64,000 bases of DNA from Pontederia crassipes. Lineage: Eukaryota > Streptophyta > Magnoliopsida > Commelinales > Pontederiaceae. Both the position numbers and the translations under genes were made by a program. The notes beneath the pieces are model-generated. The model was not told where the DNA came from. It ran no database searches and saw only the letters and a program-made list of their open reading frames with translations. Positions 1 through 64,000 of the stretch are shown one piece after another; position 1 is the first letter of the stretch, and every line of letters begins with the position of its first letter. The stretch covers positions 65,934,547-65,998,546 of the forward strand of contig CM060194.1 of assembly GCA_030549335.1 (NCBI GenBank), given 5' to 3'.

Positions 1-880
1 GGTTAAGTTTAATTTATTGTTAGTTCTATTTGATTTATCTCTCAATTATGGTATTTTTTTTTTGTGCAGAGGGCTTCCTCTAGCCAAACAAACATATTAA
101 TTTGGAGTTGAAGTAAAATAATGAAAAAAATTATTTTCCTGACCGATAAAACATATTAATACTGTCCCGTTGAAAATATGATATTTGACCATCTGATATT
201 TTTATCAGAGGAGTATAGTTTTTTTTAAAAAAAAAGAAATTATGAGTAATTCAGTGATTCCAATTATCTAACATTCGTTTTTCTGTCTCCAACCTTCTGC
301 TCATTATTGCCCAGAAAGAACCCAAAACAGAGTTTGCTTCGGTCTTCCAGAATCTGAGATGTTGGCGGTGGTGGCATGGCACCTCTTGGATCCTCTCTTC
401 TTGTGTTGTGAGTTGTGACCAGGACCAAAACAAAACCAACAAGTCTTATTAGTGCGTGCTTCTTGTTTTGACTTGTAGATGGCCACACCACCACCACACT
501 TCTTACTTAACACATCCTTTTCATAATTCATACACGCCATTGCTTCCCTTCTCATCTCCCTCCCCAGGAGGTTTCAACGAGATGCACAATTTGATTGTTA
601 TCAGATAATATGGAAATTAAAATTAAATCCGCACAAACAAAAATATTACTTGTCTTGAAAAGTCCAAAATTAGTATGACGTATAAAAAAATATAATTTTT
701 AATCAGCGACACATGGTGAAAACAGTTCTGTTAAACATGATTAGTTTTAAAATAAAATAATGAAATGATATTTTCGATAATTTAAACCCTTAACCGAATT
801 AGCTTTGCTTTGGTTTGCATTATTATTCCTTGCTCTCAGCATATGCCTCAGCAAACCGTCAAAAGCAAACAAAACCCAAT
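1..880. other. Intergenic, upstream of the lipase gene
   Basis: AT-rich sequence with no recognised gene. A minus-strand frame at 304-555 would encode 83 residues rich in Cys, Lys and His, but it matches no family I know and has no visible promoter or splice context, so it is not called as a gene. Confidence 0.5.
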
Positions 881-888
881 CTGCCGCA

Positions 889-895
889 TATATAG
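889..895 (+). promoter_or_regulatory. Candidate TATA box of the lipase gene
   Basis: TATATAG lies in a GC-richer stretch about 540 bases before the lipase start codon and is followed by a pyrimidine-rich leader (about 940-1230). Transcription would then begin near 920, giving a 5' leader of about 500 bases. The TSS is inferred, and an intron in the leader is possible. Confidence 0.45.
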
Positions 896-1349
896 ATACA
901 AAATAAAAAGCCAAAGTTTGGGCCTTCACATTCCACACACCCTTCTTCTTATTGTAACTCCATGAGCTTTGCGGCTTCTTGATTCATTCCTTTCTCTCTC
1001 CATGTGCATACCGTGTCCTTCACAAATACTTTCTCCAGGACTGCAGATTTTCCTGGTGTTTTCATGCTGCTCGGCTCCCTTGTTGTTTCGTTCTCCTAAA
1101 ACTGTTTAAAGCTTTCTTTTTTTCCTGATTCCTGGAAAGATCTCTGTGTGCCCCTCTGTCAGATAACTGAAATTTGTAGTTTTTTTACTACTGGGCTCTC
1201 TCTATCTCTCTTACTCGCGCAATTCTTCGAGAAATTCTGTGCAAAATCGAATCTTTTTAGCAGTCTCAGACTCTGATCGGCTTCCTTTTGATCCCTGGTC
1301 GGTTGAAGTGTGCTGCACTGCGGAGACGTGCTTGTTCTCCTCTGGAGTA

Positions 1350-1385
1350 ATGGCTTCCGGAGACAGCACCGCCGCATCTACGTAG
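1350..1385 (+). promoter_or_regulatory. Upstream ORF (11 codons) in the lipase leader
   Basis: An ATG at 1350 opens an 11-codon frame that ends with TAG at 1383-1385. A second upstream ATG at 1401 has A at -3 and opens a long frame that overlaps the lipase start out of frame. The lipase ATG at 1433 has a weak context (C at -3, T at +4). If the transcript begins near 920, these upstream starts could reduce lipase translation. Confidence 0.4.
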
Positions 1386-1432
1386 CTGCTTCCGACCAGA
1401 ATGCACGCCGTGGCCTGGTCGAGTCCACGCTC

Positions 1433-4400
1433 ATGTCGCTGGCCTGCTGCATCCCCATCCTGGAGTGCGTCTACTGCCTCGCCTGCGCCCGCTGGGCCTG
1501 GAAACGCTGCCTCCACCACGCCGGCCACGATAGCGAGACCTGGGGACTGGCCTCCACCCTCGAGTTCGCTCCCGTGCCCCGCCTCTGCCGCTACATCCTC
1601 GCTGTCTACGAGGACGACCTCGAGAACCCGCAGTGGGCGCCGCCGGGGGGCTACGGCATCGACACCGCCGCCTCGCTTGTCCTCCGCCGCACCTACGAGT
1701 ACACCCACGGCCGCGCCCCGCCCTACCTCATCTACGTCGATCGCCCCAACGCCGACGTCGTCCTGGCCGTCCGGGGGTTCAATATGGCAAAGGAGAGCGA
1801 CTACGCGGTCATGCTGGACAACAGGCTCGGGAAGAGGATGTTCGATGGGGGCTACGTCCACAACGGCCTACTGATGGCGGGTACCTGGGTCTTCGAAGCT
1901 GAGTGCGAGGTTCTCAGGGAATTATTGGAGAAAAACCCGGACTATACCCTCACCTTCGCCGGGCATTCATTGGGCTCTGGCGTGGCTGCGCTGGCAACAA
2001 TGGTGGCCGTCCAAAATCTAGATAAGTTGGGGAATGTGGAGAGGAAGAGGATCAGGTGCTTTTCCATGGCGCCGGCACGGTGCGTCTCCCTGAATTTGGC
2101 TGTCCGCTATGCAGATATTATCAACTCGGTTGTTCTGCAGGCAAGATTTGCTTCTCTAGTCATACTTTTTTATTTTCTAATGCTGTTATGTCCTCAACTT
2201 ATTCATAATAGTTAAAAGGGTGAGTTCTTTGTGGTCTGAATTAACTTACTTAGATCTCCTCAGTGAGGTGAAGTGAGGAGATATTAAATAGGTTGCAATT
2301 TTAGTATCTTTACCATGTCACAACAAACATGTAAAGCATTTCCAGAACTAGTTTTGCATATAAATCAGTGTTTAAGAAACTTTTGAAGTTCAATGAAATT
2401 TCAGAATCTGTTCATTTCTATCCAGAGACTATGAGGTGCACGGTAAATGTAACCATAGAACTTCTTAAAATAATATAATAATGAAAACTGTCATCATGAC
2501 TTCTTTCTAGGTTAGGTTTAATCTCTAAATTCAGTATCAGTTGAAGAGGCCTTGAACATACAAAAATGGTAGGAAACTGATTTTAGTTCACATTTGGTTT
2601 TGCAATCTCACCTTATAAGTTCCATGTCTTCTGTTCTTCAGTTAAACCTCTATCCTGTATTGTCCATTGATAGCTAGCACCTGCCTAAATGACTGGTTGG
2701 TTTCACAAGGAGAGGAAGTTTACTATATCGTCATCCTTTTGTGAAGGTCTTTGTTATATTTTTCTTTTTGGCTCTTGTGAATGTCGGTTTGTTTTAGGCT
2801 AGCTACATATCTGATGAAACTATTTATTTTGAAGAGCTATATATTCCCTAGTCCCTTGGGTGTTTACTGAACTACATCTTAAAGTATAATGTCTTACAGC
2901 TTGAAACTTTGTCAATATAATGTTTTCCATACTTTGTATGTTTAATTGTTAAAGTAGTAAAAAAAAGAACATTGAAATGTTATTTAAAATTGTATCATTA
3001 GGCTCCTTAGTTTATTGGCAAACATGCATTTATTCTGAAGCAACATGATTGAGTGTTGTTAGAAATGAATACTGTTAGATATTACAGTGTGTTCAATTAT
3101 GTACTAATTTCTAGCAATGTTCTTGGCAATCTTTATATACAGGATGACTTTTTGCCTCGGACAAGCACTCCTTTAGAAGATATATTTCAATCACTCTTCT
3201 GGTAAAGTGAACCTTCATCATTTAGAATTACTGTGTTTCATTTGTTTTCTTTTTCACTGAAGAACTTTTTGCATTTTTTATAAGCTATCTACATTATTTT
3301 TCATTCTGTTCCATTTTGCATCAGATTTGTGATTAGCTATTCTTCTTTCATAAAAGTTGTTGGTTTGAACCTTATAAATTCTGTTTCTGGGTATGGGCAA
3401 TGCACTTTCAATTCCAAATTATTTACAAAAGAACATCAGTTGTCATCGTTTAGGCATGTCCCAAGAATGGTGTTATGTAACAGTCGTAAGTGGTAACGGT
3501 TCTGTGGTTCAACTTTGTAAATTTTGGATGTAAGAACTTAAGATTAAGTTGGATGCGACTTCAGAAATGAATTCCTTGATCTCTACTAATGGCGAAAGCT
3601 ACTGCTCCCAATTCATTGATACATCTTAATGGTGACACCCGTCATCTTCTTGTTTTGTCAATTGTGTAAGGTAGTCATATATCTCAAACCAAAGTGTTCA
3701 TGTAGGTCAATATAAAAAACTTGCAAACTATCCCAGCAGCTTAACATTAAGTAATTTTTTCCATAACCTATAACATCGACATGGTTGATCTCAATAATTG
3801 GTTTTTTTCTTAAACATGATACATGGAAATATCTAGTTTACATCTCATAAATGATGTGACAGTGGTCCGGTAGTTAAACACAAGTCATACCTTTGAATTT
3901 ATTCTTCCATGAGTTTGTTTTTGTAGTCTCATGACCATTCCTTTTTTGGACAGTTTACCGTGCCTTTTGTGTATAAGATGTATGATGGATACATTCATAC
4001 CAGAAAATGTCATGCTAAGAGACCCTCGCAGGCTTTATGCCCCAGGCCGACTCTATCATATTATTGAGAGGAAGCCATTCAGGTAGTTTCTGTCCTTGAC
4101 ATAAGCCGAAATGGCTGTGCAGCATTATATTCTGTTCCCAATAACTGTGCAAAGTATGCTGTAACTTTCCTTTCATCAATGAAACTTACGGATGACTACC
4201 AACTTGCTAGTCGTCCTTTCTCCTCTAAAAAAAAACTGTGCAAAGTCATTTAAAAAAACTGTTTTAAGAATGTCTTGTAATGTGAATGATTATACCTCCT
4301 CCTCAAAACAAATATAAAGAGAAATGCTGGATAGTCAAAATAGATACTCAAAGAAACTGAGTTAAATAAAGTAAGGGTACATCAACAAGTCCATCTTTAG

Positions 4401-6156
4401 ATGACAATTTGCTTCAGCATCATTCAAATATTTTTTTTTCTGTTAATAGCTAGGATTCCAAACTCTTAGTACCAACTTCCTTGTTTTCTACATTTCTTTT
4501 GCATCTCTTCTGGATCAGCTACATAAATCTCATGTCACTTGAACTCTATCTTTTTTTCTCTTTGCTTAGGCAGCTTTCTATAGCCACGTTGGAATTTTTC
4601 TGGCAGCTTTCAGTGCTTTCATGTACAATATTTTTTAATGGTCTGTTAATAAACACATTTAATTTGCACTTACTAATGCCAAACACAGTGGAAATACCCA
4701 GTGGCTTACATTGTTATCTTCTTCTGCCTTCAATTGGTGTCATCAGGTAATGATGATATTTCCACTTAGGTAGAATTCCAAGTCCTATCATGTTGCTCTG
4801 ACATTCACCATATCCGAGGAGAATGGACCATAGATTTCAAGATCTCTGTCCTCAATAATGTGAAATTTGTTATTTATACCAATTTCCATATTTTATTATA
4901 ATAGGCTTATTTTATATTGCTACTTCTATGCTCTGCTTACCTCTAATGCAATTTACTTTATTTCTTTATACATGAACTAATGAACCATCACATCCAGATC
5001 TTTTGCCTTAGATTTCATCTGAAAAGCATGATGTATTTAGAACCCATTGCAAATTGCAGTGAAAAACTTTAAGCTTCTTTTCTCTTTGGACTCATTTGGA
5101 GCTAAGGTTATATTTCTTGCTGGTTGCAGATGTGGAAGGTATCCCCCAGTTGTTAGAACAGCTGTCCCAGTTGATGGGAGATTTGAACAAATTGTACTCT
5201 CCTGCAATGCTACCTCCGACCATGCCATTATTTGGATAGAGAGAGAAGCCCAAAGGGCGTTAGATGTAAGTTGTGCTCTTCTCTTTTGTTCTTGGTGACA
5301 CTTTTTGAGAAGGTAGTCTGAGTGATTATATTAAGTTGTTACTTATAAGTCATGCACTTTGCGACAGTTCTAGATTAAAATCTCTAATCACATGGAGTAA
5401 CTCAAATATGCAATCTATATGTTCTTTAATGTAATGACATAGTGCTAAATGCTAATATTACTTTTAACAGCTAACAGGTTTTCGCGATACTTCTTGCCTG
5501 CATAGTGTTGTTTGCTTGAAGTCCTATGCATTAGGGAAAATAGTCTTTCTTGGACTAACCTAATTTTAAGAATTTTTTTTCGTTTTCTTGCAAAGAAACA
5601 ACTTTTTTCCCAAGAGAACATAGTGTTTGATCAAGCATAGCTGCAAGTCCTCCAATCCTGGCCTAATTGTTTATAGCTCGGGTCATTGAATATTTTATAT
5701 GACTATATGCTTTTAGTTAAGAAGTAATTAAATGAAGATAAAGACAAGCTTAGTTTAACAGAGCAGTTTCACACTTGAGTTGTTTCATTTAATTTTTCTA
5801 TTAACTTTATTCCAAACACCGAAGCCAAGTTTAAGCTTTGATAGTTACAGTTGATGGAGGAAAAGGAGCAATTCATGGAGGTCCCAGAAAAACCAAGGAT
5901 GGAACGGGAGAAAACAGTTGCTAGAGAACACAATGAGGAGCATCTGGCGGCACTTCGTCGGGCTGTCACCCTATCGATACCAGACGTCTTTGTGCCATCA
6001 ACATATGGTACATTCAATGAGCAACCTAATAGTGGAGCTGTGGACATTCCTTCACCGTCATTCCATAGCGACACACGAAGGTTAAAATGGCCCGACTTGA
6101 TTAAGCGCTTATTCGATAAAGGCGATTCTGGAGAATTACTACTCCGTAAAGGGTAA
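1433..6156 (+). CDS. Class-3 lipase, calmodulin-binding heat-shock / DAG-lipase-like
   Basis: Predicted serine lipase acting on mono- or diacylglycerols, of the plant family that includes tobacco calmodulin-binding heat-shock protein. Exons: 1433-2140, 3143-3201, 3954-4082, 5130-5265, 5851-6156; spliced length 1338 nt, 445 residues, close to the family's usual length. The Lipase3 N-terminal domain opens with MSLACCIPILECVYCLACAR. The nucleophile elbow GHSLG is at residues 177-181 (Ser179). DDFLPR at 237-242 offers the likely catalytic Asp, and SDHAIIWIERE comes from exon 4. Residues beyond about 320 are charged and probably regulatory. Intron 1 uses a GC donor (CAG|GCAAGA at 2141); the other introns are GT-AG. 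The start was chosen because family members begin at this Met. GC content falls steeply from exon 1 to exon 5. No disabling change was seen. Confidence 0.93.
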
Positions 6157-6887
6157 ATCATTGATAAATATATTGTCTTATATTTGTACAGCATCTAGAT
6201 AGCGCAATCCTCTTTCTGAAGCATGTAGTCGCAGCTTCCTCGGGTTCATTTGCTGTCGACTATTGTATTCTTGACTAAATTGGTTGCAATAAGAGGTAAA
6301 ACGAAGGTGCATGCAACCATTATTCCTGGCATTCTTCAATGTCAATTTCATGTGATATAGAAGCTCAGTTGCAGTTTACAACTACCAGAACAGTGTTCCC
6401 ACTTCCTAGAAACTTATCACTGCCCATTTTTTTGGTGCAGTTGCATACACAAATATTCACCACTGATAGTTACGATCTCTTGCACCTTAAACTGCCATGC
6501 TTTACACATGCATCTGCATAGTATTGGCGTGCGTCTGGCAGCAGAAATGTCTGGATTAGACATTTTCTCGTGATTAAATAATCTTACCTTGGATCATCTT
6601 TACAAATTACAAAATAAATTAAAAATCAAACATATTTAGCAAATTAATGCTTCAATAATCATTAAATATTTATTAAATAAAGATGATAATATATATATGA
6701 GCTATTAATGTCCAACAAAAATTACAAAATAATATATATTAAGAAATATAATTTTGTTTTATATGTATGAGTCCATTTATAAATGTAAATTATTTTGATA
6801 TTAGATCTAGATCATAGTCCTAATTAAAGTGATGTTGGCTGGATATATAGGAAGAGGGCAATGTGCACTCATCCATTTTTATCTATA
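6157..6887. other. Lipase 3' flank and intergenic sequence
   Basis: The first 200-400 bases are probably the lipase 3' UTR. The rest is AT-rich with no recognised gene or repeat. Confidence 0.4.
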
Positions 6888-6905
6888 AAAAAGTAACAAG
6901 CATCT

Positions 6906-7109
6906 TTTTTTTGTGCCGGTCCGAGTTTATGGGAAATCTTCGGTGTCCGATGTTACTAGCATTCGATTAATTCGGAATCGGAAATATATAGCAGTAAAGG
7001 TTTATTCTCTGGTCAAGGTGACGATTTCAAAACTCGAACCTAGGACTACTAACACCCGGCGAACGTTCGCGACTCAATCCTACTATCAATTGAGCCAACC
7101 ACGTTGATT
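6906..7109 (-). mobile_element. tRNA-derived SINE with perfect target duplication
   Basis: About 204 bp on the minus strand. Read on that strand it starts with a tRNA-like head: a box A-like TGGCTCAATTGATAG followed by a box B-like GGTTCGAG. It ends in a run of eight A, seen as T on the plus strand at 6906-6913. It is flanked by an exact 18-bp direct repeat, AAAAAGTAACAAGCATCT, at 6888-6905 and 7110-7127. Pol III promoter boxes, an A tail and a long target duplication together are the signature of a SINE retroposition. The exact repeat suggests a fairly recent insertion. I cannot name the family. Confidence 0.88.
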
Positions 7110-7127
7110 AAAAAGTAACAAGCATCT

Positions 7128-8586
7128 AGAAATAGATATGATGTTTTCAATGTAACACAATTTGTATTTATAAAAAAAAGGACAATAAGCATCTACACAT
7201 AGAGTTGATTGCTTTCAGGCTCGTCTGAAGATGCGTACGTACATTTCATTCGCACGGAGTGGCCCATATGAAAGCCCAATGGCATGATGCCATGTTGGCT
7301 TTACATGTAGTACTGAATATTTGCTGCACTTCCACCTCTGCTTATAAAAGGAGCTCCAAAAATCCGTGACGATTGTACATGCATCTAGTAGCCAAATAGC
7401 AGGTTGAGTCTTGCCATACTGATACTGTTGTTGCCACAACACTTCCAAAAAGTAGGTGGTCAATGTCCTCAATTCGATTTGAAATTTCTTTTTGGGAATG
7501 ACATATATTCTCCTGTATTTGAAATTTTGATCCCCAGCAAAACACACATGACATGACCTCATCTCAATTTATAGCTCTCTGTGTGAGGCAGCCGTGTTGT
7601 CCGACACTGTGCACAGTGTCGATCTCCTGCCAGAGCATGCATATTGCATAGAGCATCAGGAACGAAATATAGCATCAGTGTCGATCTCCTTTGGCTGCAG
7701 ATCGTCTCTCACAAACGAAGAGTATTTGTTCCCCAGGACAGTGACGCATCATGCATGGCAATGGCATGGATAGATAGAATGATTCAAGAAAATGGAGAAG
7801 CGCCCGGTGGAATCAACAGAGTATATTATTGGTCATGAAGGCCTTAATCGTTTGAAACCCAAGCCATCGTATATTTATTATTGCTCCCACCCGTTAGTCG
7901 AACAATCCACTTTGAAAGAAGCAATGAGGTGCCAAGCACCTTTTGACATAAGTGCATGCATGCATTCCTCCATGCAAAAATTGCTTTGGAAATGCAATCT
8001 TAATTTCTCCTAAGTTTTCGATGAATAGTTAAATTAATAAATTAATTTAGGATGTTCTTGAATGGAGTGTAATGTAATGATAAAGAACTAAAAAATTGAT
8101 TTGATAAAAAAAAAATAGATGTGATAGATTAATTTTTAATGGATATTTGAATTAAAAATAATTATTATATGCATAAAGTATAATTTTATTAAAAAATATC
8201 AATAAAAAATTTGCATGGAAACTTTTTAGGAAAATATATTATTTAAATATTAAAAATCATTTAAAAATTAATCTTATTTAATGAAAATTTAATTTTCTTA
8301 ATAAAATAATAATTAATAAATAATATTATATTAAACCTTTATTATAAATATTTTATATTTGATAAATAAATTATTTTATAGAAGAAATGTAAAAAAAGAA
8401 AAAATGGAAAAAAAGGAAAGGTCAAATAAAAAAAAGAAAGAAACCCCCCAAAAAAAGGGCAGCCAGTCACATGAACCACGGTCACTTTCAAGTTTAAAAT
8501 GGTGGCCTGATTCCACCTCAGAACACCTACTCTTGTTTGGAGAATTAAAGTTTAGGGTTTAAGATTTAGGGTTTAGAAGACATTCA
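7128..8586. other. Intergenic, AT-rich, no gene recognised
   Basis: Several short frames (for example minus 7215-7562) match nothing I know. The AT-rich stretch 8030-8400 resembles, in reverse orientation, the AT-rich cores near 26990-27320 and 27580-27960 and is probably a decayed TIR element. Confidence 0.4.
8551..8577 (+). repeat. Two interstitial telomere-like TTTAGGG motifs
   Basis: Two TTTAGGGTTTA motifs lie about 10 bases apart immediately before a MULE-type element. Such telo-box motifs occur in plant promoters and at repaired breaks. Two units are too few to call a telomeric array. Confidence 0.4.
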
Positions 8587-8595
8587 ATTTCTAAA

Positions 8596-9427
8596 AGGTG
8601 CCCTTAATGCTACTCCTACAATTCTTATTGTCACTCCAAACTCATCATTCTACCCTTCATTTATTTTACAATTTTGTTATTAATTCTCTCTCTGTCCCCT
8701 CAACTTTCATCCAACTTTTCTTCTTTAATCATCACACACACTTTCTCTATTCTCTCTCCTAATACTATTGATTATTTAATTAATGATATAAATTAAATTA
8801 TTAAACAAATACATTAATTTAATTAATATGAAACTATAGTAAGATTAGACAAAAAATAAAAATATATTTATTTCTTAAGATTATTAAATTTATCAGGAGT
8901 GTCCGTTGTTTTTTATTTTTTTATTAATAAATTAATAATATATTTTTAAAGTAATTTATTCAATCAATTATCTGTAGTTAAATAAATATTTTTTAAGACA
9001 TGACAACGAATTAAATTGGATATAACACACTTCATAACAAAAAATAAAAAAATAATGGACTAATTATTTTGAAAAATGATTACACTAAAAATAATTTATC
9101 TCTTCTCATTTCCACTTTATTTTATATATTCATAAAATAATATTATATATTTAATCTTGTTGTAATTTATATATTAATTAAATTAATATAATTGTTCAAT
9201 AATCTAAATTATACTATTGATAAAAAAATTAATTAATTGCATGAACCAATAGCATGAAGAAAGAGATTGTAGAGAGTTAATGAGTATGAGATTATTTAAT
9301 AAGTATGATTGAGCAAAAATCGAGGAGACTCAAGAAGAGAATAATAAATAAAGTAAAATAAAATAAAAGGTAAAATGATGAGTTTGGACTGACATTAAGA
9401 ATTTGAGGAGTGGCATTACGGGCACCC
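8596..9427. mobile_element. Non-autonomous MULE-type TIR element (832 bp)
   Basis: The ends are inverted repeats of about 60 bp: the left end begins AGGTGCCCTTAATG and the right end reads GGGTGCCCGTAATG on the opposite strand. The flanking 9-bp direct repeat ATTTCTAAA (8587-8595 and 9428-9436) is exact, which fits Mutator-like transposition. The AT-rich interior has no coding frame. Relatives are at 60068-60915, 61694-62505 and, in reverse, 62942-63866; 14821-15589 has similar ends. Confidence 0.85.
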
Positions 9428-9436
9428 ATTTCTAAA

Positions 9437-10336
9437 TGATATTTGAATGTTAATAAATGAAATGTCCAAGTAGAAGACTAGAGGCTGTAGATGGTGTCCT
9501 CAACTCTTCTAAATAACGTCTAACATACATTTTATCCATCTTAAAGGGGGTTAATTGAACAATTCATGAGGAGTCTAGAGAAACTACTTAGCTATCCTCT
9601 TTGTCATTATTGCCATCCCTTCTATAAAAATTTAAGTGTCATCAATAATATTGTGATAAGGGGATGGTAGCACCTTGTGTTGAATTCGAAGAAAAATCAA
9701 TTCATCACATGCTGAGAAAAGTATAACTAGCGAGATCATTTGCTATAAAGATAAATAACATCGAGGATAATGCATTGGTCATTGGGTGGATCCATCCACA
9801 CCAATTGGATTCTTGTTGATCAGTACAAAGAAAAAAAATAGTGCAAAGACATCATGTCATTCAAGAAATCTAAATGGATGGAACACAATGATGAAGAAAT
9901 CAATAATTATTTTATGAAATAAACCTTCTAGAACATCATGGCTACTTGAGCATCTTTGAAAAGAGGATTGCATGGGCCATTATAAATCCATTCGTGATAG
10001 ATATGTTAGATTGGAAGGTAGATTGAACTACTTGTACCGAAGAACCAGTACCATGCATAGCCAGTTTGCAAGGATTCTTGCCACTCACAAATAAATGGCA
10101 TTGGAATAAGGGGATAAAAGGGAAGTCTTCCACTCATTTTGTTGCAAATCTTTTCTCGATGAGAAAATGAAAATATGTTGACATCGAAACTCAAGGTTGT
10201 GAATTCATGTATAGTATCCATAACATAGAGGTTCGTTACTATAATAAATTTGCAAAAAATGAAGATTGGAAAATCATATGGTCTAGGCGATCCTTCCCTA
10301 CTAAGGTCCAACATAGCTTTTAAGTACCCTTTCAGT
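9437..10336. other. Unidentified single-copy-like sequence, left of an hAT-like insertion
   Basis: Less AT-rich than its surroundings and continuous with 11343-11520 once the hAT-like element is removed. A minus-strand frame (10006-10314, 102 residues) is rich in Phe, Tyr and Ile and resembles no family I can name. It may be a decayed coding remnant. No function is proposed. Confidence 0.3.
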
Positions 10337-11334
10337 CAATGTTGTCTAAACCGGATCGGACAATGATCTAGACAAGTGTTCATTTCAAGTCGGACCGGAT
10401 AATAATAAAATAATATATTTAATGTGATATATTAAATAAACTATCATATTAATGATGTTAAAAATTAATGATATAAAAATAACAATAATAAATCATTAAA
10501 AACTAATTTTAAAATCATTACACATTTAATAAATTAAAATCCTTTAAAATTAAATTTTTATATATAAATTTTCTTCTCACTAATTTTTTTGTACTGCATA
10601 TCTTTGTCTTTTATGTTAGAAGTAATATTATGATTATATATAAATAGATATATAATATAATTAGTGGTTAACTATCTAATTTGAACTTATTATAAACTAA
10701 ATTAAAGAAAATTAAAATGTGTATTTATAATATTATATATATAACTATACTATGCTAACTATTATAATATTATTGTATGTTATACATATGACGAAGAAAT
10801 TTGTATCCTTCCTTCATTACAAATTTACCTAATATGATAAATATTATATATAATACCATAATATAAAATTAATTTATATTATAATATACATATATGATAT
10901 TAAAATTTTTGAATAAGATCATAATATATAAGATATAGTTAAAAGTTTAACAAATACTAACTAGATGAAAGAAGAAAAGAACAAGTAGGTATAGAAACAT
11001 AGTTCCACATTCATTATAATAGTATGATGAGAGCAAAGAGACAAGTATTAATAGAGGAGGAGACTAATGGACTAATGTAAAGTTTTATAGAGAATGTCCA
11101 TCTTTGGATTTTTTCCAAATTTAAAATAATATTTTTTATGAGATTATTTGTTCACAAAAAAATTTAAAAATTGGTCGGTTCATCCAAAGTACGGTTCAAT
11201 TTGGTTCAATTAGGTTTTGATAGATTTTGATTGGTCTAAATTGGTTCCACCCGATCTAATTACAAGCTCAATTTTGGAGCTTGTAATAGACCATTGTGAG
11301 GGCGGATCGGTCCGGTCCGGTCCTCACAACATTG
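10337..11334. mobile_element. hAT-like non-autonomous TIR element (about 1 kb)
   Basis: The element starts CAATGTTGT and ends ACAACATTG, an exact 9-bp terminal inversion, followed inward by inverted ACCGGA/TCCGGT-rich segments. It is flanked by an 8-bp near-repeat (CTTTCAGT at 10329-10336, CTTTCAAT at 11335-11342), the length typical of hAT transposons. The interior is AT-rich and non-coding. The superfamily is inferred from target-site length only. Confidence 0.7.
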
Positions 11335-11342
11335 CTTTCAAT

Positions 11343-14300
11343 AAAAGGGGCATGCCATGTGAGTAACTTCATCCATTCAATGTACGTTGTGGTATCTTAT
11401 GCCCCTTCGAGACCCAAGTGCCAAGCAGTTCTGACATCTGAATTCCAAAAAGTAATTGGTAATGGTTTACCCATATTGTCTCTTGGGAAAACATTAACAT
11501 CTTGAACATGAATTTGGTCCTCAAAAGCTTGAGGCTATTAGTAATATAACTTAAGCCGTCCGACTATTAAAACTTTTATACATACATGCATATGTGTGTA
11601 ACATACATATGTATTATATTAAAAGTAATTACAACATTCAACGAACATGCTCATGTAAGATCAAGTGGTAACACTAAGCCTAAACTAGTAATATAATCAT
11701 GTTAATATCTAAAAAGCAATGACACTATTTAATTGTTAGATCTTTTATGATATAACAATATGTCAACCATTAAATGCATTACATAACATAGTCATTGGAG
11801 TTGTTTTATTAATAAGTTGTGTATGATGTATTATTTTCAGAATATTCACTACCATGATATGAGTAAAGATTAAATAATTTTAATTATGATAAGGTGATTG
11901 TAAGACATGATTAAGAGGATTGATCTAACAATGTAGTTGTGTAGAATTTAACCAAACTAAATATCATAGGTGATCAATTGAACTTATCTATTATGAGTAC
12001 TACTTATTCATCACGTGTAAAAATCAACACAATAGTATGTGGTCATTTGATCATATATATTAAGATAGATCCAAATATAAATTTGATTCTTTTGATTTTA
12101 ATAATAAAAACTCTGAATCAAATTAAATTATTTATATTGGAGAATAAAAAGGGTGCACAAATTAAATTTAACACCTTTAATAGAATTTTATACATCATAT
12201 AACTAACTTAAGCTCATTACAACATCAAGAGAATGTAATTCACACACTTAGATGACAAGATAATTAACTGATATGTGACATGAAATGGGCCAAATCATAT
12301 TTGAAAATTTGTGATGTTTTAATGTTCACCTATTAATTCATATTTCTAAAGGAGACTTTTAGTAATAATTGTGGTTATAGTATTGTGAACTTAATGGTTC
12401 ATGCAAATGACTATAGTATAATAGTATGAGTAAAATGTGTTGGTATATATCATACTCGAATACCAAATAGTTTGGGATGAGAAGAAGACACCAACAAAAA
12501 TAATTACATGTCATGAGTATGACATCAAAGATATCCAAAAATATAATGTAGTGGTCTAATTTATTTCACTTTGAACCAAGCCGAAGTGAACCAAACCAGA
12601 TCAAGTCGATTTAGTTTGAACTATGTACAAAATATGATTTGACACATGTGACCAATTGGTATTGGTCAATTGATTTTAACAATCTGTATGAGGTTTTATC
12701 AAATAGTGACGATAATAGCTAGAGAATCCTCTAAATCAATTATCTCTTGGATCACAAGTCACCATGGGAGTGAGTTGAGCATATTATTATGTTAAAATCA
12801 AATTAGCAATTCAAAAGTGAATTCATCGATGAAACTTGTCCATGACATGACCTACTTCTTACTTCGACTTCTCAATTTAAGATTATCTTCCTACTTCGAC
12901 TTCTCAATTTAAGATCATCGTTGTTCCATTAGCACACCATTCTCTTGTTGCAAATGGAGTAAGAAAGAAATCATTTACACATCATCTTTGTTCCACTTTT
13001 GGAGGTTAAAAAACATCTCTCCTACTTGGAATTTTACATTTTCTTTTGTTTGCTTCAAAGGGAGGCACACATCTTATCACAATGAACTTACTATTCATGC
13101 AATAATCAGAACCCAAACTCTCTCACCATTAACTCATGCCTAAAAGAAGAGAGTGAATAAAAATTTTTCACTGAAATATTCTCGAAAAGCTTTCTTATCT
13201 TCGAGAATTATTTAATCATAAAAACAAGTTGCGTTGAAGGTTTTGAAAACTCTTTTATAAACTTCTTGGATGAATTTGACTATTTTCTAGCTTTTTAGTC
13301 TAAAAATAATGATTATTGTGCATTCCATTTTTGACAGGTTGTATTTATAATTTTTCACACATTTATCAAAATAAGACGATTCTTAATTTTTTTTTAAAAA
13401 AAGCTAACAAATAATCTGCAAAGTTTATATTCCTATCTCAGTTCAAATATAATGAGAACATAGTCAAATATTAAATTAAAATTTAGTGTCCATTTCAAAT
13501 TAAAATTGTCTATACTTTAATTATATAACTCCAATCATTTTTTGATTATATCATCAAAGTATAATTGGATAAGATATAAAGTTTACATTTACAAATTTTG
13601 TGGCATTTTTTTTATATTTTTATGTTTTCTTGCCCATGTCTCCTTTCTCCTCACTTTCCTTCCTTTCCTATTTATCAAATGGAGGAGTTCGACTTGACAT
13701 TGTTCATATCACTTGGATTGACATCGAGGAGGATTTCCTTCATGAGCGGAAGAACTTGAAGAGATTTGTGTTCTTTGTTTTATTTTTTATCTTTGCAATA
13801 TAATGATGATTTTGTCAGAATAATAGTTTTGACACATATATGTTTATATCTATAAGCATGAATTCCAACAACTCAAAGTATCACAAGTATAGTCCTAATT
13901 ATACTTTAAATATTATGCACTAAAATAATCCTAATATTTTATGCGCTACATTATGGAGGTGAAAGTATTGTCTCCGTAGTATGCATTAAAATAATAATTT
14001 TGTTCTTTTAATTAATTTTTGGTGTTCATAAATTATTAGCATAGAAGAAGCTTAGATAGTTTTAGAATGATGAAGAAACTTAGATAGCTTTATGTGAAGA
14101 ATATAGATGTTGCTCTTCTTAACGGTTTAAATTTTTAGAAAAATTAAATAACACATCAAATTTAATATCAGAGATAGAAGTCAGAGTTTAAATCTCGTAT
14201 TAAAAAAATTATTGTTCTTCCCTTGTTGTCCACGTGATGGACTGAGCTCATAATTAGTATCTGAATATAAATCAGTGTAAAAGATGAAATGTATTCTTAT

Positions 14301-14820
14301 TTTTTTAATCAAAAGTAACGTCTTTAGGAAACAAAACTAAAAAATTATTGAGTTTTGCTAACTAAATATACTACCAAGACTAGTTAGAAAATCGATATTT
14401 TTACTCCAGTGCAATAATAAGATAAATTTTAACTAATAAACATCGCATAATCGATACTTTTGTTTCGTTTGGCACTTTTAATAATCCAAAGATAGCAATC
14501 TTTGGATCCCAAACCCGTTCGTGCGATATGCAAATGATCATGGCATGGGAAACATTGCAAAGAATAATAATACAATGCATCATTGGGTCCATAAAATAAT
14601 GTCAAAATGTGTGATGGTTGAATATTGATCTAGCTGTAAATCCGTATAATGTCTCCCCTAATATGGCAACCCACACATTTTGGATCTTGCCCCAAGTAAG
14701 GTATCTTTGTTTTCTCTCACCAAAGAATTTTGTCACTACTAGCTTGCTCAATGCTATATACAAGAGTTAATTTAATAAATAAACAATGAGAGAGAGTGTG
14801 TGAATCCATGGTATACATTC
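11343..14820. other. AT-rich intergenic DNA, no gene recognised
   Basis: No frame resembles a known protein. The only structure noted is a direct repeat of about 25 bp (ACTTCGACTTCTCAATTTAA and neighbours) near 12858 and 12890. Sequence at 11343-11520 continues the unidentified stretch left of the hAT-like element. Confidence 0.45.
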
Positions 14821-15589
14821 AGGTGTCCTTAATGTCATTTCAAAATATCTCAATGTCACTCCATCTTACCCATATTTTTCCTAGTGTTTAAAAATGCTAG
14901 CTGCTAATATATCACTTTCCAAACAAAATAACAAACGTATCATTCATTTAATGTTATATGTTGATATTTTTGTAATTACTTATTATTTAATTCATACTTT
15001 AAAATAAAATTTATAAATTAAAAACATTATTTGTTGAGTTTGTAATTATCATTAAATTTAACATGTTTTTAAATATTTTTTTTCCAAATTCAACAAGCAA
15101 GTGATATTAAATATTTTTAAAACTTGAAGAATATAACAATAATTAAAATAAAGGTAAAAGTAAATATAGCTTACAATTATATTTTGATCAACATAACTAA
15201 AAAAGGTAACCAATATTATATATATCATACACAAGTAAAAACTTAAAATCAATATTATATATATCATACACAAGTAAAAACTTAAAATCAATATTAAATA
15301 TTAAATAAGCTGAATAAAACATATGCGTCGTAATAGAACAATTGTAGTAAGAAATGGTGAAACTATAATAATAATTTTATTATTGAAGAATGAGAAAGGG
15401 GACCCTGAGTATTCTAATATTATAAAAATATAAATATTTTTTATGTTAATATTATAAGACAATAATTTTTTTGTTGAAAAAAGAGATAAGAAATTCTTGG
15501 TCTTCCACTATTATAAAACATAAGATTATTTTATAGTGTAAAAAATTATGAATGACATTAAGAATTATGAAGTGACGATAAGCACACCC
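14821..15589. mobile_element. Diverged MULE-type TIR element
   Basis: The left end AGGTGTCCTTAATGTCA and the right end (GGGTGTGCTTATCGTCAC on the opposite strand) resemble the termini of the 8596-9427 element. Flanks TACATTC and TACATTT are a weak target duplication. Inside, a 39-bp unit is duplicated in tandem at about 15212-15250 and 15251-15289. No coding sequence. Confidence 0.6.
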
Positions 15590-17700
15590 TACATTTATGA
15601 ATGATAAATCAGTTTCTTAAAATAATAAAAAAAAGAACAGACAAGAATGCCTCCCCATCCTTCTAAGCTTTCTTATGAAACTATCTTCTAAGCACAAATG
15701 ACATTGATGTGTAATTTTATCAATTTGGGCGTCTTTTTTTGGGAAAAAATGTAAATGTTAGGTGAAAGTTTTAGGTCTCGAATCTTGAGATGCAGTCAAA
15801 GGAACAATCATTTGAGTCATCACAAATAAGCCTATGTAAATATCAAATTATTAAGCGTCGTTTGGTTCGAGATTAAGTAGTAGAATATCGTAATATTTTC
15901 GAAATATAGTCAAATATTGAGGGGATTAAGAATAAAATAGTTAAATTTTGATTTTTTTTAAATTATCTTAAAAATGATGAAATTGCTGATTTTAATTAAA
16001 AATTGAGAATATCTTTATTCTTTCAAAATAAATGAATATTTCTATTCTTCTTTTTCCATCGTAATTTATTTTTATTATTTATTTATGTATTATTATATTA
16101 GTATGTATTATTTTTAAAAGTAATAATAAATATCAACTATTAGAAATAAAATATTTTAATTATAAAATGTTATATTTTTAAATTTTTATTCTGATTAAAT
16201 TAAACAGATAATAAAATAAAAATATGAGAAGAATATTATATTTTTTTAAAATAAATTTTTTTATTCTCTAAAACATATTCTTGTGAATCGGTGATTCGAG
16301 AAATTTACAGAAAGAGCTACTGTAAATATCAATCACGAGCTGTCCTTTTATCACTAAAAGTGCCGTACACCACGCGTGCTCCTTTCTGTTCGCACGGTTG
16401 ACAGTAACTTTTTTTTTATCCTCTCTCTCCCCCCTCCTCTCTCTCTCTCTGACCGCCTCGGAGTTTGTGAGAAGGAAGATAAGAATATGATTTTTGTGAA
16501 CCTTTCAATTATTGTGGTCTAAAAAATCATTATTTTGTATAATGCGATTCTCTCCTTTAATTTATTTATCTGTATTGTGGTGCATAATTCAGTTTTAGCG
16601 AGCTTTCGATTTTTTAAAAGCTGCGAGGTTTAACGTCGTACGCCCTGAATAATTATGTCCACAATTCACGTATTCAAGATCAATCATTGAGTTTAATTAA
16701 TCTGATAAGATCATTTCATAACATAACTTTTTTAACTAAAGAGTTGTCACATGTTATAAATATAATTAAAATTAATCATAACAGATAAGTAGAATTGTAT
16801 TTTAAGTGATACGAATATTATTGATTTAGTCATCACTTTAATCATAATGTTTTACTTTTTTTATTAGTATAGTTGTATTTCAGGTGGGTGATTGGATGAA
16901 TGTTAATAATCTTAGTTAATCAAGAGCATATCGTTAGTATTTTTTCAATGGAGCTTTAGATTAGTTAAATCCTAATCATTAGTACCAAAATAAAATAGAA
17001 ACTTTTTCAATTGAAGTGCAATATTTTGACGCCACGTACTGTGGTTCTGTAGTCCGGTACATTTTTTTTTCTTTTCTTATAGCACGGTTCTGTAGTATGC
17101 AAAACATTGTTCATTGTATGCAATCTCGTAAAAGCTGCAAGACCAAAATCTTTCTTTCTGTCTCTCATGGATTAAAAAGATTTATAAGTGTTGTTTGTTG
17201 AATAAAGCAAGATTTCAATTTGGACTTAGTTTTCAATTGATTCTGTCCACGACGAGACCACACAATTTATTTTCTCCCTTCTCACACTCTCTCCCCTTTT
17301 TCACACATATTTCTATTTATAATAAAAAAATATTTTATTTTCTTATTCAACTTATTTTTTTATCTACTTTCGAGAAATATATATATATATATATGACCTT
17401 TTTTAGTTATCATATTCCATATAAACTCTTATTCGAACTAATCCATGCAATCTTTTTTTAATTCTTGTCATTATATTTAATTTTATCTAAACACAGCCAT
17501 AACTAATTTATTAATTCAACGATTTATTGAAATAATGAAGAACCACTTATAATAACAACTACTAATACTTACATGTATAAATAGAAAAGGTGAATTATTA
17601 TGTTTCTTTTTCTTATATTGGTTTATTCTTATCATATACATGCATATATTCTTCGTATAGAGTTGATAGTTTTATAGTATTTATTTTTATATGGTTTTTA
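15590..17700. other. AT-rich intergenic DNA with a possible MITE
   Basis: Between about 15856 and 16310 the sequence begins CGTCGTTTGGTTCGAG and ends with GTGATTCGAGAAA, resembling the CGTTTGG-type termini of plant MITEs, but I could not prove a target duplication. A CT-rich stretch (16420-16455) and a short TA run near 17378 follow. No gene seen. Confidence 0.35.
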
Positions 17701-17739
17701 ACAGTTTGAATTTTGGATCGTAGTTCTAATAATTTAATT

Positions 17740-17994
17740 CCGTCGTCAAACCCCGCCCGTCCTGTCACCTGTGGCACTGCAATGGCTTTTGTCTCTTTGT
17801 CCCGGCCACCAATAACTTTTCCTCGCTGCCGAGGGGCTGAAGAACAGCTCCTGCCTTGCTTTGGGGGTTCTTGATTGAAGAACATACAGGGAGGTTTCTG
17901 CATGTTACTTGCCAGTTGCCCGGCACTCTCTAAATCTGCTTCCGTCCGCGACTACGTCTGCGATCTCACGTCAAAATCTCTGGGGCACTGAGAG
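17740..17994 (+). other. Probable 5' UTR exon of the bHLH gene
   Basis: GC content rises sharply here relative to the upstream DNA, and the stretch ends with a good donor, GAG|GTAATG at 17995. The bHLH ATG lies 487 bases further on. Leader introns are common in this family. Exon limits are inferred. Confidence 0.35.
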
Positions 17995-18481
17995 GTAATG
18001 CTTAACCAGGTCCATGCAGCTACTGATTAAGTAGTTCGACAAGTGTGTCATACTCCAGCCTGTTGACATGACTTAAGATTCTGCAGCATGCATAGCATGA
18101 TTGAATAGGAATTGGCTTCTGTTCAATCTCTCTTGAAATTTGTAAAGGAAGATGCAGCCACTAGGAGGAGCTCTTTTTTTCTTTAATTAAAAGATTCATA
18201 TTGATTAGCCAGTGGATATAGTGGAGCTCTGGTTATGGCTGTTTGCGCAATTAAGATACTTGTCTTTTCCTCTTTGCCCGATTTAAGCTCTAAACTCTAT
18301 CTCTGCAAGTTCAGAAGCAAGCTGGAACACCTTCATAAATGTCATTGCACAAGGAGAAGAATCTAATAACAGAAGGTTCATACAGCACTCCACCTGATGA
18401 TCACGTCATAATGTGAAGTGCAGGAGCCTTTCCATCGCCTACCACGAGTGTGAAGACGTATGAAACCCGAGGTGCCAAGGA

Positions 18482-21400
18482 ATGGCTGAAGATTCTGGGA
18501 ACCAGCAGGAGGGATCTCCAGAGAATCATCTCAAGCAACAGCTTGCTGCTGCTGTTAGGAAGATAAGGTGGACATATGCAATCTATTGGTCTATTTCAAT
18601 CAACCAACAGGGGTATGGTAGCTCGACCATTTTCATATAACATATACGCTCAGATTTCAGATCATCTGTACCACTATCCTCTTGCAGAGTCTTGTCGTGG
18701 GGTGATGGTTATTACAATGGTGACATCAAAACAAGAAAGACAACTTCAGCAATGGAATCGGAAGATGATGAGACGGGTCAGCGAAGGAGCGAGCAATTGA
18801 GAGAACTATACCTGTCTCTATCAGCAGGTGATGATGACCAAGAAACCAGAAAGCCTTCTGCTTCGCTGTCTCCTGAGGATCTGACAGACACAGAGTGGTA
18901 TTACTTGGTTTGCATGTCCTTCGTCTTCACTGCAGGCAAATGGTATATCTTCCTTCTGGAAAACTTAATAGTTTCGTATTTCTTTGCCTCAATGCTCCGG
19001 TTATGGAGAGGGTTTTGGAGGTTAGCATACTTGGTTCAATTAATGCTGAATGAGAACAGTAGACCTGTCCACATGCTTTTGATAATAAAAGATAATGATC
19101 CAACATAAGAAAGATATGTCAACTAATCATGTCATTGCGCAAGGATCAAACTGCCACGAATAAGTCGTTGCTCAGTTGAGATATGCAGAGTTGCATGTAA
19201 AAACTAAAAACTATTGGTTACAATGACAGTAGTAATCACTTCCCAGAAAAAAAAAAAAAGGAAAACTTGTATCAGGAAATAGCAGTTCATGCACCTGTAG
19301 TCTTACCCTCTTTATAGTGCAACTAGTTCATTGTTGCTTGTCAATAAAGAGTTAAAACGAACTCCTCATAGAATCTCTTCTTTAAAAAAACCCATCAAGC
19401 TCAAGAGAGTTTCAAAGTATCTTATCATCAAAATGTTCAATGTTAGTTTTAAGCTGATAAAGATTTATCACAGAGGCTTATTTTGTCATATAAGACTTTA
19501 CAAATCTAATATCTCACAAAAAAGGTTAAGAATGAGGTACTGGCTGGACTGCAATTTTGCATGATAATGAGGGACTGGCAGGGGCCATGTATTCTCTTAT
19601 TTTGCACAAATATATCATCATTAACGTGTAATATGTATATATGTTTGCGGATGAGTAGCAGTTTCTTGTGCGTGTTTTCATATCCTCTCTTCTGTGCCTT
19701 TTTTCCTATCAAACATATTGTTTTATATTTTCTCATGCATTCTCCCCTGTCCAGTTTGCCTGGCAAAGCCTTCATGAACAATCGACATATCTGGTTGAAC
19801 AATGCAGAAGTTGCAGAAACCAATATCTTTTCACGGTCTCTTCTAGCAAAGGTTGTATGCAGATTTTTTTCTTGGTCTAGTTGTATGCATGGACTTGAGT
19901 CTTGAAAATTGGTTCATGAGTTTCTAACTCTATGTTTTGTTTCTTTTATCTTTTTGTTTGGTTTCTGATTGCTGAATCTGCAACCTGTACTGACAGAGTG
20001 CATCCATCCAGGTACATAAGCTAGAAAGTACTTACATTCTTAATGCAGTAAGTCTACCACATTCAATACAAGATTGTTACTCTAATTGCCTTCTTTCTAA
20101 TGCAGACAGTGGTGTGTTTTCCATTCACAGATGGTGTTTTAGAGTTTGGCACTTCTGAACTGGTAGCTCGCAATTCCACTTTTGTGCATGTCTATTGTTG
20201 TACTCCTTTTTTTCTCACATATTTCCTTCAATCTTGTGCTGAAACAACTCAAGGTATCGGAAGACCTTGCCGTGCTTCAGCAGTTAACAACTATTCACTG
20301 GGAGACGCCTATTCCCATCTGCACTGAGCAAACTTTTTCCCCTCTGATGTCAAAATGGGATGAAGATGCGTTATATTCACGTATTGACCATGGCATAGCC
20401 AGCATTTCATGTTTACATAGAAAAGATGCAGTACGTCAAACTCCACTGGAAACTAATTCACACCGAGCTCTTTCTGTCACGCCTCATTCTCATGCATCTA
20501 GTGTCCAAAAGGATCAAATCCAGGATGAAACTCAGAATCCACAAGTAACTGACTCTGAAGAACTTGATGTATCTCCTTGTGATTGTCCAAATGATTGCTG
20601 CGCGGATCAGAATGAAAAAGATTCATTTATAATCGGTGAGTCCACCGACACACTGGAAATTCAGATGACAGATTGTGATATCAGCAATGGTTTGCAGGAC
20701 CCTCTGAAGTCAGGAGATTGTACATCCATATCCTTTGTAAATGCCAACAGAGTCCTTGAGAGAGACGACTCACACTATATAAAGACTCTTGCAACTATAT
20801 TAAGGCGCTCTCAACAGCTCACACCATTCCCATGCTTCCCTAAAACCTCCCAAGAATCTTGTTTTACAGTCTGGAAGAGCGATTTGAGCTTCCCAAAAAG
20901 ACCCCTAAGCAAAACATCACAGAAGTTGCTCAAAACTGTGCTGATGGAAGTTACGTGGATGTGCGGCATTCATAGCCTGAAAGCTCCAGGAGTGATCGCT
21001 GAAAACAAAAAAGGTTGGAAACCAGAAGGAGATGAGCTCAACGTGAATCGTGTGCTCTCAGAGAGGAGAAGAGACAACTTGAATGAGAAGTTTAGTATTC
21101 TTAGAACAATGGTTCCTTCAATCAGCATGGTAATAGACCCACTTCCCTAACCTATATAATTATGCAAAAATGAGTCTGAAAAGAAAACAAACCCTGGATT
21201 CCTAACTAATCTACATGAATTTAATTGGATTCATAAGGCGATCGCTTATTGCTGATTAGGACCAGCATAATTCATCATCTCTTTGGTATTTTCAGTAAAG
21301 GTTATCTTCTTTTTTTTCACTCATGATTTTGTTGCTTGTGTTTTCTGATTCCTGGCTGATGTTTTATCTCATAAAAGATTATTGTGCTGCTTCATTTTAT

Positions 21401-21978
21401 CAGGTTGACAAGGCATCCATTCTTGGGGACACAATAGAATATCTTAGAGAGCTGGAGAGAAGAGTAGACGAGTTGGAGTCGTGCAGAAAAATTGTGGAGC
21501 TTAATGGAAAGCGGGAGTATCCAGACATAGCAGAGAGAACGTCTGATAACTATGGAAACAAGGAGATCATTAATGGCAGGAGACGTCATGCACGTAAGAG
21601 GAAAGCATGTGATATATTTGCCGAGGCAGATGCTGAACACCACTGGATCTTGTCCGGTGAGGGGCAGGCTGACGTTAGAGTTACAGTGACGGAGGAGGAG
21701 GTTCTGATACAGGTGCACTGTCCCTGGAGAGATTGCTTGATGTTGGAAATAGTTGAATCGATAAGCAACCTCCATCTGGATCCTTTCTCAGTGCAATCCT
21801 CCACTTCTGGTGGCATCGTCTCGTTGACTATAAAATCCAAGGTGCGTCCCACTTTGAAGCTTCAGTTTGTGGTTGCTTCGTTTGATTGATGAGTAACTTT
21901 TGGTCTCCATTGCAGTTTCGGAACTCCATTGCTTCCCCAGGAATGATAAAAAGGTCGCTTCAGAGAGTTGTAGGTTAA
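18482..21978 (+). CDS. bHLH transcription factor, subgroup IIIf (GL3/EGL3/R-like)
   Basis: Predicted nuclear regulator that partners R2R3-MYB and WD40 proteins in flavonoid pigment or epidermal-cell programmes. Exons: 18482-18612, 18688-18942, 19755-19851, 19997-20011 (15 bases), 20106-20162, 20254-21129, 21404-21841, 21916-21978; total 1932 nt, 643 residues, normal for the family. The MYB-interacting N-terminal region shows IRWTYAIYWS, WGDGYYNGDIKTRK, SPEDLTDTEWYYLVCMSF and the LPGKAF block. An acidic, variable middle is encoded by exon 6. The bHLH is at about 448-505 (VLSERRR, then VDKASILGDTIEYLRELERR), and an ACT-like C-terminus ends SIASPGMIKRSLQRVVG. Oddity: the basic region is one residue shorter than usual, the usual His is Arg451, and the usual second Arg of the H-E-R set is missing. 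All junctions are GT-AG and frames join cleanly. Confidence 0.93.
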
Positions 21979-22255
21979 TGTTGGATGGTCTCTTCTTGCT
22001 GGTTGTACCAGATGTCAATTTGTGTACGTGTGTGCATGTGTGTTTGTCCTCAACTCTTAGATCTTGTCTGAGTAGAGTATTGAACCCAGTTAACATTTTC
22101 AAATCAGAGTGCATGTAATGATTAATGCTTTTTCTTTTTGTGGCCCCTCGAATGCATGCAATATTTCACTAATATTATTGCTAGTAACAGCCATGCAAAG
22201 AGGTAAAGTTCAGATCACTAAAAAACTTGTACCCCAAACTAAACGGTAGTTTTCA

Positions 22256-22333
22256 ACCGACGGGAGTTGAGGTCAATAGTAAGCTTTAAGGAAATCTCAA
22301 GTTCGAAGTCTCAACCGAACAAAAAAAAAAACT
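22256..22333 (+). mobile_element. Possible short SINE relic
   Basis: A stretch of about 80 bp carries a box B-like GTTCGAAGTC and ends in a run of 12 A. It is bounded by GTAGTTTTCA (22246-22255) and GCAGTTTTCA (22334-22343), a 9/10 direct repeat. The box A match is weak, so this is tentative. Confidence 0.4.
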
Positions 22334-22685
22334 GCAGTTTTCAGATGACAGCAAAACAAACTTCAGGTTTGTGGCTAGAACGCAGAGCACTTCTTTCCCA
22401 TTTTTTTTGGCATGCATGATTGCCTACGAGCCACATGGTAATGGAAATTCATATTTCAAGAACTTGCCGGTAAAAAAAAAATTTTGTCGGTAATGGATAA
22501 AAACATATAATCTTCAGACGACTACAGACATGATCGCAAGTCAAAAAATGCATCCACAGTGGGGTGTCCCAACATGCCTAACAGATATAAAGTATCATGT
22601 GTTACTGAAGAAAGTTGCAACCTGAATTTTATGGATTAAGAAGAAACCAAATCGATACTTGCCATCTGAATTCCTTCTAAAGTTA

Positions 22686-22689
<4 letters not shown>

Positions 22690-22716
<27 letters not shown>
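22690..22716. repeat. (AG)n microsatellite
   Basis: Uninterrupted AG dinucleotide run of about 27 bases, in the 3' region of the neighbouring minus-strand gene. Confidence 0.9.
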
Positions 22717-22720
<4 letters not shown>

Positions 22721-22800
22721 AATGAGTCGTAAGAAGTCAATCAACAACAGCTTTCTGATTCCAACAACAGTTTATTTGTGACTGCTAACCTCCAATAGGT

Positions 22801-25800
22801 CTATGTGGCTGCTCTCTTTGCCACCTTGCTTTCTTTTGTAACACCATAATAAATTAATTTCCCTCCAGGGTAAACCAGAAAATTCCATCCAAGATTGGAT
22901 CCACCAACCACATAGGTTCCCTGCAAACAGTCATCAAGTTGTTTCGCAGTTTCCTCTTCCACAACCTTCACTTCCTGTACTCTTTCCTGGAAACTGGCTG
23001 ATATATCAGGAATTGCTTCAGCTTGAACTACTTTCTCCGACCCAGGTTGAGTTTCTTTCTCTAACTTACTTCCTGATGTATCCATAAAGTCATCAGATCT
23101 AGGTTTTGCTTCATGCAATTCATCCTTATCTCGCGTCTCAGGAATTTCCACCTTTTGTGTTTTAACAGAATGTTTCTCTTCTGAAGGTTGGTTAGGCTTT
23201 GCAGAGGAAGCTATGTAATCTGTCAATTCTCTTGATAAATCCATCATCAATTTCATCTCTGGAAAACAAATATGCAACGTAAATTATAATTCCAAGTTTT
23301 CTGCTGAACAAATAATAAAAAGAAAGAAAAAAGAAAATCTATAATTCACAGACATTTTTATAACATAATAAGAAGAAAATCTAGCACCATCAGTTTTCTT
23401 AACAGCATATTTCCTCTCCTTTGAGGGAGAAAAAGAAAAGAAACTTCAATTCCAAATTCTCTGCGGAGAAAACAATAAATAAAAGGAAAACTGTGACTCT
23501 CAACATCATATTTCTTCCTTTTTCTTTCGAGGGAGAAAATGGTTATTATTGTACTTCGCTAGTCATCCAAGGACCAAGTCAATTATAGAGAAGAATTTGT
23601 ATTGTGTTGTAAATGGGCATATTTGAAATCCAAATTTATCAATTTCGTTTGTTAGGGGTAAATTTGTCAATTGTAAATATTACTTTATGGTTGGATAAAT
23701 CTGGATGATCATTGGTATAGAATAGTCAACCTTTATCCCTCAAAAAGAAAGAAAGGATGTCGACAATAGCACACTACATAACAATATTGCTGAAGGTTTG
23801 AGACTTTTTGCCTCAAAAAAGAGAATAAAACAACTCAAGGCTTTTGAGGAATATAAACATGGATTTAGAGGGCTTACGGTTTTGAATATTTTGCGCTGCA
23901 TTGCTTTTGAAGAAATCAGGTGCATGAAGAAGCTATATAGAAAAAAAAACAATAGACATCACCAAGTTAATGTGGACGTAGGAATCATATTATAAGAAAG
24001 AGAATATCATGAGAATTGCCTTACAACAACAATACAACAATAACAAAGCCTTATCCTACTAGGTGGGGTCGGCTACATGGATCATACGACGCCTCGTTGA
24101 TCCATGTTCATGAGATTCGACAGGGTTTTACGCTAACTGTCGGGGCCTAACACAACCCTCCTCCTTTATCCGGGCTTGGGACCGGCTATAGAGAATTGCC
24201 TTAAAAAAGGGAAAAAATCAATCATACATATTGCTCTCACAAAGAAGCTTCAAACACAATGATTATGGACAATTGATGTGTCCACATAATTAAGACCAGC
24301 TACCTATGTTTTTTCAGTTACCTATGTTGCATAAAAGTTTGAATCAAGTGCTAACAGCCCATAAAAACCCCCTCAAAAAAAAACAGCCCATAAAAATTTC
24401 CAGCTTCCACCACCTAGAAGATACTCAATTTCCTTTGTTAGTCAGAAATAAATCAATGTATATGCAGACATTTAGGAGTTCACTTCCATAGGTTGAATGC
24501 CATAGCATCAAATTGGATGATAGTACAATCTTTGCAAAATTTTCTTTCAGTATAAAGATATTCCATCATATCATGTTAACACAAGGGTTGTTTTTATTGT
24601 ACAGTGCCTCCTTACATCATCAAGATCATTTATTTATTTTATATGGTAGCGTATGCAAATAAACCAAAATCTCCAACAATATATTAAGAAAGCATGCACA
24701 CAACAAAAGCTACATATACTAAATACAAGTATTCCCATTTTTTAGAGGGAAGTATTTCCAGTTTGACCATATTACAGCTCAAGAAACCCATGTATGCGTC
24801 TTCTCAAAAAAAAAAAATCCATGTATGCGTACACTACTGATGCACAAAGTCCAAATTATAAGAATCTCTTGCGCGATTCACTAAGCAGTATGAAACCCAT
24901 GTCAATTATCATTTACTTGGTTCATGGTAGTAGGTAGATAATTATATCTTATTTCTATTGTTTTCACATAACTTCCCATTTTCAATCACACGCCAAGAGG
25001 GAAGATGGTTAAGGACTGAAACCGCATACACAGAAGATCGTGAGACATGAGAGTCATGCTGAAACCCCAACGCATATGGGAAACAAGGTTTATCTGATTT
25101 CAATATCATATTACCAGGTATTGTGGATGTGCACAAAACTTGATAGAGTATGAACATGCAGTAATGATCTGTTTCACTATGAAGATAATTCGTAAGATGC
25201 ACATCGTTTGTTTTGTGATCTTTTCTGATAACTGCGCTAATTCTGCATAGCTACAAGTTCTTCGTGTCTAAATATCGACACAATACCATCATAAACTAGG
25301 GTTCATGTTTCTATCTACATCAATACTGGTACTGTTCCAACTGAGATAGCAATTAACAAAAATGTCCCAATAAGTTAAACTACAGAGAAGAAAAGAGGAA
25401 CAAAAGAAAACATGGCAAGACATCGACAAGTATGAATGGCAATTTAAACAGGGAAAATTCTCTTAAAAAAATTAAACCCGGAAAATGTCTACATTAAAAT
25501 TTCTGAGAATATAAAATATTTGGAGAAAAATCGAATCCGATCCTACTTTTTTTTTCATAGGGTCAACAGAAAAATCATCAGGAACCTTTCAGGACAAATT
25601 ATACAAAGTCGAAAAGAAAGCACAAGGATCCGGCGGCCACCTCGACGAACAGCGGACGCATGTCCTTCACGACGCTGCGCAGCTTGAAGTAGGGAAAGTT
25701 CCGGAAATCCTCGAGCTCCCGCTTCCTCTTCTCCCCCGTCACCGGAGTCGGGACTGCAGCAGGAGCTGGAGCCGGAGCCTGAGCCGGGGCCGGAGCCGGA

Positions 25801-25955
25801 GCCTGAGCCGGGGCCGGAGCCTGATCCGGGGCCGGAACCTGATCCGGGGCCGGAACCTGATCTGGGGCCGGAGCTTGCGGCGGTTGCGTCTGTGCTGCCG
25901 GCGGATCCGAGGCCATAGTTTGGTTTTGGGCGGCTGGAGGAGGAGCCGCTGCCAT
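22801..25955 (-). CDS. Conserved plant protein of unknown function (partial model)
   Basis: Two exons can be supported. Exon 1 (25955-25641) starts [10 protein letters not shown], runs through a low-complexity Pro/Ala/Gln/Asp tract (tandem PAPDQ-type repeats, about residues 25-70) and ends in the conserved-looking segment [20 protein letters not shown] before a donor at GAG|GTGGCC. The last exon (23258-22801) follows an acceptor TTTTCCAG, begins [14 protein letters not shown], has a charged middle and ends with a glycine/aromatic block ([20 protein letters not shown]) before TAG. Exon 1 ends in phase 0 and the last exon starts mid-codon, so at least one small exon is missing from this model; I could not find it in the 2.4-kb intron. 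I recall plant proteins with this layout but cannot assign a function. Confidence 0.6.
24024..24190 (-). mobile_element. RTE-type LINE 3' tail (or RTE-tailed SINE)
   Basis: On the minus strand this 167-bp piece ends with CCCCACCTAGTAGGATAAGG, then CTTTG and TTG-rich repeats, the 3' tail typical of plant RTE-clade LINEs. The 13-bp sequence GAGAATTGCCTTA occurs exactly at 24011-24023 and 24191-24203, so this is a complete target-primed insertion, truncated at its 5' end. It lies in the large intron of the unknown gene. Confidence 0.8.
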
Positions 25956-26045
25956 TTCTCGAGCACACGAGCGACCTGAAGAGAGGCGAGGTTCTGGAAA
26001 AAATGCGTCAATAAAGGGTGACACTATTTCACTTCTCACTTTTTT

Positions 26046-26094
<49 letters not shown>
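26046..26094. repeat. (AAT)n microsatellite
   Basis: About 16 uninterrupted TAA units, just upstream of the unknown minus-strand gene (its ATG is at 25955), inside its likely promoter or leader. Confidence 0.9.
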
Positions 26095-26098
<4 letters not shown>

Positions 26099-26099
26099 C

Positions 26100-27363
26100 T
26101 TTGGAGTGTCATAATAATTAGCATATGACATTGGCTTAATTTCTAATAAATAATAATCTCCCACCTATTTTTGAAAAAGAGATGGTATTTTGCAAATTTA
26201 CCATAATCTCTAATACGTGATATTTTCTACACATTCTTACATTCAATCAAAATAAGTAATTTTGATTTGCGCTGGCGGCATAAAATTGTGTGTAGTACTT
26301 GTTTTTATCGTGAAACTATTTTTCCGTAAATTCGTTTTGGAAAATATATCTTATATGCTAAATAAATCCCTACAGTTTAAATTTATTACTTTATTAACCA
26401 AACATAAGGAAATATTATAATACTAACAACCGTGACGGTGGATCAACATTTGTCGAGTAAAATAAACTACTCGGAAACTCCACAAATTTTTGCGAGTGAA
26501 TTGCTTTCTTTTTATAAAGAATGTTGAATTGAATTTAGGTTTCACGAGTGTTTGACAAAAAAATTTTGTTCTACAAGATTTTGCTAAACAGTCATTGTGA
26601 TAAAAACTTAGAACTTACTTGAGGACGAATTTATTTTTTAATAAAAGTTCGTATAAAAAAATTCTCAAGAACTTTATAACACATAAGAATTTTGTCATTT
26701 TTTTCTCCTCTCTCCCTCTTCTCTCTCCACTTGCAGGTCCGAGGCAAAAGTTCTAACTCACGAGAAACAAAAATATTACATTATAAAAGTTCGGTTGCAG
26801 AACCGTCCTTATTTCGCTCGGCAAACATCGCTCCGAAATTAAATTTCATAGAGGGAACAAATGTGTAGAACCGAAGTCATGTGACCATATTTCCACCACT
26901 CCGGTGGAATCGGAGGTTTGTCCCTTTTTTTTACACGACATTTTAGCTTTTTTAAATTCATTTTCTTTTTCTTTTTTTTCACATAATAACCTTCATAAAA
27001 TAAATTATTTAATAAATATAAAATATTCATAATAATGGATTAATATAATATTATTTATTACTTATTATTTCATTAAAAATTATAATATTTCATTAAATAT
27101 AAATAATTTAAAAATGATTTTTATATTTAAATAATATATTTTTAACAAAAGTTTTCCCATAAAAATGTTTATTTTATAATTTTATTTTAATTAATAATAA
27201 ATTTATACTTCATAATTATAATAATTTTTTTAATTCAAAACTCATCAAGAATTCATCCATCACATCTATTTTTTCCTATCACATCAATCACCTTATTTCT
27301 TATCATTAAATTTCACTCCAAGCATAACTTTATCAATGCAACTATGCATTGAGAACTTAGGGA
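26100..27363. other. Intergenic AT-rich DNA with a decayed TIR element
   Basis: No gene seen. Sequence from about 26780 to 27320 (CATGTGACC motif, then AT-rich core, then CCTATCACATCAATCACC) parallels the neighbouring element at 27364-28020 and is probably an older copy of the same family. Confidence 0.45.
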
Positions 27364-28020
27364 GGGCTTCTTTGGCAACTGGAACCAGGCGTTTGGTTCC
27401 GTCTAATTCCAGTTGGTTCCGTCAAACGACAAGACATTTGACGGAACCCGAAACGGAACGCTGTTTCAAAAAAGTCACGTGACCCATTTTTGCTTAAATT
27501 GGTGCACTGTAGCCGCCGCAACTTTTTTTTTTACTTGAGTTGACGCGTTGCTTTTTTTATAACTTTATTGATTTTTTTTTCTTTTTTTATTTTCTCTCTC
27601 ACACATATGTATCTTATAAAATAATTTATTTATTAAATATAATTTATTTATTATAACATATTAATAAAATATTGTTTTTTTACTTGTTATTTCATTAAAT
27701 TTTTTGAATATTTTACTATATATATTTTGTTAAAAATTTGATTTCTTGATATTTAAATAATACTTTTTAACGAAATTTTTTTGAACAAAAATTTTCATTT
27801 TTAATTGTGTTTTTATTTATTAACAATATTTTATTTTATATTTATAATATTAATTATTATTTCAAAATCCAACAAAAAAATTAACCCATCATATCAAATT
27901 TTTCCTATCACATCAACTATCTTATTCCTCATCGTCAAATTCTACTTCATCCAAACACAACTAGAACTACGGGAACTTGGGAACTTGATGGAACGTCTGG
28001 TTCCTGTTGCCAAACGGCCC
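27364..28020. mobile_element. TIR element with GGGC..TTTGGCAAC termini
   Basis: The left end reads GGGCTTCTTTGGCAACTGG and continues AACCAGGCGT. The right end on the opposite strand reads GGGCCGTTTGGCAACAGG and continues AACCAGACGT. The 657-bp AT-rich interior has no coding frame. No clear target duplication was found, so the superfamily (hAT or PIF/Harbinger) is open. Confidence 0.65.
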
Positions 28021-28405
28021 AGGAGGAACCACGGTTTTCTGATTCTCTAATCCAAACATTGTCTTGACCTTGTAACAATAAAAGGCTTAATTCAGTAAAA
28101 GGAAAAAAAAATTTCTGATACTTTCTATTCGCCATAAAATATTAATTCATGTAATTAGAGAAAAGAACATATATTTAAACAAAATATATCTCCATAAAAT
28201 TAACACAATGTTGATTTTCCTTATCAATTGTACGAGATAAAAGGGTATTTTCAATTCACATAATATTCGAAGGTATCAGAAGTCATCAACAAATGTGATG
28301 AATCTCTAATTTAATACGCATTGGGGTAGCTACTATTTCCAATCAGTAAAAATTCACTTTACATTTCAACGAAATCCGTCAGTAAATATCACAAAAGAAC
28401 AGACC

Positions 28406-29771
28406 TCATCTTGATTCAATCAAACTGAATCCAGAGGCACCTTGGAGTTCCTTCTCATGCATCAATCTTCTGATCTTAATCACTTCATCCCAACTGTTTT
28501 GGTGGGCATAGATGTCCACAAGCAGCTTGTAAAATCCTGCTACTCTCCAGGGCGATCCAATCAACCAATTCAGCACATCCCCCACGCGCGGATGTCCATG
28601 AATTCTGCATGCGCCCAGCAGGGCTCCCACTATGCTGTCATCTGGTTCCATGGGCATCTCAGATATGAAATGCAATGCTTCATTAATGCATCCAGCACGA
28701 CCCAAGAGATCGACGATGCACGCGCAGTGCTTCATTCTTGGTCGAACGCCGAACTGACTCCATATAATAAAACATCTCCAGGCCTTCCCTCACCAGACCG
28801 CAATGGCTGAAAGTATCTAACACAAGAAGGAAGCAAGTCTCGTCAGGAACAATGCCTGTCTTCACCATCTGAAAGAATGCCATCAGAGCCTCCCTCCCGA
28901 ATCCATGCATGCCAAGGCCATGAATCATGCAACTCCATCCCTGAACATTGACTTCAGATGTCTCGTTGAGTACCCAATAAGCAGAAATCAACTCCCCACA
29001 CTTGGAGTACATGTCTATCACAAGGCCATTTACAGAAGCATCTGAGCTGAAACCAGACTTCAGTATGTAACCATGGACAGTCTTACCCATTTGTACACTT
29101 GATGTAACAGTACAAGCTTGAACCAAGAGCAGTATTGTAGGGATGCTGGGGCGACAGCCTGAAGATGTCATCCTCCGGAAGAGTTGCAGCACCATTTCAG
29201 GTCTTGTAGACTGCGAATAACCCGTGATCATCGCATTCCAGCACACGACGTCTCTGTCAGATATTTCATCGAAAAGCTGCTCCGAGGCGCACAGAGCCCC
29301 GCATTTCGTGTACATGTCCAAGACAGCCGTTTATAAAGTTGTGTCCTGAGACAAGCCCTGTATAACGGAATGTGCATGAACGGATTCGCCAAGCCTCAGA
29401 GCCCTCCCGCGTCCGACGATCGGAAGAACAATCTTAAGGCACGCTCCATCCGGCGCCATTCCTTCCCGCTTCATGCGATTGAAAAGCTCCAGTGCTCCTT
29501 CGGACTTGCCATTCAAACCATAGCCAGAGATCATTAAGTTCCACGAGACCAGGTTTCTCTGAGGCATATCGTCGAAGATGCAGCGAGCGAAGCTCAAAGA
29601 TCCGACCTTTGCGTAGGTTTCTATCAAGCAATTCATGACGAAGGTACTGCGATCGGATCCGCACTTGATGATGTGGGAGTGTACGGCCCTGGCCTTGTCG
29701 AGGAGAGCGGTGCTTGGCAAGTGCTCCAGTGTGTTCTTGAGCAAGTGGACGTACATCACATATGGCTGCAA
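28406..29771 (-). pseudogene. PPR protein, PLS/E class, broken
   Basis: Remnant of an organelle RNA-binding pentatricopeptide protein. Motifs follow in order on the minus strand: LLDKARAVHSHIIKCGSD, RNLVSWNLMISGYGLNGKS, ASEQLFDEISDRDVVCWNAM, MYSKCGELISA, GWSCMIHGLGMHGFGREAL and an E-motif tail (CIVDLLGRAG; DDSIVGALLGACRIHGHP) ending GASGFSLIESR. Two breaks interrupt an otherwise clean frame: an in-frame TAA at 29331-29333 and a one-base frame change near 28750. Only about 450 residues remain and no transit peptide is visible. The upstream block is duplicated elsewhere in the window without the gene. Either a recent pseudogene, or sequence errors in a real gene. Confidence 0.88.
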
Positions 29772-29804
29772 GCATGCACTGTGAGTAGCTGCGCGTCGAT
29801 GTTT

Positions 29805-31190
29805 ATTTGTTCAATAGCTAATTCAATTCGAAAATGAAGTCCCAACTAATTTACTTTTGCGTTTGCTCTATTATAAAATGCAACCTCATAATCAAGTTTT
29901 GTTGCGAGTTGGGACAACCGAGTGAGTTGAAAGCTGAGAATTATAGTTCTTTATTCAAATTTTAAATTAATTAAATGTTAATAATTTTAAATTAGTTATG
30001 TGTTAATAATTCTAAATATTGAATTTGAGTGGGTATAAGAAAAAATCAAATCATTGAGTCGATCAATTGGGTTGATGATAATTGTCACTCACGTTGAAAT
30101 AGTGGAAAAAATGTTAAATTAAAAGTAAAGAATCGAGTTAAAATTCATCAGTCTAACTAATATAATCAAGGGACAATATAATAATTTTAATTTCGAATAA
30201 TAATAAAAAAAATAAAAAGAGTCAAAAAGGGAATTGCACGTCAAAATAGTAATAATAATTTGGAGATGACGAATGGGACAAATGGGACGCATTTAAATAT
30301 TATAATTAACTAGATGCGACCGCATTAAAGTAGTTTTGGTCCTCCATTACCACCGATCGGTCCCCTGTTCCGAACCCAACTCCCAATCAACTAAAAAGCC
30401 TATAGTTTATTTTTATATTATTTTATCCTTAATATTTTTTACTTATTTCTTAATTCTATATTTTGTGCATCACATTCTTACAATTGGATTGTATTTTTTT
30501 CTTCTATTATTGTTTCTTCGGACAAACTATTAAATTTCATCATCTTTTATAGTTAAGCCTTTTATAATAAATTTATTTTTAAGCAATTGTTCCAATTTAT
30601 TTTTTATAATAATTACCCCTTCATGCCATTAACTTGTACAGGCATTGTATGTATTATTCGTTTATGTTATTGTTTTTTATACACGGAGATAAAAAAAAGA
30701 GACTATTAATTAATCAATGTTAACATGTTGACTCTACACTTAATAGTACACTTGTTTTGTTGTTCTGTTTTATTATTTTTAATTTATTAGATCATAATAT
30801 AGATATTTTGTAATTCATTATGTCATTGACTAAAAAATGTTCATTATTTCTCAACATATATTATATTTTATGATTAAAAAGTGAAAAGAAATATCATGTT
30901 CCATTCTTCTATACTAAAGATACGAAAAGGTTATGAATTATGATCTTATTGATCAGATTACAAGATATTAAAACATTCAAATCTTGAAATTATATTTTTT
31001 TCACAAGCAAAAATAAAAAGATAAATTACTTCGATTCTGTTTAGTTGGCACAATATTCTAATTGATTAGAAATAGTATTTTTTTTCTTATGTAATTGTTT
31101 CTTAAATATTAATTTTTTTTTAGTAAGAATTATGATTATACAACTTAAAAAGACTGTATATCCTTTTGATCTTAACTAGTGTGATGCTCA
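29805..31190. repeat. Duplicated block, copy A (continuous)
   Basis: Non-coding AT-rich block upstream of the PPR remnant. Its first part (to about 30312) matches 32385-32768. The rest matches 41252-41795, 43355-43569 and 48127-48285 in order. Landmarks: AATTCAATTCGAAAATGAAG, GATGACGAATGGGACAAATG, CGGTCCCCTGTTCCGAACCC and CACAATATTCTAATTGATTA. No gene in it. Confidence 0.8.
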
Positions 31191-32384
31191 TGCCATGTAC
31201 GAGAGAATATAAACAAGTAATCATGTTTAAAATAAAATTATTAATTTATTTTCTAATGAAAAAATATAGAGTATGTTTATATTTTTTCTAAAATTGAAAG
31301 AATAATATTTTTTAAAAAAATAAAAGTATTAACAAATATTGTATTGTAAAAAATAATTTATTATTAACTTATTAATAACAAAACTAAATTTGTGTGCATT
31401 AATTTACTCGCACTTCCCTCCACTCTATAAAATGGAATTCATTTTATTTATACTCAACTTGTTTCTATTCTGTAAAATAAAATAATTAAAATAGAAATAA
31501 TAAAGGAAAAAATAAGAGACAAAATTCTATTCTCTTGGAATCACTTTTTTATAGAAGTTTTGTTATATATTTTTGTCTGATCATAAGAAAACAAAAAAAA
31601 AATCTATGGTACAACGGATCCAAACGGTAAAACTATTTATATTTCAATATTATTATATATAAATCTTAATCAAGAAATTGCATAATAAAGCACGCATTTG
31701 TTCCTATTTTTTTCTTATTATTTATAGTAACCCCACCTAGTGGGATAAGACTTTATTGTTGTTTGTATATAAAATTGAGATATTAAAGTTTCTTTCTATC
31801 TCTTAAATTATCATGGTGTCTTGTCATGGATTAGGAAAAAATTCCATGACACTAATATATGGCTTAATATTTAGAACAAAAGGAAGACTTGAATTTAGAA
31901 AGCAAAAAATAATATAATGCTTATGATGAACAAATTGAGTAAATAAATATGATTCATCCTTTTCTCAATTTACTCGCCTTCCTCCTGGAGTTCTTGATCT
32001 TCATATTTTGAAGTTCACATTATGATTTGTTAATTATGAGATTTTATGTAAATAAAGAAAATAATGTAGAATTTTTTTAGGTAACATGCTAAAATTTTTA
32101 AATCGTTTGTTACATTTGTTGATACATTAATAAGTCTATGATAAAAATTTAAGAATTAGTTGAATGATAATTTAATTTATTGCATTCTATTATGACTCTC
32201 CTTCTATATATTTAACTATATAATTTAAATATACATTTTAAAAATCTTTACTATTATGAAGGATATCCCTTTTATTATAAAATAAAGTATATTTTTCTTT
32301 TCAATTTTGTACTTAAATATATACTGGGTTTTCTAACCTATGAAAATAATTTTCTAGATTTTTTAATTTGATGTTATACTTTAT
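31191..32384. other. AT-rich intergenic DNA
   Basis: No gene seen. The only recognisable item is the short RTE tail at 31731-31764. Confidence 0.45.
31731..31764 (+). mobile_element. RTE-type LINE tail fragment
   Basis: CCCCACCTAGTGGGATAAGA followed by CTTTATTGTTGTTTG matches the 3' tail of the RTE copy at 24024-24190, here on the plus strand. Only about 34 bases remain and no target duplication was found. Confidence 0.6.
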
Positions 32385-32768
32385 TTATCTGTTCAATAGC
32401 TAATTCAATTCGAAATGAAGTCCCAACTAATTTAGTTTTGCAATTGCTCTCTATATAAAATTCAACCTGATAAATAATTGACTCGATCAATCGGCCAGAC
32501 ATAGTGGGTTGATAATAATTCTCACTCACATTGAAATAGTAGAAAAAGGTTAAATTAAAAGTAAAAGGACTAAAATGAAGAATCGAATTAAAATTCATCA
32601 GTCTAACTAATATAATGAAGGGTCAACTGATAATAAATTTAATTTTAAATAATACAAGAAATAAAAGAGTAAAAAAAAAGGAATTGCATGCCAAAATAAG
32701 AATGGTACTTTGGACTTTGGAGATGACGAATGGGACAAATGGGATCGCATTTAAACATATAACTAGTG
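32385..32768. repeat. Duplicated block, copy B (first part of the second copy)
   Basis: Matches copy A from its start to about 30312, but lacks about 130 bases of A's interior. It stops at ATAACTAG, exactly where the second part resumes at 41252 (AGCTAGACGTGACC). The 8.5 kb between looks inserted. Confidence 0.75.
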
Positions 32769-32816
32769 AACATTCTCGCACTTTGCGTGATTTAAAAAAT
32801 ATAACTAATAAAAATA

Positions 32817-32817
<1 letters not shown>

Positions 32818-32849
<32 letters not shown>
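32818..32849. repeat. (TA)n microsatellite
   Basis: About 15 TA units. Confidence 0.9.
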
Positions 32850-32850
<1 letters not shown>

Positions 32851-32851
<1 letters not shown>

Positions 32852-33056
32852 ATTAGATAGTATACAATCAATTTTTATATAAATTAATATGCAATCAACA
32901 AAATAGGATCATTAGATTATAATTATATGATTGAAATTTAATCTTTATAAATTTAATGTTAATTTATTAAATTTAATCTCAATCATTAGCCAACGGTTCA
33001 AATTCATTGAATGCATATTGGTGGTACAACTTTGGATTGCGTATTATTCTATCTAA
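32851..33056. mobile_element. Possible small MITE (about 205 bp)
   Basis: The left end GATTAGATAGTATACAATCA is roughly inverted at the right end (AGATAGAATAATACGCAATC on the opposite strand). The interior is AT-rich. It abuts a TA run, which could hide a TA target duplication as in Tc1/Mariner MITEs. Confidence 0.4.
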
Positions 33057-34500
33057 ATATTTCGAAGTACAAATTTTGGAATATAAAATGCATATTAGTG
33101 TCAAGAATAGTTAATGAATTAAGTATGAATAATTAAATTTCATAATAAAATATTGGAGAACATTTTCTAAACAAATATGTTTAAAGAAAATATCATATGT
33201 TTCAAATATTACATATTGATCATTGGACAAACATATTTGACGTCTATTACACTAATACATGCACACGCAGCCAATATTTGTTTGAGTTCATATGTTTGAG
33301 AAATTAAATTAATTCACTAACAATGGTCCTATAATTGACTAATATATCAAGTGCAATGTTTTCTAAAGACATGCAGTTTCAATATTTATTCGAGTTCTTA
33401 TGGCAGAAATAAGTTCAAGAAAAAAAATAAAAATTTAACAAATTATCTTATATTTGACTAATTATCAGTGCAATGATTTCTGTACGGCACAAAAGTAGTC
33501 AATAATGACATAAGACATCTAGCAAGCTCAAATCACGAACAAATCCTATTTTTTCTACTATTCTCTCTCCCTACTTTATCAATAACTCTTTTCTTAATTT
33601 TGGTGAAGATTACTGAAAACAAATTGATTTTCCTTATCTTTCACTATAAAATTTTCATTAAAAGATAGAATTTTCATTGATAAATTAATTAATATTTTTG
33701 AAAGGATATTATGGCAAAGAAATTAGATTTTAATTGAGTTGAATGACATTTTATTGCTGTTGGAGAGATAAATGAAATGAAATTAAAAAAGAAGCACTAA
33801 AAATGTAGTAACCTTTTAATGGGGCTACTTCAATATTCCCAACTATGTACTTAAATATCTTTTGCAAGTTATTCTCGATATATTTGCAATCAACAAATTT
33901 TTCAATGAGCTATTTTTTTTATTACACAACTAATGTACATTTTAGTTATCACTACCTTGATACTATTTTTTTGCATCTGTTATATAATGACAATGGCTTT
34001 TGGCATCCTCTCAAGAATATGAGCCGTTGGGATTAATAAATTGCAAGAGGATGACTCGAACTCTTAATTTCTTGTAAAAAGCTTATTCTTTTTTTATCTG
34101 CCTGCTAGTGAAGAAAATCAAGGAATGGCTTGGTGGCAGAAGTCAAACTAATCATAATGAAGAACGTGCAAGTGAGAAACTTAATTATAAGCTACTGGAT
34201 GTTAAACACTAATAAGCTACAAGAAACTTAATTATAAGCTACGGGAAAACATAAAAGTCAGAAACTAAATTATATGAATGAACAAAATTTCGAATACCTC
34301 AGATGCCCTGCGCTCGATAGCTGCTTGTAAGCATTGGATCGCTCACTACCTCTCGGCTTCCGGACTGATTGGACTGCCATCCAACTACCGTATGTAGAAC
34401 TCTTGAATCCAAATTGCGTTGGCTCAATATATGCTGACAGCTTTATTAGATCTGTAATTTTATGTTAATGGGTGAAGTAGCTAATAACTGGCAAGCTCAA
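33057..34500. other. AT-rich intergenic DNA
   Basis: Nothing recognisable as a gene. A GACTCGAACTCTTAA motif near 34054 looks like a lone box B and was not called. Confidence 0.4.
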
Positions 34501-34639
34501 TCAGTACCAAATGTCAGATGGAACCATGGAACATGATGATTATAATCCATGTCTGTCAGCGTGCAGTAGCCGCACTCGTGCCAGTCTGGACTGAGACCAG
34601 CATCCCCTTCGACAAATCGGGCTCACCAGCGAGGATGGC

Positions 34640-35112
34640 AATGCTCTCGCCCTCTCTAGGGATGGCAATACCTCAATCCGACAATCCGATCTTCATCATA
34701 ATTTTCTCATGAAATGGCTACCATGTAAAGATGCATCCGCCATGGAGACAGACAGTTTGCTGCCTGCATGAATTATCGTTGTGCGCCCATACCGCAGCCA
34801 GCGAAATGATCTCCACTTTCAGTCCCCAGTTGAACCAATGGCCATAGAATTGGAAAAAAAAAGAGATCAAACTTAGTAGCCAGTATCTAAAATTTCTTCA
34901 AACTTATGAACAACTTCACATTTTGCCAGTCATGTCAAATTATAAATCTATTTTGTATATCTGCTTACAATGTGAGGGAATTTAGGGTGCATGCATTGCC
35001 TGATTGCCATGCATGATCTACTTTGAGATGAGTCGGTGTCATGGTTGTCCATGAACGTCACCGCCTTCTCCGGCCACCACCCGACCATTCCGCTGGCCTT
35101 TCGCAAGGATCT
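34640..35112 (-). pseudogene. Alpha-amylase C-terminal remnant
   Basis: Two pieces of a plant alpha-amylase (starch endo-hydrolase, glycoside hydrolase family 13) are readable on the minus strand. The first (about 35112-35010) gives [19 protein letters not shown], the highly conserved segment holding the transition-state-stabilising Asp of NHD. The second (about 34843-34680) gives HWFNWGLKVEIISLAAVWAH and then, after an in-frame stop, HEKIMMKIGLSD, which corresponds to the DHFFDWGLKEEI segment and the C-terminal beta domain. The segment that normally lies between them (WPFPSDKVMQGYAYI region) is not recognisable, and the N-terminal barrel is absent. No functional product is expected. Confidence 0.8.
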
Positions 35113-35429
35113 CTATTTGATAAATATAGCATCTGAAGTAAAGTGAAATTTGATGTATTATCTCAAACGAACTTTTGACGGTTCAATTTTATGTGTATCA
35201 TCTCAAAAGTAATTATGACTTTTGACGGTTCAATTTTATGTGTATCGTGTATCATCTTAATTATTGACTTTTCAACTTTGGAAACTGATTCATCATGAAT
35301 TAGTTATTAAGTAAAAAACTGAAAAGGAATTCTGAAACTGCAAAAGCCGATAATTGATGTAATGTTTGATCAACATAATTAAATCACATGGACAACAAAT
35401 AATTGGAGTTATGATTGGATTGGATTGAA

Positions 35430-36190
35430 TAAATAACTAGGGAAACTCCTCGTGCTTCGTGCAATTAACAAATGCATGATAATATTAATTATTTGATATA
35501 GGAAGAATATTAGACAAAGAATATATTTATATATTATTATAAATAAAAAAATTAATGTAATATAAAGTGTCAATACGTAACATATGAACATTTAATCATG
35601 ATATTAATATTTAATACACAATTGATTAACATAAATCAAGGGCCATCTACTTAAAATGTGTGATCTTTCAAATTCAAAATACTTATGACTTTTCGTATTA
35701 ATAAAATAATTAATGGATTTAAGTAGGTATAAAATATATGTTTTTAAAATTTAAAAATAATTAATAGACTTAAATTTTACATATTTCTTTTTACCAAATA
35801 AAAATATTTTTGTTATGAATAAAATATAATATAATTTTAAAAGTTAAAAAATAATTCATGAGGATTTAATAACGATCTTAAAATTTACTACACATTAGAT
35901 GGGTGCCAAAAAATTAGTAAAATAAGAAAATAAAATATAATCATGATGCTAAAATTTAATAACAGTTATTATGGACTCATTTATATTAGTATGAATAAAA
36001 ATATAATTGAATATAAAGAGTCAACATTTAGTTTGTGACCTTTTGGTCATCATTTTTAAAATTTTAAAACACAAAATAATAATAAAAATACCATGTGAAA
36101 TATAAATGTGAAGAATTGAATAATGCAATAAATTAGTGTAATGTCGATAATCATTTAAAAAATTATAAATTCAAAAATCAGATAAAATTA
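35430..36190. repeat. Imperfect AT-rich tandem units (first block)
   Basis: Units of about 100-120 bases recur with landmarks such as GAACATTTAATCATGATATT, AATAAAAATAT and AATATAAAGAGTCAA. The same unit family returns at 37780-38420. The block begins next to CTCGTGCTTCGTGCAATTAA, a short motif also seen in altered form near 32775 and 37215. Confidence 0.55.
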
Positions 36191-36402
36191 GGATGATGGT
36201 GAAAGCAGGAGTAGTGTGTGTGTGTGCCGGAAATTTAGTAAATACATTTTCTTCTTTTTTTTTCTCTCTTCATGGGACTCGGCTTTATAGTTGCCAAGCT
36301 GAAGATACTTCTTCTTCATCTAGCAAAAACCATAAAAAAGATTTAATGCACAAAAACAAATGAACTTAACAAAAGATGAATGCTTGCATTAGTATTCAAA
36401 TC

Positions 36403-36750
36403 ACAACTTAAGTTGTGACGTAGGATTCATGTAGGCAGCTTATTTCATTTGGTTGTCGTTGTTGTTGCATGGAGGCTGCTAGGACAAGAGTCGAAGATAC
36501 TCTTCTTTCTGATTTGTACATTGCATGGACGTACAGAGGCAAGAGCAACTTAAATTGGGACGATGCGTGGGCGATGAACTCGCCAATTGTTCCTAGACGC
36601 GCAGAGGTAGCTGGTGGGCACATGCTTTCGGATATAGAAAGGGAGGAGCTCGGTGTGGCTGGGTGGGAGATCAGAGAAGGATGAGACCATGTAGTCGAAG
36701 ATGGAGCGCTCCGAGGAATTGTCGGGCTCTGTTAATGCACACATGCCTCA
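36403..36750 (-). pseudogene. Unidentified gene-fragment-like stretch
   Basis: Raised GC content and an open minus-strand reading (LTEPDNSSERSIFDYMVSSF, then LPPSHTELLPFYIRKHVPTS) stand out from the AT-rich surroundings, but I do not recognise the family. The opposite strand is also open (36469-36684). It lies between the alpha-amylase and DUF2431 remnants, so a captured fragment is plausible. A second odd minus-strand frame is at 37473-37697. Confidence 0.3.
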
Positions 36751-36810
36751 CACATCATCTCATCTGAACATATATATATGTAGTAGATACGCATTTGTAC
36801 CAAGCAAGAG

Positions 36811-37181
36811 AAAAGTGTCTCTTCGTCTCTTCATCTTCCAAAAACTGGTGTCATTAGAAATTTATAACTCCATTTTTTATACCATCATGATACCTCTTTC
36901 ATAGGCATAAGGTTATTAATAGGAGAGAGAATGGGGAAGGAATGAACATAAAATTGAAAAAAATAGCAAAAAAGATAAATAATAATAGTTAAAGGAGAAA
37001 AGTGTCTCTTCATCTTCCCAAAACCAGTGTCGTTAGGAATTTATAACTCCATCATTTTATACCATCATGATACCTCTTAATTCATAGGCATAAGTTATTA
37101 ATACGAGAGAGAATGGGAGAAGGAATGAACATAAAATTGAAAAAAAGTAGCAAAAAAGATAAATAATAATGGTTAAAGGAC
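36811..37181. repeat. Tandem duplication of about 185 bp
   Basis: Two adjacent copies (36811-36997 and 36998-37181) both begin AAAAGTGTCTCTTC, share ATTTATAACTCCAT and ATACCATCATGATACCTCTT, and end near AAATAATAATGGTTAAAGGA. They differ by scattered substitutions and small indels. Confidence 0.85.
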
Positions 37182-37779
37182 AACTTTAAAACTGTCGTTG
37201 AAGCTGAGCTTTATATATATACGTGCATAGCGCGATTATAAATAATTTGATAAAATATATAAAACATATATAATATTGAGATATGTTATAAGATTAAAAT
37301 AATTTAGATTACAATAAATTAATATTTTAATATTTATTTGTTATTAATTTAAATAAAATATGAAAAGATAAACATGCATGTATAGCTAAAATAAAGTAAT
37401 AACTAAGTATTGATGAAAGTTACTTACCATTAATAAATCATAGAGATGATAATTAAATTAATAGTACTATATCTAAATATAAGAAATGATAATTGAAAGG
37501 TTATGTAGCACAGAGATGTTCACTTGGAAGTAGGAGCTCACCCTAGGGCTCAAAATTTCTGGACAATTGTTCTTGCTCATGGTGTGACCCAACTGCGGCG
37601 GCTCATTCTCGAACAGATTCAAAGAATTTGTGACACAAAATAGAAAGGTGAGCAGTAGGTGCCGGCGCACCCCGCCATCACTTGCTTCATGTGTCATTGT
37701 GGTTGGAATTGAAAATGGAAAGCATGGTGAATTCCACGAAGTGTTGGAGCGCTATATATATATAAGCATGAAAATTTAA

Positions 37780-38420
37780 TAGAATCCAAAGAATTGTACA
37801 AAAATATGACATTTAATTTATAAAAAAATTAATGATGTTGTAAAAAATATTAATACACATTAATTAAAAATACATTTATATATAATATATTTATTAACAT
37901 TAAAAATATAATGGGATATAAAGAGTCATCCTATAATTTATGAAAATTTGATCATGATATTTGCTACGCATTAATTAATAATGCATTTATATATAATTAT
38001 TTGTTATTAAAAATAGAAATATGATGGAATGTAAATGTCAATATGTAATGTGTGAAAATTTAAGCATTGTGTTAAAATTTCAATACACACAAAGATGCAT
38101 TTATGTATTACTATTTCTTATCATTAAAAATATAATGAAATATAAAAATCCATCTTGTATTTTATGAAAATTTAAACATTAATTAAGGATGCATATGTAT
38201 TTTTTTTATTATAAATAAAAAATTAATGAAATATAAATAGTCAATATGTAGTGTGTGAACATTTAATCTTAATATTAAAATTTAATACACAAACGTTAAC
38301 ATAAATCTAAGGTCATATGGTTAACATATGTGATCTTTCAAATTAAAAATATTATTATCTCCATATTAATAAAAAAATTAATGGTGTTATGTAGATATAA
38401 AATATGTGACTTTAAAAAGA
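37780..38420. repeat. Imperfect AT-rich tandem units (second block)
   Basis: At least four units of about 110-130 bases with a shared pattern: TATGAAAATTTAA, a CAT/ATTAATTAA segment, ATGCATTTATATATA, then AAAAATATAATG and AATATAAA. Same family as 35430-36190. Confidence 0.6.
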
Positions 38421-39740
38421 ATTAAAAAAAGAAAAATAATTAAAAAAAGAATAAAAAGAATAAAAAGAAAAATGAGGAATGGAGGAAGGATAGAGGTGCT
38501 TCATGGATGGAATTATAAAAGAAGCAAGCCTTAGCACATACAGTAGCTAAATTGCTCAATAGGTGTGTGCTCAACCTTTCAAAGCAGTGTTTTGCAATAG
38601 CAAGGGTTTCACGTACTTGCCATCCTAGTATACACATCCTTGTTGACCATAGTGTGCTTTAGAAGACATTAATTTTTTAGCTTTAGAAGACATATATCTA
38701 TCTTCTGGTCGCCCTTAAAGACAATGATGCATTTCTAAAGTTGAGCTTTGGCCTACTAAGCATGTTGTTGAGACGGCTCTTATTATTTTATTGCAATATA
38801 TGTTTTGTTCATATTACGGGAGTGATGATCGTCTGTCTACTTATTATTGAAGACATTACAATCAATTGAAGATAGCTTTTGGAATCCTCTGTCCATAATG
38901 GCTTGTGGAAATGATGATTTTTTTCTTGTTTTTTGCCATGTAGTGAATTGGACAATTGTTTATAATTGGAACGCCATGATTATACCTTATTTTGCACCAC
39001 AAGTTCAATCTATATAAATTTTTGTACGTTCTCAGTTGAATTCGAAAACTGATATTTAACACCAACTCCGTATACTTCTTTGGTTGTTCCATCAGTTGTG
39101 TACAAAAGCGAAAAGCTTGTACAGGAGATCATGAAAAAAGAAAATGAAAGTTGCTTTGTTCACGAGGATTAACATTTTGCATCTAAGCAAGCAAATTTCC
39201 AGTTAACAATTTGCATACCTCGACATCGACAACAATAAAGTGAGCCCAATATTAATACTTTATGCGTTGATCAAAGCTAAGATAGAATAAGGTTGTCAAG
39301 AAAAATACTTTATAGGACATTCTCTTAACACGTGGTTCTATAAAATAAAGGAGAACAAAGGCACGTTAATTATTTGAAAACTATATAATGGAAGAAGAAA
39401 GAAGACAAACTTTTAAAGAAAACATTTTTTGAAAAATTGTAATAATGTTTTGGAAAAGTACATGTTCTGTTTAGAAGATTTTATATATACCTTGTCTCCA
39501 AATACACGAAAAAACAAATAAACAATGAATATAAAAAGTACCCTAAAGTTTGGACAAAAGAAGAATTCTTCAAAAAAAAAAAACTTTTTCTATTCCTTTT
39601 CAAATATAGTTGCCCTGTCTCAATGATTCATAGAAAGCTTCAAATGGCAATGCATGACCAAGGATGAACATTAGACTGATCGTGTCCACCTGCCTAAACG
39701 ATGAACGCCTGCAAAGTCACCATGGTGTTGTCGCTGCCTC
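38421..39740. other. AT-rich intergenic DNA
   Basis: No gene recognised. A purine-rich run lies near 38415-38490; short frames match nothing known. Confidence 0.4.
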
Positions 39741-39744
39741 GTGG

Positions 39745-40440
39745 TCTCCCTTCTTCTAGCCAAGTAGTCCTAGTGTTATCGGTTGCACTGGAGCAGGTGC
39801 CAACTCGAAGGTAAAGCAACAGTCCCCAGAGGAGATTCTTGGTACTCTTGATGCCGCCGCCATCTTGTTGTGGTAGCTCAGATACTCCACCTGTCGGAAT
39901 TGTGCCATCTCCGTCAGATGCAGCCCTGCTCCGGCCGCCAGTCTCTCCAAGTTCCAGCGGGCGTAGGGCACATCGCTGCAATGCGAGATGTGGACTTCGC
40001 TGTTGTTGCTGCTCTGCATCTCCCTCCCTCCTGAAAAACACCCTTAGGAGCTCCTAGCGCATCCTGCGAACGGACTAATGGAGGGGATCATCTAATTAGA
40101 GAATATGCCATGCATGCTTTCCTACACGATGAGCTCAGAGTCTCATTCACAGAGATGTGGATAGTGGCTGGCGTGCGGGAATTTGAATACGATCAGATCA
40201 AACTTCAGAACTTCCAGGACCGGGTGATTCTGCATGTCGTTTACATCCACACCACGCAACAATTGGGACTTGGGACCACCGTTCCCTGAGCTCTTCCGGA
40301 TAAGCGTCAAACTCCAATACTTGGTCAGCAATGCATTTGAACATGTCCATACACACATTATATATGCAGAGTCAGTCACCACGACATTACGCAGTGAAGA
40401 GTCATCAGTTGAGATTTCAATTTCAAAGGCATTGGAGTCT
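39745..40440 (-). pseudogene. DUF2431 / BMT5-like Rossmann protein remnant
   Basis: Members of this family (yeast BMT5 is a 25S rRNA uridine N3-methyltransferase; plant At4g26485-like proteins) have a Rossmann fold. The upstream minus-strand piece (about 40440-40143) shows LLRGVDVNDMQNHPVLEVLK and FDLIVFKFPHASHYP, matching the family's GVDAT..M and FD.IIFNFPHAG motifs, then a TGA at 40143. A second piece (about 40060-39745) gives ELLRVFFRRE and, after a frame change, SEVHISHCSDVPYARWNLER, LAAGAGL, YLSYHNKMAA and SSGDCCFTFEL, the C-terminal signature. The first glycine-rich SAM-binding loop is missing, and a frame change lies near 40020, so I call it broken. An intron between the pieces is possible. 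Confidence 0.75.
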
Positions 40441-41190
40441 CAAAACGTTACTTTGAAGAGTTTGAACATAGTTTTATTGCCATGGGATTAACAACAAAAG
40501 CTAGCACTGGCTTGAAAGGTGGCAGAATTCTTAGGTCTTTGAAGGGTGCATAGGCGTGTGAGGATAAATTCATTTATTGTAGATGTGTGTAACTGTTGCA
40601 ATGTTTTGCAATAAAAGAGAAATAAAATGACAAATTGTAAAAATTTAAGAAAAAAAGATAAAGGCATTCGTGAGATCACATAAATTTGAAACCAAAATTG
40701 GAGCCCAGCTTTATATATTCAAACAATGAAGGTAATAATGAAAGCAGAGAGAAGAAAACTCGGGAAGGAGAAGAAAGAGATAATATTGGTAATAATAGAG
40801 GGGAAAAGTTATAAATATGGAAATTTAAAAGTTATCAATTCACGATTTTAAGTATAGATATAGATATATATAAGATTTAAAACTGTTGCATTAATTAAGT
40901 AGTGGCCTTTAAGTATATAGCTATTATTAATGGATCAAATAGATTAGAAATTTGAAAAAATAAGAAAAAAAGATAAATTGAAAGGATGGCCTTAGCATAG
41001 TTTGAATGCACCGGCTTTATATATATATATATATATATAGATTGGAGGGGAGTTGCACTATAGAGAGGAATGGATTAAATAATTAGAGGTTAAATCATGC
41101 ATGTTAAAATTAAAAGTTTTAAAAAATTCACAATACTTGAAAAAAGAGATAAATTCAAATCTTATAATGTCAAACCTCCCAATGCATCAG
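40441..41190. other. AT-rich intergenic DNA
   Basis: No gene. Short motifs (GGCTTTATATATAT near 41012, AGCTTTATATATTC near 40708) also occur near 36280 and 37200, pointing to a dispersed repeat family with undefined borders. Confidence 0.35.

Positions 41191-41251
<61 letters not shown>
41191..41251. repeat. (TA)n microsatellite, about 30 units
   Basis: Uninterrupted TA run directly at the right border of the putative 8.5-kb insertion that separates copies B and C of the duplicated block. Confidence 0.9.
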
Positions 41252-41255
<4 letters not shown>

Positions 41256-42151
41256 CTAGACGTGACCACATTAAAGTGGTTTTGGTCCTTCATTCACCCA
41301 CCGGTCCCCTGTTCCAAACCCAACTCCCAATCAACTGAAAAATCTATATTTTGTTTTATATTATCTTTTTACTTACTTCTTTTTACTTATTTCTTATTTC
41401 TATAATTTTTTTGCATCACATTCTTACAATTGGATTGTATTATCTTTTTTTCTTCGGACAAACTAGTAAATTTGATCATCTTTTATCATTAAGCCATTTT
41501 ATAATAAATTTATTTTCAAGCAATTGTTTTTTATTTAAATTTTTTTAATAATTACTCCATCATGTTATTAACTTGTATAGGCATTGTATGTATTATACAT
41601 TTATGTTATTCTTTTTTATACATGGAAATAAAAAAAACTATTAATTAATAAATAATGTTTACCGTACTCTTAGTAATATATTTATTTTGTTGTTCTATTT
41701 TATTATTTTAATTTATTATATCACAATATAAATATTTTTGCAATTCATTATTTCATTGACTTTAAGAAAGTTCCTTATTTCTCAGATATATTACATTGAG
41801 AAAAAAGTATATGTAGAGTAATTATTGTAGAAGAGGTGTAGAATACTAATTTTAGTTATTATATTAATAAAACAATTATATGTTAATTTATTTTATTAGT
41901 TAAATAAAAAATGATCAAGATCAAGATATTTCGATTATTCAGTGATTATGATCAAGCTAGTTTAACAAATATTTTTATTCAACAGCTAAAGATTTTTTAG
42001 TCTTAAATTATATTTTTATTATTAAATTAATTAAATATATATTACTTCACCTAAGAAATATATCATTAATTTAATCATAAATTATTATTAAATTAATTAT
42101 ATGATAAAAATAAGTGCTTTATTCTAAAATATAAAGTGGGGATTCTACATA

Positions 42152-43341
42152 GAATAAAATAGGAGTGTGCCCTCTCTAAAGAGAAGACACAGTGTACCCT
42201 TTTAATATCACCATTGGATCAAGAATGTGTGCTCCAAATTGATTCTCATTGGCTCAAAAAATTGATTAAAAAAATGATGGCTCTCTTCCAAACCACACCT
42301 TCGTCTCTCTCCTTTTCTCCTTTTGTCTCATCTCCCTCCTCCATTTCGGTCTCTCTCAAACTCTCTCCCTCCATCTTTGTCGCCACGAGATAGAGAATGT
42401 CGCTCTTCATATATTTAGTTGATGTACGTGCTTCAGATTCTTCTTCCCTAAGCCGTGAAAGATTCCAGCAGAAGAAGCCGCCATGAGAGACCCCATCAGA
42501 TCATTCTTCTCTTGGATTCTAGGCAGCAACACTGGCGGTAACACCCCCTGGTGTCGTTGAACACCTCCAAGTTCCAGGACCAGGAGCATCTCCACTTGGT
42601 CGGCAGCGGCAACGGCACATTTGACTTCGCCACAAAAACAGTCGGAAGATCATGCACCGACTAGACGCCGGTGATCAGAGCCGAGGTCACGCTCCAAAGC
42701 TTCATTAGGTTCGATGTGTCCTCCAACAACTGCAACCGACCTTCGTGCAGCCTGATGCTCCCGACGCCACCGAGATCAATCTTCTGTGTCTAAGAGCTCA
42801 AGGGCACCGTCATGGGGCATGACCACTTCTCCGTCGCGAGGTGCGTGCCGGCCTGAAATATGTTGTGACTCCTAGAGGAGAGGGTCACGCCCTTCCTTGG
42901 AGCCAACATGGCGAGTGCCGGGGTGCAAGGGTGCGTCGTTGTGAGTGTGTCGCGAGTTGCCATGCGCGGCCATCGGAGAAGTGGCGGAGAGCTTGGTGGA
43001 GAAGACGCGGGGTTGACAACATTGTGGCATCTGGATGGCTACTCGAGCAGCAAACGTGGCTGGAGAAAGATAGTCGGGAGAGATGGAGGGAGAGAGAGTC
43101 AAAGGAAGAGAGAGAGGAGAGAGATGGAACAAGGTATTTTGTTGGGGAGAGTAGGCGAGTCACGTAAGGGTTAATTGGAGAGATGTGTTGGGTTGACTTT
43201 TTTTCTTTGATATTATTTTTTTCTGAGTAGATGAATAAAAAGAAGTTTGAATTAATCTGAACCACACCTTCTAATCCAATGGCTAATATTAACAGGGCAC
43301 ACGGTGTGCCCTCTTTAAAGGGGTTACACCCCCATTTTTTC
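42152..43341. mobile_element. TIR element carrying GC-rich gene-like DNA (Pack-MULE-like)
   Basis: The ends are inverted repeats of about 75 bp: GAATAAAATAGGAGTGTGCC on the left and GGAAAAAATGGGGGTGTAAC on the opposite strand at the right, both followed by CTTTAAAGAG-type and CCATTGGAT motifs. CTACATA flanks both sides (42145-42151 and 43342-43348). The interior 42420-43180 is far more GC-rich than its surroundings. It contains broken coding-like stretches (for example GSGNGTFDFATK and AEVTLQSFIRFDVSSNNC) with stops, suggesting captured gene pieces whose source I cannot name. Confidence 0.65.
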
Positions 43342-43569
43342 CTACATATTTATTAATCTCATATTATATGTTATGATTAAAAAATGAGAAGAAAAATTAT
43401 GGCGAGAATACTCTACATGAAATTGTATCATGTTCTTTAAAATGACGTCGTACTGTACAAAAAGATACAAAAAATATTATAGATTATGATCTTAAATCTT
43501 AATGATCATACTCTAAGATATTAAAAGATCATTCAAATCTTGAAATTTTAATTTTTCAAAAGTAAAAAT

Positions 43570-43951
43570 TGAAAAAACTGTAATAGCAAAACTAGATCAA
43601 ATTACGACGAATTATTAATAAATTGAATAAACTGAATGCGGAAACTTACAGTTGTCCATCGCTCTCTTTCAATCACGAACAAGTTGTCTATTGTCTTCTT
43701 GTATTGACGAACACTTGATAGAATGAACTTTCAAAATGACAGTATATAAATCTTTTTTTTTTCTTAACATAGATGAGGAATGCAAAAAAAAAATTTACCA
43801 AATAGATTTCATCCAAGTTGTGTGTTTTGAGGACTATGACCATCTATTTATAGTAGTCATACGAGTTTGAAATTTCACCTATCATGAAACACATTTTGAT
43901 CTTTATATATGTCTTTTTACATTAATGCACCTTTTGTTCATCATGTATGTG

Positions 43952-43995
<44 letters not shown>

Positions 43996-44179
43996 TTTTG
44001 ATATATATACACTACCTTTTGGTATATACATTTTTTCTCTTTACAAATATAATTCCATATCATTTCATATTAATGAATATGTTCACAAATACTTTGATCA
44101 CTTTATTTGGGCCTCAATATATTTTGACAATTCTTAATTATATAATTATTTTCATATTAAACCCAATGTTGGAATTACA
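43570..44179 (-). repeat. 3' LTR of the Copia element
   Basis: 610-bp direct repeat of 47436-48126. It lacks the first bases (TGTTGGAACA) that are kept in the other LTR. Confidence 0.85.
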
Positions 44180-47100
44180 ATCTTCCACTTGGGTTGTATA
44201 TGAAACTTTATAATTATACATATCAACATGAGTTCGACTTTCTTATCAAAATCATAATGCCTTAAAGTAATCTTATTCATTAATTATACTAATAAAGGAT
44301 CAAAGTAGTCTTTATCGCATTCATCGTAACTTGACGCAACATCGATCACATATATCAATATAATCAATAACATGATCTTGATATAGATGTGTAGCAAGGA
44401 AGTTACATGCAATGTAATCATAACATGCCTACTTCCAACTAGTCCGCTTTATCGAGATAAAATTTAATATAGAGTGAAACTGAACTGTAGATCTACAGAT
44501 ATTAACCTTAATATATAAGTTAAACTATAAGATAATATGTCTATAATATGAGCATTTATAATACAAACTCCCACTGAAACTAAATATACTGAAACAAAAT
44601 GACATCCATATTACCGGTGTACTCGAGAAATATCTTGGGTGACAATTCCTTAGTAGGTGGATCCACAATAATAGAGTTTGTCTTAACATGCTCAATAAAC
44701 ATTAATATTTTATTTACTCTTTCTTTTAAAAACAAGGAGCTTAACTTCAATGTGTCTCAATTTTGTCATGCTCCAATTGTTATTGAAATATATAAGTGTC
44801 ACGTTATTGTCACAAAAAATAGTTTTAGTGGTCTTTTAATATCATCAACTATCCGTAATTTCGTGACAAAATTTAATAACTAAATTTCATAATTAAATGT
44901 CTCATAGTACGCGATGAATTCTACTTTCACAATTGAAGAGTATAATAATTAACTATTTGACACTCTTCCATAATATAACACACACTACAAATAAATATAG
45001 TCTAATGTAGATTTTATACTATCTTGGACATCTAACAAATCGGAGTTTGAATATCCAACGATCACAACATGATTTGTCTTCAGATATGTCTTCTATAAAA
45101 TATTGTTGGACCCTTTTGGCTACTTTCTCTTAATCCATTTCTGAATTACTTAAGTATTTGCCTAATATCTCAGTAATGTACGCAATATTTATATGTGTAC
45201 AAACATGAACATATATAAAACTTCCTATATCTAATGCATAAGAAATCGTCCGCATTTCTATTCTTTCAAAGTCTTTGTTGTGACACTAGTTGAGATTAAA
45301 CTTATCTCCTTTATATGTAGGAGTACTTCCTTGTAAGCATAATTTCATTATATTTTAATTTACAACACGAAAAAATATATGACCAAGATTTTTTCATCTC
45401 AAAATGGCTTATTAGAAATCTTTTGATTTCTTAAATGTGCTTACTCCCACCGAGCTTATGACATACACAATCATGCATTGAGTTCATTTCAAAGTCAAAT
45501 GAGATAATAACTTTATGAAACTTGTGATATCAACATTCATATATGTGGTTCAAAAACTAAAATGTGCTATCAATTGTCATTATAATATTAGAAGAGTCAT
45601 TAGATGACACAAGAGAAAATGCCTCATGAAAATCAACGTCTTCTTTCTTTATAAAGCCCAATAAACACTTTTGAGTAATGAAATAAAATACTAAACATTA
45701 TCGTCATTAATGACATCCATCTACTTTTTAGAATTAGAACTTTTCATAGTCTTATGGAGGTTGATTGGATCATCCTTTATTATATCAATATCAACTTGAT
45801 GTTCTTGAAGAATATCGTGTAGTCATATGACACTACACTTCGCCTTTCTCTAATGGATCTTCTTAATGAAAAATATTCTTGAGATTGTAGAGTTTATTCT
45901 TTTAGAGAGATCTTCAACATTATCTTAAACATAATTGACATTTTTAATATTAGAAATAAATTTCTAATCAATGCTAATCGTATCTATTGGAATCTTAATT
46001 GATTCTTCCTTAAAGATAATGTTCCTAATATTATTTCCTCCTTCAATTTCAACATACTTAACTAAGCACTCTTATTAATTATATTTAAAAATTTCAAGGA
46101 AATCTTGACTATAATCACAATTTTGAGATATAGTACCTCTAAATATTTTCGAAATGACACCCTCAATTATTTATACTATTGGATTACTCCCATTTTTCTA
46201 TCTCACTCGTTTATTAATGATACTCTTATTAATAATTTAGTAGGTTTGGCAATCCTAGAAGCATAATCCAAAATCATGACTTTAAGAGTGATATTAATAC
46301 TCTCTTATCATGTCTTAAAATTTGTGTCATTATACATGAGTATGAATTTGATGCTCATATTAATATTACTAGCAAATACAAAAACTAAATAGAGAATAAA
46401 TCATAAATACAAAATTAAGTCATAACAAAATTTAAGTATGGACAAATCTCATCACAAGACATATTCACAACATTAGTATTTAGTCTTTGAAAGAAATACT
46501 AACTTGTAGGTGATATCTTCTCATGGTAACAATTCATAATAAAATAACATAACAAATAATAAATTTTCTTTTGGACAATTTATTATTCATATATAATATC
46601 AAATAATTATCACTCATTGTTGCCATTATACAATAGAAAAATATAAGTATGGACAAATCTCACATTAGCACAACATTAGTATTTAATCTTTTGACAGAAA
46701 TACTAATTTATAAGTGATATTTTCTCATGATAACAATTTGATAATAAAATAACATATCAAATAATAAATTTTCTTTTGGGTCAATTTATTATTCATATGT
46801 AATACAAATAATTATCACAAATTGTTGCCATGATACGATATGTTACCAATTCAAATATTAAACATCATTTGTGATGCTCAATATTTAATTAATAATATGT
46901 AGATCACTGCTTATATTTTGAACTAAATTAAGTTACACAAAAGAAACTACTTTGGTAACATATTATGCAATAATAATCTATTTCAAAATATATATAATTG
47001 TTTAGTATTTATTCTTCACCTTTTATCACAATAAGATAGTGATAAGTTCCAAATGGATCTTCAACTAATAATTATCCATACTTTGACGATTGTTATATTC

Positions 47101-47435
47101 ATGCATAATGTGTAGGATGATATTAATAGAAAAAGTATTCATCCATATCAATCAATAGATAATGTAAGCATTCATTAAATACATCTTCAAGAAAGAAAAA
47201 AATGAATATTTTAATCTTGTACGTGAAAGAAACTTAATGATAATTTGAATATATTTATCATTATCCATTCACTTAATATTAAAGGTGTGACACTTTTAAT
47301 ATAAAACTAAATGATCCAAAATGCATGAATTAACTTTGATTGAGCAAATGAAGTTCTTGCATGAACATACCAAAGAATGGAATAAAATCAAAAGTATATG
47401 TTCATACAAAAAACTAAACTTTCTTATATACCAAT

Positions 47436-47873
47436 TGAAAGAATCTTAATAGCAAAACTAGATCGAATCGTGATGAATCATTAAGGAACTGAATGAGAAA
47501 CTTATAGTTGTCCATTGCTCTCTTTTGATCACGAATAAATTATTCATTGACTTCTCGTGTTGATGAACACTTGATGGGATGAACTTCCAAAATGACACTA
47601 CAAAAATATATTCTTCTAAGCACAAATGGAGAATGCAAAAAGAAATACTTTTTACCCAATATTTCATCCAAGTTGTTGTGTATTTTGTGAATCATGACCA
47701 TCTATTTATAGTAGGCACAAAGGTTTGAAATTTCACCATCATGAAGCCTTCAAATGCATCCTTTGATCTACATATATGTCTTTTGACATTGATGCACTTT
47801 TTATTCATCATGTATATACCTTTTTATTTCCATACAACTAAAACATATACACTTTTAAACTTTATAAACCATT

Positions 47874-47916
<43 letters not shown>

Positions 47917-48126
47917 GCTTTATGCATCTTTTGGTATATATACACCCTTTAACCTTTTGGTATATGTACTTTTTGGTCTCTACACATATAATTTCATATC
48001 ATTTTATATTAATGAATATGCTCACAAATACTTTGATCATTTTAGTTGAACCTCAATATATTTTGACAATTCTTAATTATATAATTATTTTCATATTAAA
48101 CCCAATGTTAAAATTATGTTCCAACA
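47436..48126 (-). repeat. 5' LTR of the Copia element
   Basis: 691-bp LTR that starts TGTTGGAACATAATTTTAAC and ends TTTCA on the minus strand, directly before the decayed primer site. Confidence 0.85.
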
Positions 48127-48285
48127 AAAATCAAAAAGAGAAAATACTTTGATTGTGTTTTGTTCCCACAATATTCTAATTGATTAGAAATAATATTTTG
48201 CTTATGTTATTGTTTCTTAAATATTAATTTATTAAGAATTATGATTCTACGTCTTAGAAATATGTACCTCCTTTTCCATCTTAAT

Positions 48286-48475
48286 TTGATTATTAAGTTG
48301 TTAATCATTCCATTGCATCCACTTAAAAATTTTCTAGCACTCCCCGCACACATTGACGTCACTTGCCGTCCAAGGCGCTCCACATTACTTAACGACATTG
48401 ATTGAAATTCAGACCCAAACCCGTTCAGTCTTTTAACGACATCGATTCAGAAAGCAGAGCAAATAATTTTTTAAA
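48286..48475. other. Host DNA left of the large MULE
   Basis: Short stretch with no gene; the last nine bases, TTTTTTAAA (48467-48475), are the left target-site copy of the MULE. Confidence 0.6.
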
Positions 48476-49022
48476 GGGGATAAGGATGTTGTGGGTTCAA
48501 AAAATCCCCATATATGTGGGGTATCCTTGGATTTTGATCGGATGGTCGAAAAAATAGCGCAGTTCAAACTTGTATTTAGTTGAGCAATAGCCGGTTCACT
48601 TATGTTAGACCCCTGGTTCACTGGTGTGGGTTCAATATCATGAACTCCCTCTATCTTCATCTTCTCAACCTCCCTCTCTCCTCATCTTCTCTCAGAAATT
48701 AGGGCAAGCTCTGCTACTGCATTTCGCTCCGCCAGGATCGCAGCTGCTGCATTTTTCGGAGGTTACATTTTTGGGAGTAAGTTCCTACCTCTCCTCTTTG
48801 CCACCTGATTTGATCCATGGCATTTCTCTGCTGCTGCTGTGAGCATCTTGAGTTGATGCCTCCCCTCCTGAGCGCCTTGAGTTGCTGCCTCTCTCGCTCT
48901 CTCTGCCAGGACCTCAGCCGTTGTGTTTCCCTGTCGCTGTATACAACCTCCGCCGCGATTTGTTCCTATTTGAGCTCTAATTTTAGCCGCTGCATTTTCA
49001 GGAGACTACATTTCTGGGAGTA
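48476..49022 (+). repeat. Left terminal inverted repeat of the MULE
   Basis: About 547 bp, inverted at the right end. Long shared blocks include TCCCCATATATGTGGGGTAT and TTTGATCGGATGGTCGAAAA. A CT-rich leader-like part follows, and a donor-like GGGA|GTAAG ends it, suggesting that the repeat holds the transposase promoter and first untranslated exon. Confidence 0.85.
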
Positions 49023-49503
49023 AGACCTTACCTCTCCTCTTTGCAACCTGATTTCATCCAAGAAATTTCCTTGTTGTTGCTTGATGTTTCACATATTTGT
49101 TATTCCATTTCAGCTGCTTCATTTGTTGTTCGATGATGCTGCAATATTCTTAGTTCCCCCTCTCATAGCCGCCTTAATTATACCTCACAGATCTTGCAAA
49201 GGTAATCCTTGGGTCATTTAATCATTCACTAGTTTACCATTATGCCTTTCTTACTCACTTATGTTTCATTAAAACTAAGCAACTATGGAAATGTCATAGC
49301 CATCACTACTTCAACCATGTAGGTTATTTGTATATATTTTACTACTATGGATGCAAACAATACACAACCACAAGACTTTGCAAATTACTTGTTATCCTTT
49401 TAGCTTATTGTTTCATTTTGCTTAATGTACTTTTTTTTTCAGCATAGGACAGCATATAATTGAGATACATGATCAACATAATCTTGTTGATAAACCAACT
49501 TTA

Positions 49504-51448
49504 TGTTGGAGCAAAGTTGTTAATCCCTATATAATTATATTTTGATGATACAAACCTCAAAAGATTAAGAGTTATATTTAAAATGTCAAAAAATTTTAAA
49601 TAGAAATTAGTGACTTCATGCACTGAACTTTCAATTAATATTTGTCTATATTTGCATGAGATTTATATTAAGAGATTAATATAAAAGTTATAGATAACTT
49701 TCTTATCTTTCTAGAAAATTAAGAATCACCTCATTGGGACAACCACATAAAACGTTATGTTTAAATGAAGCTCGAAAAGTTCAAATTGCATTTGATATTT
49801 TTATGTACTAAACTTGTACTTAATATTTGAGTATTCCATCATGAGATTTGGATAAAGAGATTAATATAAAAGTTATATATAATCATTTTATATTTTCATA
49901 GAATTAAGAATCACCTCATTTGGACAACCATATCAAAAGTTATGGTAAAAATAGTGAAGATCGACAAGTTCTATTCGAAGTTGATAATTTTATGTGCTGA
50001 ACTTTCATTAAATATTTGATTACTTTATCAACTGATTTGGGATAAGAGATGAGCATGAAAATTGTAAATTAAAGTGTTAGCTTTTCATAGAATTAAATAT
50101 CATCTCATTTGCATACTGGTATGAAAAGTTATGTATAAAAGAGTAAATATATAAAATGTTTCATTTGAAATGGACAACCTTGTGTACTAAACTTTGAATT
50201 AATATTGGACTATGATCTCATTAGATTTTGGATGAATGATGAACATAAAATTATAGAGAATTCTGTTATATTTCTATAGAATAAAAAATGAACTCATTTG
50301 GATACTTGTATGAAAAGTTATGTATAAACGAGTAAGATCTATAAAGTTTAAATTAAAATTGACAACTTTATGCACTGAACTTTGATTGAATATTTGACTA
50401 TGATCTCATTAGATTTTGAATGAATGTGGAAGACAAAATTTGTAGAGCATTTTGTTATCTTTCCATAGAATTAAATATCATCGCATTTGGATAACTGTGC
50501 AAAAAGTTATGTATAAAAGAGTGCAGATGTATAAGGCTGTCAATGACAAAACGGTCGACCGATACATTAACGATCGAACGTTATGGGTAAAAAAGGATGA
50601 ACGGTATAAAACGGACGACAGAATGTGCTGTCGGAATGACCGCTAATCACAGAGACCAAAGACATTTCTAAAACGGACGACCGAAATATTAACGGTCGAC
50701 CGTTATAGGAGCAAAGGCAACAACAACGACTAAAATCCTTCTACGGACTACCAACAACGGATAACTACGCAGAAAAGACAAGCGCAATGACTAGTTACTA
50801 TTCATAACGGTCGACCGTTATCATAGAGCTGACAGCACAATCTTTTTTAATTACTTTACAACGGCCAAATTTTTAAGAGAAGACTATAAAAGGGATCCAA
50901 AAGATTGAAGGAAGATCAACTAAGCAAGCAAATCATTCTAGAGATCCCTTCAAATCCAAACCATTTTTCTTGAGCCGAAGTTGCAAATCATCCCTTCCCT
51001 GTTTTAGTTTCTTAGTAAAAACATTATTTATAAGAAGAGAGCATTGGGGGGAATTCTTGTTTAGATAATTTTTTAGATCTCCTTGTAAGAAGAGGTGTGC
51101 CTTACCTCTTGAGCAAAGAAGAATGTGTTGTGGTGTAAAAAGGGTTATTCGATCTCTCCCTACAAGAAAAGAGAAAGCTAGTGAATTTCCGGCGGTCTCG
51201 AGGTCGAGAAGTCAGAGTGGGGACGTAGGCCAAGGAGTGACTGAACCTCATCAACAAACCACCGTGCATCTCGAGTTTATCTTTCTATCTCTCCTTCCTA
51301 TTCTATTATGCATGTGATTTGATTGCTATTGTGTTGGTTTAAAGATTAACGAGTCAATTTTAAGCTTCCGCTATGATTTTCGTAAAATTGGTATTTTCGA
51401 TTTAAACACCAATTCACCATCCCCCTCTCGGTGCCTTGTGATCCTACA
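49504..51448 (+). repeat. 5' LTR with five tandem units of about 185 bp
   Basis: Long LTR of 1945 bp. From about 49570 to 50520 it holds five imperfect tandem units, each ending in a CATCTCATTTGGATA...AAAAGTTATG block (at about 49726, 49911, 50102, 50290 and 50478). The promoter half follows with palindromic AACGGTCGACCGTT-type motifs and a TATA box. Confidence 0.85.
50884..50892 (+). promoter_or_regulatory. TATA box of the LTR promoter
   Basis: ACTATAAAAGGGATCC lies about 565 bases before the LTR end, downstream of the AACGG/CCGTT palindromes. The same site recurs in the 3' LTR near 53363. It fits the U3/R boundary of a plant LTR. Confidence 0.65.
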
Positions 51449-51503
51449 ATTGGTATCAGAACAAGGTTGCTTTTATTTTAAAGATTTAATCATCTTTTAG
51501 AGC

Positions 51504-52706
51504 ATGGCACTATTTTTAGAAGAATGTCATTCTATTTTCGACCCACCGATTTTTAAAGATCATTCTTTTTATTCTTGGAAAATTAGAATGAAAGCTTATA
51601 TTTGTTCTATTGATTTTGATATGTGTGAAGTTTTGGAAAATGGTTTTGAAAAGCCAAAGAAAATTATAAATGGTGTTCCTATTGATCTTCCATTTTTTTT
51701 AATATGACGATTTTCAAATGTCGATTGAAAATTTTGACTACAATGTCAAAAATGTCTTTTATTCCTCTTTAAACTCTTATGGTATGAATCTTATTTCTAA
51801 ATGCTCCACTTCTCATGAGATTTGGCAAGTTTTGTTAAATAGTTATGAAGGGAGTGAATTTGACAAAAGGAACACATCGTATGTGGACAATGAAGAAAAT
51901 GATAGTTTTACATCCACGACATTCAAAGATGAAGTGTTATGCTTAATGGCCAAAAGTGAGGATAATAAGGTAACGTCAACTTCATCTTCTTCTTCTTCTA
52001 GTGATAGTGATAGTGATAATGATGATGATATTGATATTGCTCTTGATGTTCATAAAGAATTTTCATCTCTTATTCAAAAGCATCTTTCTCTTAAAAAGAA
52101 AATTGAAACATTAATGAATGAGTATATTGCTTTGAAAAATGATTTTGAAAATTTTAAAAAATTGATTCACTCTTATTGGAAATTAAAAATTATGAAGTTT
52201 TGAAGGTAGAAAACTCAAAGTTGATTATATTACAAAATGAATCGCAAAAAACAATAACTTATTTACAAAATGCTTCACATAATAAAAGTGCTATGCCTTT
52301 GAAACATACTAGAAATGTTCAAAAGCCTACTAAAATGTTTGCAAACTCTAATTATTATAGAAAGGAAATGAACTTGAAGAAAAATGTCAAAAATACAAAA
52401 GGATATTATTTGAAATATTCTTATTCTTCAAAATCAAAGCATGCCAGTGATTATTATTTGAAGAATAAACATTATTATGATCGCTCTTTTAATGTTAAAC
52501 ATTTTCATGCTTCTAATTATGATTATTCAAAGTTGAAATATGATCAAAATAATTATGTTATACCATATACTATTTGTCATTATTGTAATGCTCATGGTCA
52601 TTATTCATTTGAATGTCAAATTAAAAAATCTACTAATATGGGCATGAAATTGATGTGGATTCTTAAAGGAACCAAAATTAATCATGTTGGACCCAAACAA
52701 ATTTGA
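51504..52706 (+). pseudogene. Copia gag (UBN2-like), frameshifted
   Basis: Capsid-like gag in three overlapping frames: 51504-51707 (MALFLEECHSIFDPPIFKDH, then YSWKIRMKAYI), 51718-52203 (WQVLLNSYEGSEFDKRNTS and a long Ser/Asp/Asn-rich acidic tract) and 52176-52706. The last frame holds the CCHC zinc knuckle CHYCNAHGHYSFEC (C-x2-C-x4-H-x4-C). The frame breaks lie near 51700 and 52190. It ends just before sequence where protease and integrase would be expected. Confidence 0.85.
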
Positions 52707-52844
52707 GTACCAAAATGTAAATAATTTTTGTTTGTAGGTGTGCTTCACAAAGAATGAGAAGAATGATTCAAGCAAAGTGAAGGCACACATTTTTTGGTAA
52801 AGTATCATTGAATTAAAAGTTTGTAGAGCATTTTGTTATTATTA

Positions 52845-53931
52845 TTATTCATAGTTTGACTATGATCTCATTAGATTTTGAATGATTGTGAATACAAAAT
52901 TTGTAGAGCATTTTGTTATCTTTTCATAGAATTAAATATCATCCCATTTGGATAACTGTGCAAAAAGTTATGTATAAAAGAGTGCAGGTGTATCAAGTTG
53001 TCAATGACAAAACGGTCGACCGATACATTAACGGTCGACCGTTATGGGTAAAAAAGGATGAACGGTTTAAAACGGACGACCGAAGGTGCTGTTGGAACGA
53101 CCGCTAATCACAGAGACCAAAGACATTTCTAAAACGGACGATCGAAACATTAACGGTCGACCGTTATGGGAGCAAAGACAACAACAATGGCTAAAATCCT
53201 TCTACGGACTACCATCAACGGATAACTACGCAGAAAAGACAAGCGCAACGGCTAGTTACTATTCATAACGGTTGACCGTTATCTAAAACGGTCGACCGTT
53301 ATAGAGCTGACAGCACAATCTTTTTTAATTACTTTACAACGGTTAAATTTTTAAGAGAAGCCTATAAAAGGGATCCAAAAAATTGAAGGAAGATCAACTA
53401 AGCAAGCAAATCATTCTAGAGATTCCTTCAAATCCAAACCATTTTTCTTGAGCCGAAGTTGCAAATCATCCCTTCCCTGTTTTAGTTTCTTAGTGAAAAC
53501 ATTATTTGTAAGAAGAGAGCATTGGGGGGAATTCTTGTTTAGATGGTTTTTTAGACCTCCTTGTAAGAAGAGGTGTGTCTTACCTCTTGAGCAAAGAAAA
53601 AAGCGTTGTAGTGTAAAAAGGGTTATTCGATCTCTCCCTACAAGAAAAGAGAAAGCTAGTGAATCTCCGACGGTCTCGAGGTCGAGAAGTCGGAGCAGGA
53701 ACGTAGGTCAAGGTGTGGCTGAACCTCGTCAACAAACCACCGTGCATCTCGAGTTTATCTTTCTCTCTCTCTCCTTCCTACTCTATTATTCATGTGATTT
53801 GATTGCTATTGTGTTAATTTAAATATTAACGAGTCGATTTTAAGCTTTCACGATGATTTTCGTAAAATCGGTATTTTTGATTTAAACACCAATTCAACCC
53901 CCCCCCCCCCTTGGTGCCTTGTGATCCTACA
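52845..53931 (+). repeat. 3' LTR, truncated at its 5' side
   Basis: Matches the last 1.08 kb of the 5' LTR, keeping only one of the five 185-bp units. It holds four exact AACGGTCGACCG motifs (about 53011, 53030, 53152, 53287), one near-copy with TTGACC (53267), the TATA box and a run of C at 53899-53911. Confidence 0.85.
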
Positions 53932-56099
53932 CTTTAGGCATGTTGTTTGATTTAGAAAATGAGGCATATGATTTTTACAATTTATATGCAAGAGCGATGG
54001 GTTTTTCAATGCGAAAATCTTATACCACAAAGTGTAAGAAAACTCGCAAAATTATTAGTAGGTTGCTCGTCTGCTCAAAGTAAGGGCATAAGAATAGTAG
54101 TGATGAAGAGTTGGGAAAACAAATCAAAAGAGAAAAAAAGAACTAAGAGTTGATTGTGATGCCCATTTACAAGTGGCGGTGAGAGGTGACGGAAAGTGGG
54201 AGGTTAAAAAGTTCGAAGAAAAGCACACTCATATTCTTGCTACTCCTACCAAGGTAGCTATGTTGCGTTCTCACAATGAAGCCCACAAAGGTTCTAAGAA
54301 TGCAATAGATGCATTTCATAATGCTGGAATGGGACCATCTTTAATTTCTAAAGTGCTCAACTTTTCAGGTGAACCATTGATTACACCTCAAATTTGTAGT
54401 GACCATTTAAAGAAGACGCGTCAAAGTAATCTAGGTGAGAATTGTATCAGTGTAATTAAATATTTTCAAAAGAAAATGGCCAAAGACAAAAATTTTATTT
54501 TCAGTTAGAAAGTTGATAAGAACAAGGTTGCAAGGTGTGCCTTTTGGACAGATTTTAGATCAAGAGATAGTTATGTGATTTTCAAAGATGTTGTTAGTTT
54601 TGATACAACTTATAGGACGAATAAGTTATGCATGCCTTTCGTGCCATTTACTGGCGTCAACCATCATAGACAATCAATTTTGTTTGGTTGTGCTTTATTA
54701 GCCGATGAAACAGAAAAGACTTTTACTTGGTTATTTGAAACATGGTTAGAATGCATGCATGATAAGCATCCTAAATACATCATTACTGATCAAGATATAG
54801 TTATGGGCAATGCTATTCGAAAAGTGTTTCCAAATACACGACACATGTATTGTATTTGACATATTCAAAGAAATATTATGAGTAATCTTCAAGATTTATA
54901 TGCTCGAGACAACTTTCAACAAGAATATGGAAAAAAGATACATGGTTCATCAAGTATTGAAGCAACATGGTTCATGTTAAAGGAAAAGTTTGAAATTCGA
55001 GATGATCATTGGCTTTCAGTTATGTATGAGAAACGACAACATTGGGCCTCCATTTATTTGAATGATGTATTTGCTGCACGTATGCAAACGACTCAAAGAT
55101 CAGAATGAATGAATTCCTTTTTTGATGGATTCGAGAATTTTAATACATCTTTAATTGAGTTTGTACACCAATATGACAAAGCTGTTTCCACTCGTCGTGA
55201 GGCTAAAAAGTGAGAGAATTTGAAAAATATGAACTCTAAAGCTGCTTTACTTACAAAAAATCAATTAGAGAATCATGCACGAGACGTCTACACTGACAAG
55301 AATTTTCTCATTTTTCAAAAGAAATTTCTACATATGTTTGATTTCAACTCAACCAGAACTGAACAAAAGTCTTGCAAAGCCGTGTTTAATGTGTTCATGG
55401 ATGGAGATGAAAAAGATAAAAAAAGTTATGTTGTGGAATTCAATAATCGCCCAAGTATCTCGCTCAAATGTTCATGCAAAAGATATGAAAGGGATGGCAT
55501 CTTTTGTTCTCATGCATTATACATTCTTAAGATAGAGAATGCCACAAAAATTGCCTGAAAAATATATTATTCATCGTTGGACAATGGATGCTAGATATTC
55601 GACAAAACGTAAAGTTCATGATAGTGCATCCATTTCTAGCCAAGGGCCACACTTCATAACTCCTATTTTGAATTGGAACTTTAGACATAATATGAGGATC
55701 GCAACTTAAATGGGCTTACAATCGCCATATCATTTAGATATTGCAGTCGTGCTAGTGGATGAATTTATTGAAAAATTGTCTCTTGTTCGAGAACACGTTC
55801 CAAGTTCAGCAGGCAACCTTGTCTTAAATCAACCTGAAGGATTAAATAATATTATTATACATGATCCACCTTGTGTTAAAGCAAAAGGAAGATCGGAAAA
55901 GCTTACCAGAATAAAATCTGGTATTGAGATGTCAATATCACAAAAGGGTAAAAAAAAGAGAACACGTCGTAAAATTGAAAAAAAAAATGAGGAGTACATG
56001 ATTAAGTAATTTTTGTTGTCAAATTTATCAACTTTCTCATTCATCATTTCTTGTTAAAAATATCATAACTTTCTCATTCATTATTTTTATTTAAAATAG

Positions 56100-57078
56100 A
56101 GTAAGCAATCCAGCCAAGAAAATCAACCATTATATGTTCAATCAGCATGTCAGGTAGCTATGGGTTTGTGTTTGAAAATATCATAATTACATTTTATACA
56201 TTTTTTTTGTTTAAATCATATTCAACAATCTAGCCAAGGACCTCAGCCAGCATGTCAAGTAACTATGTAGCAATGAAACCAACAAGACTTGCAGAAATTT
56301 GAACCTATTTTTTATTTATGTATACATTTATTTGAAGTGTATGAATTTGCCTTGCATGTTTTGGATGCATACCTACAACATAATCAAGTTGAATTGCAGA
56401 AATTTGAGAACTAGCAAAATTATTAATTTCTTTTTTGGGGATGTATGAGTCGAATGTATGAGATGTAGAACAGCTTTGTTGATGTTCTTAGACAATGATC
56501 ATCAAACCTGGCAACATCTTTTTCTTGAACAATATTATGGCATGTCGAGATTATTTTGGATACTCAATGAAGTAGACTTCTTGTATTTGATTATTTAATT
56601 GCTATAAAGTTATGTTGTGGTACGTGTTGGGGGTTTATGCTGTGTGATTGTTGAATACTCCTGCACATATCAAACAAGCACAACCAGAACATGTTGTGAT
56701 AGTTGTTGGGGCTTATGTTTTATAGTTGTTATTGCTCCTACAATTGAACTTTTACCATAAATTTGCTATGAAAAAGATGTGATTTCATCAAAAATCATGT
56801 TCTTGGCAAGATCACAATTAAAATCATCATGTTACAATCAAACATTCAAAGCTTTCAGAACTTTTAAAAAGCATCCTTTCATTATCAAACAGTGAAGAGT
56901 ACCAAATTATATTTTGTTCAACAATTAATAACTCACAGAAGCTCACAACTACATAGTACCAAACTACACCATGATAACTATAGAGTTTACAACTACAAAG
57001 GTACCAAACTGCACCATGACAACTACAAAGTTTGTCAAATGAATCTTCCAAATACATGACATATTATGACGCCTACTA
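56100..57078. other. MULE interior between the two convergent genes
   Basis: No coding region recognised. The stretch holds the 3' ends of both genes; a GCACCATG-containing near-repeat around 56970 and 57010 is the only local structure. Confidence 0.4.
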
Positions 57079-57527
57079 TTAAATATAATATTTTTTTCTC
57101 GCTTGAGCCTTCGAATAGAGTCTTTTGGAGTCTTCATACGTCAAAATCTTATTAAGCAGTCCAAGTAGAATGATGCGATGCTTGTCCATGTTACATCTTT
57201 TGTTTTCATTCACTCCGTTATCAGCAAGCAATTCGATTAGAATAATTTTATGTTGATCTTCTACAATTGGATCCATCCATTGAAAGAAAACACAGTCTCG
57301 ATATTGAACCTGCAACGGAAATACTAATCTTTAGAAATATAATTACAATGGATTAACTTGAATGGAGAAATCATTTGTTTTAGTACACGGAAATGAGGAC
57401 ATCGTCAGAAGCGTCTTACTAGATTATTGGTTGTCCATGACATCATTAAGTTCGCCTTATCTCCGCATGCACAAAATGGAGTATCGAAGTCATATGACGG
57501 ATATGAAAAGCAAATTAAAGATGACAT
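57079..57527 (-). pseudogene. GRF-type zinc-finger gene carried by the MULE, one stop
   Basis: Two exons on the minus strand: 57527-57387, starting at ATG (MSSLICFSYPSYDFDTPF), and 57309-57079. The intron has a GT donor after CGT and the acceptor TTGCAG. The joined reading gives the GRF zinc-finger pattern: CACG, SWTTNN, RRF, RCPHF, then CVFFQWMDP (C-x-C-G ... C ... C-x-F-F-x-W), followed by a charged, helix-prone tail. Length would be 123 residues. One in-frame TGA at 57405-57407 sits right after RRF. GRF fingers bind single-stranded DNA in several DNA-repair proteins; the role in a transposon is unknown. Confidence 0.72.
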
Positions 57528-57744
57528 CTAGTTGAAAAGTATTAGTATTGCTCTAGAAATCAGTCTGAAATGAACAAGAGTTTATAAATAAAGATCTGAG
57601 AATCAATTATTGCAACCTATAGAAAATATTTTTAATATGTTAATACACAAGCTACATGTTAATATGAATACTCTTATCACTAATTTGTTAATCTGAAAAG
57701 TGAAAACTACCTTCCACAAAAGAAAACTAAGTTAGTAGCAGATC

Positions 57745-58390
57745 GAGCCACCCAGAAATGTAGGCTCCTGAAAATGTAGCCGTTGAAATCAAAGCGCAAA
57801 TAGGAACAAGTCACGGCGGAGGTTGTACACAGCGATAGGAAAACATAGCGACTGAGGTCTTGGCGCTTACAGGAAATGTCTTTTGTGGCAGCAACTCAAG
57901 GCGCTCACATAAAATGTCTGATGGCAAGGAGGGGAGGCATCAACTCAAGATGCCCACAGCAGCAGTAGGGAAATGCCATGGATCAAATCAGGTGGCAAAA
58001 AGGAGAGGCAGGAACTTACTCCTAGAAATGTAGCCTCCCGAAAATGCACCGGCTGAAATCAGAGCGCAAACAGGTGATGTCACGACGGAGGATGAACACG
58101 ACGACGGGGAAATGCAGCGGCTGCGATCCTGACGAAGCGAAATGCAGCAGCAGAGCTTGCCCTAATTTCCGTGAGAAGATGAGGAGAGAGGGAGGTTGAG
58201 AAGACGAAGACAGAGGGAGGTCGTGATATTGAACCCACACCAGTGAACCGAGGGTCCAACATAAGTGAACTAGCTACTGTTCAACTAAATACAAGTATGA
58301 ATCGCGCTATTTTTTCGACCATCCGATCAAAATCCAAGGATACCCCACATATATATGGGGATTTTTTCTATCCACACCATCCTTATCCCC
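57745..58390 (-). repeat. Right terminal inverted repeat of the MULE
   Basis: Inverted match of the left repeat, slightly longer (about 646 bp) because of an extra internal segment duplicating the AGGAG-TACATTTCTGGG portion. It should drive the minus-strand GRF gene. Confidence 0.85.
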
Positions 58391-58585
58391 TTTTTTAAAA
58401 TAAGATATTAATTTTTTATTATGTAAGAAAAAAATCGAAGCCTTGCGCATCAAGTTAATGGAATAACTTATTTTAAACCTAAATATATTCGAGTAGAACA
58501 AATAAAAAAAATGTATCTTCCTGGAGCAAATAAATAGATGGTGCATGGGACTGCATCATCGAAAGTTAGGTAGGAGAAATAGAAT

Positions 58586-60013
58586 TTGGCTCCAATGGAG
58601 ACCGCAGGGCAATCACTTCACGGTGGAGTGGCGGTGGTCGTCGTCCCCTTCTTAGCCCAAAGCCACCTCAACCTACTCCTCGACCTCTCCCTCCTCCTCT
58701 CCGGCCGCGGCCTCAGCGTCCACTACGCCACGTCCGTCATCCACGTCCGGCAGGTCAAGTCCCGCGTGCAAGGATGGGACGCCGCCTCCGTCGGCAGCAT
58801 CCACTTCCATGAGCTCCCCATCCCTCCTTTCAGCAGCCCGCCGCCCACCCGACGCCCCGGTACCAACTTCCCGCCCCAAAACGAGCAGCTGTTCCGAGCC
58901 CTGGAGCACCTGCGGGCGCCGCTCGCGTCGTTCCTCCGCTCCATCTCAGCCTCCTGCTCGCGGCTCGTCGTGATCCACGACCCCCTCGTCGCGTTCGCCG
59001 CCGTCGACGCCTCGTCGCTCCCCAACGCCGAGACCTACACGTTCAACTGCGTCTCTGCGACATGTCAGCTGGTGTTTGATCGCGCACTCGAAGGCAAGCC
59101 CGTCGAGGACGTGCTGAAGGTTCTCGGCATCGCCGCTGTTCCATCCATGGCCGAGAGCGTGGACATGACGGAAGGCTTCAAGGTCTTCATCGACCGCCAC
59201 TGGGATCAAAACTACGAGAACCCGGGCATGCTATTCAATTCCTGCCGGCCCGTGGAGGGCGAGATCTTAGATTTGATCGCGCAAGAACCTCGGCGTCTCA
59301 ACAAGAAAATATTCGCAATCGCGCCACTCAATCCAGCGCTCAAAACCAAAGAATCCGAACGCCCTAGCGGCCACGAGTGCCTGCGCTGGTTGGACAAGCA
59401 ACCGCCGGCGTCTGTTGTGTACGTGTCATTCGGGTCGGCGACGACAATCACCAACGAACAGGTCGAGCAGCTGGCCGTCGGGCTTCAACGCAGCGGCCGG
59501 CGTTTCCTCTGGGTGCTGCGGGATCCCGATCGGGCCGACATCTTCGCCGAGGACGGCAGGAGCCACCCGCGGGAAGCCCTGCCCCGAGACTACGAGAAGA
59601 ACGTGGAGGGCACGGGGATTGTGGTGCGGGACTGGGCACCGCAGCTGGAGGTCTTGGCACACCCATCGACGGCGGCGTTCATGAGTCACTGCGGGTGGAA
59701 CTCGTGCCTGGAGAGCCTCAGCAACGGCGTTCCCATGATCGCGTGGCCGATGCACTCAGACCAGCCGATCTGCGCGGCGCTCGTGGCGAACTACTTGAAG
59801 ACTGGCGTCACGGTCAGTGGCTGGGAGCGTAACGGCGAGGTCGTCGGCGCGGGAGCCGTGGAAGAGTCGATAGAGATGTTAATGGGCTCCGACGAAGGGA
59901 AGGAGATCAGGGGGCGCGCCAAGGCCGTGGCCGTGGCGATCAAGGCGGCGGCGGCGGAGGGCGGGTCTTCGCGTGCAGACTTTGACGCGTTTGTTGAACA
60001 CGTAACCAGATGA
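58586..60013 (+). CDS. UDP-glycosyltransferase, zeatin O-glucosyltransferase-like
   Basis: Intact single-exon family 1 UGT of 475 residues, likely cytosolic, transferring a sugar from a UDP-sugar to a small acceptor. Catalytic His27 is in FLAQSHLNLLLDLS. The 44-residue PSPG box spans 350-393 (WAPQLEVLAH ... HCGWNS ... DQ), ending in the Gln linked with UDP-glucose use. Segments such as FLAQSHLNLLLDL, FNSCRPVEGEILDLIA and CLRWLDKQPPASVVYVSFGS fit the cytokinin O-glucosyltransferase clade (UGT93), whose members glucosylate zeatin. The acceptor is inferred, not shown. A second Met at residue 4 could be the start. Very high GC content, typical of monocot UGTs. The large MULE ends 187-196 bp upstream. 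Confidence 0.92.
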   Translation: MAPMETAGQSLHGGVAVVVVPFLAQSHLNLLLDLSLLLSGRGLSVHYATSVIHVRQVKSRVQGWDAASVGSIHFHELPIPPFSSPPPTRRPGTNFPPQNEQLFRALEHLRAPLASFLRSISASCSRLVVIHDPLVAFAAVDASSLPNAETYTFNCVSATCQLVFDRALEGKPVEDVLKVLGIAAVPSMAESVDMTEGFKVFIDRHWDQNYENPGMLFNSCRPVEGEILDLIAQEPRRLNKKIFAIAPLNPALKTKESERPSGHECLRWLDKQPPASVVYVSFGSATTITNEQVEQLAVGLQRSGRRFLWVLRDPDRADIFAEDGRSHPREALPRDYEKNVEGTGIVVRDWAPQLEVLAHPSTAAFMSHCGWNSCLESLSNGVPMIAWPMHSDQPICAALVANYLKTGVTVSGWERNGEVVGAGAVEESIEMLMGSDEGKEIRGRAKAVAVAIKAAAAEGGSSRADFDAFVEHVTR

Positions 60014-60067
60014 AGTTTCGAACCACGTATATCATATTAGAGTGCCTTTTTTTTTTCGGTGGGATAT

Positions 60068-60915
60068 TAGAGTGCCTTTAACGCCACTCTTTCTATAATC
60101 GCTCCAAACTCATCCATCTATCTTTTTATCTTTATTTGTTATTTTCTCTCGTGGTCTTCTCAATTTCCACCCAACTTTTTTTATTTAATCGTCACACAAT
60201 TTCTTTATAGTCTGTCCTAACGTTAATTGATGATATAAATTAAATTATTTGACTAGTATGTTAATTTAATTAATATAAAAATTACAATGAGATTAGACAA
60301 AAAATAAAAATATATTTATTAAGTTTCTGAAGACTGGCATTGCTTTTTTTATTTTTTGTTAATAAACTAATAATATCTTTTTCAAAATAATGTGTTCAAT
60401 CAATTAGTAGTTAAACAAATCTAACACATATATATATTTTGAAAATAAAAGTTATCTATTAAATTGCATAGAGTCCCATACATCATAATACACATATTAC
60501 ATATGTTTGAATCAATTTGATAATTAATATTTTCTTAACAAAAAATAAAAAATAACGGACAGTAATTATTTTGAAAAACAATTACTCTAAAAAATAATTT
60601 TCTAATATTTTTTCACACTTCCTATTTTCACTTTATTTATATATTCATAAAATAATTTTATATGTTTAATCTTATTGTAATTTATATATTAATTAAATTA
60701 ATATATTTGTTCAATAATTTAAATTATATTATTAATAAAAAAATTAATTAATTGCATGAACCAATATCATGAAGAAAGTAGAGGTGGTAGAGAATTAATG
60801 AGCGTAAAATTATTTAATAAGCATGATTGAGTAAAAATTTAGGAGCTTCAAGTGAAAAATAATTCATAAAATAAAATAACATGAAGAATAAAATGATGAG
60901 ATTGGAATTACATTA
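60068..60915. mobile_element. Copy of the small MULE family, right end altered
   Basis: The left end GAGTGCCTTTAACGCCACTC and the interior match the 8596-9427 element along its length, with an inserted or diverged stretch near 60430-60520. The right inverted repeat decays after GATGAGATTGGAATTACATT. Confidence 0.7.
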
Positions 60916-61099
60916 ACTCGGCATCGAGAACCATCATATTAATGATTTCGTGGCACGTGGAGTAATCGCATACGATGTTTGTTATGTGATCCATGCTGCA
61001 TGTGCCATGAGTGCTAGCACGTTTTGTTATATATTATTATAAATGTAAATAAAATTCTGCAATTCAACAACTTGTTTGTAGTGACATGTGATAATAAAT

Positions 61100-61630
61100 T
61101 CGTTTTCGGGTTGACCCGAATCGCACCGACTCGAATTTTCGGAAAAAATTTTCGACCCGGTATGCAACCGGATCGGGTCCGGTTCTAGGATGATGAAATC
61201 GGGTCCATTGTTAAAAAAATCCGACCCGGGACCCGATCTGGTTAAAATAAAATAAAATGATAATAATATGTTAAATTTATTTAATTTTAAATAATATATT
61301 ATAATTTTATCATCATTTTATCCAATTTTAAAATATTATAATATGATTTGACTAAACTCGGTTCAAATTCTAAAATAAATTCTTGGTTCATAAGTAAAAT
61401 ATAATTATAATAATATATTAACTTATATAAATTCTAACTTAATTTTGATAATATAAAATTATTTAATTTAAATTGATTCCCGGTTCCATTCTCGATTGTA
61501 TTCTCGATTTTTCGGGTCCGACCCGGTCCCGGAACCGGCCGGGACCGGGTCCAGGATCGATTCTTATTTTTTTATTCCCGGGCAAAACCGGATCGGGACC
61601 AGGTCTGGGTGGACCCGAACCCGAACATGG
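61100..61630. mobile_element. hAT-like MITE with GGGTTGACCC-type ends
   Basis: The left end TTTTCGGGTTGACCCGAA and the right end (ATGTTCGGGTTCGGGTCCACCC in part, on the opposite strand) are GC-rich inverted repeats around an AT-rich core. Internal CCGACCCGG-type motifs recur. Its GC motifs recall those of 10337-11334. No target duplication was established. Confidence 0.5.
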
Positions 61631-61693
61631 TTTTGCTCTGCCTAGCATTTTCATATTTTGGATCGAATTGAGTACTACTTTTGTGTTTTTCTT

Positions 61694-62505
61694 TTGGGTG
61701 CTTCTAATGACACTCCTTCAATTTTTATTATCATTTTAAATTCATCATTCTACTTTTTATTTATTTTATAATTTTGCTATTAATTCTCTTTTTGTCCCCT
61801 CAACTTCCACCTAACTTTTCTTTTTTAATCATCACACACACTTTCTCTATTCTTTCTCCTGATACTATTTATTATTTAATTAATGATATAAATTAAATTA
61901 TTAAACAAATATATTAATTTAATTAATATGAAAACTATAATAAGATTAGAAAAAATAATAATAATATATTTATTTCTTAAGATTATTAAATTTATGAGGA
62001 GTGTCCGTTATTTTTTATTTTTTTGTTAATAAATTAATAATATATTTTTTAAAGCAATTTATTCAATTAATTATTTGTAGTTAAATAAATATTTTTTAAA
62101 ACATGACAACGAATTATATTGGATATAACACACTTCTTAACAAAAAATTAAAAAAAAAACAATGAACTAAGTATTTTGAAAAACGATTACACTAAAAATA
62201 ATTTATCTCTTCTCATTTTCACTTTATTTTATATATTCATAAAATAACATTATATATTTAATCTTGTTGTAATTTGTATATTAATTAAATTAATATGTTT
62301 GTTCAATAATCTAAATTATACTATTAACTAAAAAATTAATTAATTACATGAACCAATAGCATCAAGAAAGAGATTGTTGAGAGTTAATGAATATAAAATT
62401 ATTTAATAAGCATGATTGAGTGAAAATCGAGGAGACTCAAAGACAGAATAATAAATAAAGTAAAATAAAATAAAGGGTAAAATGATGAGTTTAAAGTGAT
62501 ATTAA
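61694..62505. mobile_element. Copy of the small MULE family
   Basis: Nearly collinear with 8596-9427 from GGGTGCTTCTAATGACACTC to GATGAGTTTAAAGTGATATT, including TTAAATTTATGAGGAGTGTC. The outermost right terminus is lost. Confidence 0.8.
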
Positions 62506-62941
62506 GAATATCCCTTTTTTTATTTCGTAAAAAATCATGATATTATATATTTAGTTTTTAAGGATTTAATATTATGTTTTTTACAAGAAAAATACCAATA
62601 TTTTAAATTAAAAAGTTGATTATATAGATATATAGGTTTGTACTGCTCACGTATAAGCCGTAAATTACAGCTTTTGAGTCGCTGGATTAAAATCGATGGC
62701 GATCGAGAGTAAAAAAAGAGTTTACTACGATCTCCTCCGGGAGTTGTCAGTCCTTTTCTTCTATCTTTCCTCCACCTGGCTAGCTCCCAATCGCATGCAG
62801 ATCTCACTCTCCCCCCAACTCTTTCTCGTGTGTACAGTTTCTCTCTCTCTCTCTCTCCAATCTTCCTCCATCCACCTGGTACCTGGTTACTAGTAAGAAT
62901 TTTTAATATTAAAAATGGCAGCATGACCCATGCTAAACACA
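62506..62941. other. Spacer between MULE-family copies
   Basis: No gene seen. A GC-richer patch at 62700-62890 with a CT run (62840-62870) has no recognisable coding content. Confidence 0.4.
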
Positions 62942-63866
62942 TGGATGCCCCCCTCAAATTCTTAATATCACTTTAAACTCATCATTTTATTTTTTATTTT
63001 ATTTATTATTCTCTCTTTTAAATCTCCTCAATTTTCATTCAATCATACTCATTAAATAATTTCATACTCATTAACTCTCTGCAATATCTTTCTTCGTACT
63101 ATTAGTTCATGTAATTAATTAATTTTCTTATCAATAGTATATTTTAAATTATTAAACAAACATATTAATTTAATTAATATATAAATTACAATAAGATTAA
63201 ATATATAATATTATTTTATGAATATATAAAATAAAGTGGAAATGAGAAAAGATAAATTAGTTTTAGTGTAATCGTTTTTCAAAATAATTAGTTCATTATT
63301 TTTTTTTATGTTTTATTAAGAAGCGTGCTATATCTAATTTAATTCATTGTCATATCTTAAAAAATATTTATTTAACTACAAATAATTTATTGAATAAATT
63401 GCTTTAAAAAATATATTATTGATTTATTAACAAAAAAATAAAAAACAACGGACACTCCTCGTAAATTTAATAATCTTAAGAAATAAATATATTTTTATTT
63501 TTCGTCTAATCTTATTGTGGTTTTCATATTAATTAAATTAATATATTTGTTTAATAATTTAATTTATATCATTAATTAAATAATAAATAGTATCATGAGA
63601 AAGAATAGAGAAAGTGTGTGTGATGATTAAAAAAGAAAAGTTAGGTGGAAGTTGAGGGGACATAAAGAGAATTAATAGTAAAATTATAAAATAAATAAAA
63701 AGTAGAATGATGAATTTAAAATGTGTGTGATGATTAAAGAAGAAAAGTTGGGTGAAAATTAAGAGGATAGAGAGAGAATTAATAGCAAAATTGTAAAATA
63801 AATTAAGAGTAGAATGATGAATTTAGAGTGACAATAAGAATTGGAGTGTGGCATTAAGAGCACCGC
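62942..63866. mobile_element. Reverse-oriented copy of the small MULE family
   Basis: Matches the reverse complement of 8596-9427 from GGATGCCC to GCATTAAGAGCACC. An internal segment of about 107 bp near the right end (63612-63721) is duplicated in tandem at 63722-63832, sharing GTGTGTGATGATTAAA and AGTAGAATGATGAATTTA. Confidence 0.8.
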
Positions 63867-64000
63867 ATATGTCCTGCCGCATGCCGTGGGAAAAAAATTA
63901 AAAGGAGAATTGAATGAACAAACAAGGGGAAAAAGTTGACGTCCGCAGCGCAAATGATAGAGGATGCAGTGGAAGAGCCTGCCCACGTGACGTGCGATCA
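63867..64000. other. Window end, unassigned
   Basis: GC-richer end with CCCACGTGACG; could be the start of a promoter beyond the window. Nothing further can be supported. Confidence 0.3.

Follow-up and report, generated by a model that had tools for sequence, protein, structure and literature searches.

Our analysis of a 64,000-nt window of the Pontederia crassipes genome (contig CM060194.1; "the window" is this whole stretch of DNA) revealed a MULE at positions 48476-58390 in which a FAR1-type transposase gene and a gene for a GRF-type zinc finger protein converge. We read it, with a probability of roughly 0.6, as a decayed autonomous FAR1-type MULE whose lineage usually carries a transposase together with a convergent, conserved and possibly membrane-anchored GRF helper gene of the mudrB kind. 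FAR1-type MULEs, of which Jittery and other single-gene elements have been known, thus gain a recurrent second gene in this genome, and the long-standing question of the function of MULE helper genes can now be asked with a defined domain in hand.

Structure of the window element

As shown in Table 1, the element has long terminal inverted repeats and is flanked by exact 9-bp target copies, as had been predicted. Its tips (GGGGATAAGG...CCTTATCCCC) directly adjoin both copies of TTTTTTAAA. A pair of 9-mers drawn at random from the window is identical at a rate of 5e-5; because TTTTTTAAA is composed of A/T only, it is on its own moderate evidence. The repeats are 91% identical across about 281 bp at the tips, with a gapped extension to about 540-640 bp. 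Long inverted repeats with a target duplication of 8-11 bp, mostly 9, are characteristic of MULEs, and the MULE transposase domain that marks the superfamily is also present. Ten copies were tested for target duplications (L011, L013 and L029-L033 lay outside this sample): all nine bases were identical in the window copy, L012, L025 and L026, and eight of nine in L014, and clear target copies were absent from the other five (L009, L010, L018, L027 and L028). L025 and L026 are two-gene elements.

Table 1. Features of the window copy and its flanks (positions in the window).
Feature	Positions	Strand	Remarks
Left 9-bp target site duplication, TTTTTTAAA	48467..48475		exact match to right copy
Left terminal inverted repeat	48476..49018	+	outer ~280 bp 91% identical to right repeat, inner part gapped
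Transposase frame, 5' piece (IIEIHDQHNLVDKPTL)	49456..49503	+	severed by nested insertion; frame continuous in L010
Nested LTR element, 4.4 kb	49504..53931	+	target copy CTTTA at 49499-49503 and 53932-53936
Transposase frame, remainder	53937..56009	+	disrupted by in-frame stops as well as frame shifts
FAR1 DNA-binding domain, C-terminal part	54119..54241	+	PF03101, 1.1e-7
MULE transposase domain	54590..54856	+	PF10551, 2.5e-31
SWIM zinc finger	55466..55519	+	PF04434, 6.4e-5
GRF exon 2 (finger's last cysteine, linker)	57079..57309	-	10-bp insertion
GRF intron, GTACTA...TTGCAG	57310..57386	-	position as in related elements
GRF exon 1 (most of finger)	57387..57527	-	TGA at 57407-57405
Right terminal inverted repeat	57751..58390	-	pairs with left repeat
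Right 9-bp target site duplication, TTTTTTAAA	58391..58399		exact match to left copy

The transposase carries a FAR1 domain at its N-terminus and a SWIM finger near its C-terminus, and by this domain make-up the element is Jittery-like. The nested LTR element within the transposase gene does not appear in the original prediction. Its ORFs are gag-like only and match copia-type gag and a zinc knuckle weakly, with scores below cut-off. Related copies L009, L010 and L013 cross the insertion point without it.

The second gene was expected to be spliced, to lie near the right repeat and to encode a GRF finger, and this was borne out. Its start codon lies about 220 bp inward of the right repeat, and the joined translation of both exons (with X at the stop) exceeds the Pfam cut-off for PF06839 (28.7 vs 25.9 bits, E 1.4e-6), which the frame with exon 2 alone misses at 12.3 bits. 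The 10-bp insertion in exon 2 shifts the frame ahead of a hydrophobic tail, which is thereby lost. With the LTR element and stops in the transposase, and a stop and the 10-bp insertion in the GRF frame, none of which the original prediction mentions, the window copy is a dead relic.

Finger, linker and hydrophobic tail of the GRF protein

The GRF protein has about 130 residues, nearly half of them in its one finger, and readable copies share a single architecture of N-terminal finger, linker and a C-terminal hydrophobic segment near the end. PF06839 was matched by all seven related proteins scanned (E up to 0.01), and the five shown singly all exceed the cut-off. The NEIL3 GRF structures 7jl5 and 7omk match the family by sequence at 2e-8 and 1e-6. 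Pfam found no enzyme domain in these proteins. DUF730 (PF05325), which we take to be a plant protein family, matched one of the seven (L033, 6.6e-4) over the GRF stretch; with 20.2 bits against a cut-off of 32 we did not count this as membership. An alignment of two rows, taken from open frames before splicing, gave a structure model with a pLDDT of 34, which was set aside.

The hydrophobic tail was found in 15 copies, even where the linker had diverged past recognition. It is present in all nine typed nearer copies (mean hydropathy over 19 residues 1.77-3.35) and in six of eight deep copies (1.69-2.83), in which only finger and tail are kept; of the two others, L048 ends before the tail and the frame of L031 is broken before it. 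By hydropathy, the protein has the single hydrophobic segment within its last 30 or so residues that is expected of tail-anchored proteins. Of 5000 shuffled linkers, 0-118 scored as high as the real sequence, so that the tail-anchor-like segment predicted from hydropathy is suggestive, not decisive, for single copies. Such a predicted membrane-like tail was unexpected on the helper protein of a DNA transposon. Reading the protein as soluble, after the window copy, was rejected, as the insertion that removes the tail is absent from the aligned copies.

Recurrence of the gene pair and its possible explanations

According to the original prediction, the GRF gene would be a one-off capture if other copies of the family lacked it. 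Both genes are kept in the close copies L009, L010, L011 and L013 and in the diverged L018, whose two genes align with those of the window element at 78-84% and whose stretch between them does not align. Of the deletion derivatives, L014 retains part of the GRF gene and L012 none. Among the matches listed, comprising 124 transposase places and 168 merged GRF places, a GRF place lay no more than 6 kb away at 23 transposase places and was convergent in 22, the exception being C1:21786103; 2000 random shifts gave a mean of 0.29 pairs and a maximum of 3. Counted from the other gene, only 23 of the 168 listed GRF places are paired with a listed transposase, and 3 of 46 of the Pfam-model-derived ones. 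We also sampled 16 further transposase places, picked because they had no listed GRF place. The GRF gene was present in the 3.8 kb downstream at 12, convergent in every case (control windows, 0/13), and was not found in that interval at L035, L039, L041 and L043. Conversely, a converging transposase was present at all four GRF places checked (control windows, 0/16). The transposases of paired elements fall to about 57% identity to the query, and orientation, spacing and intron are consistent in nearly all copies examined. Hence the MuDR-like convergent layout was supported genome-wide.

Purifying selection, for which the original prediction had proposed a check in related genomes, was likewise found in the copies of this genome. 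Of 36 GRF pairs compared, dN/dS was below 1 in all 35 with computable dS, with a range of 0.14-0.67, and in the L018-L027 pair, where dS is saturated, pN/pS was 0.45. The least-saturated pairs gave 0.20 (bootstrap 0.10-0.36), 0.29 and 0.47, and the window copy against L018 gave 0.27. In this genome, selection on the GRF gene is purifying. Since the two genes occur together in many related elements, apparently maintained by selection, the GRF gene is, judged from these sequences, probably a functional helper and not there by accident.

MULEs, including Jittery-like ones, are described as taking up host sequences, such as ULP1 in grapevine and melon (PMC2528002), and the GRF frame of the window copy is broken. 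Both would fit a piece of a host gene that this copy picked up a single time, in the manner of a Pack-MULE, and carried as a functionless passenger. Recurrence, the fixed convergent orientation, the conserved intron position and dN/dS well below 1 contradict such a one-off capture, which is refuted for this genome and which we regard as extremely improbable. MULE lineages might instead have repeatedly acquired and swapped the GRF gene, drawing on a large GRF family of mobile or host origin, the pairing then reflecting traffic and not long co-inheritance. The very many GRF-like places in this genome (1180 and 1290 first-look candidates in two scans) favor this, and so does L028. This copy combines a 55%-identical transposase with an L030-like GRF (73% across 81 exon-2 residues) and joins the L025+L030 group in the GRF tree, not in the transposase tree, so that the two genes have not always travelled together. 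Apart from L028, however, four transposase groups reappear in the GRF tree (L011+L018, L029+L032, L026+L027+L033 and L025+L030), and the distances of the two genes correlate without L028 and L018 (r 0.67, p 0.004). The correlation is weak with L028 and without L018 (r 0.27, p 0.049), and r is 0.31 (p 0.019) with both; values are given with and without L018 because frame shifts contaminate its transposase row. As the consistent orientation, spacing and intron also speak against it, we consider repeated exchange quite unlikely.

The function of the gene leaves room for another reading, in which the GRF protein would be an anti-silencing or expression factor like VANC of the VANDAL elements, lifting host repression instead of helping transposition. 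The finger suggests single-stranded nucleic acid, which counts against this role, as does the fact that, to our knowledge, VANC-like proteins are not GRF fingers. In its favor, the fast divergence outside the finger, which leaves deep copies with finger and tail only, fits an arms race, and an Arabidopsis element is described as bearing an anti-silencing vanC gene (PMC6446971). We hold this reading to be unlikely, and prefer that of a transposition helper.

Relation to known elements and possible function

Like MuDR of maize, with mudrA and mudrB, the element has long inverted repeats, 9-bp target copies and an oppositely transcribed second gene (PMC9168764), the latter being a mark of the MuDR group; it differs from MuDR in that its transposase is of the FAR1 type and its second product a GRF finger protein. 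With the Jittery group (maize and others) it shares the FAR1 N-terminal and SWIM C-terminal parts of the transposase. Table 1 of PMC6446971 gives that plant group (group 36) a single ORF, and Jittery is described with the transposase as sole gene (PMC9168764) and without mudrB-homologous sequence (PMC9569675), whereas a second gene, for GRF, is usual here. Since descriptions of Jittery include no such gene, GRF cannot be a requirement of all FAR1 MULEs. The Abermu MULEs of grasses and other plants also have a reverse-orientation second ORF, ORFR, which in one type sits between transposase and 3' repeat and diverges faster than the transposase with Ka/Ks <1 (PMC9168764). They differ in being placed beside MuDR and far from Jittery; the passages on ORFR name no domain in it, and the term GRF is absent from the main text of that paper. 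Os3378 and Muta1 are described there as transposing in yeast. The original prediction knew of no FAR1-type MULE with a GRF gene, and among the matches listed from the open-licence PMC literature we found none described for any MULE. In viral contigs, a scan for the GRF protein gave 37 pattern matches and 0 confirmed. In NEIL3, fingers of the same family (PF06839) are appended to a repair enzyme; here a single finger comes with a hydrophobic tail.

We propose that transposase and GRF gene would each be driven from their own terminal repeat, and that the GRF protein, like the NEIL3 finger, would bind single-stranded nucleic acid. Its tail may serve as an anchor in the membrane of the ER or nuclear envelope, or may cause oligomerisation. 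The protein would act in trans to aid the element, much as MuDR is aided by MURB, which is described as a help protein crucial to insertion (PMC9168764). Most likely it would either hold the single-stranded intermediates that arise during excision, insertion or gap repair, or protect the element's nucleic acid against the host. As to the role in end processing or repair that the original prediction thought conceivable, the hydrophobic tail of related GRF proteins, which the window copy lost by frame shift, makes a simple soluble repair factor less obvious. More tentatively, and with the odds against it, a large clade of plant MULEs of the FAR1 type may encode a membrane-anchored single-strand-binding finger that tethers transposition intermediates or the elements' own transcripts at the nuclear envelope or ER. 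We know of no element-encoded tail-anchored tethering step described for any DNA transposon. If such a clade exists, many annotated small plant "GRF-type" genes would be transposon helper genes. The pairing with MULEs offers a reason for the abundance of GRF-like sequence in this genome. In a comparative study of Asteraceae, the domains named as notable include GRF-type fingers along with those of (retro)transposons (PMC10359422).

Structure and decay of the window copy

The two-gene MULE of the window (the window copy) lies where the original prediction placed it, with tips GGGGATAAGG and CCTTATCCCC and identical 9-mers TTTTTTAAA flanking it on both sides. The long inverted repeats claimed for it were recovered at 91% identity across the outer 281 bp, and their similarity extends over ~540-640 bp when gaps are allowed. 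As predicted, the two genes run in opposite directions: the FAR1, MULE and SWIM domains of a single transposase lie on the + strand, and the spliced GRF zinc-finger gene lies on the - strand, its joined exons (X at the stop) scoring above the Pfam GRF cut-off. Stops interrupt the transposase frames, and the GRF frame carries one stop and a 10-bp insertion. Because of these lesions and a nested LTR element, the window copy is unlikely to produce either protein, and its biology must therefore come from relatives.

Features in the window, with positions in window coordinates
Feature	Position	Strand	Details
~800-bp repeat	8605-9402
MULE (window copy)	48476..58390
Nested LTR element, 4.4 kb	49504-53931		target copy CTTTA either side; inside transposase frame
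GRF gene, two exons	57527-57387 and 57309-57079	-	intron GTACTA...TTGCAG
UDP-glucosyltransferase frame, open, 472 aa	58595-60013	+	PF00201, 8.9e-24
~800-bp repeat	61705-62509
~800-bp repeat	62958-63723

Three related copies (L009, L010, L013) are uninterrupted at the LTR insertion point, the element being absent there. Where its two LTRs can be aligned they share 92% identity, and its inner frames gave weak matches, below cut-offs, to copia-type gag and zinc-knuckle profiles; only gag-like frames were seen. The left LTR spans ~1.9 kb and contains tandem repeats of ~190 bp, and only ~1.1 kb of the right LTR is alignable.

Recurrence of the gene pair across the genome

In the same genome, whose genes suggest a flowering plant (1.13-Gb assembly, 43 contigs), the left repeat gave 37 matches, and 16 stretches around such matches (L009-L024) were fetched and compared with the element by blastn. 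Both genes were present in L009, L010, L011 and L013, at 90-92% identity over the main gene-bearing pieces, and in L018, at 80-84% over the transposase pieces and 78% over the GRF stretch; most of L018 outside the two genes was unalignable to the window element. L014 retains only GRF exon 1 (8/9 target bases) and L012 a 0.16-kb transposase stub without GRF (9/9 target bases); both look like deletion derivatives. In the remaining nine stretches (L015-L017, L019-L024) blastn matched neither gene at the nucleotide level. A one-off capture, in which other copies would lack the GRF gene, is thus at odds with its presence in these five relatives and genome-wide. In a target-copy check of ten copies (the window copy, L009, L010, L012, L014, L018 and L025-L028), exact 9-bp copies surrounded two-gene elements L025 and L026, and clear copies were not found around L009, L010, L018, L027 and L028.

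L016, L017, L019 and L024 each carry a pair of inverted repeats separated by 0.7-2.4 kb, and the tips of these repeats match the first ~60-90 bp of the MULE (for L024, from the left-repeat genome search only). They are probably short, non-autonomous relatives.

GRF places were searched with the Pfam model (at least 46 matches; 150 of 1180 candidates scored) and the L011 GRF protein (218 matches, 150 of them listed; 150 of 1290 candidates scored), and transposase places with the N-terminal 322 residues of L009 (at least 125 matches; 124 of 4061 candidates scored). When coordinates were compared after merging, the 168 GRF and 124 transposase places among the matches listed formed at least 23 pairs within 6 kb, against a random expectation of 0.29 (maximum 3 in 2000 random shifts); 22 of the 23 were convergent, and in 19 of the 22 the distance was 1.9-2.9 kb. 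On the GRF side, at least 23 of 168 listed places were paired (at least 20/122 from the L011-protein search, at least 3/46 from the Pfam model). Since both lists are incomplete, these counts are floors, and we therefore read directly the 3.8 kb downstream of 16 further transposase places without a listed GRF: eight from the top of the list among such places (66-76% identical to the query) and eight picked for stop-free frames (57-62%). Exon profiles detected GRF at 12 of the 16, always on the opposite strand (12/12), the weakest match being L045 (1.5e-4 and 0.004); within these 3.8 kb, nothing was hit in L035, L039 and L043, and the sole match in L041 was at chance level (E 9.8). The 13 control windows yielded a single chance-level match (E 0.45). 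Conversely, among ten selected GRF places lacking a listed transposase, four were read and 4/4 had one, all converging, and in 0/16 control windows.

GRF-like sequence is very abundant in this genome (1180 and 1290 first-look candidates). The sole non-convergent pair, C1:21786103, has GRF upstream on the same strand. The GRF pairs C9:52440374/52442665 and C10:27327675/27329255 resemble a duplicated multi-finger gene, perhaps a host gene.

Selection, descent and protein features

Elements L025-L033 were picked for a listed GRF place and fairly open frames, and are therefore uninformative on prevalence. For the GRF gene, codon alignment across nine elements (36 pairs) bore out the purifying selection that the original prediction had made a check: dN/dS was below 1 in 35/35 pairs for which dS could be computed (range 0.14-0.67, with many close to saturation), and pN/pS was 0.45 in the remaining pair, L018-L027. 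Misread N-terminal codons of L032 could only raise its values. Less saturated pairs gave 0.20 (bootstrap 0.10-0.36), 0.29 (0.17-0.49) and 0.47 (0.28-0.79), the window GRF copy against L018 gave 0.27, and the pooled close family 0.31. The intron lies directly upstream of the last conserved cysteine, and of the 12 loci with a placeable GT-AG pair, 11 share the position of the GT; the L018 intron is shifted by ~1 base, frame-compensated. The L009 intron carries a deletion, and in-frame joining is lost in L026.

Maximum-likelihood trees of transposase and GRF share the groups L011+L018, L029+L032 and L026+L027+L033; L025+L030 also recurs, except that the L028 GRF falls beside that of L030 (support 90/88), its transposase being long-branched and distant. 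Distances of the two genes correlated across ten elements (r 0.31, p 0.019), also without L018 (r 0.27, p 0.049) and without L018 and L028 (r 0.67, p 0.004). Given these groups, the L028 exception and the correlations, the two genes have mostly descended together, though one or more exchanges are probable. L028 (C10:22641834) and L053 (C5:48727847) form one distant transposase lineage, 86-90% identical over main pieces. The L028 GRF gene is of L025/L030 type, a possible second-gene swap.

PF06839 matched 7/7 aligned GRF proteins, and their profile matched the NEIL3 GRF structures 7jl5 (2e-8) and 7omk (1e-6), besides only ZCCHC4 (0.04) and one chance-level hit; the MULE protein may, like the NEIL3 finger, bind single-stranded nucleic acid. 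All nine typed proteins of the nearer group carry a hydrophobic 19-mer (mean hydropathy 1.77-3.35) stopping 0-3 residues short of the stop codon (8 in L032). Among deep-group copies, with transposases at 57-62% identity, the linker bears no resemblance to that of the nearer group, yet the C-terminal hydrophobic segment is kept in 6/8 copies; in L048 a stop precedes it, and in L031 the frame is broken upstream. The tail is visible downstream of frame breaks in L034 and L037, and the frames of L036 and L038 (nearer group) are too damaged to judge it. For each of 15 copies, 5000 shuffles of the linker were made, and between 0 and 118 of them reached the tail value of the natural sequence. We read this segment as a putative tail anchor, which would place the GRF protein at a membrane; an oligomerising helix is possible.

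Known elements and the neighbourhood of the MULE

Jittery is described as having a single gene (PMC9168764) and no mudrB-like sequence (PMC9569675), and plant Jittery-group MULEs as having one ORF with FAR1 and SWIM or CCHC (PMC6446971, Table 1; the main text of that paper does not contain 'GRF'), whereas FAR1-type MULEs here have a recurrent second gene. Capture of a ULP1 domain has been described for Jittery-like elements (PMC2528002). In Abermu, near MuDR, a second ORF runs in reverse and is under purifying selection (PMC9168764), like the GRF gene here. Among the matches listed in open-licence PMC literature, none described a GRF gene in a MULE. Collectively, sequence comparison shows that in this genome FAR1-type MULEs have a real and recurrent second gene, GRF, that is under selection; its protein has a presumed helper role.

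The UDP-glucosyltransferase frame begins ~205 bp past the right end, so the MULE sits directly upstream of a gene. The three ~800-bp repeats are 90-92% alike, the last two being mutually inverted and ~450 bp apart.
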